From: Bacillota bacterium
Lineage (GTDB): Bacteria > Bacillota > Limnochordia > DTU087
Direction of reading: 5' to 3'
DNA: 51,174 bases
Assembly: GCA_012519025.1 (NCBI GenBank)
Contig: JAAYQZ010000043.1
Location: forward strand, 1-51,174
Position numbers and translations under genes: made by a program. Position 1 is the stretch's first letter; each line of letters begins with the position of its first letter. A model generated the notes under the pieces. That model did not search any database, was not told the DNA's origin, and worked only from the letters and a program-made list of their open reading frames with translations. This document shows, in pieces, positions 1 to 51,174 of the stretch.

Positions 1-1
1 C

Positions 2-391
2 AAAAGAGCCGTAATACCCAAGGTCCACAAGCCTGTTTCGCTGCGGGAAAGCTTTGATCTTTACAGGGTTAAAGATGGGCAAGCATTGGGCCTTTTCCCT
101 TGGGAATCAACAGAAGATACCCATCTGCGGGATGTTTTAGCACAAATATGGAAACCGCAAAACTGCGGATGTAAGCAGGGAAAGGATCTTGCAGCTCGAC
201 ACTGCGATTTGCCCCCCAGTGAAGTTTGGATCTATATTGGGCCGGAAGGTGGTTTTAGTGCCGGTGAAGCGGCAGCCGCCCGTCAAGCCGGTTTGGTCCC
301 TGTCAGCCTGGGTCCCCGTATTCTGCGCACAGAAACCGCCGGCATTGTAGCGGCGGCATTGGTATTATACGCTAGTGGTGATTTGGGTTAA
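2..391 (+). CDS. rsmE: 16S rRNA (uracil-1498-N3) methyltransferase RsmE, C-terminal part
   Basis: RsmE methylates N3 of U1498 in 16S rRNA with S-adenosylmethionine. The gene enters from the left edge; the frame is open from base 2, so the start and the N-terminal PUA-like region lie outside. About 129 residues are visible. The SPOUT-type cofactor-binding knot is clear: IGPEGGFS near the middle, followed by SLGPRILRTETA at the C terminus, both hallmarks of the family. It sits just upstream of a phosphodiesterase and mtaB, matching the rsmE-mtaB order seen in Bacillus. The stop is followed at once by a strong AAAGGAGG site for the next gene. Confidence 0.95.
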   Translation, partial: KRAVIPKVHKPVSLRESFDLYRVKDGQALGLFPWESTEDTHLRDVLAQIWKPQNCGCKQGKDLAARHCDLPPSEVWIYIGPEGGFSAGEAAAARQAGLVPVSLGPRILRTETAGIVAAALVLYASGDLG

Positions 392-411
392 GGCAAAGGA
401 GGCAGAACACT

Positions 412-918
412 ATAACTTGTAATTATCGCATCGGGATAATCTCCGACACTCATATTCCCCACAGTGCACATCATTTGCCGGCAGAGGTTTTTACAGGTTT
501 TGCCGGCGTGGATTTGATCTTACATGCCGGTGATATCATAACGTGGGCGGTTATAGAAGAGCTTTCCACCGTGGCGCCTGTAGAAGCCGTTTACGGCAAT
601 ATGGATTTTCCTGAAGTCAGGCGTCGGCTCAAAAGACGCCGGATTGTCAAGTTGGGAAATAAGAGAATTGGGCTGATTCATGGCGATGGTGCCAGCGGCA
701 GCCCCGTCACAAGGGCAAGGCAAGCATTTAGGCAAGTGGATTGCATTGTGTTTGGCCACAGCCACAGACCTTACAACGAGATTCATGGAGGAGTTCTAAT
801 GTTCAACCCCGGTTCTCCCACTGACCGTCGCATGATGCCGATGGGCTCATTTGGTATACTTCATGTGACAAAAGATGGCATCCGTGGAGAACATCATTAT
901 TTGGAGCCTTTAAGATAA
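412..918 (+). CDS. YfcE/MJ0936-type metallophosphodiesterase, apparent ATA start
   Basis: Calcineurin-like phosphodiesterase of the small YfcE family, about 168 residues; the in vivo substrate is unknown for most members. Metal-binding motifs are in order: SDTH (residues 11-14), HAGD, GNMD, HGD and GHSH. The N-terminal SDTH motif lies upstream of the first conventional start (TTG at 475), so the protein must begin earlier. The in-frame codons between the rsmE stop and the motif contain no ATG, GTG or TTG. ATA at 412 lies 9 nt after AGGAGG (397-402), which is ideal spacing, so it is taken as the start. A sequencing error or strain-specific mutation is the alternative. Confidence 0.85.
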   Translation: MTCNYRIGIISDTHIPHSAHHLPAEVFTGFAGVDLILHAGDIITWAVIEELSTVAPVEAVYGNMDFPEVRRRLKRRRIVKLGNKRIGLIHGDGASGSPVTRARQAFRQVDCIVFGHSHRPYNEIHGGVLMFNPGSPTDRRMMPMGSFGILHVTKDGIRGEHHYLEPLR

Positions 919-947
919 AAAACCAGCCTGACTGGGAGGCATTGGGC

Positions 948-2282
948 ATGTCCGAAAAGCGAGTTGCTTTCTATACTCTGGGATGCAAACTTAATCAATA
1001 CGACACACAGTCACTTCTGGAGCTTTTTCGGAAGTGCTGTTACAATATCGTTGATTTTAGCGAAACTGCCCATGTGTACGTCATCAACACGTGTACCGTT
1101 ACAGGCAGTGGAGAACGGAAATCTCGTCAGGCAATCAGGCGTGCCGTTCGTCAAAACCCTGAAGCCGTTGTAGTCGTTACCGGTTGTTATGCTCAGACTG
1201 CCCCAGGTGATGTGGCAGGTCTTCCGGGTGTTGATCTTGTGATTGGCAACCAGGATCGAGCACAAATTGTCGAGCTTGTTGAAAAGGTTAACCAGGGTCA
1301 GCCACAAATCGAAGTAGAGAATATTTTTGGCGCCACTGAATTTGAAGAGCTGCCGATTCAGGAGTTTGACGGCCGAGCCAGGGCTACCCTCAAAATACAA
1401 GATGGCTGCAACCAGTTTTGCACTTACTGTAAAATACCTTTTGCAAGAGGCCCCAGCCGCAGCCGCAGGCTTAAGGCCATTGTTGAAGAAGCAAAACGGC
1501 TTGTAGATCGGGGTTTTGGCGAAGTAGTGTTAACTGGAATCCACTTGGGGGCCTATGGTGCAGATCTTGATCCTGCCGTGAATTTGGCGGAAGTGATCAG
1601 AGCCCTTGAAGGTATAGATGGGTTGAAAAGACTGCGACTTGGGTCTGTTGATGTCCCCGAAATTGATGAAGGACTCTGTCTTGCCATCAAAGCCTCTGAA
1701 ATTGCATGCCATCACCTGCATATACCGCTTCAAGCAGGTGATGATGAGATTTTAAAAGCCATGAGGCGCCCATATACTGCGGCAGAATTCCAAGACAAGA
1801 TTGATCTGGTGCGGCACTATCTGCCCAATATTGCCATTACTACCGATGTAATTGTAGGTTTTCCCGGGGAAACGGACCGGCAGTTTCAAAATGGTCTGGA
1901 CTTAGTTCGCAATGTCGGTTTTACCCGACTGCATGTTTTTCGCTATTCACCCCGCAGCGGCACCGCTGCAGCTAGGTTTCCCAAGCAAGTGCCGGGAGTT
2001 GTTAAGCGGCGAAGGAGCCGAGAAATGATTGCACTGGGCCATGAGCTGAGCCTGAAATTTCACAAAAGTTATATTGGACAAAAAGTCGAAGTGCTTTGGG
2101 AAGAGGTTCTACACACAGGTCGCGGTGACACCGAAAGCCAAGGTGCATTTTGGATAGGTCATACAGACACTTACGTTAAAGTGACTGCCCAAAACTATCG
2201 GGGTGAAATAGGTGATATGTCCAAAGTTGCGATTCTAAGTGCCACCCCGGAAGGAGTTTTTGGTGACGCGGTGGAAGTCTAA
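948..2282 (+). CDS. mtaB: tRNA threonylcarbamoyladenosine methylthiotransferase MtaB
   Basis: MtaB converts t6A37 to ms2t6A37 in tRNAs reading ANN codons, using radical SAM chemistry and two iron-sulfur clusters. The 444-residue protein shows the MTTase N-terminal domain (TLGCKLNQYD, then CTVT and GCYAQ with the three cluster cysteines), the radical-SAM CxxxCxxC in QDGCNQFCTYCKIPFARG, and a C-terminal TRAM region. ATG at 948 is chosen over TTG at 942 because GGGAGG at 934-939 is 8 nt from the ATG and only 2 nt from the TTG. It is placed between the phosphodiesterase and hinT in the same orientation. Confidence 0.95.
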   Translation: MSEKRVAFYTLGCKLNQYDTQSLLELFRKCCYNIVDFSETAHVYVINTCTVTGSGERKSRQAIRRAVRQNPEAVVVVTGCYAQTAPGDVAGLPGVDLVIGNQDRAQIVELVEKVNQGQPQIEVENIFGATEFEELPIQEFDGRARATLKIQDGCNQFCTYCKIPFARGPSRSRRLKAIVEEAKRLVDRGFGEVVLTGIHLGAYGADLDPAVNLAEVIRALEGIDGLKRLRLGSVDVPEIDEGLCLAIKASEIACHHLHIPLQAGDDEILKAMRRPYTAAEFQDKIDLVRHYLPNIAITTDVIVGFPGETDRQFQNGLDLVRNVGFTRLHVFRYSPRSGTAAARFPKQVPGVVKRRRSREMIALGHELSLKFHKSYIGQKVEVLWEEVLHTGRGDTESQGAFWIGHTDTYVKVTAQNYRGEIGDMSKVAILSATPEGVFGDAVEV

Positions 2283-2315
2283 TAATGTGGGCCAAAACCT
2301 TAAGGGGGTGCCGCA

Positions 2316-2660
2316 GTGAGCGATTGTTTGTTTTGCCGGATTGTTTCTCGGGAAATTCCCAGTGATATAGTCTATGAAGATGAGCTTGTGATAGCCTTTA
2401 ACGATATTAATCCCCAGGCACCAGTCCACATGCTGGTGATTCCTAAAAAACATATTCCCACAATTGCCGACCTTGAAGATGCGGATCGAGATCTATTCGG
2501 TCATATTCATATGGTGATCAAAGACTTGGCCCGACAGGAAGGCATAGATGAAAAAGGCTACCGAGTAGTCGTGAACTGCCGGGAAAGTGCAGGTCAAAGT
2601 GTCTTCCATGTTCACTTTCACTTATTAGGCGGTCGCAGCTTGGGTTGGCCCCCGGGCTGA
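2316..2660 (+). CDS. hinT: HIT-family purine nucleoside phosphoramidase
   Basis: Histidine triad protein of the HINT branch, which hydrolyses AMP-linked phosphoramidates. The 114-residue length is typical. Visible features are the N-terminal CLFCRI, the central IPKKHI, and the histidine triad HVHFHLLGGR near the C terminus with the nucleophilic histidine. The GTG start follows an AAGGGGGTG site. It is the last gene before the rpsU promoter and belongs to the ribosome and tRNA maintenance cluster. Confidence 0.95.
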   Translation: MSDCLFCRIVSREIPSDIVYEDELVIAFNDINPQAPVHMLVIPKKHIPTIADLEDADRDLFGHIHMVIKDLARQEGIDEKGYRVVVNCRESAGQSVFHVHFHLLGGRSLGWPPG

Positions 2661-2662
2661 GG

Positions 2663-2692
2663 TTGACAGATAAGACAATAGGCAAGTATAAT
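2663..2692 (+). promoter_or_regulatory. sigma-A promoter of rpsU
   Basis: TTGACA at 2663-2668 and TATAAT at 2687-2692, 18 bp apart: consensus in both boxes. It begins just after the hinT stop and drives rpsU, leaving a leader of roughly 80 nt. Confidence 0.85.
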
Positions 2693-2779
2693 GAGAATGA
2701 TATCGTACCAACGCATCTGTAGCATTTACTCATCATCTACAGAAGCGAGTTATTGTGAGCGCGGAGGGAGGGAAAATCG

Positions 2780-2959
2780 TTGGCGCATGTCAGAATTGGC
2801 AAGGATGAATCCCTCGATAGAGCGCTGCGCCGTTTTAAGAGGCAGTGTCGTATGGCGGGTATTATGTCTGAGGCGCGTAGACGTGAGCATTACGAGAAGC
2901 CTAGCGTAAGGCGGAAGAAGAAGTCCGAGGCAGCGCGGAAAAGAAAACGCTATCGATAA
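2780..2959 (+). CDS. rpsU: 30S ribosomal protein S21
   Basis: Small basic ribosomal protein of 59 residues. Reading from TTG at 2780 gives a product with the S21 patterns [30 protein letters not shown] and an arginine/lysine-rich end. The start is set by the GGAGGGAGGG site at 2763-2772, 7 nt upstream. S21 sits on the small-subunit platform and helps base pairing with mRNA during initiation. It has its own promoter and terminator. A longer open frame on the same strand (2691-2909) is a shadow. Confidence 0.95.
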
Positions 2960-2973
2960 TAATCCAGATTTAG

Positions 2974-3002
2974 CCCGTTGTCTGGCGACAACGGGTTTTT
3001 CT
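2974..3002 (+). terminator. Rho-independent terminator after rpsU
   Basis: Nine-base-pair stem (2974-2982 with 2987-2995), four-base loop, followed by TTTTTCTT. Confidence 0.9.
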
Positions 3003-3037
3003 TATAACTATAGGACAAGATTGATGGGGGGATATAT

Positions 3038-4369
3038 ATGTCCGCACAAAAGGGCAAAAAGCCGCAAAGGCACGCTCGCTTGGCGATTATAATAGCGTGG
3101 ATATGCTTGGGGCTGTTTTTACCTACAGCGGCCCAAGCAAGCAGTGTTTGGGTTGTACCAATCAAGGGTACTATTGAGTGGGGTTTGGCGGGTTTTGTCC
3201 GCAGAGCGGTCAAAGAAGCTGCTGATGGCCGAGCTGATGCACTTTTGTTTGAGATAAATACTTTCGGTGGGCGGGTGGATGCCGCCACTGAGGTACGGGA
3301 CATTATTTTCGCCTCACAAATTCCCATTATTACTTTTGTGACAGAAAGGGCATGGTCGGCCGGGGCTTTGATCGCTATGGCCGGTGAAAAGCTGATCATG
3401 GCACCAAGCGCCACAATCGGTGCTGCTGAACCCCGCCCGGCAGATGAAAAGACTATTTCGGCGGTGCGGGCGGAGTTTGAAGCCACTGCCCAAACAAGAG
3501 GCAGGGATCCGATACTTGCGGCTGCCATGGTTGATCAAGATGTGGGCATAGAAGGCGTGATTAAGGCAGGTAAGATCCTCACTTTGAGCGCAGAACAGGC
3601 CCTACAACATGGATTTGCTGATGCTGTTGCAAACAGCCGCAGTGATGCACTTGGAAAATTGGGATTTGCAGACCAAGAATTTCATATAATGCACCCAACT
3701 TTTGCGGAAAAAGTTGCTGGGTTTGTTACACAGCCCGTTGTCAGCTCACTTCTGCTGAGTTTGGGGTTTGCCGGACTGGTTTTGGAACTGTTGACACCCG
3801 GGTTTGGGATACCCGGTACAGTTGGTGTAGTCAGTCTGGTTTTGTTTTTTGGCGGCCGTTTGGTGACCGGATTGGCCGGTTGGGAAGTAGCTATGTTGTT
3901 TTTGACTGGATTTATTTTACTATTAGTTGAGGCACTTATCATCCCCGGGTTTGGGCTGGCGGGTATATTGGGTCTTGGCGGCATCTTCGGCAGTATTTTG
4001 CTGAGTTATGCCTCAACCGAAGCTGGACTGCTCAGTCTTACTGTGGCATTGGTTGTTACGATTTTGGTGGTAGTTTTGGGCTGGAAATACTTTAGACGTA
4101 GTCAGGCCTGGCAGCGGTTGGTGTTACACACGGTTGTTGAGAAGGCCCCAAACGAAGAGGCAAAAGCATTTGATTCGCCCCTGATTGGGAAAATAGGAGA
4201 TGCCTTAACACCTTTAAGGCCTGCCGGCATAGTTGATATAGAGGGTGAACGTGTTGATGCAGTCACTGAAGGCGGCTTTTTAGCAAAGGGCACTGGAATC
4301 AAAGTTGTGGAGGTCTTGGGCAATAGAGTTGTTGTGCGAGCCATTTTATCTGATGTATCGGAAGATTAG
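3038..4369 (+). CDS. nfeD: NfeD-family membrane-bound serine protease (long form)
   Basis: Long NfeD protein of 443 residues. It has a signal segment (about 15-35), a ClpP-like protease domain (about 36-230) with the catalytic serine in WSAGAL and a candidate lysine base in DEKTISAV, four to five hydrophobic helices (about 230-350), and a C-terminal OB-fold domain (about 370-443). Family members cleave stomatin/flotillin-like partners and act in membrane organisation. The next gene is floA, the usual partner, in the same orientation. ATG at 3038 follows a GGGGGG site. Confidence 0.93.
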   Translation: MSAQKGKKPQRHARLAIIIAWICLGLFLPTAAQASSVWVVPIKGTIEWGLAGFVRRAVKEAADGRADALLFEINTFGGRVDAATEVRDIIFASQIPIITFVTERAWSAGALIAMAGEKLIMAPSATIGAAEPRPADEKTISAVRAEFEATAQTRGRDPILAAAMVDQDVGIEGVIKAGKILTLSAEQALQHGFADAVANSRSDALGKLGFADQEFHIMHPTFAEKVAGFVTQPVVSSLLLSLGFAGLVLELLTPGFGIPGTVGVVSLVLFFGGRLVTGLAGWEVAMLFLTGFILLLVEALIIPGFGLAGILGLGGIFGSILLSYASTEAGLLSLTVALVVTILVVVLGWKYFRRSQAWQRLVLHTVVEKAPNEEAKAFDSPLIGKIGDALTPLRPAGIVDIEGERVDAVTEGGFLAKGTGIKVVEVLGNRVVVRAILSDVSED

Positions 4370-4374
4370 CCAAA

Positions 4375-4414
4375 AGGAGGTGAGGGGATTAACCACTGCC
4401 TGCAAATGGCAGTG
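4375..4414 (+). promoter_or_regulatory. Strong ribosome site separated from floA by a stem-loop
   Basis: AGGAGGTGA at 4375-4383 is a full anti-16S match, but the floA ATG is at 4428. Between them lies a perfect 7-bp stem (CACTGCC 4394-4400 with GGCAGTG 4408-4414, 7-nt loop). Folding the stem would bring the site to about 11 nt from an in-frame CTG at 4416. An in-frame TGA at 4413-4415 rules out any earlier start in this frame. Confidence 0.6.
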
Positions 4415-4427
4415 ACTGATCCCGAAT

Positions 4428-5438
4428 ATGATTTTAGTCAGCTGGATTCCTGTGATTCTAATTGTTGTTGGGCTGTTGATTTTGTTGAACTTTGTTCCGA
4501 TTGGGCTTTGGATCTCGGCTTTGGCAGCGGGGGTGCAAGTCAGTATTGTAACTTTGATTGGGATGCGATTGCGAAGGGTACCTCCAAGCCGCATTATTAT
4601 GCCTTTAATCAAAGCACTGAAGGCGGGTATTGATGCTACCATTGATAAACTTGAAGCACATTATTTGGCCGGCGGCAATGTAGATCGAGTTGTCGATGCC
4701 TTGATCGCTGCCCACAGAGCCGATATTTCTTTGAGTTTTGAGCGGGCGGCAGCGATTGATTTAGCCGGCAGAAATGTATTAGAAGCCGTGCAGATGAGCG
4801 TCAATCCTAAAGTTATTGAAACTCCCGAAATCGCAGCAGTGGCCAAAGACGGAATTGAATTAAAAGCTAAGGCTCGTGTCACAGTTCGGGCAAATATCGA
4901 ACGACTAGTGGGTGGAGCCGGTGAACCCACCATCATTGCCAGAGTCGGTGAGGGGATTGTTACTACTGTAGGGTCGGCGGAAAGCCATGCCGAGGTTTTG
5001 GAAAACCCGGATCGGATTTCCAACACAGTTTTATCCAAAGGCTTGGATGCCGGTACTGCTTTTGAGATTTTGTCCATCGATATTGCTGACGTTGATGTCG
5101 GTCGCAATATCGGGGCTCGACTGCAGATGGATCAAGCCGAAGCTGATAAGCACATTGCCCAGGCAAAAGCGGCGGAACGGCGTTTTGCGGCCCAAGCCAT
5201 GGAACAAGAGATGAAGGCCCGGGTGGAAGAGATGCGGGCCCGGGTAGTCGAAGCCGAGGCCGAAGTACCTTTGGCCCTTGCCGGGGCACTAAAAGAAGGG
5301 CATATGGGAGTTATGGATTATTATGCCATGCGCAATGTTTTAGCTGATACCGACATGCGTGAGGCCATTGCCGATGAAACAAAAGGCGATAAGGTGGATG
5401 GCAATGATGAAGAAAATAGAGGCCCAACGCGCAGGTAA
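4428..5438 (+). CDS. floA: Flotillin-like protein FloA
   Basis: FloA scaffolds functional membrane microdomains and influences membrane fluidity, secretion and sporulation signalling. The 336 residues contain an N-terminal membrane hairpin (about 5-50, including [15 protein letters not shown]), the SPFH/PHB domain (about 60-220) and a charged coiled-coil tail rich in A, E, K and R (about 225-300). The order nfeD-floA is the typical pair. The start is uncertain: ATG 4428 is conventional but 44 nt from the strong ribosome site, whereas CTG 4416 would fit if the intervening stem folds. Confidence 0.93.
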
Positions 5439-5452
5439 GGGAGCGATCGAAC

Positions 5453-5914
5453 TTGGAAGGTATATTTGGGCTTTTGATTATGCTCTATGTTGTGGCATCT
5501 GTTGTCGAGGCCGTGATCAAACGCGTGCAAACGAGCCAGATACCGAAACCCTCGGAAACGGTCGTCTCGAATCAACAGGAAGGCTCGAAGGCTTCCCATG
5601 TTGAACCGAATGGGCAGATTGGTGACATAGGTGATAGCCCATCGATGTCTGACGTTTTTGTGTTTGATCCACACCCGGTGGAGGGCTTTGATTTAGAACC
5701 CCAGAGACCGAAAGAACAGGTGGTGCCTGCTGGGCTGTCTACAGCAAGTTTTCAAGCAGGTGCACCTAGACCGAGAGTTTCCAGAAAAGTAGAACACAAA
5801 TCCTTCAATATAGACAGTGTCTCTGCTCAAAAATGGCGTGAGGCGATAGTACTTACTGAAATACTGGGCAAACCCAGAGGTCTAGAGCCTCACCCGCTGC
5901 TTAAAAGAAGATAA
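5453..5914 (+). CDS. Small membrane-anchored protein in the yqfB position
   Basis: Protein of 153 residues that I do not recognise as a defined family. Residues 1-20 form a hydrophobic membrane anchor (EGIFGLLIMLYVVASVV) and the remainder is a proline- and serine-containing, probably disordered cytoplasmic region ending in a basic stretch. The TTG start at 5453 is preceded by AAGGGA overlapping the floA stop. Its position between floA and yqfC matches yqfB of Bacillus, but the sequence likeness is only positional. It could be a partner of FloA in the membrane. Confidence 0.6.
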   Translation: MEGIFGLLIMLYVVASVVEAVIKRVQTSQIPKPSETVVSNQQEGSKASHVEPNGQIGDIGDSPSMSDVFVFDPHPVEGFDLEPQRPKEQVVPAGLSTASFQAGAPRPRVSRKVEHKSFNIDSVSAQKWREAIVLTEILGKPRGLEPHPLLKRR

Positions 5915-5941
5915 TTGGTGGCCAACACATCATCTACTACA

Positions 5942-5989
5942 AACACAGCATACCATGGATCCGAAAGGATGTGGATGGTATGCTGTGTT
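5942..5989. repeat. Perfect 15-bp inverted repeat, weak terminator or operator
   Basis: AACACAGCATACCAT (5942-5956) is exactly complementary to 5975-5989 with an 18-bp spacer. The right arm is followed by GTTTG rather than a clear T run, so it may act as a weak terminator, mRNA barrier or protein site between the floA transcript and the sporulation genes. Confidence 0.6.
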
Positions 5990-5997
5990 GTTTGACC

Positions 5998-6028
5998 GTA
6001 ATTAAACCCTACCTAAAGGCATAGACAT
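5998..6028 (+). promoter_or_regulatory. Possible sigma-E-type promoter of yqfCD
   Basis: GTAATTAA (5998-6005), 14 bp, then CATAGACAT (6020-6028) resembles the mother-cell sigma-E pattern (GTMATA-like box, about 14 bp, CATAnnnT). The match is partial. It is supported by context: yqfC and yqfD are sigma-E genes in Bacillus. Confidence 0.35.
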
Positions 6029-6057
6029 ATATGAGCGATGCCTAGGGGGGGAGTACT

Positions 6058-6348
6058 ATGATCAAAGAGACGAAACACCGTTTATTGCAGGGACTTACCC
6101 ATACGCTGGATCTGCCGGCAGAGGTTATGCTCGATCTGCCGCGGACTACACTTACCGGCAGCAGCAAGATCCTAATTGAAAACCATAAAGGTATTTTGAG
6201 CTATCAGCCTGAGCATATTCGGGTACTCACCGCACAAGGTGAAACGGTTGTTCGAGGCAAACGCCTAAAAATTGAGTCGCTTTTTGCCACAGACGTTGTT
6301 ATCACCGGTGTTATTCACGGTATCGAACTGGTGGGTCTAGGGGTGTGA
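6058..6348 (+). CDS. yqfC: Sporulation protein YqfC (YabP family)
   Basis: Small sporulation protein of 96 residues in the YabP/YqfC family, beta-rich, with the family pattern LDLPAEVMLDLPRTTLTGSSK and a later IENHKGIL stretch. Expressed in the mother cell in Bacillus; exact role unknown. ATG at 6058 follows a GGGGGGGAG site. It directly precedes yqfD (6-nt gap), the conserved pair. A hairpin and a candidate sigma-E promoter lie upstream. Confidence 0.9.
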   Translation: MIKETKHRLLQGLTHTLDLPAEVMLDLPRTTLTGSSKILIENHKGILSYQPEHIRVLTAQGETVVRGKRLKIESLFATDVVITGVIHGIELVGLGV

Positions 6349-6354
6349 TCGATT

Positions 6355-7614
6355 GTGCTGGCTCGCAGGCTGTGGTCATATTGTAAGGGCTATGTTATAA
6401 TCAAGGTCAAAGGGGAAGCTGTTGAGGAGTTTTTAAACTCGTTATCCCGCCGGGGAATTCATTTGTGGGAAGTGAACCGGCTCAGTAGAAACTTTTTGAT
6501 TTGCAAAGCCAATATGGACCAACTCCCGGGGCTTTCAGAAGCGGCTTCGTTATTTCCCATTCACGTCGAGATTCGCCACCGGGTGGGTTTGCCATCTATC
6601 GGGAAAAGGCTTTGGCAGCGTTCAACACTTATTTTCGGGGCTGTTGCAAGCCTCGTATGTATATATATGCTTTCATCAATTATTTGGGTTATACAGATCC
6701 GCGGTGTTGATCCTGTAGAACAGGCTTTAATTAAAGAAATCCTGAAAACCAACGGCATTGAAGCGGGGGTCCCCAGATCCAGCATTAGGCCCCGTGAACT
6801 GGAAACACAGCTCATGATGGAACTACCTCAACTGGCGTGGGTCGGCGTTGGAGCCCGGGGCATACTGCTGGCAGTGGAAGCAGCCTGCAAAACAGAAATA
6901 GCCCAAGATGAGAAAACACCGGGAGATATCGTCGCTGGCAAAGGTGCGTTAGTCACTCAAATCATCCCCTTTGTAGGGCAAGCGGTAGTAACAGAAGGTG
7001 AGACAGTTGTGCCGGGGCAAGTGTTGATAGACGGCAGTTTAGCTGCCGAAGATATGTCACAGCACAGCGAGATTATCCCCTATTCCGGTGAAGAGCCCCA
7101 CTATCTTCGGGCAAGCGGCGTAGTCAAGGGGCGGGTTTGGTACAGTGGGTTCGGGGAAGCCGGAGTTGTTACCTATAATCGATATCGGACCGGAGAAACC
7201 TATAAAGGGTATCATGTGGCAGTCGGCCCGTGGAACTGGGTTTGGGGAGTCTCCCGTTCGCCTTTTCCCTTATTTGAGGAAAGCAGGGTAACCAAACCTT
7301 TTTACTGGAAACGCTTAGATATCAGGCTGCCGGTGCGTATGGATATAATTGAATTCCATGAGCTTATCGAGGAGAAAATTGAGATTGATCTCGAATCTGC
7401 TAAGGAAACTGCCCTGTTGAATGCCTGGCGTGACATTGAATCAAGGTTGGGCCCCCGGACAGAGATATTGTCCCAAGAAACTGAAGTATTCACTGAGGAA
7501 CAGGGCGGAAACGTGCTCATTCGGGCCAAACGGGTTGTAGAAGTACATGAGGACATTGGGGTCTTTAGACCATTACAAGCCCAAACTCGTGTGGGAAGGG
7601 AGGAAAACGACTGA
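6355..7614 (+). CDS. yqfD: Sporulation protein YqfD
   Basis: 419-residue YqfD family protein. The N-terminal cytoplasmic part (about 1-85) is followed by one membrane segment (about 95-115) and a large extracytoplasmic region with paired PG..V..G.L short beta motifs (about 195-235). In Bacillus it is made in the mother cell under sigma-E and is needed for sporulation through an unknown mechanism. GTG at 6355 is used with a weak GGGGTG site overlapping the end of yqfC, so translational coupling is likely. Confidence 0.92.
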   Translation: MLARRLWSYCKGYVIIKVKGEAVEEFLNSLSRRGIHLWEVNRLSRNFLICKANMDQLPGLSEAASLFPIHVEIRHRVGLPSIGKRLWQRSTLIFGAVASLVCIYMLSSIIWVIQIRGVDPVEQALIKEILKTNGIEAGVPRSSIRPRELETQLMMELPQLAWVGVGARGILLAVEAACKTEIAQDEKTPGDIVAGKGALVTQIIPFVGQAVVTEGETVVPGQVLIDGSLAAEDMSQHSEIIPYSGEEPHYLRASGVVKGRVWYSGFGEAGVVTYNRYRTGETYKGYHVAVGPWNWVWGVSRSPFPLFEESRVTKPFYWKRLDIRLPVRMDIIEFHELIEEKIEIDLESAKETALLNAWRDIESRLGPRTEILSQETEVFTEEQGGNVLIRAKRVVEVHEDIGVFRPLQAQTRVGREEND

Positions 7615-7615
7615 T

Positions 7616-8608
7616 TTGAGTGCAAATCTAGTCGAAGATAAATTAACTATTGATGATAATGATGTTGCTTTGGCATTGTTTGGCTGCCGGGATGAAAATC
7701 TTAAAGCTCTTGGCGAGGAACTGGGTGTGAAAATATTCTCCCGGGGTAATTCCATCGGCATCACCGGTTCTAAGAGACAGGTAGCGCTTGCGCAGCGTAT
7801 CTTAGCTGACCTCGTTAAGATGGCGGGGGACAGGCTTGTAACCGACCAAGATGTCAGATATGCGGCCCGGTTGGGTATGAAAGGCGAAAACAGCCAGCTT
7901 ATCCATCTTAAGGGTGATGTAGTGACTATTACTGCCCGGGGCGAGAAAATCAGACCTAAAACCCTTGGACAAAAGCACTATCTTGATGCCATGCGCAAGG
8001 ATCTTGTAGTATTTGGTATTGGTCCTGCAGGCACCGGTAAAACGTATTTGGCAATGGCGATGGCCATCGAAGCTTTGAAAAGGCGGCAGGTAGACCGCAT
8101 CATTTTGACAAGACCGGCTGTAGAGGCGGGGGAACGTTTGGGCTTTTTGCCAGGGGATCTGCAGGAAAAAGTAGATCCTTATTTGAGACCTTTGTATGAC
8201 GCTTTATATGATATCCTGGGAATGGATGTGTTTCGCAGATTCTCAGAAAGGGGAGCTATTGAAGTGGCGCCCCTGGCTTATATGCGGGGCCGGACGTTGG
8301 ACGATTCCTTTGTCATACTTGATGAAGCACAAAATACTACTTCCGAGCAGATGAAAATGTTTCTGACTCGGCTGGGTTTTGGTTCCCGCATGGTTATTAC
8401 CGGTGACATAACACAAGTTGATTTGCCGAAAGGTATTAACTCAGGCCTGTGGGAAGTGCGCAAAGTGCTTAAAAATACAGCCGGGATTAGTGTTGTGAAT
8501 TTAGGCGAAACCGACGTTGTGCGGCATCATCTAGTCCAGCGCATTATTAGGGCTTATGAAGTTTACGAGCAAGGGCAAGGATTGAATGACAATGTATCTG
8601 AGGCCTAA
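7616..8608 (+). CDS. phoH: PhoH-like ATPase
   Basis: PhoH family protein of about 330 residues with a KH-like N-terminal segment and a P-loop ATPase domain: Walker A GPAGTGKT near residue 140, Walker B region VILDEAQN, and the TGDITQVDLP motif. Members are linked to RNA metabolism and to YbeY, which is encoded two genes downstream. TTG at 7616 is preferred over the earlier ATG at 7547, which lies inside yqfD; GGGAGG at 7598-7603 is 12 nt upstream. It overlaps no other gene and follows the yqfD stop directly. Confidence 0.93.
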   Translation: MSANLVEDKLTIDDNDVALALFGCRDENLKALGEELGVKIFSRGNSIGITGSKRQVALAQRILADLVKMAGDRLVTDQDVRYAARLGMKGENSQLIHLKGDVVTITARGEKIRPKTLGQKHYLDAMRKDLVVFGIGPAGTGKTYLAMAMAIEALKRRQVDRIILTRPAVEAGERLGFLPGDLQEKVDPYLRPLYDALYDILGMDVFRRFSERGAIEVAPLAYMRGRTLDDSFVILDEAQNTTSEQMKMFLTRLGFGSRMVITGDITQVDLPKGINSGLWEVRKVLKNTAGISVVNLGETDVVRHHLVQRIIRAYEVYEQGQGLNDNVSEA

Positions 8609-8616
8609 AGACGAGA

Positions 8617-10800
8617 GTGGTGGCTACTTCTATGTCAAAAGATAATAGATTCCAGGCCCTGGGCAAGGTATTTAGTGCCAAGTTCTGGCGGTTTTGGCAA
8701 AAAACCGGCGTCAGGCAGTGGCTGACGGCATTAATCATTTTCGTGGCACTTGTAGGTATTTTGGTGGCAAATCTTATGCCACTCCAGTATGACTTGAAAG
8801 TAGGTCAAGTAAGTCCTAGGGATATAGAGGCACCGCGAACCATTGAAAACAAGTATGAAACGGATCGGCGGCGCAGTAATGCTGTGGAATCTGCCTTAGA
8901 GGAGGCGCGGGCTAATCCGGATAACTATGTCATTGATGGAAAAGCGGCAATATCCGCGGAGGAGAAGCTCTCATTTATTTTCGAACACGCCTCAAGTTTG
9001 CGGGTTCTAGAAGAACCGGGCAACTCCAATATACCTGCGGATAAAGATACCAAAACGCCGGTAGTAAGTCTTAAACAGCGAACAGGGGAACTGCAGGCTA
9101 CTGTTTGGGATGAAGTTGAGGTGGATGTGGACAAACAGTCCGCAGAGGTGCTTTTGACAGCTTCCCGGGAAGATTTTGTGGTAATGGAACAAGCTGCAAA
9201 AACCGTTGCCATTAAAATTTTGAGCAATCACCGCATCAGTCAGGAAAACCGCAGCGAGATCATTAACCGGGCCGGCATGCAGGTTGAGGAGTATGCTTTG
9301 CCTGAACCCGCGCAAAACTGCGTTGTTGAAATGGTTAAAAATGTTATCCGGCCAAATCTCATGTTGGATCAAGACAAGCTGGAAAATGTGAAACGGGTTG
9401 CCGCGGAAGAAGTAGTGCCTGTTATGGTACTGCAGGGTGAAATTGTAGTCCGAAAAGGTGATGTAGTCACCCGGGAGAAACTGCAGATTCTAAAAGATCT
9501 GGGCCTACAAAAAAGGACGGCCGGATATGGCAGGATGCTGGCTGTAGGCGCTTTGATCCTGGGGCTTATGCTTTTGGTGGGAGTCTACCTTTGGCAGCAC
9601 GAACGGGCCATCCTTCAAGATGAAGGATTAATTGCCCTTTTGGGTTTAATTGTTATCATCGCCGCATTTATCTCTAAAGTTCTCAGCCTTATTCCTTGGG
9701 CCGGGACAGGATACCTGATGCCCACTGCCTTTGCTGCCATGCTGGTAACTTTGCTTTTAGATTCACGGCTGGCTGTGATCGTCACCGCGGCATTTTCTTT
9801 AATTGTCGGTGTTATTACTGACGGCAGTTTGAGCTTTGTCGCTGTCTCGCTCTTGGGCGGTGTAACAGCGGTTTTAAGCCTGGGAACGGTGACTCAACGC
9901 TCAGATGTTACCCGAGTGGGCTTTGTAGTGGGCGGTGTCAACCTAGTTAGTATGGCGGCATTTGCTTTTATCAATGAGGATCTTTTCCTGCTTAGAAATG
10001 CCTACCTTGGTTTGGCGAATGGAATTATCTCTGCTATCTTCACAATTGGCTTTTTGCCGTACCTGGAGAATCTTTTCGGTATCACATCATCAATCAAGCT
10101 TCTAGAGCTTTCTAACCCCAACCAGCCTTTGTTAAGGCGTTTGCTGTTGGAGGCACCGGGCACTTATCATCACAGTATCATGGTGGGCAATCTTGCCGAG
10201 GCTGCGGCAGAGGCAGTGGACGCCGATGGGCTCCTGGCCAGAGTCGGGGCCGCATATCATGATATCGGCAAAGTTAAAAGACCATACTTTTTTATAGAAA
10301 ATCAGTTGGGTGGGGATAATCCCCATGATCGCATTTCCCCTTCATTGAGCACATTGATTATTGTTTCTCACGTTAAAGAGGGAGTTGAACTTGCCAAGCA
10401 GCACAAACTACCGGCTGTGCTTACAGACTTTATCAAGCAGCATCACGGCAGTGACTTGGTTCAGTTCTTCTATCGCAAGGCATTGGAAGATGACAAAGAT
10501 GGGTCAGTAAAGGAGATTGATTTTCGTTACCCGGGGCCAAAGCCCCAAAGTAAAGAAACTGCTATTGTCATGTTAGCTGATGCTGTTGAAGCGGCAGTTC
10601 GTACGCTATCTAAGCCAACACCGGGCAGGATTGAAGGTTTGATCAGAAAGATTATTAAAGCCCGACTAAACTCAGGTCAGCTGGATGAGAGCGACTTGAC
10701 TTTGCGGGATCTAGATAAAGTAGCGGAGGCTTTCGCCCAGGTTCTTTCGGGAATTTACCACAGCAGAATAGAGTATCCCGAACTACCGCCGGGGCATTAA
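8617..10800 (+). CDS. pgpH: Cyclic-di-AMP phosphodiesterase PgpH (7TM-HD)
   Basis: Membrane phosphodiesterase of 727 residues (YqfF in Bacillus) that hydrolyses the cell-wall and osmolyte messenger c-di-AMP. Order of parts: one N-terminal membrane segment (about 35-55), a large extracytoplasmic 7TMR-HDED domain (about 60-300), seven membrane helices (about 305-480), and a C-terminal HD domain with TYHHSIMVGN, AAYHDIGK and a later HH..D pattern. Starts at GTG 8617 or 8620 with only a weak site (GACGAGAG); ATG 8632 is possible. The phoH-pgpH-ybeY order is conserved. Confidence 0.94.
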   Translation: MVATSMSKDNRFQALGKVFSAKFWRFWQKTGVRQWLTALIIFVALVGILVANLMPLQYDLKVGQVSPRDIEAPRTIENKYETDRRRSNAVESALEEARANPDNYVIDGKAAISAEEKLSFIFEHASSLRVLEEPGNSNIPADKDTKTPVVSLKQRTGELQATVWDEVEVDVDKQSAEVLLTASREDFVVMEQAAKTVAIKILSNHRISQENRSEIINRAGMQVEEYALPEPAQNCVVEMVKNVIRPNLMLDQDKLENVKRVAAEEVVPVMVLQGEIVVRKGDVVTREKLQILKDLGLQKRTAGYGRMLAVGALILGLMLLVGVYLWQHERAILQDEGLIALLGLIVIIAAFISKVLSLIPWAGTGYLMPTAFAAMLVTLLLDSRLAVIVTAAFSLIVGVITDGSLSFVAVSLLGGVTAVLSLGTVTQRSDVTRVGFVVGGVNLVSMAAFAFINEDLFLLRNAYLGLANGIISAIFTIGFLPYLENLFGITSSIKLLELSNPNQPLLRRLLLEAPGTYHHSIMVGNLAEAAAEAVDADGLLARVGAAYHDIGKVKRPYFFIENQLGGDNPHDRISPSLSTLIIVSHVKEGVELAKQHKLPAVLTDFIKQHHGSDLVQFFYRKALEDDKDGSVKEIDFRYPGPKPQSKETAIVMLADAVEAAVRTLSKPTPGRIEGLIRKIIKARLNSGQLDESDLTLRDLDKVAEAFAQVLSGIYHSRIEYPELPPGH

Positions 10801-10824
10801 AAGTGCTTCTAAGGAGTCGACGTT

Positions 10825-11349
10825 ATGGAAGTAGACATTTTGAACCGGCAAGAGATTGTAGAAGTGACACCTTTTTTGGAGGATTTGCTCCGGCAATCTG
10901 TTCGGGTGTGGTGGGAGTTGGAGGGCAGCGCCGACAGCCCTGAGGTCAGCATCGTTCTTTGTGATCGCGATTTCATTCAACAGTTGAATTCTGAATATCG
11001 AGGTCTAGATGAACCAACCGATGTTTTGTCATTCCCCCAAGCAGAATTTGTTTCGCAAGGAATACCCAAAGAGATCGCCCCGGATCGGGCAGAATCCGGG
11101 GGTGCTTTGTGGCCGCTATCTCCTGTTTTAGACGGGGGGAGGATTATCTTGGGTGATGTTGTAATATCACTGGAAACGGCTTTAAAACAGGCAGAGGCTT
11201 ACGGTCACAGCCTTGAGCGAGAGGTTGTATATTTGCTTATCCACGGGCTTTTGCATTTGTTGGGACTGGATCACGAGACTTTGGAGGACCGCCGGGTCAT
11301 GCGAGAAAAAGAAGAACGGATCTTATCTAGATTAGACCTCAGGCGGTGA
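10825..11349 (+). CDS. ybeY: Endoribonuclease YbeY (rRNA maturation factor)
   Basis: Zinc-dependent endoribonuclease needed for 16S rRNA 3' end maturation and ribosome quality control. The metal motif HGLLHLLGLDH supplies H140, H144 and H150. At 174 residues it is about 20 longer than usual; the extra part is an insert around residues 73-104 between the DVLSFP motif and the GDVVIS strand. ATG at 10825 follows AAGGAG. It lies directly downstream of pgpH and upstream of dgkA. Confidence 0.95.
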   Translation: MEVDILNRQEIVEVTPFLEDLLRQSVRVWWELEGSADSPEVSIVLCDRDFIQQLNSEYRGLDEPTDVLSFPQAEFVSQGIPKEIAPDRAESGGALWPLSPVLDGGRIILGDVVISLETALKQAEAYGHSLEREVVYLLIHGLLHLLGLDHETLEDRRVMREKEERILSRLDLRR

Positions 11350-11366
11350 AAGGAGCCGCATAAGCT

Positions 11367-11729
11367 GTGCAAGCCCGCACTTTCCTGGAAAGCGTAAGAT
11401 TCGCTTTGGCAGGTCTTTGGCATGCCGTTGATACCGAACGCAATATGCGGGTCCACTGTCTTTTGGCAGCGGCAGCGCTCATTTTAGCTTGGGTTGTGGG
11501 TTTTACCCCCCTGGAATGGGCTGTTCTTGTGTTAACTATAACCCAGGTTTTGACAGCGGAACTTTTTAATACTGCCGTCGAGATCACGGTCAATTTAATT
11601 ACCAAGGAGTATCATCCTTTGGCCAAAGCAGCCAAAAACGTTGCCGCTGGTGCTGTTCTGATCAGCTCTTGCGGTGCTTTGGTGGTGGGAGGTGCACTGT
11701 TTCTAACCAGGATCTTTAGCCCTCGTTGA
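11367..11729 (+). CDS. dgkA: Undecaprenol/diacylglycerol kinase DgkA
   Basis: Small integral membrane lipid kinase of 120 residues with three membrane helices. In Gram-positives it mostly recycles undecaprenol to undecaprenyl phosphate for wall synthesis. The motif ELFNTAVE carries E65, N68 and E72, and TERN carries the N-terminal acidic residue. The usual AKD motif near the end of the second helix reads AKN here (K90-N91), replacing an aspartate described as important in E. coli DgkA. GTG at 11367 follows AAAGGAG. The stop codon overlaps the -35 box of the following gene. Confidence 0.92.
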   Translation: MQARTFLESVRFALAGLWHAVDTERNMRVHCLLAAAALILAWVVGFTPLEWAVLVLTITQVLTAELFNTAVEITVNLITKEYHPLAKAAKNVAAGAVLISSCGALVVGGALFLTRIFSPR

Positions 11730-11756
11730 CAAAAATTGGCATGGGCGTATATAACC
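11727..11756 (+). promoter_or_regulatory. sigma-A promoter of the LysM/M23 gene
   Basis: TTGACA at 11727-11732 with TATATA (11749-11754) or TATAAC (11751-11756), 16-18 bp apart. A perfect TATAAT at 11767-11772 has no matching -35. The leader holds a hairpin, GGTGATA (11804-11810) with TATCACC (11834-11840). Confidence 0.65.
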
Positions 11757-11862
11757 GCAGTATGGATATAATAGGGAATAGAAAAGAATTTGCTCTAGGC
11801 AGAGGTGATATCATAAGGGCCCAGGCGGTCCGGTATCACCCTCTGGTGTTACGGAGGTAGTC

Positions 11863-12915
11863 ATGTCAAAATCGATGTTTACTAAAATTGTGGTTGTTTG
11901 CCTAGGTTTCAGTGTTCTCTTAGGTGGTATATTTTTGGAACATGCAAAAGCTGCCGCCGTGCTAAAAGAGGGCATGAAAGGTAAGGAAATTCAAGAGCTG
12001 CAGCAAAAATTGGGGGATTGGGGTTATTCTGTTAAAGCAGATGGTCACTTCGGCCCTCTCACAGTGGAAGTGGTGAAGGCTTTTCAAGCCGCCAACGGGC
12101 TTGCGGTGGATGGTGTAGTGGGTAAGCAGACCTGGGACGCCATTTTGCATCCCACTCTTAACCATAAGGTGAGGCGGGGTGACTCACTCTATCTTTTAGC
12201 AAAACAATATAAGGTGCCCATTGAAGCTATTATGGATGCCAATGATCTGACTGATGAAGTGATTATGGTTGGGTGGGAGCTTACCATCCCCAAGCAGCAG
12301 GTAGTGGCTGCCTTGGCCCAAAAGACCCAATCCGGTATGTCGCAGGGACAAATGCAGTCGGCAAAGTCTGAAGCCCAAGTTTACCAGGTGCGGCCGGGAG
12401 ACAATGCTTCAGTGATTGCCGCCCGTTTCAATACATCGGTTCCGGCCTTGGCAGAAGCCAATCGCCTTTCTGATCCCAACCGGTTGCGGGCAGGTCAAAC
12501 TTTGATTATTCCCGGCTGGAGAAGCAATATGCCGCTGTTTATATGGCCTGTGCGGGGGCGGATCTCCTCTCCTTACGGCTGGCGGGTTCATCCTCTGTAC
12601 AACAACAGGCAGTTTCATGGCGGCATCGATATAGCTGTGCCCTTAGGGACAGATGTAAAAGCGGCGGCTAATGGTAAAGTGATTCGCAGTGACTACATGG
12701 GAGCATATGGATATGGTATTGTAATCGATCACGGGCGAGGAGTGACCACTTGGTATGGACACAACTCCAGGCTTTTAGTCAAAGCCGGTACCCGGGTGAG
12801 ACAAGGGCAAATAATCGCCCGTTCCGGAAGTACGGGCGTAAGCACAGGCCCACACGTGGATTTTCGGATCAAAGTCAATGATGAAACGGTAGATCCACTT
12901 AAGTGGCTACCCTAA
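11863..12915 (+). CDS. Secreted LysM and M23 (LytM) domain protein with altered zinc motif
   Basis: Exported cell-wall protein of 350 residues. Order: signal peptide (1-30), peptidoglycan-binding domain type 1 (about 35-95), two LysM repeats (about 100-145 and 170-215), and an M23 domain (about 225-350). M23 motifs present are FHGGID (H252, D256) and YGH (H300). The final HxH motif reads H-V-D (H331, D333), so one expected zinc-ligand histidine is aspartate. It may be an active endopeptidase with a variant site, or a non-catalytic activator of another hydrolase. ATG follows GGAGG. Close in plan to spore or division-site wall hydrolases. Confidence 0.9.
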   Translation: MSKSMFTKIVVVCLGFSVLLGGIFLEHAKAAAVLKEGMKGKEIQELQQKLGDWGYSVKADGHFGPLTVEVVKAFQAANGLAVDGVVGKQTWDAILHPTLNHKVRRGDSLYLLAKQYKVPIEAIMDANDLTDEVIMVGWELTIPKQQVVAALAQKTQSGMSQGQMQSAKSEAQVYQVRPGDNASVIAARFNTSVPALAEANRLSDPNRLRAGQTLIIPGWRSNMPLFIWPVRGRISSPYGWRVHPLYNNRQFHGGIDIAVPLGTDVKAAANGKVIRSDYMGAYGYGIVIDHGRGVTTWYGHNSRLLVKAGTRVRQGQIIARSGSTGVSTGPHVDFRIKVNDETVDPLKWLP

Positions 12916-12922
12916 AAACTAA

Positions 12923-12945
12923 AGCCCACCTTAGATAGGTGGGCT
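12923..12945. terminator. Terminator between convergent genes
   Basis: Nine-base-pair perfect stem (12923-12931 with 12937-12945), 5-nt loop. A T-rich tract follows on the minus strand (TTTAGTTTTTAG), so it mainly serves the minus-strand HAD gene and may also stop the plus-strand M23 transcript. Confidence 0.75.
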
Positions 12946-12969
12946 CCACAGTAACTGTGCCACTAATGG

Positions 12970-13719
12970 TCATATGTTGAAAAAACTGCGGGCTAAGTTC
13001 CGATCCAAGAACCCAAGATCACTTTCTACCAAAGACTTGCACTTTGTGTGCAGGTCTTGAACTTTATCCTGCTCCAATACACCTCGTTTATACCAATCCA
13101 AAATGTCTTGAAAGGAATCAAATTCCGTATATTTTACTCCCTCCTGCCGGCAGATACCAACAAGCGCATCCTTGGCAAATACTTTATGGGCAACATGGAC
13201 AGGAAAACGGTCACTTACCCCATCACCTATATAGACTATGTAGAAGCCTTGCCGCAAGTAGTGCTTGGCAACGGCGGCTTTACAGACACCACAGAACCTG
13301 CAATCTGGGTTATAGTGAGGAAAAGACAGGGTGAGTTTACTGTTAAAGTCCATCCTGTTGGAGTACACGGGTATTCCTTTGATGTTTTCGCCGCCTAATA
13401 TCCGTTGAATATAGGCACCAAAGCCGTCGCTGACTATGGCGACTGCATCCTGTTTGTTCCTAGCTTCAGCGCACAACACGGCGAATTTAGGATCAATCTC
13501 AGCCTGCGAGACAAGCTGCTCAAATTCTTGACTTGTGGGCGGTGCCTCGCTGTACCAGGCACTGTACAGCTCTTTGGAACCGGCTGCCTTAGCGTTGATT
13601 GCTGTCAAAATATCAGGCGCAATGCGGGGAAAGACAAGTTTAGTTAATATGAGTTCGCCGGTATCCTGTATTCCGATGGTACCGTCAAAATCGCACAGAA
13701 AGGCGATGGGTTGTCGCAT
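12970..13719 (-). CDS. HAD-superfamily phosphatase, MtnX-like
   Basis: HAD subfamily IB phosphatase of 249 residues. Motifs: nucleophile DFDGTI (aspartates at about 10 and 12), IVSDGF with the motif II serine, a lysine in the CKAAVAK segment and acidic motif YIGDGVSD. A CRFCGVCK cysteine cluster resembles that of MtnX, the enol phosphatase of methionine salvage, but no other salvage gene is nearby, so the substrate is open. ATG follows a strong AAGGAGGT site. It is the only minus-strand gene in this part and interrupts the dgkA-cdd order. Confidence 0.8.
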   Translation of the reverse strand: MRQPIAFLCDFDGTIGIQDTGELILTKLVFPRIAPDILTAINAKAAGSKELYSAWYSEAPPTSQEFEQLVSQAEIDPKFAVLCAEARNKQDAVAIVSDGFGAYIQRILGGENIKGIPVYSNRMDFNSKLTLSFPHYNPDCRFCGVCKAAVAKHYLRQGFYIVYIGDGVSDRFPVHVAHKVFAKDALVGICRQEGVKYTEFDSFQDILDWYKRGVLEQDKVQDLHTKCKSLVESDLGFLDRNLARSFFNI

Positions 13720-13774
13720 GATTTACCTCCTTGCGAGTCTAGCCTTGGTAAACGTCGATTTTACTTTCAGATAA

Positions 13775-13803
13775 AGTTTAGTCTACATTGTATGTAAGGT
13801 CAA
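13775..13803 (-). promoter_or_regulatory. Promoter of the HAD phosphatase gene
   Basis: On the minus strand TTGACC (13803-13798), 17 bp, TAAACT (13780-13775). Reasonable sigma-A match, with the gene start about 55 nt downstream. Confidence 0.5.
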
Positions 13804-13844
13804 GGAAGCGGGTAAGTTTCAAAAGATCGGGGACTTTATTTAAA

Positions 13845-13853
13845 TGGTATAGT
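13845..13853 (+). promoter_or_regulatory. Extended -10 promoter of the DUF881 pair
   Basis: TGGTATAGT forms an extended -10 element (TG-n-TATAGT) 46 nt before the first DUF881 start; no clear -35 box. Confidence 0.4.
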
Positions 13854-13899
13854 AAGCAGATTCCACCCGGGCAGATAAGATGAAAGGAAAGTTTAAAAC

Positions 13900-14922
13900 A
13901 TGGGTAAACAGTGGAAAGACAGGATACAGGAACTTAACCTGTGGCTGCTTGTTTTAATTGTAGTTATGGTGGTAAATGTATGGGGTCTAGCCCGAGTTTT
14001 CGGCTTTTCAAGTCCATTGATAGTTGGTGTTGATGCTGTCCGCTCGAGCGCGCTGGCATTAGGTGACTATTATGCAAAACAAGCGAAAGAGTCCGATCTA
14101 GAACAAAATACGGCTTTTAGAAGTGCTCTGGCCAACTACCGATTTGAAGTAGAACAAGCTGTTGGTGAAAAAGCCGTTATACAAGCAGTAGTTGAACACG
14201 GATATGCCGTTGCACAAACCATGGAAAGAGAACTACAGCTGAGGCGGGAACAGATCGCGCTTGATATCGTGGCCGAGGAAGGGCATTTTACTGTCACTTC
14301 CAACGAAGCATTGATAGTTTTACAGCCGACCGGAACAGGTCTGGCTGTAGGCAATGCAGGCGGCATTTTGTCTGACTCAACAGTTCAAAAGTTGGAAACC
14401 GATGCAGAACTGCAGCGGCTGACTGAACCCATCCAGATTCAAATCCAAGATGGGCGGCCCAGGTTGTGCACTTTAGACAGCCGGGCAGGGCAAATTCAAC
14501 TCCTCAGACAAGAATTAAAACAGGTTGAGACTGCTTTATCCGGGGCAAAGGCTGCCGCGGGATTAGCTGAGCTAACAGGGCCGGGACTTTTGATCACGGC
14601 TGCCCCCGGCAGGTCCCAGGCGGTTTTAGATGATATCATAGGATATGATCTTCGAGATATAGTCAATGAACTTTTTGCAGCCGGTGCCAAAGGCATTCAG
14701 ATAGGCCCAGAGCGTCTTATTGCCACAAGTTCCATTCGATCTGTTGGTGATGATGTATTGATCAATCACAGGACAGTGGCTTTAAACCCTTTGGAGATTA
14801 AAGTCGTGGGTGAATCTAATGTTTTGGCAAGTGCCTTGGATCTTATTAAAAGCACCCCTTACTTCAGTCTGGTACTAGATATTGCAGGCAAAGACAGTAT
14901 TACATTGAATGCCCATCCGTGA
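13900..14922 (+). CDS. DUF881 membrane protein, first of tandem pair
   Basis: Protein of 340 residues with one N-terminal membrane anchor (about 13-36), a heptad-like middle region (about 50-110 and 195-215) and a C-terminal DUF881 domain (about 225-335) with TGPGLLI, DIVNELFAAGAKGIQIG and a late NPLEIKVVG strand. DUF881 proteins (YlxW/YlxX of Bacillus) are extracytoplasmic and often lie near division genes; function unknown. ATG follows AAAGGAAAG. The downstream gene is a diverged paralogue 21 nt away, so the two are one transcript. Confidence 0.85.
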   Translation: MGKQWKDRIQELNLWLLVLIVVMVVNVWGLARVFGFSSPLIVGVDAVRSSALALGDYYAKQAKESDLEQNTAFRSALANYRFEVEQAVGEKAVIQAVVEHGYAVAQTMERELQLRREQIALDIVAEEGHFTVTSNEALIVLQPTGTGLAVGNAGGILSDSTVQKLETDAELQRLTEPIQIQIQDGRPRLCTLDSRAGQIQLLRQELKQVETALSGAKAAAGLAELTGPGLLITAAPGRSQAVLDDIIGYDLRDIVNELFAAGAKGIQIGPERLIATSSIRSVGDDVLINHRTVALNPLEIKVVGESNVLASALDLIKSTPYFSLVLDIAGKDSITLNAHP

Positions 14923-14943
14923 GTATCCCTGTGAGGTGTAGAT

Positions 14944-15996
14944 GTGAGGCAAGGCAGTGGGCTCCGGCAAGTGCCCGGATTCCTTCTCGTTATCTGGTTG
15001 ATTCTTATTTGCTTAAATTCCCGGCTGCTCATTGAAGGTAGGGTCCCCGGTCGATTGTCTGAACGGACTGGATGGGAGCGGGTTAATCGAAAGATCGCCA
15101 AAGCCGTTGTTGATATTGCAGGTGAAAAGGTTGCAGCCTCTGGAATGGAAAAAGAACCGGAGGGGCAAAGACTGCTTACCTGGATGAGTAATCTTGGTAA
15201 AGCCGCGGTGACCCATTCTGATTTAGCTGAACTGCTTCACAACGCGGAAAAACTTAGCAGATTCATGGACGAAACAGCGGCTTGCGAAGAACGAGAAGCT
15301 CTGCTTCGGATCGTAGAGGCCGATCCCAAACTCAACCAAAGCGGTTCGAAGTGCTCAGGTGCTGTTTTAATATGTGAACGGGAGTTGTACGGTGAAGACT
15401 TAGTAGATGCAAGTACGGTTCGGAAGATTCACGCGCTGCCAATCGTTCACACAGAAACGGAATTGGTCGCGCTGCAGATCAAGGCAGGCCGACCTACACT
15501 GATATCACCAAAAGATCAAGGGGAATATATTGCCCTTATCCAATTCATGTTAGAGGAGACTAAACAAAAGCTGGAGGAGATAGAAAGAGCATCAGGCCAA
15601 AAAGCAATTGGCGGTGCCGGTGTAATTGTGGAGGCCTTCGATGCCCCCGGCGGTTACTTGTGGGAACAGATAGTGCATGAGCAAGATATTAGGGAAATAG
15701 TGAATTTACTTTATGAGCACGGTGCCAAAGCCGTGGAGGTGGGAGGGGTGAGGCTTGGAAGCCGGGGATGGTTAAAATGTGCAGGTCCGGTTGTGATTGT
15801 TAGCGGTCGTGCTGTGGCAGCCAATCCCATAGTAATCAAAGCGGTAGGCCCTTCTCGGTATTTAGAGGAGAGCTTGAGTGAGCTGCAGGGGAAATTTGCC
15901 CAAACGGGGAAACGATTAGATACCTTTAAAGTTCAGTATTTGGAGCTTAAAGCAGAAACGGATAAGATAGGCAATAAGATGGGTTATGGGGGATAA
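14944..15996 (+). CDS. DUF881 membrane protein, second of tandem pair
   Basis: 350-residue paralogue of the preceding protein: N-terminal anchor (about 8-26), a long variable region (about 40-210), and a C-terminal DUF881 domain (about 220-320) with GGAGVIVEAFD, DIREIVNLLYEHGAKAVEVGG and NPIVIKAVG, followed by a helical tail absent from the first copy. Start is GTG 14944 with GAGGTG 6 nt upstream. Three extra cysteines in the variable region distinguish it. The pair may form a heteromeric envelope complex. Confidence 0.82.
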   Translation: MRQGSGLRQVPGFLLVIWLILICLNSRLLIEGRVPGRLSERTGWERVNRKIAKAVVDIAGEKVAASGMEKEPEGQRLLTWMSNLGKAAVTHSDLAELLHNAEKLSRFMDETAACEEREALLRIVEADPKLNQSGSKCSGAVLICERELYGEDLVDASTVRKIHALPIVHTETELVALQIKAGRPTLISPKDQGEYIALIQFMLEETKQKLEEIERASGQKAIGGAGVIVEAFDAPGGYLWEQIVHEQDIREIVNLLYEHGAKAVEVGGVRLGSRGWLKCAGPVVIVSGRAVAANPIVIKAVGPSRYLEESLSELQGKFAQTGKRLDTFKVQYLELKAETDKIGNKMGYGG

Positions 15997-16000
15997 ATCA

Positions 16001-16399
16001 ATGGATAAGGTTCAGCTTTTAAAGTTAGTTGAGCAAGCAATAGAAGCAAGGCGGCATGCCTATGTGCCGTATTCAAAGTTTGCAGTGGGTGCTGCTGTTT
16101 TAACGGAAAAAGGCGAGGTCTACCATGGGGTAAATATTGAAAACGCCAGCTATGGCGCGACCTGCTGTGCTGAAAGAGTCGCCATCTTTAAAGCCGTATC
16201 TGACGGAGAGCGGAATATAAAGGCCATTGCTGTAGCAGCCGATGCAAAAAAGCCTGTACCGCCTTGTGGCATATGTCGCCAAGTTATGGTAGAATTGGCA
16301 CCGCAGGCTGTTGTGGTCATGGGCAATTTGGAGGGTTTGGTTGAAATCAAAGAAGTGGAAGAACTCTTGCCCGGGGCCTTTGGAGGCGATTTTCTTTGA
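16001..16399 (+). CDS. cdd: Cytidine deaminase
   Basis: Tetrameric zinc-dependent deaminase of cytidine and deoxycytidine in pyrimidine salvage. The 132 residues carry the zinc and catalytic motifs CAER (proton-shuttle glutamate) and PCGICRQ, and VNIENASYG for ribose binding. ATG 16001 is preferred over ATG 15986 because GGGGGAT at 15988-15993 is correctly spaced. The order cdd-era is conserved in Bacillota; a GNAT gene is inserted here. Confidence 0.95.
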   Translation: MDKVQLLKLVEQAIEARRHAYVPYSKFAVGAAVLTEKGEVYHGVNIENASYGATCCAERVAIFKAVSDGERNIKAIAVAADAKKPVPPCGICRQVMVELAPQAVVVMGNLEGLVEIKEVEELLPGAFGGDFL

Positions 16400-16932
16400 G
16401 CGGAAGTATCGGGGCCAATGCTTGGGTGGAGGAATTACTGGATGTTAAACCCGAGCCCCTGAGGGCTTTGATGGCGATTGAAGCTGATGCCTTTGGAATA
16501 GGCGGTATGAATGAATGGTTTTTGCCCCCTTTTGTTCGTCAAGGGCGCGTGTTTGTACTTTGGCAAAAAGGGATAGTTGACCCGGTTGGAGTGGCGGAGT
16601 GTATGCGGCAGTGGCAAAATCCCCAAACGGCGTACTTGTTTGGTTTTGCTGTTCGCAAAGATCGGCGAGGTGAAGGCTTGGGAACGTTTTTTATGCAAGA
16701 ACTTATCCTGTGGCTCACAAAAGCGGGATTTGAGCGCCTTGAGCTGACTGTTTCACCTTCAAATGATACTGCACTGCATATTTACAAAAAGAAACTGGGG
16801 TTTGTGAAAGTTAGGCGATATACAGATGAATATGGACCAGGTGAAGACCGGCTGTTGCTGGGACTTGATCTGATGCAGGGGTCGGCTGATCGACAAGGTG
16901 AGAATGGGGGAGGGAGGCAAAACAATGGATAA
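16396..16932 (+). CDS. GNAT-family N-acetyltransferase
   Basis: 178-residue GNAT acetyltransferase. The acetyl-CoA pyrophosphate loop is seen in RKDRRGEGLGTFF (R/Q-x-x-G-x-G/A), followed by a helix and the NDTALHIYKKKLGF segment typical of motif B. The substrate cannot be told; RimI-type protein acetylation and small-molecule acetylation are both possible. TTG start overlaps the cdd stop by 4 nt and its own 3' end overlaps era by 8 nt, so all three are coupled. The last 20 residues are polar and may be disordered. Confidence 0.8.
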   Translation: MSGSIGANAWVEELLDVKPEPLRALMAIEADAFGIGGMNEWFLPPFVRQGRVFVLWQKGIVDPVGVAECMRQWQNPQTAYLFGFAVRKDRRGEGLGTFFMQELILWLTKAGFERLELTVSPSNDTALHIYKKKLGFVKVRRYTDEYGPGEDRLLLGLDLMQGSADRQGENGGGRQNNG

Positions 16933-17839
16933 GTTTCATTCCGGGTTTGTGGCAGTTGTGGGCAGACCCAATGTAGGTAAATCCACTATGCTGAACCATG
17001 TAGTGGGACAAAAGGTTGCTATCGTCTCCGATAAACCCCAAACTACCCGCAACCGCATCCAGTGTATTGTGACCAGGGCTGATGCACAAATCGTGTTTTT
17101 AGATACCCCGGGGATTCATAAACCCCTACACGGATTGGGGAGATACATGGTTAGTACGGCCAAACGGACGTTGGCCGATGTGGATGTGATTTTGTTTGTC
17201 ACGGACGGCAATCATCTTCCGGGCCGGGGAGATGAGTATATTGCAGAACTTTGGCAGGCGAGCGATATACCGGTTGTCCTTGCCGTTAATAAGGCTGATC
17301 TTTGGGATAAAAGCCCAAACGGGGAAGATAAAGAAAAGGTAATGCTGAACGCTTACAGCGCTTTGAGTGATTTCCATGCAGTGTTTCCTGTATCAGCCCT
17401 AACCGGCTACAGACTTGGGGAGCTGGTTGATTATATTGTGACGCTGCTTCCTGAAGGGCCTAAATACTATCCCGATGATTGGGTTACAGACCATCCTGAG
17501 CAGTTTATTATCGCTGAACTCATTCGGGAGAAAGTTCTGGAATTAACAAGAGAAGAAATTCCCCATTCAACTGCAGTGGTTATTGATGAAATGCAGGCTA
17601 GGGAAGACAGGGATCTAGTGGATATATGGGCAACGATCTATGTAGAACGGCGCTCACAAAGGGGCATTGTCATAGGTAAAAATGGCAGTTTGCTCAAGCA
17701 AGTGGGGCAGCTTGCCCGTGAGGATATTGAGGGAATTTTAGGTTCACAGATCAACCTGCAGCTGTGGGTGAAAGTCCAAGAAGATTGGCGCAATAAAAGG
17801 CGCAGCCTGGATAATTTTGGTTACAAATTAGATAGGTAA
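16925..17839 (+). CDS. era: GTPase Era
   Basis: Ribosome-associated GTPase that binds the 3' end of 16S rRNA and checks 30S assembly. The 304 residues show G1 GRPNVGKS, G3 DTPG, G4 NKAD and a C-terminal KH domain with the IGKNGSLLKQVG loop. ATG 16925 is 7 nt after GGGAGG (16912-16917); the in-frame ATG at 16898 is upstream of this site and is rejected. Confidence 0.96.
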   Translation: MDKFHSGFVAVVGRPNVGKSTMLNHVVGQKVAIVSDKPQTTRNRIQCIVTRADAQIVFLDTPGIHKPLHGLGRYMVSTAKRTLADVDVILFVTDGNHLPGRGDEYIAELWQASDIPVVLAVNKADLWDKSPNGEDKEKVMLNAYSALSDFHAVFPVSALTGYRLGELVDYIVTLLPEGPKYYPDDWVTDHPEQFIIAELIREKVLELTREEIPHSTAVVIDEMQAREDRDLVDIWATIYVERRSQRGIVIGKNGSLLKQVGQLAREDIEGILGSQINLQLWVKVQEDWRNKRRSLDNFGYKLDR

Positions 17840-17851
17840 GTGAATGTGTGT

Positions 17852-20016
<2,165 letters not shown>

Positions 20017-20168
20017 GTCCAACAGTGACATCTCGGATACCTATACCAGGTGCAGGTTAAAAACGGTCAACACGTATGGGCAGGAATTACTGCTGTAAGC
20101 GGGAAATGATTGAGTGTTGCAAAGGTATATTGGGCAAAGGCCCAGATAGCGGGAAAGGAGGAGTTCTT

Positions 20169-20453
20169 ATGGTGTTTTTAGCGGCAGCAGAGCCGACAGG
20201 GAACGTACTTACGCTGTTTATGCCATTCATTATTATGCTGGCGGTGTTTTACCTGTTTTTAATTCGACCTCAACAAAAGCAGCAAAAAGAAAGGCAAGGT
20301 ATGTTAAGTGCCCTCAAAAAAGGGGATAAGGTCGTTACTGTAGGTGGTATCCACGGGGAAATAATCGGGATTAAAGAAGATTTGCTGACTTTAAAAATCG
20401 CCGATCGAGTAGAAATCCGCATTGCTCGTTCAGGTATTGCCCGGCAAGAATAG
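20169..20453 (+). CDS. yajC: Preprotein translocase accessory subunit YajC
   Basis: Single-span inner membrane protein of 94 residues that associates with SecDF. One helix (about 12-33, with LTLFMPFIIMLAVFYLFLI) is followed by RPQQKQQKERQ and a small beta domain with KGDKVVTVGGIHGEI, the family signature. ATG 20169 follows AAAGGAGG. The 150 nt upstream, after tgt, hold no gene; they contain a small hairpin near 20129-20141 and an unconvincing frame. A terminator follows. Confidence 0.95.
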   Translation: MVFLAAAEPTGNVLTLFMPFIIMLAVFYLFLIRPQQKQQKERQGMLSALKKGDKVVTVGGIHGEIIGIKEDLLTLKIADRVEIRIARSGIARQE

Positions 20454-20496
20454 ATTCGCACAGCAAACCTAATGACAAATGGCAAGTAAAATACAT

Positions 20497-20523
20497 AAAG
20501 CGGGGGATTGAACCCCCGCTTTT
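20497..20523. terminator. Bidirectional terminator between yajC and ssrA
   Basis: Ten-base-pair stem AAAGCGGGGG (20497-20506) with 20513-20522, T-rich on both sides. It ends yajC on the plus strand and the tmRNA transcript on the minus strand, 6 nt past the tmRNA 3' end. Confidence 0.9.
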
Positions 20524-20528
20524 GGTTT

Positions 20529-20880
20529 TGGTGGAGGTGAGCGGAGTTGCACCGCTGTCCACAAGTGTAGCCACAATGCTTTCTACGAGCATAGCTCTTG
20601 TTTCACATTCGCCCTTGCCCAGCCCCAAGAGCAGGATTAGGCAATGACTAGCCCATCAGGTTTCCCTTTTTAGCTATGGGCGTCCCCAAAAAGGTAGCCT
20701 ACTGTGTGACACTCTGTCCGCCGCCGGCAGGCACAGCAGTGGAGAGTGTAGCTGCTTTACGCAGCAGCTAGAGTATAATTATCGTTTGCGTTTAATTTAG
20801 GTTCCCACTGTTTAGCGAGGTATGGGACCTCGGCTCGCTTACACTGCCACAATCACCTGTGTCGAACCTAATTCACCCCC
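20529..20880 (-). ncRNA. ssrA: Transfer-messenger RNA (tmRNA)
   Basis: tmRNA of about 352 nt that rescues stalled ribosomes. On the minus strand it begins GGGGGUGAAUUAGGUUCGAC and ends with a T arm (GGUGCAACUCC) and CACCUCCACCA. The acceptor stem pairs over 7 bp with a G3-U70 wobble, the alanine identity element, and CCA is encoded. The tag frame (20789-20757) reads ANDNYTLAAA then UAA, close to known tags ending LAA. The tag stop lies in a hairpin (UAGCUGCU with AGCAGCUA), the H5 helix. smpB is 27 nt upstream on the same strand. Confidence 0.95.
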
Positions 20881-20907
20881 AAGATATGCTTGGTCAGACT
20901 CGCCTCT

Positions 20908-21369
20908 TTAGCGATTGTGCTCTTTTAAAGCTCGGTCTATTCGCCGCCTCTCATCACGTCTGGCAATAGCTTCACGCTTGTCATAAAGCCTTTTCCCTTT
21001 GGCCAACCCAAGTTCAATCTTGGCCCTGCCTCGACGGAAATAAATTCTAAGCGGCACAAGCGTGAAGCCCCTTTGTTGTGTTTGCCCAAGCAGGCGCACG
21101 ATCTCCCGTTTGTGCATTAGAAGTTTGCGGGTCCGCCTCGGTTCATGATTAAACATATTGCCGTGACTATAGGGGCTTATATGCATATTATACAAGAACA
21201 ATTCGCCATTTTCAACCGCGGCATAGGAGTCTGTCAGGTTTGCTCGTCCCTGGCGCAAAGATTTAACCTCTGTGCCGACTAGGACAATACCCGCTTCATG
21301 GGTCTCTTCAATGTGATAATCATGACGGGCTCTTCGATTTTCCGCAATGGTCTTAATTCCCTCTGCCAA
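20908..21369 (-). CDS. smpB: SsrA-binding protein SmpB
   Basis: Partner of tmRNA that places it in the decoding site. About 153 residues with the SmpB core: [39 protein letters not shown], the DKR element and a basic C-terminal tail ([17 protein letters not shown]). TTG at 21369 is preferred because it gives the usual N terminus after GAGGGG; in-frame TTG 21390 and a GTG between them are alternatives. The gene has its own promoter and an unusual leader, and ssrA follows directly. Confidence 0.94.
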
Positions 21370-21399
21370 GGTTCCCCTCTCCACTTCCAAAGTTTCGGG

Positions 21400-21443
21400 A
21401 TAAAAACCCTTTCAGGCATTGAGAAAATGGCTCCGAAAGGGTT
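21400..21443 (-). terminator. Terminator-like hairpin in the smpB leader
   Basis: On the minus strand AACCCTTTC (21443-21435) pairs with GAAAGGGTT (21413-21405), followed by a T run (TTTTTAT). It lies between the smpB promoter and the smpB start, with no upstream minus-strand gene to terminate, so premature termination or attenuation is possible. Confidence 0.65.
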
Positions 21444-21486
21444 GGCAATCCGTTTGTCAAATCAGCTTAAATCAATGTGCACCTAT

Positions 21487-21516
21487 ATTATAAGGTTCAT
21501 TGGGGTCTTGTGTCAA
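21487..21516 (-). promoter_or_regulatory. sigma-A promoter of smpB-ssrA
   Basis: Minus strand TTGACA (21516-21511), 18 bp, TATAAT (21492-21487): consensus in both boxes. Expected start near 21480 gives a leader of about 110 nt. Confidence 0.85.
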
Positions 21517-21555
21517 ATTTTCCGCCTCTCCCTTTTGGGTAAATCAACTAATCAG

Positions 21556-21567
21556 CAAGGATCCTTG
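21556..21567. repeat. 12-bp palindrome and 9-bp inverted repeat upstream of the ABC operon
   Basis: CAAGGATCCTTG (21556-21567) is a perfect palindrome. It lies inside a wider inverted repeat, AATCAACTA (21542-21550) and TAGTTGATT (21635-21643). This is the only structure seen in the 21517-21676 interval, where no good plus-strand promoter is evident. A regulator site is possible. Confidence 0.4.
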
Positions 21568-21676
21568 TCAAATTTGTCGAATTAGTGTTGCCAGAGCCAC
21601 TTGTTAAGGATGCGCAGATAAAGAGCGAAAAGACTAGTTGATTATGGTGAATATTTGCAGTGGGAGGGGAACCAGG

Positions 21677-22624
21677 TTGATCCAGACAGAGGGACTGACC
21701 AAGCGATTCAATGATTTCACCGCGGTAAACAACCTCAGTATTCACGTGGATGAGGGTGAAATCTACGGTTTTTTGGGACCCAATGGTGCAGGCAAGACTA
21801 CCACTATTATGATGTTGTTAGGTATGGAAAGGCCCACCGCGGGCAGGATCCGGCTATTTGGCACTGATCTTGCCCAGGATTATTTTGCAATCAAGCGGCG
21901 GGTCGGAGTGCTCTCTGAGTTCCACTATCTATACGAGGATATGACAGCAAAAGAGTATCTGCAGTTTTTCGCCAAGTTATACGAGGTGGAGCAGCCGGCG
22001 AGGAAAATTGATGAAGTGCTGCATCGTGTGGCTCTTTACAACCGCCGCAACGAGCTTTTGGGCGGGTACTCGAAAGGAATGAAACAGAAATTGAGTATGG
22101 CCCGGGCCCTAGTCCATGATCCGGATATACTTTTTTTAGATGAGCCGCAATCATCGCTGGATCCTTATGGGATACGTGAGGTGCGGGATATCATCATGGA
22201 AGAAAATGCTAAAGGCAAAACTCTGTTTATATCCTCACACATCCTATCGGAAATTGAGCGGACATGCCACCGTGTAGGCATTATTCACAGCGGTAAGCTG
22301 CTGGCTGAAGATAGTATGGAGCATTTGAAAGAGCAAGTGACAGAGGAAATTGAGATCATCGTAGAATTAGAAGATGTCAGCTCGGCAGTTGTCAGCGGAA
22401 TTGAAGAACTGGATTTTGTAAAACAAGTGGATTCCTCGTCAAGTGGACTTCGCATCAAAGCCGATGTCGGTGAAGACCATCGTGCCCAAATCTCTAAGAC
22501 CATTGCGGAAACCGGTGGTGTGGTCTTATCTATGCAGACAAAAGAATTGAGTCTTGAGGAGGCTTTTGTAATCATCACTGAACAGAACCTGTCTTTGCTG
22601 ACAAAGGAGGGGCAGGCATCGTGA
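21677..22624 (+). CDS. ABC transporter ATP-binding protein
   Basis: 315-residue ATPase of the ABC-2 (NatA/CcmA-like) class: Walker A GPNGAGKTT near residue 40, Q-loop region GVLSEFHYLYEDM, signature YSKGMKQKLSMAR, Walker B and D-loop LDEPQSSLDP (QSS replaces the usual TSG), and H-loop SSHIL. A C-terminal extension (about 225-315) has the beta-alpha pattern seen in exporter-type ATPases. TTG 21677 follows GGGAGGGG. The gene overlaps its permease by 4 nt. Substrate not deducible. Confidence 0.9.
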   Translation: MIQTEGLTKRFNDFTAVNNLSIHVDEGEIYGFLGPNGAGKTTTIMMLLGMERPTAGRIRLFGTDLAQDYFAIKRRVGVLSEFHYLYEDMTAKEYLQFFAKLYEVEQPARKIDEVLHRVALYNRRNELLGGYSKGMKQKLSMARALVHDPDILFLDEPQSSLDPYGIREVRDIIMEENAKGKTLFISSHILSEIERTCHRVGIIHSGKLLAEDSMEHLKEQVTEEIEIIVELEDVSSAVVSGIEELDFVKQVDSSSSGLRIKADVGEDHRAQISKTIAETGGVVLSMQTKELSLEEAFVIITEQNLSLLTKEGQAS

Positions 22625-23451
22625 GTAAACTTGTACAAAAATTCAACACAGTAGGCGTAATTACTAAAAGAGAAATAAAATCAACCATCGGCAGCCTGGG
22701 TATTTACGCTGCGGCATCTTTAGCATTCCTTGTGGCCAACTTGTTTGTCAGAAGCAACCTGCGCGGGGTGGCTGAAAACGGTTTGATGGTTATGGCCAAT
22801 CCCCTAAACTATCCACTGTTCATCGCAGTAATTATCGGGGCAACATACTTGGCGTTGACATCAACGATCTCAGTCAGCCGTGAACGGGATCAGGGGACAC
22901 TGGAAGTACTTTTTTACGGGCCGGTGGACAGCATTACTTACATTGCCGCAAAATTTCTCGAACAGCTTGTAGCCTTTCTCGGGCTTATTGTCGTCTACAT
23001 TGTGGGTTTTTTCGCCATCAGCAAACTGACCAACTTTGGCTTGGACAGCAGCTTTTTTGCCATGGCGGCCTTATCTATTTTGCTCGCAGCATCTACGGTG
23101 GCGTTTGGTTTGCTTTTATCTACCATTACCCGCAGTGCCCGGACTTCTGTCATAGTGCTTTTACTGCTTTTAACCTTATTTTTGGCCAGTGATGTGGTGG
23201 CCGGTGTGTTGAATTCCATGTCCGCAAAAGATATGTCGGTTACTATGGTTTATGTTCGAGTGGCTGTCGATATGATCAACAAAGGGCTGAAATGGATTTC
23301 ACCTTTTGCTTATCTAAACCGAGGTATTGCAGCCATTGGCCTTGAAAGCTCAAAACATCTATTAAGCAGTATAGGTGCATCACTGCTTTATACGGGTGTT
23401 CTTTTAAGCCTTGCAGTTTATTTACTGAACAAAAGGGGGGTTCGCAGATGA
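22621..23451 (+). CDS. ABC-2 type permease
   Basis: 276-residue polytopic protein with about six membrane segments (near 25-45, 60-80, 110-130, 145-170, 175-195 and 250-270). The segment ISVSRERDQGTLEVLFYGPV is the conserved cytoplasmic elbow of ABC-2 permeases, with the E-x-x-x-G-T-L pattern. GTG start in the overlap with the ATPase, and its own stop overlaps the next gene's start (ATG at 23448), indicating tight coupling. Likely an exporter or an extracytoplasmic machine driver rather than an importer, because no solute-binding protein is present. Confidence 0.88.
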   Translation: MSKLVQKFNTVGVITKREIKSTIGSLGIYAAASLAFLVANLFVRSNLRGVAENGLMVMANPLNYPLFIAVIIGATYLALTSTISVSRERDQGTLEVLFYGPVDSITYIAAKFLEQLVAFLGLIVVYIVGFFAISKLTNFGLDSSFFAMAALSILLAASTVAFGLLLSTITRSARTSVIVLLLLLTLFLASDVVAGVLNSMSAKDMSVTMVYVRVAVDMINKGLKWISPFAYLNRGIAAIGLESSKHLLSSIGASLLYTGVLLSLAVYLLNKRGVRR

Positions 23452-24776
23452 CAAACAGAACCTGCTTAATCTTGCTGCTTTGTTTAATTTTGGTAGGTGC
23501 TGTCGCCCAGGCGGCACCACCTGAACGGGAGCGGCAGAATGTGTATGGAATCACCCCCTGGACCGGTAAAGAGTATGGCGGCACTTTTGCTCCGGCGGGT
23601 GTGGATAAAATATATTTGTTGGCTGACACTGACCACGTATTAAACACCTTGGAAACAGAAGTGTACTACTGGCCTATTACGAAGGAATACATGGCAAATT
23701 GGTTCGAGAGCAGAGAAATAATTGATGGCAAACTAAAAATTTTGCAGGATGGCAAGGAGATTGCTTTACTTGAGCGCCAACCATATGCTCATTTATATCC
23801 CCAAGGTTTTTATGCAGGCGCTTCGGAGCTGATCACGGGCGAGGATGCGAAACGCAAGTACGAAGAATATCAGAATGCAGTTGAGGATTACTGGGAAATG
23901 GCCGATGAGTTTAGGAAGACCCAAGCACAATATGAAAGAGAAATGACTGATATATTGGAAGAGGTTATGGAGACCGGTCGAACGTTTGACGAACACGAAC
24001 TGCCTGTGCCGCCCAAAGAGCCTGTGCCGCCGATTTGGTATGTTACCGGAGTCATCGAATCATTTATAGTGAATTTGCCTGCCGGTGAATACTCTATCCA
24101 AACCATTGACAGCAGTGGCAATTTGGTCCCAGACACCGAAAAGAAACTCAAGGTGTTTGAGGGGCGGCGTACCGGTGTGGCCTACCAGATCATACCCGAA
24201 AGTAAGTGGACCCGACCGGAACAGTCAAACGATATAAGTCAAATCCTCTACCTTGAAGGCGAACGTACCATGTATATGAAAGCAGTACATGCCTCTGAAT
24301 ACAATCAACATGATTATCTGCGGATGACCTCTTTAGAGAAACCGCTTGCAGGAAAAGGGGCGGAAAGTGCCTATATGTGGGTGCATCTTGATGAAGTTCC
24401 CGATGCAAAAGTCCAGATACTTGAAGGAGGTAAAATAGTCCAGGAGATTTCCCCCAAACCCTATTTTGTCAGTCAGTCACCGGGCTATACATTAGGTTAC
24501 GACATTGTAGATTTCGATCCTGATGCACCAGAACTACAGGGCCGTGAACCAAGTTTTGAGGCGATGAAACTGCAAATTGGACCGGGGAGTTACCAAATTC
24601 GAGTGGTAAATGGCGACGGTGAGGTTGTAAAAGGAAGCTTACGAGAGGTTCGTTCCATTAATACAGTATCCGCCTGGCAGTTGTATCTTCTGTCGGCAAT
24701 CCCAGCAGTCATTGGCCTGATAGTTGTGCTTAGACGCCGCATTATCCGGCGCAAACTGCTTGGCACAACTGCATAA
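23448..24776 (+). CDS. Secreted, C-terminally membrane-anchored protein of unknown family
   Basis: 442 residues: signal peptide (1-22, cleavage near AQA-AP), a long extracytoplasmic region (about 25-405) and a C-terminal membrane helix (about 410-428) followed by a very basic tail (RRRIIRRK). Residues about 125-175 form an acidic, probably coiled-coil helix (EDAKRKYEEYQNAVEDYWEM). Two regions resemble beta-sandwich repeats with the pattern PAGEYSIQ (about 205) and GPGSYQIRV (about 380). I recognise no family. It overlaps the permease by 4 nt, so it is almost certainly a component of the same ABC system. Confidence 0.75.
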   Translation: MTNRTCLILLLCLILVGAVAQAAPPERERQNVYGITPWTGKEYGGTFAPAGVDKIYLLADTDHVLNTLETEVYYWPITKEYMANWFESREIIDGKLKILQDGKEIALLERQPYAHLYPQGFYAGASELITGEDAKRKYEEYQNAVEDYWEMADEFRKTQAQYEREMTDILEEVMETGRTFDEHELPVPPKEPVPPIWYVTGVIESFIVNLPAGEYSIQTIDSSGNLVPDTEKKLKVFEGRRTGVAYQIIPESKWTRPEQSNDISQILYLEGERTMYMKAVHASEYNQHDYLRMTSLEKPLAGKGAESAYMWVHLDEVPDAKVQILEGGKIVQEISPKPYFVSQSPGYTLGYDIVDFDPDAPELQGREPSFEAMKLQIGPGSYQIRVVNGDGEVVKGSLREVRSINTVSAWQLYLLSAIPAVIGLIVVLRRRIIRRKLLGTTA

Positions 24777-24820
24777 GCCTGCAGGTCAGTAGAATTAAGA
24801 TGGGAAAATATCACACACAG

Positions 24821-24851
24821 ACACAGGGTGCACCAAGCATCCTGTGTTTTT
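24821..24851 (+). terminator. Terminator of the ABC operon
   Basis: Eleven-base-pair stem with one G-U pair (24821-24831 with 24837-24847), loop ACCAA, then a T run. It separates the ABC operon from the next gene. Confidence 0.85.
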
Positions 24852-24887
24852 GCTTGGGTCTTTCAGTCATAAGTTGGTCCTGCAGCG

Positions 24888-24893
24888 TATAAT
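24888..24893 (+). promoter_or_regulatory. Possible -10 box upstream of the anchored beta-domain gene
   Basis: TATAAT at 24888-24893, about 65 nt before the gene; no good -35 box at the right distance. Confidence 0.35.
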
Positions 24894-24958
24894 ACATATT
24901 CTAGAGCCTGATTTAACCTCTAGTTTGAGTGTGCCTGCAATCGTAAAGGGGTGTTAGT

Positions 24959-25807
24959 GTGTATGATCCCCAGTTTTGGAGAAGGTTTCGCAAATTAGGT
25001 TTTTTGACTGTCCTCTTAATTCTGGGAGGGTTGTACGCCGCAGTTGCATTTTATACCCTAATACCAAATCTGGCTGCAAGTAGGTTTGACACAACCAAAG
25101 CCAGGGCAGTAGTATCCGGGTTTTTACCAGCGGCTGATCGCGGCATCATTGAAAGCTTTGTTTGTGACATTTTCGGCAACCCTATCCCTAATGCAAAGGT
25201 AAAAGTAATGGATGCAGAGGTTGCCACCGACAGCCAGGGGAAATTTCGTATTGAAAATGTCCCATTGGGGCAGGTGAATCTAGAAATTTCAGCCGTGGGT
25301 TTCCACAGTACAAAGGTGACAACAACCATCGAACCCGGCATTAATTACCCTCACATAAAATTCGATACAGGGATGCATCCCCAGGAGTTTTATGTCCGCT
25401 TTCATGCTTTTACAAACTCACTGGAGGACACCGACACCCGTCTGCTCTTTGGTTTAGTGGAGGTAGTCAATCCTTCAAATGATCCCATGTATGTCAGCCG
25501 TATTGAGGTCAAGGACCCTTCAGGTCAGGTCGTGTACGATCTTTTAGAATCATGGGAAATTCTTCAGTTAGTTAAAAGTACCTACGATCTGGAAGTTGTT
25601 ATGGAGCCTTTGCCGGCGTATGTGATTGCGCCCAAAAGCTCAGTTGTTTTTGAATTGGATGCACTTCCCGATCCCCTGCGGGGCAGTTATCACTTATGGT
25701 TGGCATATTCAAGCCCGGCAAACCATCGCAAAGGGCGAATGCAGGCCCTTCATATTGTAGATGAAATGGATTATGACCCAAATCTGGATCCACATATAGT
25801 TAAATAA
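24959..25807 (+). CDS. Membrane-anchored protein with carboxypeptidase-regulatory-like domain
   Basis: 282 residues: short basic N terminus, one membrane anchor (about 14-34) and an extracytoplasmic remainder. Residues about 65-115 form a carboxypeptidase regulatory-like (transthyretin-type) beta domain: ESFVCDIFGNPIPNAKVKV, TDSQGKF and a late VGFHSTKV. The rest (about 120-275) looks beta-rich and has no family I recognise. GTG 24959 follows AAAGGGG. It stands between the ABC operon and the amidase, with its own possible promoter. It may be an envelope adaptor or scaffold. Confidence 0.7.
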   Translation: MYDPQFWRRFRKLGFLTVLLILGGLYAAVAFYTLIPNLAASRFDTTKARAVVSGFLPAADRGIIESFVCDIFGNPIPNAKVKVMDAEVATDSQGKFRIENVPLGQVNLEISAVGFHSTKVTTTIEPGINYPHIKFDTGMHPQEFYVRFHAFTNSLEDTDTRLLFGLVEVVNPSNDPMYVSRIEVKDPSGQVVYDLLESWEILQLVKSTYDLEVVMEPLPAYVIAPKSSVVFELDALPDPLRGSYHLWLAYSSPANHRKGRMQALHIVDEMDYDPNLDPHIVK

Positions 25808-25829
25808 CCTGGTTAAAACCTCCAAATTG

Positions 25830-25871
25830 TTCCTTACGGACAAGGAATATGCATTTTCGATGTCGAAAATG
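25830..25871. repeat. Two adjacent inverted repeats upstream of the amidase gene
   Basis: TTCCTT-6-AAGGAA (25830-25847) and CATTTTCGA-2-TCGAAAATG (25852-25871). Neither is followed by a T run, so operators or mRNA structures are more likely than terminators. A TATTAT box at 25918-25923 downstream may be part of the amidase promoter. Confidence 0.5.
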
Positions 25872-25945
25872 AAGAGCCACCGGTGTTTTGCGTTTCCAAC
25901 ATAGTTTACAAACGGTGTATTATAGGAACATTGGAGGAATGAGGT

Positions 25946-28534
25946 ATGCTGGCGCTTAACGGCGGAAAACTTCATAACCTTTGCTCCAATAAATTGTTCT
26001 TGAGTGCGTTTCTGTGTTTAATTGTGCTTGCCCTGGGGACAAGCACTGCCTTTGCACTGGATATTTTTGTCGATGGACAGCAGGTAGAGCTTACCAGTCG
26101 CCTTGCACTGCGGCAAGCCAGGGCCATGGTGCCTTTGGATTGTCTGGCCGAGGCGTTGGGTATGAGTGTAGAGCTGTCCAAAGACGACACAGCGATATGT
26201 CTAGTATCAGGCTATTTAGATGTGAATTTCCCCAACGAAATTGAGGTTGTATTAAATGAGCGATTCATCCAAATCAATGATACCGAAGTTGATTTGGGTG
26301 TGGCACCTTATTTAGAAAATGGTGTCGTCATGGTTCCCTTGAATTTTTTCCACGATGTTTTCGGCTTACCGGTGGAATGGAACAACGGTAATTTACATAT
26401 CAAAAGTCTTGCAGCGACCGCTGCGTCTGTTCAAAGTAAAACTTCATCTGCAGGATCCCAAGATGCGCATTCGGATACTGCCCATGCAGATGGAAATCTT
26501 CCTATCGAAAAGGCGAAAGAACCAGCTGCAAGTATTAAACCGGTAGGCCCAGCTCGAGCACCGGAATTTTCCATGGTTTTTGAAAAGGAAATTGACACCA
26601 ATGTGGAGATGGGGGCTGCAGCGGACACGCCGCCTGTTTCATCTGCCGGCCCAAAAGTAGAAGAATCGAAAGACGCCCCTCCGGAAAACGGTGAAAAACA
26701 AGAGAAGACCGCGGATAACCCCGCTCATCATCGCGAAAATGATAGTGCTTCTCCCGGGAAAGCCTCTTCTGCACAACTGCCTCAAGTGATCTACCTTGAG
26801 CGGGACGGCTCCGCACTGAGTCAATTGCTGGAACAGCTTTCTCGCGGTTTACAAAAAGAGCATAATGATGAACTGGTGACTTTTGAAGGTCCCCGGCTTC
26901 AAAAAATTGAATTCGCGGAAGAGTCGGGAAGACAGTGTTTGGATTTTTTAAGTTCTGGTCCTGTTTCGGCAGAACCGATTTTGTACAGCAACCCTGCCAG
27001 CCTTGCTTTAATTATGGAAGGCGTATTACTTGATGCACCCCAAGACGAGCTGTATGTAGGTAGTGGAGTTATTTATGGCGTAAAACTGGAGCAGTTTTCC
27101 AACACCACGATTAGGGCTGTAGTGGATTTGGTTGAGCCGACAGGGTACGAAATTAGGCCTTTAGATGCTGAACGCGGATTTCGGGTCCTGTTCAATCAAA
27201 GAATGGGCAAGGCCGGTTTGTCGAGGATGGGCGCTTCTCTTCATCTTGAGCTTGAAGTCTCAGGACCGGTTCGCTATGTGGTTTCAAAACTTGCAAAACC
27301 GGATCGAATGGTCGTTGATGTGGAGAATACCACATTTATAGGCGGGACTGCAGAGGTGGCAGTTGCTGACCCCGCTGTTTATAAAATGCGAATTAGTCAA
27401 TACACACCCACATCCACCCGTATTGTTTTAGATTTAAATCACCCTATCGACATAGGGGAAGTTGAAATGGCAAGCCGGCCTGGGGTTGTAGAATTGGCTT
27501 TCATTGATACAGAAGCCCCAGTCAATGTCGGCGGCCGTTTAGCGAGCCTGGGCAAAAGCTTCGAGAGGTTGCTTCCGGCAAATGTCGCCCACGCGGCGGA
27601 AAAAGAGTTACTTACACAGATAACTAGTGAAGTTCCTTTGGCTGATGCCTTAAAGCCCATCGATGGTGATGATACTCTTAATCCATCTATCTCAAACGCC
27701 AATGAGGCCCGAGTTGAGTTTGAACATCAGGACTCCGACCGGGATCCAAAGGAAGACGAAACAATTTCACCGGTGTTTCCGGCATTTCGGCGCTCTGATA
27801 TAGATTTTTCCCAGTGGCCTTTCCTTCAGGTTAGCTGGCTTGAAGCTGACTCTTTAGCGGCTTTGAAAGGTAGATCTGTTTTAATTGATCCGGGTCACGG
27901 TGGAATGCAGCCTGGTGCCCTCGGTACAGCCGGTGTTAGAGAAAAGACATACAACCTTTTAGTCGCACTAAGGGTTGGCGAGCTTTTACAGTGGTCCGGA
28001 GCCGATGTCAGCTACACGAGAGTGGGGGATCGCACTGTCAGCTTGAGGGAGCGAGTCGATGCTGTACAACCGGTCAACGCTGAGGTGCTTTTAAGTATTC
28101 ACGCCAATGCATCTTTGACTAAGGATGCAACCGGCACAGAAACGCTTTACCACCCGGGTATACCGGAAAACCGCGATTTGGCTGAAGCTGTGCAAAGGCA
28201 CGTAGTGTCTAAACTCGGGCTAACTGATAGAGGGACTAAGAAGCGGAGTGATTTATATATTTTGCGCCACTGTCCCGTACCCAGCGCCCTAGTGGAAGTG
28301 GGTTTTTTGGACCATGAAGAAGAAGGCATTTTCCTGCTTACCGACGAAGCCATTGAAAAAGCCGCCATGGGGATCGTCCAGGGCCTAGCAGCTTATTTTC
28401 TCGGGAAAGCGGGCTCCGGTACGGGTGAATCGATGGAATCAGAGAGACCTTTAGAGAGGGAATCCCTTGAAGAGGTGGAACCATCGTGGGAAGGCAATCT
28501 TTTGATCAGTCGAGGGAGTGATACAGTTGAATGA
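25946..28534 (+). CDS. N-acetylmuramoyl-L-alanine amidase with copper-amine-oxidase-like and AMIN domains
   Basis: Large exported wall hydrolase of 862 residues. Order: signal peptide (1-38), copper amine oxidase N-terminal-like domain (about 40-153), a low-complexity acidic/alanine/serine linker (about 155-285), two AMIN-like beta domains (about 330-420 and 435-535), a second linker, and an Amidase_3 catalytic domain (about 645-818) followed by an acidic tail. Catalytic features: LIDPGHGG (zinc His), EKTYNL (zinc Glu), SIHANA (zinc His) and VEVGFL (catalytic Glu). It cleaves the bond between MurNAc and L-alanine. The AMIN domains suggest targeting to septal or spore wall. Confidence 0.9.
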   Translation: MLALNGGKLHNLCSNKLFLSAFLCLIVLALGTSTAFALDIFVDGQQVELTSRLALRQARAMVPLDCLAEALGMSVELSKDDTAICLVSGYLDVNFPNEIEVVLNERFIQINDTEVDLGVAPYLENGVVMVPLNFFHDVFGLPVEWNNGNLHIKSLAATAASVQSKTSSAGSQDAHSDTAHADGNLPIEKAKEPAASIKPVGPARAPEFSMVFEKEIDTNVEMGAAADTPPVSSAGPKVEESKDAPPENGEKQEKTADNPAHHRENDSASPGKASSAQLPQVIYLERDGSALSQLLEQLSRGLQKEHNDELVTFEGPRLQKIEFAEESGRQCLDFLSSGPVSAEPILYSNPASLALIMEGVLLDAPQDELYVGSGVIYGVKLEQFSNTTIRAVVDLVEPTGYEIRPLDAERGFRVLFNQRMGKAGLSRMGASLHLELEVSGPVRYVVSKLAKPDRMVVDVENTTFIGGTAEVAVADPAVYKMRISQYTPTSTRIVLDLNHPIDIGEVEMASRPGVVELAFIDTEAPVNVGGRLASLGKSFERLLPANVAHAAEKELLTQITSEVPLADALKPIDGDDTLNPSISNANEARVEFEHQDSDRDPKEDETISPVFPAFRRSDIDFSQWPFLQVSWLEADSLAALKGRSVLIDPGHGGMQPGALGTAGVREKTYNLLVALRVGELLQWSGADVSYTRVGDRTVSLRERVDAVQPVNAEVLLSIHANASLTKDATGTETLYHPGIPENRDLAEAVQRHVVSKLGLTDRGTKKRSDLYILRHCPVPSALVEVGFLDHEEEGIFLLTDEAIEKAAMGIVQGLAAYFLGKAGSGTGESMESERPLERESLEEVEPSWEGNLLISRGSDTVE

Positions 28535-29048
28535 ACAGTTGAAGGATAAGTTGGCTTTGCTTTTTTTGGTATCACTCCTGTTTTTAATCGCCCTTTGGGG
28601 TGCACGGCTTTTAGGCTGGATAGAAGGGGGTCCCAAGGAAAACGTGATTAATGCCCGGCTTTTTGTGGCGGCACCCGGAGGCGGCCTAAAAGTGGTATAT
28701 GTTGATGTTTTGGAAAGTCAATACAATGCTGAGTCACTTTGGGAAAAGCTTAAGGAAGCTTCCGAGAATATGCAAGAATCCTTGCTGCCCAGTGAGGCCA
28801 GGCTGCTTGCCGTCAGGGAAGAGGATACCATTTTGGTGGCAAGTTTCAGTGCCGATTTGGCTGGAAAGCGCTACCTTGGGAGCAATGAGGAGATATCTTT
28901 AGTGTACTCCATTGTCAACACTCTATCTGAGCTGCCGCAGATTGAATCTGTACATATTCTAATCGAAGGTATGATCATTGAGTCTCTAGGAGATCACGTG
29001 GATCTGACCACCCCTTTGCCTCCGGATTTTTCCATCGTGCAAGAGTAA
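28527..29048 (+). CDS. GerMN-domain sporulation/germination protein
   Basis: About 173 residues with an N-terminal membrane anchor (about 8-30) and one GerMN domain (about 40-165) with the pattern SLVYSIVNTLSELPQIESVHILIEG and a final PLPPDFS. In Bacillus GerM acts in engulfment and germination and has two such domains; this protein has one. TTG 28527 is preferred (GAGGGAG upstream); it overlaps the amidase stop, so the two are coupled. A gerM-murI-rph-rdgB arrangement matches the Bacillus order. Confidence 0.88.
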   Translation: MNEQLKDKLALLFLVSLLFLIALWGARLLGWIEGGPKENVINARLFVAAPGGGLKVVYVDVLESQYNAESLWEKLKEASENMQESLLPSEARLLAVREEDTILVASFSADLAGKRYLGSNEEISLVYSIVNTLSELPQIESVHILIEGMIIESLGDHVDLTTPLPPDFSIVQE

Positions 29049-29091
29049 CCGCTCCCCTTATACAAGGTACATAGTTATACTTTGAAGGGAT

Positions 29092-29118
29092 GCCCCGGAG
29101 AGTTTCCGGAGGCTTTTT
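29092..29118 (+). terminator. Terminator after the GerMN gene
   Basis: Eight-base-pair stem with one bulged A (GCCCCGGA with TCCGGAGGC), 5-nt loop, then TTTTT. Confidence 0.8.
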
Positions 29119-29124
29119 CTATAC

Positions 29125-29154
29125 TTGCATGCCACCGCCGCGGCGGGATAAAAT
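29125..29154 (+). promoter_or_regulatory. Candidate promoter of murI
   Basis: TTGCAT (29125-29130), 18 bp, TAAAAT (29149-29154), 38 nt before the murI start. Confidence 0.55.
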
Positions 29155-29192
29155 AGGAATGACGTGCAAAAATCAACCTAGGATGTGGAAAT

Positions 29193-29993
29193 ATGGAAAG
29201 GGAGCGCCCCATCGGGGTCTATGATTCCGGAGTGGGTGGTTTGACTGTTGTAAAATGGCTGCGTAGAAAACTGCCAAAGGAGCAGATATTGTACTTTGGG
29301 GACACTGCCCGTGTTCCATATGGGGGACGCCCCCCGGAAGAGATCATCAAATTCTCCCGCCAGATTCTCGCTTTTTTTGTGGAGAAAGATGTCAAATTTG
29401 TCATAGCCGCCTGCAATACTTCATCTGCATTGGCACTGCCTTCACTAATACCAAACGCGCCTGTTCCACTGATGGGTGTAATAGGGCCCGGAGTTAAAAA
29501 AGCAGCAGTGGAGGTTAAAGGGCGGCGAATCGGTGTGATCGGTACCAAAGGCACGGTGGAAAGCCGTGCATATACTGAGGCCCTGCAAAATGTGGATCCT
29601 GATATCCAAGTTTGGGAGACAGCTTGCCCGCGATTGGTCCCCTTGGTGGAAAACGGTGAATGGGAAGGCAGGCAGATCGAAACTCTGCTAACAGAATATT
29701 TGCAGCCGCTGCTAAAGCACAATATCGATACATTGATTCTGGGATGCACCCATTATCCTTATCTGATGACCGCCATCCGGGCGGTTTTGGGAAATGATAT
29801 CCAAATTGTTGATCCAGGAGAGGCGGCAGCAGAGGAGGCTGTGCTTGAGCTTGATCGGTTGGGGCTGCTGACGCATTCCAAACAAGGATCCGATGGATTT
29901 TACGTAAGCGGTGATCCCCATGTCTTCGGCACGATAGCAAAGCGGCTTGGGTATAAAGCAGACTTGGAAGTAGTAGATATTAACCGATACTAA
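29193..29993 (+). CDS. murI: Glutamate racemase
   Basis: Makes D-glutamate for peptidoglycan. The 266 residues carry both catalytic cysteines: ACNTSS (about residue 74) and GCTHYP (about 185), with YDSGVGGLTV at the N terminus and GDTARVPYG. ATG 29193 follows GTGGAAATATGG with only a weak ribosome site. It is followed by murD, so two successive wall-precursor steps are neighbours (D-Glu supply and D-Glu addition). Confidence 0.95.
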   Translation: MERERPIGVYDSGVGGLTVVKWLRRKLPKEQILYFGDTARVPYGGRPPEEIIKFSRQILAFFVEKDVKFVIAACNTSSALALPSLIPNAPVPLMGVIGPGVKKAAVEVKGRRIGVIGTKGTVESRAYTEALQNVDPDIQVWETACPRLVPLVENGEWEGRQIETLLTEYLQPLLKHNIDTLILGCTHYPYLMTAIRAVLGNDIQIVDPGEAAAEEAVLELDRLGLLTHSKQGSDGFYVSGDPHVFGTIAKRLGYKADLEVVDINRY

Positions 29994-30044
29994 CAATGAA
30001 CAAGTTGGGTAAAGCGTTCCTGGGAAAATGGAGGGTCCGGAGAG

Positions 30045-31481
30045 ATGGAATCGTCAACTAAAGGCCATGACAAAGCCTTAAGACCGAGATGGTTGGGAAA
30101 AAAGGTGGCCGTAGTAGGCCTTGGAATCAGTAATGTACCATTGATACAGCATTTAATCAAAGCAGGGGCTGAGGTTACTGTAAGTGATCGACAAAAGCCT
30201 GGCGCTTTACAGGAGCGTCTTGCTGAAATAGCAGACTTGCCTGTTTCATTAAACCTGGGTGAAGGCTACCTGGACGGGCTTGATGGTTATGATACTGTAT
30301 TTTTAAGCCCCGGGGTTCCTAAGGATCTTCCTCAAATACAGACACTCTTAAAACGAGGTGTGAGTTTAAGCAGCGAGATTCAAGTATTCTTTGAACTTTG
30401 CAAAGCCCCGATCATGGGGGTTACCGGCAGCAGCGGTAAGACAACAACCACTTCTTTAATCGGGGAGATTATGAAACAAATAGATAAATTCCACACTTTT
30501 GTGGGTGGTAATATCGGAACTTCACTGCTTCCGCAGCTGGACTCCATCACCCAAAAGGATTTAGCTGTATTGGAATTGTCAAGTTTTCAGTTGGAGCTTC
30601 TGCCTTACAGCCCCCATTGTGCAGTGATTACCAATATTTCCCCGAACCACTTGGATATCCACAAAACCATGGAAAACTATATCGATGCCAAACGCCACAT
30701 TTATCTTTTTCAAGATCCTGAGGATTTTGCAGTATTGAACTATGATGAACCGCAAACAAAGGCATTGGCTGATGAATGCCCTGGACAGGTGTATTTTTTC
30801 AGCAGGGTGCAGGAGCTTGCCCAAGGAGTATTCGTTAAAGACGGTCTCATAACAGTCAAAAACATGTGTTTTGCAGAAGGTGGGGAGAAAGCTATTTGCC
30901 CCATAGAAGCGGTGCGGCTCTTAGGAGACCATAACTTGGAAAACGTTTTGGCCGCCACCGCTGCGGCAGCTCTTTGTGGGGCAACACCTGAAGCCATACG
31001 TCAGGCTATCACTACTTTCACAGGGGTGCCCCACAGGCTCGAGTTTGTTGAAGAAATTGGCGGAGTGCGTTATTATAATGATTCCATCGCCACCAGTCCT
31101 GCTCGGGCCATTGCAGGAATTAAGGCCTTTCAAGAACCGCTTGTTTTGATCGCCGGGGGTTACGACAAACAGCTATCTTTTGATCTTTTAGCTAAGGTCA
31201 TTATGGAAAACAGTGTAAGGGCTGTGGTGCTGACCGGTGATACCAAAGAACAGATTGAAAAAGCTTTAAAAGACAAGCAGGAGCACCGGGGGGAACTGAA
31301 AATCTATAAAACAGATGACTTCGATGGCGCAGTCCTAAAAGCCGGCCAGGTGTCGGAACCCGGTGATGTAGTGTTGATGAGCCCAGCTTGTGCAAGCTAC
31401 GATATGTTTAGCAACTTCCAGGAAAGGGGTGTGAGATTCCGACAGATAGTAAAAAAAATAAAGCAAAGCAAGTTCAAGTAG
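30045..31481 (+). CDS. murD: UDP-N-acetylmuramoylalanine--D-glutamate ligase
   Basis: Adds D-glutamate to UDP-MurNAc-L-Ala. 478 residues: Rossmann-like N-terminal domain (VAVVGLGISN), central ATPase domain with GVTGSSGKTTTT, and C-terminal domain with LGDHNLENVLAA and PHRLEFVEEIGG. The motif NDSIATSP replaces the NDSKATN of E. coli MurD, a variant I recall from clostridial MurD proteins. ATG 30045 follows GGAG. MurD normally sits in the division and wall cluster; here it lies beside murI. Confidence 0.93.
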   Translation: MESSTKGHDKALRPRWLGKKVAVVGLGISNVPLIQHLIKAGAEVTVSDRQKPGALQERLAEIADLPVSLNLGEGYLDGLDGYDTVFLSPGVPKDLPQIQTLLKRGVSLSSEIQVFFELCKAPIMGVTGSSGKTTTTSLIGEIMKQIDKFHTFVGGNIGTSLLPQLDSITQKDLAVLELSSFQLELLPYSPHCAVITNISPNHLDIHKTMENYIDAKRHIYLFQDPEDFAVLNYDEPQTKALADECPGQVYFFSRVQELAQGVFVKDGLITVKNMCFAEGGEKAICPIEAVRLLGDHNLENVLAATAAAALCGATPEAIRQAITTFTGVPHRLEFVEEIGGVRYYNDSIATSPARAIAGIKAFQEPLVLIAGGYDKQLSFDLLAKVIMENSVRAVVLTGDTKEQIEKALKDKQEHRGELKIYKTDDFDGAVLKAGQVSEPGDVVLMSPACASYDMFSNFQERGVRFRQIVKKIKQSKFK

Positions 31482-31526
31482 GTTAGGATGGGTTGGGTAC
31501 TGAGATTAGGCCAGGGAGGCACATAG

Positions 31527-32306
31527 ATGACACGCGTGGACGGGCGCAAACCTGATGAGCTGAGACAGGTCAATATTACAAGAAACTTCAATAAGTACGC
31601 GGAAGGGTCTGTGTTGATTGAGGTTGGGGACACGAAAATCATTTGTACTGCCAGCATTGAAGAAAGGGTTCCTCCTTTTTTACGGGGCCAAGGGCAAGGT
31701 TGGGTTACAGCTGAGTACTCCATGCTGCCTAGGGCTACAGAGACACGCAATATAAGGGAGGCCAGCCGCGGCCGGCTGTCAGGTCGTACATCAGAGATTC
31801 AGCGCTTGGTGGGGCGATCTCTCCGTTCTGTAGTTGATTTGAAGGCACTAGGTGAGCGCACAGTGTGGTTGGATTGTGATGTGATTCAAGCCGATGGCGG
31901 CACCCGTACAGCCGCGGTGACAGGGGCTTTTGTGGCCTTAAGCGACGCTTTACAGCAGTTGGGCCAAAGGGTCAATTGGAAGCGGCTGCCTATTGCTGAA
32001 TTTGTAGCCGGTGTAAGTGTAGGGTTACTGCAGGATACGCCGCTTTTGGATCTTTGCTATGAAGAGGATGCCGCTGCCCAGGTGGACTTGAATGTAATCA
32101 TGACGGGTGACGGCAAGATTATTGAGATTCAGGGGACTGCCGAGGAAACGCCTTTTGCCCGCAGTGAGCTTGATGTTATGCTGGATCTTGCTGAAAAGGG
32201 AATCGATGAACTGATTGCACTGCAAAGACGTCTTTTGACGGAAGATTTAATTGCCAAGCTGGGAGGCCGGACCGGTGGCCAAACTAGTTATCGCTTCCAA
32301 GAATAA
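31527..32306 (+). CDS. rph: Ribonuclease PH
   Basis: Phosphate-dependent 3'-5' exoribonuclease that trims tRNA 3' ends. The 259 residues match the family: [41 protein letters not shown] and [18 protein letters not shown] 31527 follows a GGGAGG site. It overlaps rdgB by 32 nt, the same pairing as in Bacillus. Confidence 0.96.
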
Positions 32307-32883
32307 AGGTAAAGTCAAAGAAATTCACGCCCTACTTAAAGATCTGGCCATAGAGGTTGTGTCCCTTGAGGACTTTCCAAATGCACCCAACGTGCTAGAA
32401 GATGGACATACTTTTGCCGAAAACGCTTTGAAAAAGGCCCGGTTGATCAGGGAATTCACCGGCTTGACTACTTTAGCCGATGACTCGGGCCTGGAAGTAG
32501 ACTTTCTTCAGGGTGCACCGGGGGTTCGTTCAGCCAGGTTTGCCGGAGAATGTGCTTCAGATGCTGACAACAACAAAAAGCTTTTGGAGTTGATGGAGGA
32601 TGTACCGGAAAGCCAAAGAACAGCAAGATTCAAATGCCTTATTGCTGTGGTGGGTAAAAATGGGCAAACTGAGATACTGGACGGCTCATGTGAAGGCACC
32701 ATCTTGACTGAGGCACGGGGTAGTGGAGGCTTTGGCTATGATCCGCTCTTTTATGTGCCAGAACTTGGGAAAACTTTCGCGGAAATGACTGCTGAGGATA
32801 AAACCAAGTTAAGCCATCGGGGGAAGGCACTTCGAGCGGTTTTACCAATTGTTGCTAGGTGGCAGCAGCAGGGGCAAATATGA
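32275..32883 (+). CDS. rdgB: XTP/dITP pyrophosphatase (RdgB/HAM1)
   Basis: House-cleaning enzyme removing deaminated purine triphosphates. About 202 residues with [43 protein letters not shown] and [15 protein letters not shown] 32275 is chosen because GGGAGG at 32261-32266 lies 8 nt before it and the protein then starts at the family position; the earlier ATG 32251 is inside rph with no such support. Confidence 0.95.
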
Positions 32884-32907
32884 TCCCAACAACCTGCCTA
32901 TAAGGCG

Positions 32908-32936
32908 TTGACAGGGCTGAAACCGTATGTTATAAT
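32908..32936 (+). promoter_or_regulatory. sigma-A promoter of the tRNA operon
   Basis: TTGACA (32908-32913), 17 bp, TATAAT (32931-32936): perfect consensus, 26 nt before tRNA-Pro. Confidence 0.92.
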
Positions 32937-32962
32937 CGAGTTCGTCAGCTGAATTGTTGTGA

Positions 32963-33039
<77 letters not shown>

Positions 33040-33046
33040 TCGTCTT

Positions 33047-33120
33047 GCGGGTGTAGCTCAATGGTAGAGCTCCGGCCTTCCAAGCCAGTCGCGAGGGTTC
33101 GATTCCCTTCACCCGCTCCA
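33047..33120 (+). tRNA. tRNA-Gly (UCC)
   Basis: Acceptor GCGGGTG/CACCCGC, T arm GAGGGTTCGATTCCCTT, anticodon loop CTTCCAA (anticodon TCC), discriminator T and encoded CCA. The anticodon stem CCGGC/GCCAG contains a C-A mismatch at the second pair (28-42). Confidence 0.9.
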
Positions 33121-33133
33121 TGTAGATTAGTAA

Positions 33134-33209
33134 GCGCCTGTAGCTCAGGGGATAGAGCATCGGACTTCTAATCCGAGAGTCGCAGGTTCGATTCCTGCCA
33201 GGCGCGCCA
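33134..33209 (+). tRNA. tRNA-Arg (UCU)
   Basis: Acceptor GCGCCTG/CAGGCGC, anticodon arm TCGGA-CTTCTAA-TCCGA (anticodon TCT), T arm GCAGGTTCGATTCCTGC, discriminator G, encoded CCA. Confidence 0.94.
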
Positions 33210-33224
33210 TTAGTAAATACTCAT

Positions 33225-33302
33225 GGTGGGTGTAGCTCAGTAGGTTAGAGCGCCAGGTTGTGGCCCTGGAGGTCGCCGGTTCGATTCCGGTCACTCACCC
33301 CA
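33225..33302 (+). tRNA. tRNA-His (GUG)
   Basis: Acceptor GTGGGTG/CACTCAC preceded by G-1 (33225) facing C73, the histidine identity pair. Anticodon arm CCAGG-TTGTGGC-CCTGG (anticodon GTG). CCA encoded. A T7 run follows at once. Confidence 0.94.
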
Positions 33303-33321
33303 TTTTTTTATGTAAATAGCA

Positions 33322-33361
33322 CCCCTTTGATCGCGGTTGGACGCTGTCAAAGGGGCTTTTC
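33322..33361 (+). terminator. Terminator of the tRNA operon
   Basis: Nine-base-pair stem CCCCTTTGA (33322-33330) with TCAAAGGGG (33347-33355), 16-nt loop, then CTTTTC. The rest of 33362-33557 has no gene I can support. Confidence 0.8.
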
Positions 33362-33557
33362 TATTTGTATTTATGTGGAAAAACCCTCCGGCATATCTTG
33401 CTTGCGGCGCTCAGCACTGGGCTTGGGTAGGGCAATAGACGCCTCTTTTCTAGATACCCCAATTAATGCGAAGGTGCAGTAAGGTGCAGTTTGAATTAGG
33501 ACCCAAAGCCCAGAAAGATTCATATGATGGATCAAGTTTGAGAGGGGGCATGAGAGC

Positions 33558-34127
33558 ATGTACTGTACGTGCTGTATAAATCCTAAAGAGCTTAAGTTGA
33601 TCTTGGAATTTCGTTTGCTGTGGAACCAGCATGCCGAGTGGACGCGGATGGCTATTAACGCCATAATATTTCAGCTGCCCAACAAACAGCAGGAAATCAA
33701 CAGGCTGCTTCGCAATCCCGTTGATTTTGGTAAGGCTTTGGAAGTCTACTATGGTAGGAAACGGGCTCACCAATTTACAGCTTTGTTGACAGAACACCTG
33801 GTGTTGGCCGCTGATATGATCGAAGCAATGATGGCAGGAAATACTCAAAAGGTCCAAGAAATCAGATGTCAGTGGTATCAAAATGGCAAGGAGATCGCAG
33901 AGTTTCTGGGCTGCACCAATCCTTATTGGTCGTATACCGAGTGGAAAGAGATGTTTTTTATCCATTTAAGGCTGGTTAACGATCTGGCAGTTACTTTGCT
34001 TGAAAACCGTTATGAAGAGAACATTCAAGTCTACGATACACTTGAATTGGAAGCTTTGGAAATGGCCGATGTTATGGCTCGAGGCATCTTGCGAGAGTTT
34101 CCCAGGCGATTCTATATTAAGTGCTGA
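33558..34127 (+). CDS. Conserved helical protein of unknown function
   Basis: 189 residues, all-helical by composition, soluble. It resembles a family I recall from Bacilli and Clostridia that is often mislabelled acetylglutamate kinase: WNQHAEWTRM, NRLLRNPVDFGKAL, LLTEHLVLAADMIEA, WYQNGKEIAEFLG, TNPYWSYTEW, a second HL motif, and ALEMADVMARGI near the end. The repeated (W/E)xxxHxxxT pattern suggests a helical bundle with two similar halves, possibly metal binding. ATG 33558 follows GAGGGGG. No kinase motif is seen. Confidence 0.75.
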   Translation: MYCTCCINPKELKLILEFRLLWNQHAEWTRMAINAIIFQLPNKQQEINRLLRNPVDFGKALEVYYGRKRAHQFTALLTEHLVLAADMIEAMMAGNTQKVQEIRCQWYQNGKEIAEFLGCTNPYWSYTEWKEMFFIHLRLVNDLAVTLLENRYEENIQVYDTLELEALEMADVMARGILREFPRRFYIKC

Positions 34128-34192
34128 ACAATAATTCGCCGCTGTTGACTTGCCGGTTTCCAGTAAGTTCACTCACTTTGTGACATTATGCA

Positions 34193-34358
34193 AGGTTTCT
34201 TTGATAACATGTAATAGAAACCTGTTGGAGCGAGGATATCCATTGACTATTGATGATAACACAGGGAAGGTTCTGCCGAATTTGACATTGTGGCAAATAT
34301 TGCAAAAGGCGCAAAACGAAAGCAGGAGAAGCGTCTGTCGCTAGCGAAAGTACGCTTC
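34193..34358 (+). other. Structured leader upstream of the receiver gene
   Basis: The 320 nt between the two genes hold two stem-loops: AGGTTTCT (34193-34200) with AGAAACCT (34216-34223), and GAAGCGT (34328-34334) with ACGCTTC (34352-34358) enclosing the palindrome TCGCTAGCGA. No recognised riboswitch class fits and no convincing gene or promoter was seen. Confidence 0.4.
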
Positions 34359-34446
34359 GGAAGGGCACAGTGGCTGCGCGTTCAAATCTATTACAGAAGG
34401 AGGGTGTTTAGACAAAGTTGGTTTGCTAATAAAGGGGATGGCCAGA

Positions 34447-34866
34447 ATGAGAGAGCATCTATGTGTTGTTATTTCTGAGGACAACTCTTTGCTTAGGGAA
34501 GTAGTCATGGACTATCTGGCCACTTTTGGAATCAGCTCTATCGAAGCTGGGAATGAAAATGACATCATGTCTCATATGGAATCAGGGCTTGTAGATGCAG
34601 TTGTACTTGATTTGGTGTCCAAAAGCGGATTTGGCCGAGTGTTTCAACTCTTAGATAAGATGCAGCTGGACCCGAACCTACGGCACTTTCCGCTGATCAT
34701 CACCACCGCCTTTGATGTGAAAGATCTACACCTTTCTAAACAAACCCGACATTTGACCGATGTTGCGATTATACAGAAACCATACGATTTATGCCGACTC
34801 CGGCGCATGATTATTGAACTAACCAAAGAGACAAGGGCCTCCAAAGCCGATATACCAGTTATGTAA
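34447..34866 (+). CDS. Stand-alone response-regulator receiver domain
   Basis: About 139 residues forming only a CheY-like receiver: acidic pair E11-D12, phosphoacceptor D55 in VVLDLV, T87 in IITTAF and K111 in IQKPY. No output domain follows. The kinase partner is not in the window. ATG 34447 is preferred, 8 nt after AAAGGGG; ATG 34438 and TTG 34423 are in frame. It may act by protein interaction, as CheY and Spo0F do; Spo0F-like phosphorelay membership is a guess. Confidence 0.85.
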   Translation: MREHLCVVISEDNSLLREVVMDYLATFGISSIEAGNENDIMSHMESGLVDAVVLDLVSKSGFGRVFQLLDKMQLDPNLRHFPLIITTAFDVKDLHLSKQTRHLTDVAIIQKPYDLCRLRRMIIELTKETRASKADIPVM

Positions 34867-34905
34867 GGTAAGGCTTTGCGCGGTCGACATATGTGTTACA
34901 ATTAG

Positions 34906-34943
34906 CCCGAAAGGTATATGAGCTATCTGCCGTTCGGGTTTTT
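34906..34943 (+). terminator. Terminator after the receiver gene
   Basis: CCCGAA (34906-34911) with TTCGGG (34933-34938), long partly paired loop, then TTTTTG. Confidence 0.75.
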
Positions 34944-35026
34944 GCTTTTGGTTTGAGACGTGTGTCATCAAATACCCCGGCAGGACTCAGGCCTTTGGGG
35001 GCGAATGTGGGATGGGGGTTGCGTAG

Positions 35027-35986
35027 ATGCATAACAATTTATTTTTTGGCATTGATGTAGGCAATACAAAACTAGCCTTCGGCATAGCCCGAGGTGATGA
35101 AAGAGAATTCCTAGAAAAGAAAGTTGTGCCCACTGAACCGCATTTAGGCCCTGAGCAGGCTGTGAACAAGATCCTAAACCAAGGCCGGGTAATGCTCGCG
35201 GGAAAGCAGAGTTGTTTGGGAGGGATCGGCATTGCTTTCGGCGGATTTGTAGATGTCAACCGTGCTGTTGCCCTTGCTTCTCCGAACTTCCCCGGCCTGA
35301 AAAATATACCGTTGGTGGAAATAGTGCGGGAATTGGCACCGGGAGTTTCAGTCAGAATGGATAACGATGCAAATGTAGCCGGTGTAGGTGAATCACTCTA
35401 TGGCAAAGGCAAGGACCATCACCATATAATATATCTGACCATCAGCACCGGTATAGGTGGTGCAGTTCTTTTTGGAGGGAAACCACTTGCCGGTTCCCAG
35501 GGTCTGGCGGCTGAGTTTGGTCATATGATCGTAAAACCTCGGGGGCCTAGATGTACCTGTGGAAGCCGAGGGTGTCTGGAAGCCATTGCATCCGGTACAT
35601 CAATTGCTCGCATGGCTCGGAACGTGGCAGCAAAGAGCGATTCACTCATAACAAAATTGGCAGGCCGACGTGAAGCCATTACTGCGGCCCATGTTTTTAT
35701 GGCAGCTCGCCGGGGAGATGTAGTGGCACAAAATATCATTGACGAAGTTGCTTATTACTTAGGTATTGGGCTTGCCAACATCATTAGTGGGTGGGATCCC
35801 GATATTGTTGTGTTGGGCGGGGGTGTCATGAACAGTTCAGATCTGCTTTTGCCTCCGGCCATTAGCGTGGTTAAAGAGCATTTGGAAGTAAGAGATGCCA
35901 AGGTCCCACCTATTGAAGCCTCTGATATCCATGATGATGTGGCTCTTTGGGGGGCAGTAGCTTTGGCTCGCGGAAATATAGGTTAG
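35027..35986 (+). CDS. ROK-family sugar kinase
   Basis: 319-residue ROK protein without a DNA-binding domain, so a kinase rather than a repressor. Motifs: ATP-binding GIDVGNTK, IAFGGFVD, DNDANVAGVGE with the catalytic aspartate, STGIGGAV, and the zinc motif EFGHM...CTCGSRGCLE. Glucokinase is the commonest function, but other hexoses are possible. ATG 35027 follows GGGGGTT. A GmhA-like isomerase lies 51 nt downstream, suggesting a shared sugar-phosphate pathway. Confidence 0.88.
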   Translation: MHNNLFFGIDVGNTKLAFGIARGDEREFLEKKVVPTEPHLGPEQAVNKILNQGRVMLAGKQSCLGGIGIAFGGFVDVNRAVALASPNFPGLKNIPLVEIVRELAPGVSVRMDNDANVAGVGESLYGKGKDHHHIIYLTISTGIGGAVLFGGKPLAGSQGLAAEFGHMIVKPRGPRCTCGSRGCLEAIASGTSIARMARNVAAKSDSLITKLAGRREAITAAHVFMAARRGDVVAQNIIDEVAYYLGIGLANIISGWDPDIVVLGGGVMNSSDLLLPPAISVVKEHLEVRDAKVPPIEASDIHDDVALWGAVALARGNIG

Positions 35987-36037
35987 TTCAGGTTCAGCTT
36001 CGAAGCAATGAGAAAATCATTGGGGGGCAGTATATAG

Positions 36038-36589
36038 ATGCGACCATATTTGAAGGCTGTGATGGAGTCAATTAAAGAACTGCCATTGGATCAAATTGAT
36101 CAGACCCTTGATGCTCTATATGACGCATACCAAAGGAGGGCACAGATATTCATTGTGGGCAATGGTGGAAGTGCTGCAACAGCAATTCATTTTGCAGGCG
36201 ATCTCAACAAAACCACATTGACGGATTTCTCCAAACTCAGATTCAGGGCCCGGGCACTTGCCGAAAATATTTCACAGGTAACCGCTTGGGCAAACGATCT
36301 TGCTTATGAGGAGATCTTTAGTCAGCAGCTTGCCAACTTTTTAGATGATAAGGATGTAGTTTTTGCCATCAGCGGCAGTGGCAATTCCCCCAACATTTTA
36401 CGAGCTGTGGAATATGGTAACACACATGGTGCGTTAACCATTGGGCTGGCGGGATTTGCCGGAGGGAAATTGGGCGAATTGGCCCAGATTCCAATTATTT
36501 GCCGCAACATGGAGATGCTTCAGGTCGAGGATCTTCACTCTATAGTATGCCATTATATAACGTGGGAGCTCAGAAAGCGTTTGCAGTAA
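36038..36589 (+). CDS. SIS-domain sugar isomerase (GmhA/phosphoheptose isomerase-like)
   Basis: 183-residue SIS protein. The sugar-phosphate loops are VGNGGSAATAIHFAGDLNK (near residue 40) and ISGSGNSPN (near 110), with a C-terminal LQVEDLHSIVCHYI that matches GmhA (QExH-like). GmhA turns sedoheptulose 7-phosphate into heptose 7-phosphate. No other heptose gene is visible, so the substrate is tentative. ATG 36038 follows TTGGGGGGCAG. Confidence 0.85.
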   Translation: MRPYLKAVMESIKELPLDQIDQTLDALYDAYQRRAQIFIVGNGGSAATAIHFAGDLNKTTLTDFSKLRFRARALAENISQVTAWANDLAYEEIFSQQLANFLDDKDVVFAISGSGNSPNILRAVEYGNTHGALTIGLAGFAGGKLGELAQIPIICRNMEMLQVEDLHSIVCHYITWELRKRLQ

Positions 36590-36667
36590 GCGAAATGTCT
36601 AATGGTTGTAAGGGATGGGTAAAACATAAAAACACAAGCAATCGGTGGACGGGGGGAAGATTGGACT

Positions 36668-37921
36668 ATGTGTGATAGTTCCAGGCATGAGCTGCCGAGA
36701 ACAACCCGCTACCTATTTGAGGCTCTAAATCACTATGAAGATGCCGGGAAGGCTTTGAAGCTTTTGGATGTGGGAAGTGCACAAGGCGTTATTGCCAAAA
36801 GCTGGGCCTATGGGAGTCGCAGTGCCGTATACAGTCATTACCTGCTACCGGCCTGTCAGACTGTGGTTGATGATTATTCGCTTAAAGCAGTTTCAAAACG
36901 TGCAAATACTAATTGGAACGATCCTTATCTTGTGTGGGGCCAAAAGGCCCAAGATCTAAGAGTAGTTTTCACCGACACTTGTCCTTCAGGTACCCATGAT
37001 CTTGCGGTTTTTGACACAAAAGACTACGAGACACCCCATGCCCTTGAGATGATTACCCACCTTGCCAACTGCCTTGCTCTCGACGGCAGTCTATTATCAG
37101 TGATTGATGATGCTGTTTCAACAGGAAACTGGCTCGATGAGCTTGGGGCATCGTTTAGCTGCGTGCGGGAATTGCGATCCGATTCATATGGGCAAGGAAT
37201 TAGAGTTTTTCTTGCTACAGGACCGAAGACAGATCGGACCCGGAAGTGGAGTTGCGAAAATTGGAAGCTGCCTTTTGCAGGTAGGACTTTTACGTTATGC
37301 GGGGCTGGTGGTGTATTCTCTCCAAAGGGCTTAGATGAGGGCACGGGGCACATGCTGAAAGTAATTCAAGAAACAGCAAGTCTTAATGAAAAACGTGTCC
37401 GGTTTTTAGACTTGGGCTGCGGTACAGGTGCAGTATCTGTTGTGGCAGATCAGGTGTTTGGCTGCCAAGTTACAGCCGTTGACATTAATGCCCGTGCTTT
37501 GTATTTGACGGAAAAGAACTGCAGGGCAAACGATGTGTCGTCTGTCTTGGTTTTGCCCAGTGACGGATTTGATGACATATCTCACCTGGCACCGTTTGAT
37601 ATTATCGCATGCAATCCGCCTTATCATACGGATTTCGGAGTCGCAAAAAAGTTTGTCGAAGGTGCATTTCGGTACTTGGATAAGAAAGGCTGTTTGTATC
37701 TTGTTGTCAAGCGCACCAATTGGTATGAAGCTAAACTAAGAAGCATTTTCGGAGGTTTTAGGCGTTTTGTACGGGGCGGTTATACTGTATTGGTATCGGA
37801 AAAAAGGTCAAGCCCCAGTCAATCTGGTGCAAAGCCCCATAAAAGAAGTACAAAGCCTGCAAAGCGGAAGCATTCGAAGCGTTTGGAAGCCAGCCGGCTC
37901 CGCAAGGCAAGGCGCAAATAG
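36668..37921 (+). CDS. RsmC/RlmG-like methyltransferase with basic tail
   Basis: 417 residues. The C-terminal half (about 205-375) is a Rossmann methyltransferase: DLGCGTGAVS (SAM loop), AVDINARAL, and NPPYHTDFG, the NPPY/F motif of N-methylating RsmC-type enzymes. The N-terminal half (about 1-200) has LLDVGSAQG and looks like a degenerate copy of the same fold, as in RsmC and RlmG. The last 45 residues are rich in K and R and could bind rRNA. ATG 36668 follows GGGGGGAAG. Probably a guanine-N2 rRNA methyltransferase. Confidence 0.82.
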   Translation: MCDSSRHELPRTTRYLFEALNHYEDAGKALKLLDVGSAQGVIAKSWAYGSRSAVYSHYLLPACQTVVDDYSLKAVSKRANTNWNDPYLVWGQKAQDLRVVFTDTCPSGTHDLAVFDTKDYETPHALEMITHLANCLALDGSLLSVIDDAVSTGNWLDELGASFSCVRELRSDSYGQGIRVFLATGPKTDRTRKWSCENWKLPFAGRTFTLCGAGGVFSPKGLDEGTGHMLKVIQETASLNEKRVRFLDLGCGTGAVSVVADQVFGCQVTAVDINARALYLTEKNCRANDVSSVLVLPSDGFDDISHLAPFDIIACNPPYHTDFGVAKKFVEGAFRYLDKKGCLYLVVKRTNWYEAKLRSIFGGFRRFVRGGYTVLVSEKRSSPSQSGAKPHKRSTKPAKRKHSKRLEASRLRKARRK

Positions 37922-37949
37922 CCGGTTTAGAAAAGGAAGGAGAGCGAAG

Positions 37950-38294
37950 ATGACGGGCTTAGCAGTGATTATGGGGTTTTGGCTGCTTGGGGAGAGCATC
38001 GCCTTATTGTTCCGGCTTCCTTTCCCCGGCACAGTCTTGGGATTGGTGCTGCTTTGGTTTGCACTTGCCCGCGGTTGGATCAAGCCCGAGGTGATTGAAC
38101 GTTTTGCTGGGTTTTTGTTGGATAATTTGACTTTGTTTTTCGTTCCAGTCGTGGTAGGGGTTATAGCATACATAGAAGTCTTCAGCCGGTATTGGTTCGC
38201 GATCAGTTTAAGTCTGGTTGTAAGCACCATCTGCGGCCTGGTCGCGGCCGGCAGGGCGGCAGAATTGTTTGGAGAGACCAACAGTGACTGTTGA
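37950..38294 (+). CDS. lrgA: CidA/LrgA family membrane protein
   Basis: 114-residue protein with four membrane segments and the LrgA pattern FRLPFPGTVLGLVLLW and DNLTLFFVPVVVGVI. LrgA works with LrgB; reported roles are pyruvate transport and control of murein hydrolase activity. ATG 37950 follows GGAAGGAGAG; a longer frame back to 37767 lies inside the previous gene. It overlaps lrgB by 11 nt. No LytST-type regulator is seen nearby. Confidence 0.9.
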   Translation: MTGLAVIMGFWLLGESIALLFRLPFPGTVLGLVLLWFALARGWIKPEVIERFAGFLLDNLTLFFVPVVVGVIAYIEVFSRYWFAISLSLVVSTICGLVAAGRAAELFGETNSDC

Positions 38295-38997
38295 TGGATT
38301 TTGTATATTAAGAGAGTTAGTTGGGATGCCGATTTTCGGCGTGACCTTGACATTGTTGGCGTTTCAGGCTGCTCGTACGCTTCATGCTCGTTGCAGGTCC
38401 CCTCTTTCCCATCCCTTATTAAGCAGTAGTTTGGCTGTAATCCTAGTGCTTGGGGTTTTTCGTATCGACTACACTGCATATGATGAAGGTGGTCGAATTG
38501 TTAGCTTTTTCTTAAGTCCGGCCACTGTGGCCTTGGCTGTGCCGCTTTACAAGGAAACTGCCAGAATTGAGAAACAGAAGCTCCTAATCATTTTAAGCTG
38601 TACATTCGGTGCTTTAGCAGGAATGGCAGCTGCCGTAGGCGTGTTAAAGGTTGCCAGAGTTGATTCCCAAGTGATACTTTCTATGCTGCCTAAATCTGTC
38701 ACAACACCTATAGCTATGGAAATATCCCGAATTATCGGTGGGGTTCCGGCATTGACCAGTGTTTTCGTTGTGCTTACCGGGCTGTTTGGCGCAGTGTTCG
38801 GGCCGTGGATATTGGCTTTAACTGGTGTTAAAACACCTGAGGCAGTCGGTCTCAGCCTGGGGACGGCCGCCCACGGTATTGGTACAGGGCGGGCCCTTGA
38901 GGAAGGAGCAAAACAGGGAGCCTACAGTGGGCTTGCAATGGGAGTCACAGGGCTGATAGTAACACTTTTAGCCCCTATCCTAGCCAAATACATCTAG
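38284..38997 (+). CDS. lrgB: LrgB family membrane protein
   Basis: About 237 residues with six to seven membrane segments. Family patterns: PIFGVTLTL near the start, KSVTTPIAMEIS in the middle and SLGTAAHGIGTGRALEEG near the end. GTG 38284 is preferred, 7 nt after GGAGAG; TTG 38269 is the alternative. It is translated with lrgA as a two-component membrane complex. A long hairpin follows 13 nt after the stop. Confidence 0.9.
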   Translation: MTVDGFCILRELVGMPIFGVTLTLLAFQAARTLHARCRSPLSHPLLSSSLAVILVLGVFRIDYTAYDEGGRIVSFFLSPATVALAVPLYKETARIEKQKLLIILSCTFGALAGMAAAVGVLKVARVDSQVILSMLPKSVTTPIAMEISRIIGGVPALTSVFVVLTGLFGAVFGPWILALTGVKTPEAVGLSLGTAAHGIGTGRALEEGAKQGAYSGLAMGVTGLIVTLLAPILAKYI

Positions 38998-39010
38998 TAT
39001 TAGACTAAAA

Positions 39011-39059
39011 AGCGCAAATAGGAGTGGAGGTAAAATAGCCCTCTACTCCTATTTGCGCT
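39011..39059 (+). terminator. Long hairpin after lrgB
   Basis: 20-bp arms (39011-39030 and 39040-39059) complementary except one G-U pair, 9-nt loop, followed by TTGGGCCTTTT. Unusually long for a terminator. Confidence 0.7.
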
Positions 39060-39144
39060 TTGGGCCTTTTGACATACCATATATCAGGCTGCTTTAGGAA
39101 AGCGACCCTAGAAAAGCAAGATGAGTCGGAAAGGAACGGTATTA

Positions 39145-39435
39145 ATGGCAGAAGGCCAAGAAAAAGGCATCGGAGTTAATCAATTTTTACAGCCCTTGCT
39201 TTCCGTGTTAGGTAGACTGCCCGCGGAGGGCGATGTCTTTAAGGAGTTAAGAGAATTTGTGGATGAACATGCAGAGCAAATCCTCCAGGCGAAACCACTT
39301 TTGGAAAGTGACGGCTTGGTTGAGTTAATCGGGCGATCTGTTCCCGGGGCTAAGGCTCATGAACTGAGAGTTGCCAGTCGCCTTTTAATAGACTTGGCCG
39401 AACAATCGGTTAAAAACCGGAACCCGAAAAACTAA
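39145..39435 (+). CDS. Small helical protein of unknown function
   Basis: 96 residues, no membrane segment. Helical by composition, with amphipathic stretches (QFLQPLLSVLGRLP and VFKELREFVDEHAEQIL) and a basic end. I recognise no family. ATG 39145 follows AAAGGAA with 9-nt spacing (ATG 39121 is also in frame). First of three small genes in line before the ATP synthase operon; a TTGACA box at 39069 has no good -10. Confidence 0.6.
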   Translation: MAEGQEKGIGVNQFLQPLLSVLGRLPAEGDVFKELREFVDEHAEQILQAKPLLESDGLVELIGRSVPGAKAHELRVASRLLIDLAEQSVKNRNPKN

Positions 39436-39472
39436 TCTATATCATTTGCCTAAAGGAAAAGGGGGTTCAGGC

Positions 39473-39748
39473 ATGAGTAAAAAACGCAGGAAGCGCAGCA
39501 AACGGACGCGCTCTTTTGGAAAAATGATCAATGAGACAATGGATTCACTTGAACAGGTTAAAGAGGTGCTGGCCACAGTGGCCAGCATAGCCTCATCACT
39601 GCATATTTTAGTGGGAACCTACCGCAAAATACAAGACAGTTATGCAGTAGTGGATATGGAATCAGAGCCGGTTAGACTACAAGATACAAGCCACACCTTT
39701 GATAACATGAACGAGATCAGGGCTGTTTGTATTGAGTCGGAAACTTGA
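39473..39748 (+). CDS. Small basic-headed protein of unknown function
   Basis: 91 residues. The first 15 are strongly basic (SKKRRKRSKRTRS), followed by an amphipathic helix (about 18-60) and a polar end. It could bind nucleic acid or an acidic membrane surface; no family recognised. ATG 39473 follows AAAGGAAAAGGGGG. It lies 37 nt after the previous small gene. Confidence 0.6.
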   Translation: MSKKRRKRSKRTRSFGKMINETMDSLEQVKEVLATVASIASSLHILVGTYRKIQDSYAVVDMESEPVRLQDTSHTFDNMNEIRAVCIESET

Positions 39749-39795
39749 AAGCCCCTTCTTTCATAGAATAAGGTGATGAAAAGGGGGAGAAGCCA

Positions 39796-40011
39796 GTGGT
39801 GCACAAACAAGAACCCGGCAGGGCAGTGGATGCAACAATGATAGATGGACTAGAGGAGTTTTTCAGCGGATTGGAAAATCTAGGGGTACGGGCTGAGCGC
39901 ATTGTAGATGCAGTCCACGCCTTAGCACAGACGGTAGAGACTATGGAAGTCGATGGTTCGCTGTATACACTATTGGATATTCTAGAGAAGATACCCAAAA
40001 ACTCCGACTAG
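39796..40011 (+). CDS. Small acidic protein of unknown function
   Basis: 71 residues, mildly acidic and helical, with a VDAVHALAQTVETME helix and repeated aspartate/glutamate. No family recognised. GTG 39796 follows GGGGGAG. Third of the trio; a hairpin lies 45 nt downstream. Confidence 0.55.
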   Translation: MVHKQEPGRAVDATMIDGLEEFFSGLENLGVRAERIVDAVHALAQTVETMEVDGSLYTLLDILEKIPKNSD

Positions 40012-40056
40012 TGATCGAGACAGTGTCAGTCTGATGACATTGTCAAGGGCTTTGTT

Positions 40057-40089
40057 AACAGGCGCCTTTGTTTTAGCGGGGCGCTTGTT
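40057..40089 (+). terminator. Hairpin after the small-gene trio
   Basis: Ten-base-pair stem with one G-U (40057-40066 with 40080-40089), 13-nt loop, then GCCGTTTTG. Likely terminator with a poor T run. Confidence 0.5.
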
Positions 40090-40128
40090 GCCGTTTTGTG
40101 AAATTTAGTTCAAGCTCCGTGGATTCGG

Positions 40129-40157
40129 TTGACGATTCTTTGCTGCCATGGTATAGT
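40129..40157 (+). promoter_or_regulatory. Upstream promoter of the ATP synthase operon
   Basis: TTGACG (40129-40134), 17 bp, TATAGT (40152-40157). About 145 nt before atpZ. Confidence 0.75.
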
Positions 40158-40214
40158 TACTCTAGTTTTCCGGGTGTTTCCACCTGCAAACTCGTGTTAG
40201 TGCCGTTTTTCTCG

Positions 40215-40247
40215 TTGTCGAATTTCCCCCTCACGGTATGGTATACT
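40215..40247 (+). promoter_or_regulatory. Second candidate promoter of the ATP synthase operon
   Basis: Extended -10 TGGTATACT (40239-40247) with TTGTCG (40215-40220) 21 bp upstream. The extended -10 could compensate for the long spacing. Confidence 0.5.
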
Positions 40248-40303
40248 GATTAGGGGCTCTTTGATGTGTTGCCTAGTTATACACACACGACAGGGGGAGC
40301 CAA

Positions 40304-40549
40304 ATGGCTAACAACGGGCCCCAGCGGCCCCAATGGCTGGCTGTGGCCAAGGGTTTGACGCTTTTAGCACAACTAGGGATCCAAATAGCGATTCCCATTG
40401 TTGCCGGGGTCATGGTCGGTGCCTACATGGAAAGAAAGACTGGATCATTGATCTGGTCTTTGGTAGGCGTTGTTATCGGGGTGATGGCCGGTCTGTGGAA
40501 CGGGTTTCGCATGATGTGGCAGTTTTTTTCTAATTCCCCCAAAAAGTGA
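40304..40549 (+). CDS. atpZ: ATP synthase accessory protein AtpZ
   Basis: 81 residues with two membrane helices (about 22-42 and 48-70) and the pattern LGIQIAIPIVAGVMVGAYMERK typical of the AtpZ/AtpQ family, linked to cation supply for ATP synthase assembly. ATG 40304 follows AGGGGGAG. First gene of the atp operon, followed by atpI. Confidence 0.85.
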   Translation: MANNGPQRPQWLAVAKGLTLLAQLGIQIAIPIVAGVMVGAYMERKTGSLIWSLVGVVIGVMAGLWNGFRMMWQFFSNSPKK

Positions 40550-40595
40550 AGTTTGGGGGCAATAAAACAAATTTTGGTGATTGGATGGAGGGCAG

Positions 40596-40952
40596 GTGGG
40601 AAAACGTATAGGTAGGCTTCTCCAAGACATAAGAGTAACTAGTGTTGTCACCATATTGCTTTTTTTGCTGTTTCACAATCAACCTCATTGGGCTGGGCTT
40701 TGGCTTGGTTTAACTGTAGGATTGATCAACTGGCAAGGTTTATCCAATGCGGCCCACAGAGCAGTTAGATTGTCTGTGTCGGATGCGCAGCGGTACATGG
40801 TGCGCAGTTATGTGATCCGATATGGCATGCGGTTTGCTGTTTTAGCGATAGGCTTTATTTTCTACGACCTTAACCCACTTACGTTGATAGTCGGTTTAAC
40901 GTTACCTACTTTGGTTGCTGTTATAATCTACAAGATACAATTGAAAAAGTGA
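40596..40952 (+). CDS. atpI: ATP synthase subunit I
   Basis: About 118 residues with four membrane helices; AtpI assists assembly of the c ring. The sequence is weakly conserved, as usual for this protein, and the call rests on four helices of the right length and its position between atpZ and atpB. GTG 40596 lies just after GGAGGG; TTG 40581 is the alternative start. Confidence 0.8.
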   Translation: MGKRIGRLLQDIRVTSVVTILLFLLFHNQPHWAGLWLGLTVGLINWQGLSNAAHRAVRLSVSDAQRYMVRSYVIRYGMRFAVLAIGFIFYDLNPLTLIVGLTLPTLVAVIIYKIQLKK

Positions 40953-40961
40953 GGTGAGGAA

Positions 40962-41923
<962 letters not shown>

Positions 41924-41973
41924 ACAGGTAAACCTCACAGGAGCAAGATTTCGTGTAATAAGGGGTGAAATGC

Positions 41974-42465
41974 ATGATTGAACTGGGCTGGACGTATTTT
42001 TTCCAGATCGTTAATTTGTTGATCTTGTATCTGCTTATGAAACGCTACCTTTTCAAGCCTGTTATGGGGTTTATAGAAAAGCGCAGAGAACACACCGAGG
42101 GTCTGCTTAAAGATGCCGATGAGTCCTTCAGCAGGGCCAAAGCACTGCAAGCAGATGCAGAGCAGGATCTAAATGAAGCCCGCCGACAGGCACAAGCCGC
42201 CTTGGAACAGGCCATAGAGCATGGAAAAACCATCGCTAAAGAGCTGACTGACCAAGCCAGGCAGGAAGAAAAGAACCGCTTGGAGAGGGCCCAAAAAGAA
42301 ATTGAGGAAGCAAAAGTCCGTGCCATCGATGAGATGAGGGAAGAAGTAGCCAATTTATCGGTTCAGATTGCCGGTAAAATTGTCGAGCAGAAACTTGATG
42401 AAGACGCCCACATGCATCTAATTGATGAGGCGCTTCAGCGAATGGATGATGCCCATGTCAATTAA
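41974..42465 (+). CDS. atpF: ATP synthase subunit b
   Basis: About 163 residues: one N-terminal membrane helix (about 5-25, FFQIVNLLILYLLMKRYLF) and a long charged coiled-coil stalk of alanine, glutamate, lysine and arginine. It links subunit a to delta. ATG 41974 is 8 nt after AAGGGG; GTG 41965 overlaps the ribosome site. Confidence 0.95.
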   Translation: MIELGWTYFFQIVNLLILYLLMKRYLFKPVMGFIEKRREHTEGLLKDADESFSRAKALQADAEQDLNEARRQAQAALEQAIEHGKTIAKELTDQARQEEKNRLERAQKEIEEAKVRAIDEMREEVANLSVQIAGKIVEQKLDEDAHMHLIDEALQRMDDAHVN

Positions 42466-43000
42466 TGTGGTGGCACAGCGCTATGCCAACGCTTTCTACA
42501 CCTGTGTAGAAAACGGGGGAACACTTGATGCGGCTTATGAAGATATGGGAAAACTTAATGCCGCACTTGCAAAGAAAAGTATGCTGAAACAGCTTTTGGG
42601 GCACCCTGGGATTTCCCGTGCCGATAAAAAAGCAGCAGTTGATGCCGAGTTTCAAAAGTTAGGCATTTGGACTAAGCGTTTGCTGTATTATTTAATTGAT
42701 GAGGGTCGCACTGCTTTGATTGATGATATTATCAGCTGGTTCCGGCAAAGATATCTTGCCGAACAGAGGATTGCCGAGATAGAAGTGACAACCGCTGTTG
42801 CTTTGGAAGAGTCGGCTTTTGAACGATTGCTTGCGGATTTGGAAGAAAAATTTGGCAAGCGTGTAATGGCTAGGACCGTTGTCGATCCGAGTATTATCGG
42901 TGGATTGGTGATCCGCCATGGGGGCAGGGTGTATGATGGCAGTGTTCGCACCACGCTCCAGGAAATCAATAGACGTTTAGGCGGAGGCATTGCAACATGA
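42455..43000 (+). CDS. atpH: ATP synthase subunit delta
   Basis: About 181 residues joining the stalk to the catalytic head. N-terminal [11 protein letters not shown] and C-terminal [23 protein letters not shown] are family hallmarks. ATG 42455 is chosen by comparison with the family; ATG 42446 and 42449 are in frame and no clear ribosome site separates them. It overlaps atpF by 11 nt and atpA by 4 nt. Confidence 0.94.
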
Positions 43001-44511
43001 AACTAAGAACAAAAGAAGTGGAAAAGGTACTGGCAATGGAGCTGGAAGCCTTTGAGAAAAAATTAGAGGTTGCGGAAACTGGTATTGTTGTGCAGGTCGG
43101 CGATGGTATCGCCAGGGTATATGGTCTCGACAATGCTATGTTCAACGAACTGATCGACTTTGGTAATGGTATTACCGGTCTGGCCCTTAACCTTGAAGAA
43201 GACAGCGTGGGCTGTGTGCTGTTTGGGGGCGATCAAGAGGTTAGGGAAGGGGATACAGTCAAACGCACCGGCAGAGTGGCGGATGTACCGGTAGGGGACG
43301 CCCTACTCGGTCGTGTCGTAGATCCGTTGGGTAGGCCCTTGGATGGTCGTGGTCCTATCAATACAGACAAAAGGCGTTTCCTTGACGTTGTTGCTACCGG
43401 TGTGGTGGAAAGACAGCCTGTCAGCGAACCTTTGCAGACCGGTCTTAAGGCCATTGACTCCATGATACCCATCGGACGCGGCCAAAGGGAACTGATAATT
43501 GGAGACAGACAGACTGGAAAGACTGCTATTGCTGTAGATACTATCTTAAATCAAAAAGACACTGATGTGCACTGTATCTATGTAGCCATTGGGCAAAAAC
43601 GCTCTACAGTTGCACAAATCATCCGGACTCTAGAAGAAAATGGTGCAATGGACTATACCACTATTGTTGTGGCCGGTGCCAGCGATCCTGCGCCACTGCA
43701 GTATATTGCCCCTTACGCCGGGGCAAGTATGGGCGAAGAGTTTATGTTTGACGGGAAACACGCCCTGGTAGTATATGATGACTTGTCCAAACACGCGGTC
43801 GCCTACCGCACAATGGCTTTGCTCTTGAGACGGCCGCCGGGACGTGAAGCATATCCTGGTGATGTATTTTATCTCCATTCACGCCTGCTTGAACGGGCCT
43901 CTAAGCTCAGTGATGAGTTGGGTGGCGGTTCTTTAACAGCCCTACCCATAGTAGAAACTCAGGCCGGTGACGTCTCCGCGTATATTCCTACCAACGTGAT
44001 CAGTATTACCGATGGACAGATTTATTTGGAAAGCGATCTGTTCTTTGCCGGGCAAAGGCCTGCGGTTAACCCCGGGCTGTCTGTGTCAAGGGTAGGTGGA
44101 AGTGCGCAAATCAATGCCATGAAAAAAGTTGCGGGACAGCTTCGTCTGGAACTTGCCCAGTTTCGTGAACTTGCCGCTTTTGCCCAGTTTGGCTCTGATC
44201 TAGATAAAAGTACGCGGGATCAAATTCAAAGAGGTGAAAAGCTGCTGCAGGTGCTTAGGCAGGGTCAATTTGAACCGATGCCCGTAGAAAATCAAGTTAT
44301 TCAGCTTTTTGCAGCAACCCAAGGGTTTGTAGAAAAAGTTGAAGTAAACCAAATGCAGGATTTTGTGCGGGGATTGATCAGCTTTGTCCATGCTAACTAC
44401 CCGGATGTTCCCGAAACCATTAAAAATACCGGTAACCTTAATGAGGAGACTGAAAAGAAACTGGCTGAGGCCATAGAGACCTATATCGGCTCTATTTGGG
44501 GGGACCGGTAA
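42997..44511 (+). CDS. atpA: ATP synthase subunit alpha
   Basis: 504 residues, non-catalytic nucleotide-binding subunit. P-loop [19 protein letters not shown], arginine finger region within [16 protein letters not shown] 42997 overlaps the atpH stop (ATGA). Confidence 0.97.
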
Positions 44512-44513
44512 AG

Positions 44514-45347
44514 ATGGGATCAATGCGAGATATCCGACGCCGGATTAGAAGCGTGGAAAGTACACAGCAGATTACTCGCGCTATGAACATGATTGCCGCC
44601 TCTAGACTGCGCAGAGCCCAGACGAGTGCGGAAACCAACCGTGCTTTCACTAATGCTGTTTGGGATGCTATTCAAGAAATTGGGAGTCACCGAGTCAGCA
44701 GCCCATTTTGGCGACCCCGGGAGCAAGGTGTCGATTGTTATATAGTTGTCGGTGCTGACAAGGGCCTCAGTGGGCCCTATAACTCCAACATCTTAAGGCA
44801 CTTTCTGCAGTCTCCGGGGGCCAGCGATGGTATGCATGCCATCGTCGGACGCAGGTTGCGAAGTCAGCTGGAATTTAGAGGCATCTCTGTGGACTATTAC
44901 GAGGAAAGCGGCGATTTACCCGATCCCGAACAGGCTGAAAGAATTGCCAATCATATTATGCCGTTATTTCAATCAGGTGAGATTAAAACAGTTACTCTAC
45001 TTTATACAAGGTTTTTCAATGTGCTCAATCGAGAACTGCAGACTGTTAGGCTTTTGCCGCTGGATGAGCTGCGGCAAGAGAGAAGCCGACAGGACCTTCT
45101 TTGGGAGCCATCGGAGGAGGCTGTTTTTGAAAGACTTGTTCATCATTATGTCACCTCTTTGATTTATAACGGCCTTTTGGAAGGTAAGGCAAGTGAGCTG
45201 TCAGCGCGCATGGTCGCAATGGATGCTGCTACGGAAAATGCGGACCAGGTTATTAAAGAATTGACGCAGCTTTACAACCGGGCAAGGCAGGCCAGTATTA
45301 CCCAAGAGCTTGCGGAGATTGTGGGCGGTGCTGAGGCTCTGCGCTAG
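44514..45347 (+). CDS. atpG: ATP synthase subunit gamma
   Basis: About 277 residues; the rotor shaft. N-terminal helix RDIRRRIRSVESTQQITRAMNMIAASRLRRAQ and C-terminal helix ending in TQELAEIVGGAEAL are the two long helices of the coiled coil. ATG 44514 is 10 nt after GGGGGG; ATG 44523 is possible. Confidence 0.95.
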   Translation: MGSMRDIRRRIRSVESTQQITRAMNMIAASRLRRAQTSAETNRAFTNAVWDAIQEIGSHRVSSPFWRPREQGVDCYIVVGADKGLSGPYNSNILRHFLQSPGASDGMHAIVGRRLRSQLEFRGISVDYYEESGDLPDPEQAERIANHIMPLFQSGEIKTVTLLYTRFFNVLNRELQTVRLLPLDELRQERSRQDLLWEPSEEAVFERLVHHYVTSLIYNGLLEGKASELSARMVAMDAATENADQVIKELTQLYNRARQASITQELAEIVGGAEALR

Positions 45348-46741
<1,394 letters not shown>

Positions 46742-46742
<1 letters not shown>

Positions 46743-47008
46743 TGGCAGGCTTACGATTGCGTATAGTAACGCCCCATGATGAGCTTTTAGACGACTCGGT
46801 GGATCTGGTCATATTGCCCGGCAGTGAGGGGCAGCTGGCCGTGCTGCCGGGACACATCCCCTTGGTAACCACACTCAAAGATGGGGAAATCCGAGCGGAT
46901 AAAGACGGAACCAGGGAAAGATTCTTTGTTGGAGGAGGCTGGGCGAAAGTATCCAGTCAGCAAGTAATTGTCTTAGCTCGCGAAGCAGAAGCCGTTGAAG
47001 GCAAGTGA
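46742..47008 (+). CDS. atpC: ATP synthase subunit epsilon, N-terminal domain only
   Basis: 88 residues, against about 130-138 for most bacteria. The beta-sandwich domain is complete (RIVTPHDELLDD, GQLAVLPGHIPLVTTL, GGGWAKVSSQQVIVLA), but the protein stops at AEAVEGK, where the C-terminal helical hairpin would begin. That hairpin inhibits ATP hydrolysis in bacteria such as E. coli. A terminator follows within 25 nt, so no second reading frame is likely. GTG 46742 overlaps the atpD stop. Confidence 0.93.
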
Positions 47009-47030
47009 AGCAATTGAATCTCTCTTGGGG

Positions 47031-47059
47031 AAGGGGCCGGTCGGCCCCTTCTTGAATTT
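47031..47059 (+). terminator. Terminator of the ATP synthase operon
   Basis: AAGGGGCCG (47031-47039) with CGGCCCCTT (47042-47050), tight loop, then a T-rich tail (TCTTGAATTTT). Confidence 0.85.
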
Positions 47060-47139
47060 TAAGTTGAATCTTTAAGTCACGAACTGCAAAAGGATAGCAG
47101 TCTGTGATCAGATTAAATCAACACAAGGAGGGAATTTGC

Positions 47140-48060
47140 TTGGTTTGGACCCAGGAAAGTCAAGAAGAGCGGCGAGTGAAACTCTATGGTCTGTTGGGTG
47201 AACTGCCCCCTAGGGATCGACCAGTTACCGGTAAACGGCTCAGTGAAGTTGAACACGATACATATACTTTGGAAACATGGGTTTTGGATTTGAACGGCAT
47301 TGAGCCGGTACCTGCTTATTTTACCAGACACCACAAGGCTACAAGGCCTTTTCCAGTTGTGCTCTTTAATCATTCCCATGGTGGTGATTGGGTACTTGGC
47401 AAAGATGAGTTGATACTTGGCCGAGAGTATCTTGCGGATCCACCTTACGGTGACGAGCTGGCCAAACGCGGCTTTGGTGCACTAGCCATAGATGCCTGGA
47501 ACTTCGGAGAAAGGCGGGGTAAGAAAGAGTCAGAGCTCTTCAAGGAACTCCTTTGGCAGGGTCAAGTTCTATGGGGTTTAATGGTCTATGACAGCCTAAA
47601 GGCAGTAGATTATCTTATGGGAAGGTCTGATGTAGATAGTGCTAGGCTTGCTACTTTAGGGATTTCTATGGGCAGCACCATGGCCTGGTGGGTTGCGGCT
47701 TTAGATCCAAGAGTGAAGGTATGTATCGATATCTGTTGTTTGACGGATTTTCATACTTTGATCAAAACAAGAAGCCTTGATGCCCATGGATTATATTATT
47801 ATGTTCCCAGTTTATTGAAGTACTTCGACACGGCATCCATCAATGCGTTAATCGCACCAAGACCACACTTAGGTTTGGCAGGCAATCATGACAAGTTAAC
47901 ACCTTCTGAGGGACTGGAGCGCATAGATACTGCTTTACGTAAAGTATATACCAACATGGGGGCTGAAGACGCCTGGCGACTTTTGCGGTACAACACAGGT
48001 CATTTTGAAACGAAAGCCATGAGGATTGAGATTTTGCGGTTTTTGGAAAAGTGGCTTTAA
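47140..48060 (+). CDS. Alpha/beta hydrolase (dienelactone hydrolase-like)
   Basis: About 306 residues. Nucleophile elbow GISMGS near residue 183 gives the serine, GNHD near 252 the aspartate and TGHFET near 287 the histidine; an HSHGGD segment near 80 supplies the oxyanion region. The substrate is not evident. TTG 47140 is 7 nt after AAGGAGGG. It stands alone between the atp terminator and a bidirectional terminator. Confidence 0.85.
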   Translation: MVWTQESQEERRVKLYGLLGELPPRDRPVTGKRLSEVEHDTYTLETWVLDLNGIEPVPAYFTRHHKATRPFPVVLFNHSHGGDWVLGKDELILGREYLADPPYGDELAKRGFGALAIDAWNFGERRGKKESELFKELLWQGQVLWGLMVYDSLKAVDYLMGRSDVDSARLATLGISMGSTMAWWVAALDPRVKVCIDICCLTDFHTLIKTRSLDAHGLYYYVPSLLKYFDTASINALIAPRPHLGLAGNHDKLTPSEGLERIDTALRKVYTNMGAEDAWRLLRYNTGHFETKAMRIEILRFLEKWL

Positions 48061-48093
48061 GATAGGAATATTCCGCAGCACGGACAAGTAAAG

Positions 48094-48118
48094 AAGGCGC
48101 TCTTATGGGGAGCGCCTT
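48094..48118. terminator. Bidirectional terminator between convergent genes
   Basis: Nine-base-pair stem AAGGCGCTC (48094-48102) with GAGCGCCTT (48110-48118), 7-nt loop. A T-rich stretch lies on the minus-strand side (CTTTACTTG). Confidence 0.75.
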
Positions 48119-48131
48119 GAAATTGCATATC

Positions 48132-49229
48132 TTATCTTGCTGTGAGAGTGTCTAGAATGCGCTTAGCGGTGGGAGGGCAGCCTGGAACATGGTTTTTAAA
48201 CTTGGCCTTCGTGCAGCTTCCTATGCCCAATGCATCACTGTCAGCATGATCACCTTTTCCCAGAAAGCCCTGTCCGATTGCAAACCGAACAGTTTTGCCT
48301 AAGTGGCCGAACTGTTCTTCATATCGCATCAAGGCGTAAATCAAACTGCCGTAGCAGGCGGAACAAGCTTCACGTTCATCGATATAATCTCTATAGCGTT
48401 CTGCTATAGGATTCGCCGGTTGGGCGACCACTGGAGGCGTATCACCATCAAAATGTTCAATGATATTGGCTCGGCTGAGTTCAGAAGAGCCAATATCAAA
48501 CTGGGCAGCGAGGGACACGTAAGGGACATCCTCTAAATCATATCCCAAAAGCTGAAGGACGTAAGTGTCAATCAAAACAGGATCAACTCCCGCGATGATT
48601 CTGCCCATGTTGATGGGTGTGCCGCCTTCCTCAAATGTCAAATCACCTATGATGCCGTCCACAATTACCCAGTGTGTTGGTAGGGCCTGTCCTAACGCAG
48701 CAATGGGTTTGTGCAGACCAAGGCGGTGAAATCTGCGCTTTTCTTGATCGGATATACAGCCTTTTAAGTTTTTAAGGGCACATGTGATTCGAGTCTGACA
48801 GTGAGCTTTGAGAACCGGCACGTTGATCAAAAAGTCGGCTGCCAAGGCTTCTTTGCATATGTCTATGTCCATTCCTCGAATGCTGATCTTTGCCACAGCA
48901 TCCTTCTGCAAATTGATCAATGGGATGTTGTATTTCTCTGAAATCGCTTCATAGCCGCAGTTTCGAAAGGCTCTTTCTGTGCTGTAGCCAATAGCAGAAC
49001 CCTCGATAATGCGAATGTCTTTATGCCCTTGGGCCTGCAAATAAGCAACAATAGCCTCCACTAAGGCCGGATCGGTTGTTGCGCCTTGGTCAGCCGGTGT
49101 CGGCACCACAAGGTTCGGCTTAATCGCGATTCTGCTACCTCTGGCAGGTTGGGGAAGATCATTGAATATGGGTGTAAGTAGATCTACAGTAATTTTGTCA
49201 GTGTATAGTACATGTAATCTGGATTTCAC
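48132..49229 (-). CDS. DUF362 domain-containing protein
   Basis: 365 residues. The DUF362 core is seen in IAIKPNLVVPTP, RIIEGSAIGYSTERAF, FLINVPVLKAHCQT and DGIIGDLTFEEGG. Two cysteine patches near the C terminus (CSACYG and CTKAKFKNHVPGCPP) could hold a metal or cluster, but the classic ferredoxin pair is absent. Function unknown. ATG follows a GGAGGTAG site. It is last in an operon behind peptide-transporter ATPase genes. Confidence 0.85.
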   Translation of the reverse strand: MKSRLHVLYTDKITVDLLTPIFNDLPQPARGSRIAIKPNLVVPTPADQGATTDPALVEAIVAYLQAQGHKDIRIIEGSAIGYSTERAFRNCGYEAISEKYNIPLINLQKDAVAKISIRGMDIDICKEALAADFLINVPVLKAHCQTRITCALKNLKGCISDQEKRRFHRLGLHKPIAALGQALPTHWVIVDGIIGDLTFEEGGTPINMGRIIAGVDPVLIDTYVLQLLGYDLEDVPYVSLAAQFDIGSSELSRANIIEHFDGDTPPVVAQPANPIAERYRDYIDEREACSACYGSLIYALMRYEEQFGHLGKTVRFAIGQGFLGKGDHADSDALGIGSCTKAKFKNHVPGCPPTAKRILDTLTAR

Positions 49230-49269
49230 TAAGCTACCTCCTGAACTACTGCTTCAGCCAGTCCGTTTT

Positions 49270-50307
49270 TTAACCATTTGCCATTTTACTGCGGGCTTCG
49301 TATCCCATAAGATCCAATTCATCGGCTAGGTGGCACGCCACGTAATGTTCGGTACCTTCCTTTGCTACAAGTTCAGGTGTTTCCTGCCTACATATGTCCT
49401 TAGCATGTTGGCAGCGGGGGTGGAAAGCACATCCGGGGGGCGGGTTTGATGGGTCAGGGACCCCGCCCTCAAGGGGAACTCGCTGAATCGGTGATCTAGG
49501 ATCCGGTATGGGTATGGCCATGAGCAGAGCCTCGGAGTAGGGATGTTTTGGCGTTTTATAGATTGCCTCCGCATCTGCCATTTCTACTATTTTGCCAAGA
49601 TACATAACCATAACTCTGTGACTCATATACTCAACAACATTGAGGTCATGGGCAATGAATAAAAAAGTCAGATCAAATTCGTCTTGTAGATCTGAAAGTA
49701 GATTCAGGACTTGAGCCTGTACGGAAACATCCAAAGCCGAGACTGGTTCATCACAAACGATCAGTCTTGGACGGAGTGCCAAAGCCCGCGCAATACCTAT
49801 ACGCTGTCTCTGCCCGCCGCTGAACTCGTGGGGATAGCGATTCATTTGGTAAGGGCTCAATCCCACTGTCCGCAAAAGCTCGGCAACGCTTTCCATCCTC
49901 TCCCGGCGACTGCCGATTTGATGGATATGAAGCGGCTCAGCGATGACATCGGCAATAGTCATTTTAGGATCTAAAGAAGAATACGGATCCTGAAAAACCA
50001 TGGCGATATCTCGACGGACTTCTTTCAATTCCTCCGATTCTAGTTGGGCCAGGTGTTTAGTCTCACCGTTAGCGCGGAAAGCAAGGGAACCAGATGTTGG
50101 GTCAAGCAGGCGAATTATGCATCGTCCTACTGTAGTTTTACCGCACCCGCTTTCACCGACCAATCCTAAACACTCACCACGGCGTATATGAAAACTGACA
50201 CCGTCAACTGCGCGCACTTGCCCAACTACTTTTCGGAAAAAGCCCCTATGAATAGGGAAGTGTTTGACTAGGTCGTTTACCTCAAGAATATTTTGCGAAT
50301 TCGTCAT
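49270..50307 (-). CDS. Oligopeptide ABC transporter ATP-binding protein (OppF/DppF)
   Basis: 345-residue ATPase: Walker [10 protein letters not shown], signature [15 protein letters not shown], Walker [14 protein letters not shown]-loop FIAHDL. The C-terminal oligopeptide-transporter extension has [13 protein letters not shown] with a cysteine cluster. It pairs with OppD to power an oligopeptide, dipeptide or nickel importer. ATG 50307 overlaps the end of the next gene by 4 nt. Confidence 0.93.
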
Positions 50308-51174
50308 GCCGGTGTCACCTCTTTAACTGAATCATACAACCAACACTTCACAGAATGGGATGATGTCACTTCATATTCCCCCGGCTCCTGTTTATGGCAA
50401 ATCTCCGTTGCTTCAGGACAGCGGGGGGCAAAATAGCATCCTTTGGGCAGTGCCAGCATATTGGGCACAGACCCTCTAATCGAGGTCAAACGCTCTGTAC
50501 GGCCTATCCTTGGTATGGAGTTAAGCAGGCCGGTAGTATACGGATGCTTGGGGTTGTAAAAGATTTCATCAGTAGATGCGTTTTCTGCGATCTTGCCAGT
50601 GTACATGACAACTACTCTATTTGCCATTTCTGCAATTACTCCAAGGTCATGGGTGATGATCATGATTGAGAGGCTCAAATCTCGCTGTAGGTCTTTTAAC
50701 AACCCCAAGATCTGCGCTTCAATCGTTACATCCAGGGCGGTCGTTGGTTCATCGGCGATCAAAAGCTCTGGGTTACAGGATAAAGCCATAGCTATCATAG
50801 CCCGCTGCCTCATGCCTCCGCTGAACTGCCAGGGGTATTGGTCAACCCTTCTTTCCGGTACTGAAATACCTACTTTCCTGAGCATATCAATGGCATGTTC
50901 TCGGGCCGCCTTTTTGTCGAGCTTTTGATTTAATCGAATTGCTTCGATGATTTGATCCCCAACAGTATAAACTGGGTTAAGAGCGGTCATCGGTTCCTGA
51001 AAGATCATAGATATTTCATTGCCTCGAATATTTCTCATTTGGGTACTTTGCGGGTGGAGCTTGGTGATATCGATGACCTCGCCGCTTTGCTTATAATACG
51101 TAATCTTACCGTCTACAATTTGACCGCGGGGTCGGCGAATCAGCTGCATAATAGATAAAGCCGTAACACTCTTG
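50304..51174 (-). CDS. Oligopeptide ABC transporter ATP-binding protein (OppD/DppD), partial
   Basis: The gene runs off the right edge. The frame stays open to the last bases, where GKS-VTALSI of the Walker A helix is partly visible, so the M at 51149 is internal. Present: [13 protein letters not shown] (Q-loop), [15 protein letters not shown] (signature), [12 protein letters not shown] (Walker B), and the oligopeptide tail with [10 protein letters not shown]. Permease and binding-protein genes, if present, lie outside the window. Confidence 0.93.

Follow-up and report, generated by a model that had tools for sequence, protein, structure and literature searches.

Small genes that stand ahead of atpB are known in the form of the AtpI and ATP-synt_I accessory genes, and the three small genes described here share that place with them. 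A lineage-restricted cluster of unknown genes from uncultured bacteria is a well-known kind as well. A further likeness is offered by the tiny membrane proteins of the YjcZ type in spore formers, which a micropeptide (D2) of the relatives of our locus resembles, with about 32 residues, a Gly-rich head and a single hydrophobic helix. The FESNov catalogue (PMC10849945) has gathered unknown gene families of uncultivated taxa, and the present genes appear to be of the same sort, here confined to one lineage and with a conserved genomic context. The locus lies in a stretch of 51,174 nucleotides, hereafter the window, which is contig C135 of a host genome of 2.40 Mb in 165 contigs that is 98.6% complete. 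The name DTU087 denotes a bin from a biogas metagenome study (PMC4736482).

Between lrgB (38269-38997) and an atpI-like gene at 40304 lie three plus-strand ORFs, here called A, B and C. Gene A (39145..39435) encodes a helical protein of 96 residues from an ATG start and belongs to a lineage-specific family. An alternative in-frame ATG at 39121 would give 104 residues; the orthologues begin at about the 39145 position instead. Gene B (39473..39748), also with an ATG start, encodes 91 residues with a Lys/Arg-rich head and a helix. Gene C (39796..40011) starts with GTG GTG and encodes an acidic long-helix protein of 71 residues that carries an MEVDGSLYTLL block. A purine-rich ribosome site precedes each of the three, and all three proteins are hydrophilic on average. 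Downstream of C the atpI-like gene is followed by ATP-synt_I at 40581 and then by atpB onward. Pfam confirms lrgA, lrgB, the methyltransferase gene preceding this pair, the AtpI-like gene and ATP-synt_I. Further upstream, the window contains a 189-aa ORF (33558-34127) without a Pfam match at E up to 5, of which tblastn found no copy in the stretches of relatives, some of which end short of that upstream distance. A weak receiver-domain protein (34423-34866; Response_reg below cut-off) has a tblastn match upstream of the locus in 8 of 10 relatives.

A sequence-only reading of the window had placed three small genes of 96, 91 and 71 codons, each with a ribosome site, directly ahead of the ATP synthase operon, had described a helical protein, a protein with a basic head and an acidic one, and had recognised none of them. 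All of these points hold. No Pfam or NCBIfam family reached its cut-off with A, B or C. Searches of PHROGs (best E 0.033, to a family of unknown function) and of PADLOC (best E 0.016, covering 32 residues of a model with 503 positions) with the three proteins gave nothing convincing. When 33 sequences of A, B and C were compared with Pfam at E up to 0.1, solely unrelated names appeared below cut-off, and the 11 A orthologues likewise gave sub-threshold, unrelated names only; the A of the window met no Pfam family at E up to 10. Searches for solved relatives by sequence were not convincing for A (best E 0.49 and 0.033) or for B (best E 0.48). The families of A, B and C thus appear undescribed, with no model in four libraries and no natural solved relative by sequence. 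In the leader and the B-C gap of nine loci, Rfam recognised no known RNA family at the locus. The sole Rfam match in these nine loci was a group II intron (RF00029, 45.7 bits, L045:44-126) near the start of a contig, before D1. By title or opening lines of the abstract, a literature search found no paper describing such a locus, and a search of this type does not prove absence.

The conservation of the three genes was examined in the family of the window, which comprises 6 genera and 11 genomes. In single-sequence searches of 60 genomes, including that of the window, A and B were found in 11/11 family genomes and C in 10/11, and none of the three had a match in the 49 genomes outside the family. 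By profile, A and C were both present in 11/11. Across 72 genomes of the class, each of these two profiles matched every one of the 11 family genomes and none of the remaining 61, and the C profile also retrieved B. In the GTDB collection, the A profile found 10 loci, which correspond to the ten relatives. The locus is, as found so far, restricted by these searches to one family of uncultured Bacillota. Substitution patterns within one genus (10 pairs for each gene) gave mean pN/pS values of 0.10/0.62 for A, 0.15/0.52 for B and 0.12/0.52 for C, showing that all three are under purifying selection. The sequence-only reading had looked to relatives for conservation, and its genes are indeed kept there. 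Because they are conserved we accept A, B and C as genuine genes, ORF length by itself being weak evidence.

The order of A, B and C, followed by the ATP synthase operon, is common to the relatives, and the position ahead of atp is the same across six genera. C shares a contig with atp genes in 10/11 genomes; in the remaining one, G006, the contig stops after the atp-type promoter. In G010, A and B are on one contig and C is on another. The 5' neighbours of A vary, with lrgB in 5/11 genomes (the window included), gmhA in one and other genes in the rest.

Comparison of the profiles of B and C by hhalign gave a probability of 96.9 with an E value of 1.6e-10 over 59 columns, and the two families have in common a block of the form SLH..A...Q.M..DGSL..LL. 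On this alignment, B and C are diverged homologous paralogues. A relation of A to B or C was ruled out, the profile-comparison probabilities being 3.9 and 0.3. In the window, most of the DGSL (DGS-L) block of the relatives is eroded in B, the C-terminus of B is longer than in the relatives, and the tail of C is shorter. The structural model of C (pLDDT 78.5, pTM 0.44) consists of a long helix at residues 9-53 and a short one at 55-65, and the prediction for C is a single extended helix of coiled-coil type. The C profile matches the designed coiled coil 8qae with an E value of 1.1e-8, a match which would reflect heptad character more than descent and may come from heptad composition only.

Opposite charges of the second and third proteins had been taken in the sequence-only reading as a sign that they are partners. 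The net charge of C is negative in 11/11 genomes (-6 to -12) and the first 15 residues of B are basic in 11/11 (+3 to +9), which bears out the argument for the head of B. It does not extend to the whole of B, because the complete protein is net positive in only 7/11 genomes. The proposed B-C partnership gains support from the paralogy of B and C and from the predicted coiled-coil character of C.

The model of A is a small helical bundle with a pLDDT of 70.6 and a pTM of 0.57. Foldseek found nothing for it at E below 1, the best E being 1.2. VIA-align superimposed 93 residues of the model on the KaiA C-terminal domain (PDB 1q6a, 1v2z, 5jwr) with a Z of 7.2 and an rmsd of 3.2; its three best matches were all KaiA, and the tool itself describes a Z of that level as common for helical bundles. 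The N-terminal helical domain of RsbU may be named beside KaiA for this fold, RsbU itself being outside the matches shown. Unlike the KaiA domain, A has no Pfam match, its model reaches a pLDDT of only 70.6, and Foldseek did not place it below E 1. The likeness to KaiA is therefore a weak lead.

The region upstream of A carries a footprint that is shared by the whole family. When the upstream regions were aligned on CATANNATA, about 60 bp could be matched without a gap in 11/11 genomes, and the elements followed one another as a dyad centred on AAAAT, the string TCCTATtTgC, a stretch of 15 bases of which most vary, and ACATAgCATATAgCA. In the window, the dyad is an inverted repeat at 39009..39061 with a minus-strand self-match of 83%, of which the AAAAT centre and the right arm TCCTATTTGC are conserved in the relatives. 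Of 10 centres tried for the dyad, the best gives 89 of 110 paired cells in its first 10 pairs over the 11 genomes, and the next-best gives 65. The two-block element of A lies on the plus strand at 39049..39081 and reads CTATTTG-N17-CATACCATA, the family pattern being CTATNTG-N17-CATANNATA. A search of the 11 genomes for CTATNTG-N{14,18}-CATANNATA returned 16 matches, against 3 for a reversed-pattern control. Fifteen of them fall at the locus, 10 before A and 5 before the micropeptide gene E, all with a gap of 17; the one elsewhere has a gap of 15. G001 escapes the pattern because it reads TATTTTC. The fixed spacing of the two blocks suggests a promoter-like element. A sigma-70 scan of the window region listed no site that matches the two-block element of A. 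In the whole genome of the window, the -10 block alone gave 2 matches with none in the control, and its relaxed form ACATANNATATA was found 7 times, the reversed pattern 5 times.

Relatives of the window encode, within the same locus, micropeptides with one hydrophobic helix each, and at 26 to 40 residues these fall below common annotation length limits. They are located at L036:4719-5719, at L041:2965-3972 and at the corresponding places in other relatives. D1, of 26 residues (for example MLDELLIVLLVIALAVVVVFVIEEIA), and E, of 39-40 residues with a basic head and a hydrophobic helix, both lie in the B-C gap, each in 8/11 genomes including G010. D2, of 31-33 residues with a Gly-rich head and then a D1-like helix, lies 3' of C in 9/11 genomes. 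The layout is A-B, D1, E-C, D2 in eight relatives and A-B-C in the window. The B-C gap is variable in length: the window and G003 have 47 bp between the two genes and G001 has 65 bp, and in seven relatives the distance is 398-606 bp, a range without G010, in which B and C are on separate contigs. A second two-block element, GTTTC followed by GTATAGT, precedes 16 of the 17 D1 and D2 genes.

A degenerate D pattern searched over the 11 genomes gave 15 matches in 9/11, all on contigs of the locus, with none in the control; there was none in the genome of the window or in G003. E is missing from the short B-C gaps of these two genomes, and the strict form of the D-type element is missing from the genome of the window. 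A D1-like peptide query of the latter genome also came back empty, a search of little weight as it was run without a positive control. Because the window and G003 are without D and E, these peptides are not essential to the core of the locus. Pooled pN/pS values were 0.07/0.57 for D1 (8 sequences) and 0.32/0.65 for E (7 sequences), and for D2 they were 0.15/0.77 (3 sequences of 33 residues) and 0.06/0.54 (5 of 32 residues); the 39-aa E and the 31-aa D2 were dropped from these sets. These values indicate that D1, D2 and, to a lesser degree, E are under purifying selection, E being much less constrained than D.

At a limit of E 10, comparison of four D2 and two E sequences with the NCBIfam and Pfam libraries gave sub-cut-off names only (JDVT-CTERM 0.022, small_EYxxD 0.025, Inovirus_G7P_2 0.17), with no spore model among them. 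A Pfam search at E up to 5 with two E sequences and with a D1 query blended from several peptides gave only Insulin_TMD (0.0065), below cut-off.

A terminator-like hairpin follows C in the window (40048..40092, plus strand), with -19.5 kcal/mol by script and the tail GTTTTGTGA, and is weak when taken alone. Hairpins with a T-rich tail occur 3' of C in 10/11 genomes (not in G004) and 3' of B in 7/11 (G004 has a weak one; the window, G001 and G003 have none), both being counts made without a shuffle control. In a separate scan of the window region with shuffles, promoter-like and terminator-like sites were at chance frequency, with 2 promoter-like sites in the region for 2.0 expected, and the hairpin after C was missing from its list. 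Just outside the locus, and marking its boundary, lies a putative sigma-A-type promoter of the ATP synthase operon (40129..40157, plus strand), which reads TTGACG-N17-TATAGT with TG before the -10. In the window scan alone it would be at chance level, and we consider it credible because the same element recurs 3' of C in 11/11 genomes, ahead of the first atp gene where the contig extends. No run of four T was found in the E-C gap in 8/8 loci. The terminator-like hairpins after C, together with the sigma-A-type promoter that atp has of its own, leave no sequence sign of co-transcription with the ATP synthase genes. The simplest reading would divide the region into separate units, namely A-B, which becomes A-B-C in the window, and then D1, E-C, D2 and atp.

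Two other features were observed between the locus and atp. Four loci that belong to genus g6 have, ahead of the atp genes, a second promoter of sigma-A-like form that reads TTGACC-N17-TATAGT (L041:4106-4317, L043:6426-6757, L045:1498-1813 and, on the minus strand, L042:485-769), and tblastn with the atpI-like gene of the window had no match at these four loci. In three genera an ORF of 263-287 codons, presumably a fumarylacetoacetate-hydrolase-type protein, lies between D2 and atp (L036:5940-6731, L038:9763-10557, L039:4795-5658).

How can these observations be brought together? The reading we prefer, to which we give somewhat less than an even chance, is that of a lineage-specific set of small proteins, some helical and some membrane-bound, which has a switch of its own and forms a membrane-associated assembly, possibly at a stage of sporulation or stress. 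The locus has been kept beside the ATP synthase operon and yet would be a separate transcription unit, with A-B and E-C behind the same two-block promoter-like element and D1 and D2 behind the second one. The long helices of B and C would most likely pair as a coiled-coil hetero-oligomer, the Lys/Arg head of B may contact the membrane surface or nucleic acid, and A would be a small helical partner of B and C. Where they are present, E and D would be single-helix membrane peptides that anchor or tune the assembly. The promoter type shared by A-B and E-C, the homology of B and C and the presence of membrane peptides would point to a single assembly that is produced all at once. As the -10-like block CATANNATA is not a sigma-A box and sporulation genes are found in the genome, expression at a special stage (the mother cell of sporulation, or stress) rather than in steady growth would be the likeliest. 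What has been observed is that the genes are genuine, confined to the family and syntenic, that B and C are homologous, that the upstream element is conserved and that relatives have additional micropeptides; the complex, its membrane association, the unit boundaries, the stage and the role of the locus are inferred from this. A bolder form of it, which we hold to be doubtful, would be a stage-specific membrane machine without a described counterpart, made of a B/C coiled-coil pair with A, anchored by the micropeptides, served by a near-private promoter type, arisen at the root of the family and kept beside the ATP synthase.

Other explanations were weighed against the same evidence. The locus could belong to the mother cell under sigma-E or sigma-K, its small proteins and membrane peptides building or coating the forespore surface like small lineage-specific spore genes elsewhere, a proposal that we regard as possible and rather unlikely. 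The -10-like block CATANNATA occurs in 11/11 genomes and would fit the mother-cell consensus CATANNNTA; the -35-like block CTATNTG does not appear to resemble the sigma-E and sigma-K boxes of B. subtilis. CATANNNTA itself shows no enrichment in the window (23 occurrences for 19 expected), and the two-block element is nearly private to the locus, which is not what a general sporulation sigma factor would lead one to expect. Genes for YqfD (E 3.9e-86) and a Germane-domain protein lie within the window. Sigma-K promoters are reported to combine a -35 element of 5 nt with a -10 element of 10 nt at a distance of 14-16 nt, and the B. subtilis genes assigned to the sigma-K regulon include yjcZ (PMC517825). 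Our footprint has 15 nt from the conserved TGC to the ACATA block, close to that gap. The scanned D and E peptides match no spore-protein model. Among the genes 3' of atp in six relatives, no spoIID or similar gene was recognised by eye and no sporulation promoter consensus was obtained; the upstream region of a cell-wall hydrolase (Hydrolase_2) there is sigma-A-like by eye.

The constant neighbour invites the idea that A, B and C are accessory or regulatory factors, in assembly or inhibition, of the adjoining F1Fo-ATP synthase, E and D being small partners of Fo in the membrane, and the locus does stay beside atp across the family although the genes 5' of A vary. Against this, the atp promoter follows C in 11/11 genomes and terminator-like hairpins do so in 10/11, on which grounds ATP synthase subunits or assembly factors were rejected as the leading reading. 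The 263-287-codon ORF intervenes in three genomes, the window already has AtpI-like and ATP-synt_I genes, and A and C are missing from the 61 further genomes of the class in the search. A, B and C resemble neither AtpI nor ATP-synt_I nor any of the remaining atp families, whereas the neighbours at 40304 and 40581 do match; we consider a function in the ATP synthase improbable. About as improbable would be coat proteins of a storage granule or a membrane microdomain, with phasin-like amphipathic helices and no relation to sporulation. The long helix of C and the basic head of B would suit such a coat. Against it, the 33 sequences of the three proteins brought up no phasin model in Pfam at E up to 0.1. 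Small size, charge contrast and orphan status would also be expected of domesticated phage or mobile genes, or of a toxin-antitoxin or defence pair of basic and acidic partners. The same position across six genera and the purifying selection speak against them, no relative of A or C was confirmed in viral contigs scanned with these two, one A orthologue had no match in plasmids, and PHROGs and PADLOC were without a convincing match. With no support from any of these searches, an origin from phage, plasmid or defence genes is disfavoured, and we give it very little credence.

Three nameless ORFs have thus become a defined locus, with family-restricted genes, two paralogous proteins predicted to be helical, a regulatory footprint that is read across 11 genomes, and micropeptides. 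If the stage-specific reading is true, the locus would be an innovation that marks one Bacillota family known from biogas-type metagenomes, and it would show how new membrane-associated assemblies originate beside a core housekeeping operon.

Set beside the described systems, D2 differs from the YjcZ-type proteins in that it has no match to an NCBIfam or Pfam spore model and is missing from the window. Unlike the AtpI and ATP-synt_I accessory genes, A, B and C encode on average hydrophilic proteins of unrelated sequence, and they stand 5' of the atp promoter behind a promoter-like element of their own. Beside gene families of the kind in the FESNov catalogue (PMC10849945), the present account gives for this locus a promoter footprint and micropeptides as well.
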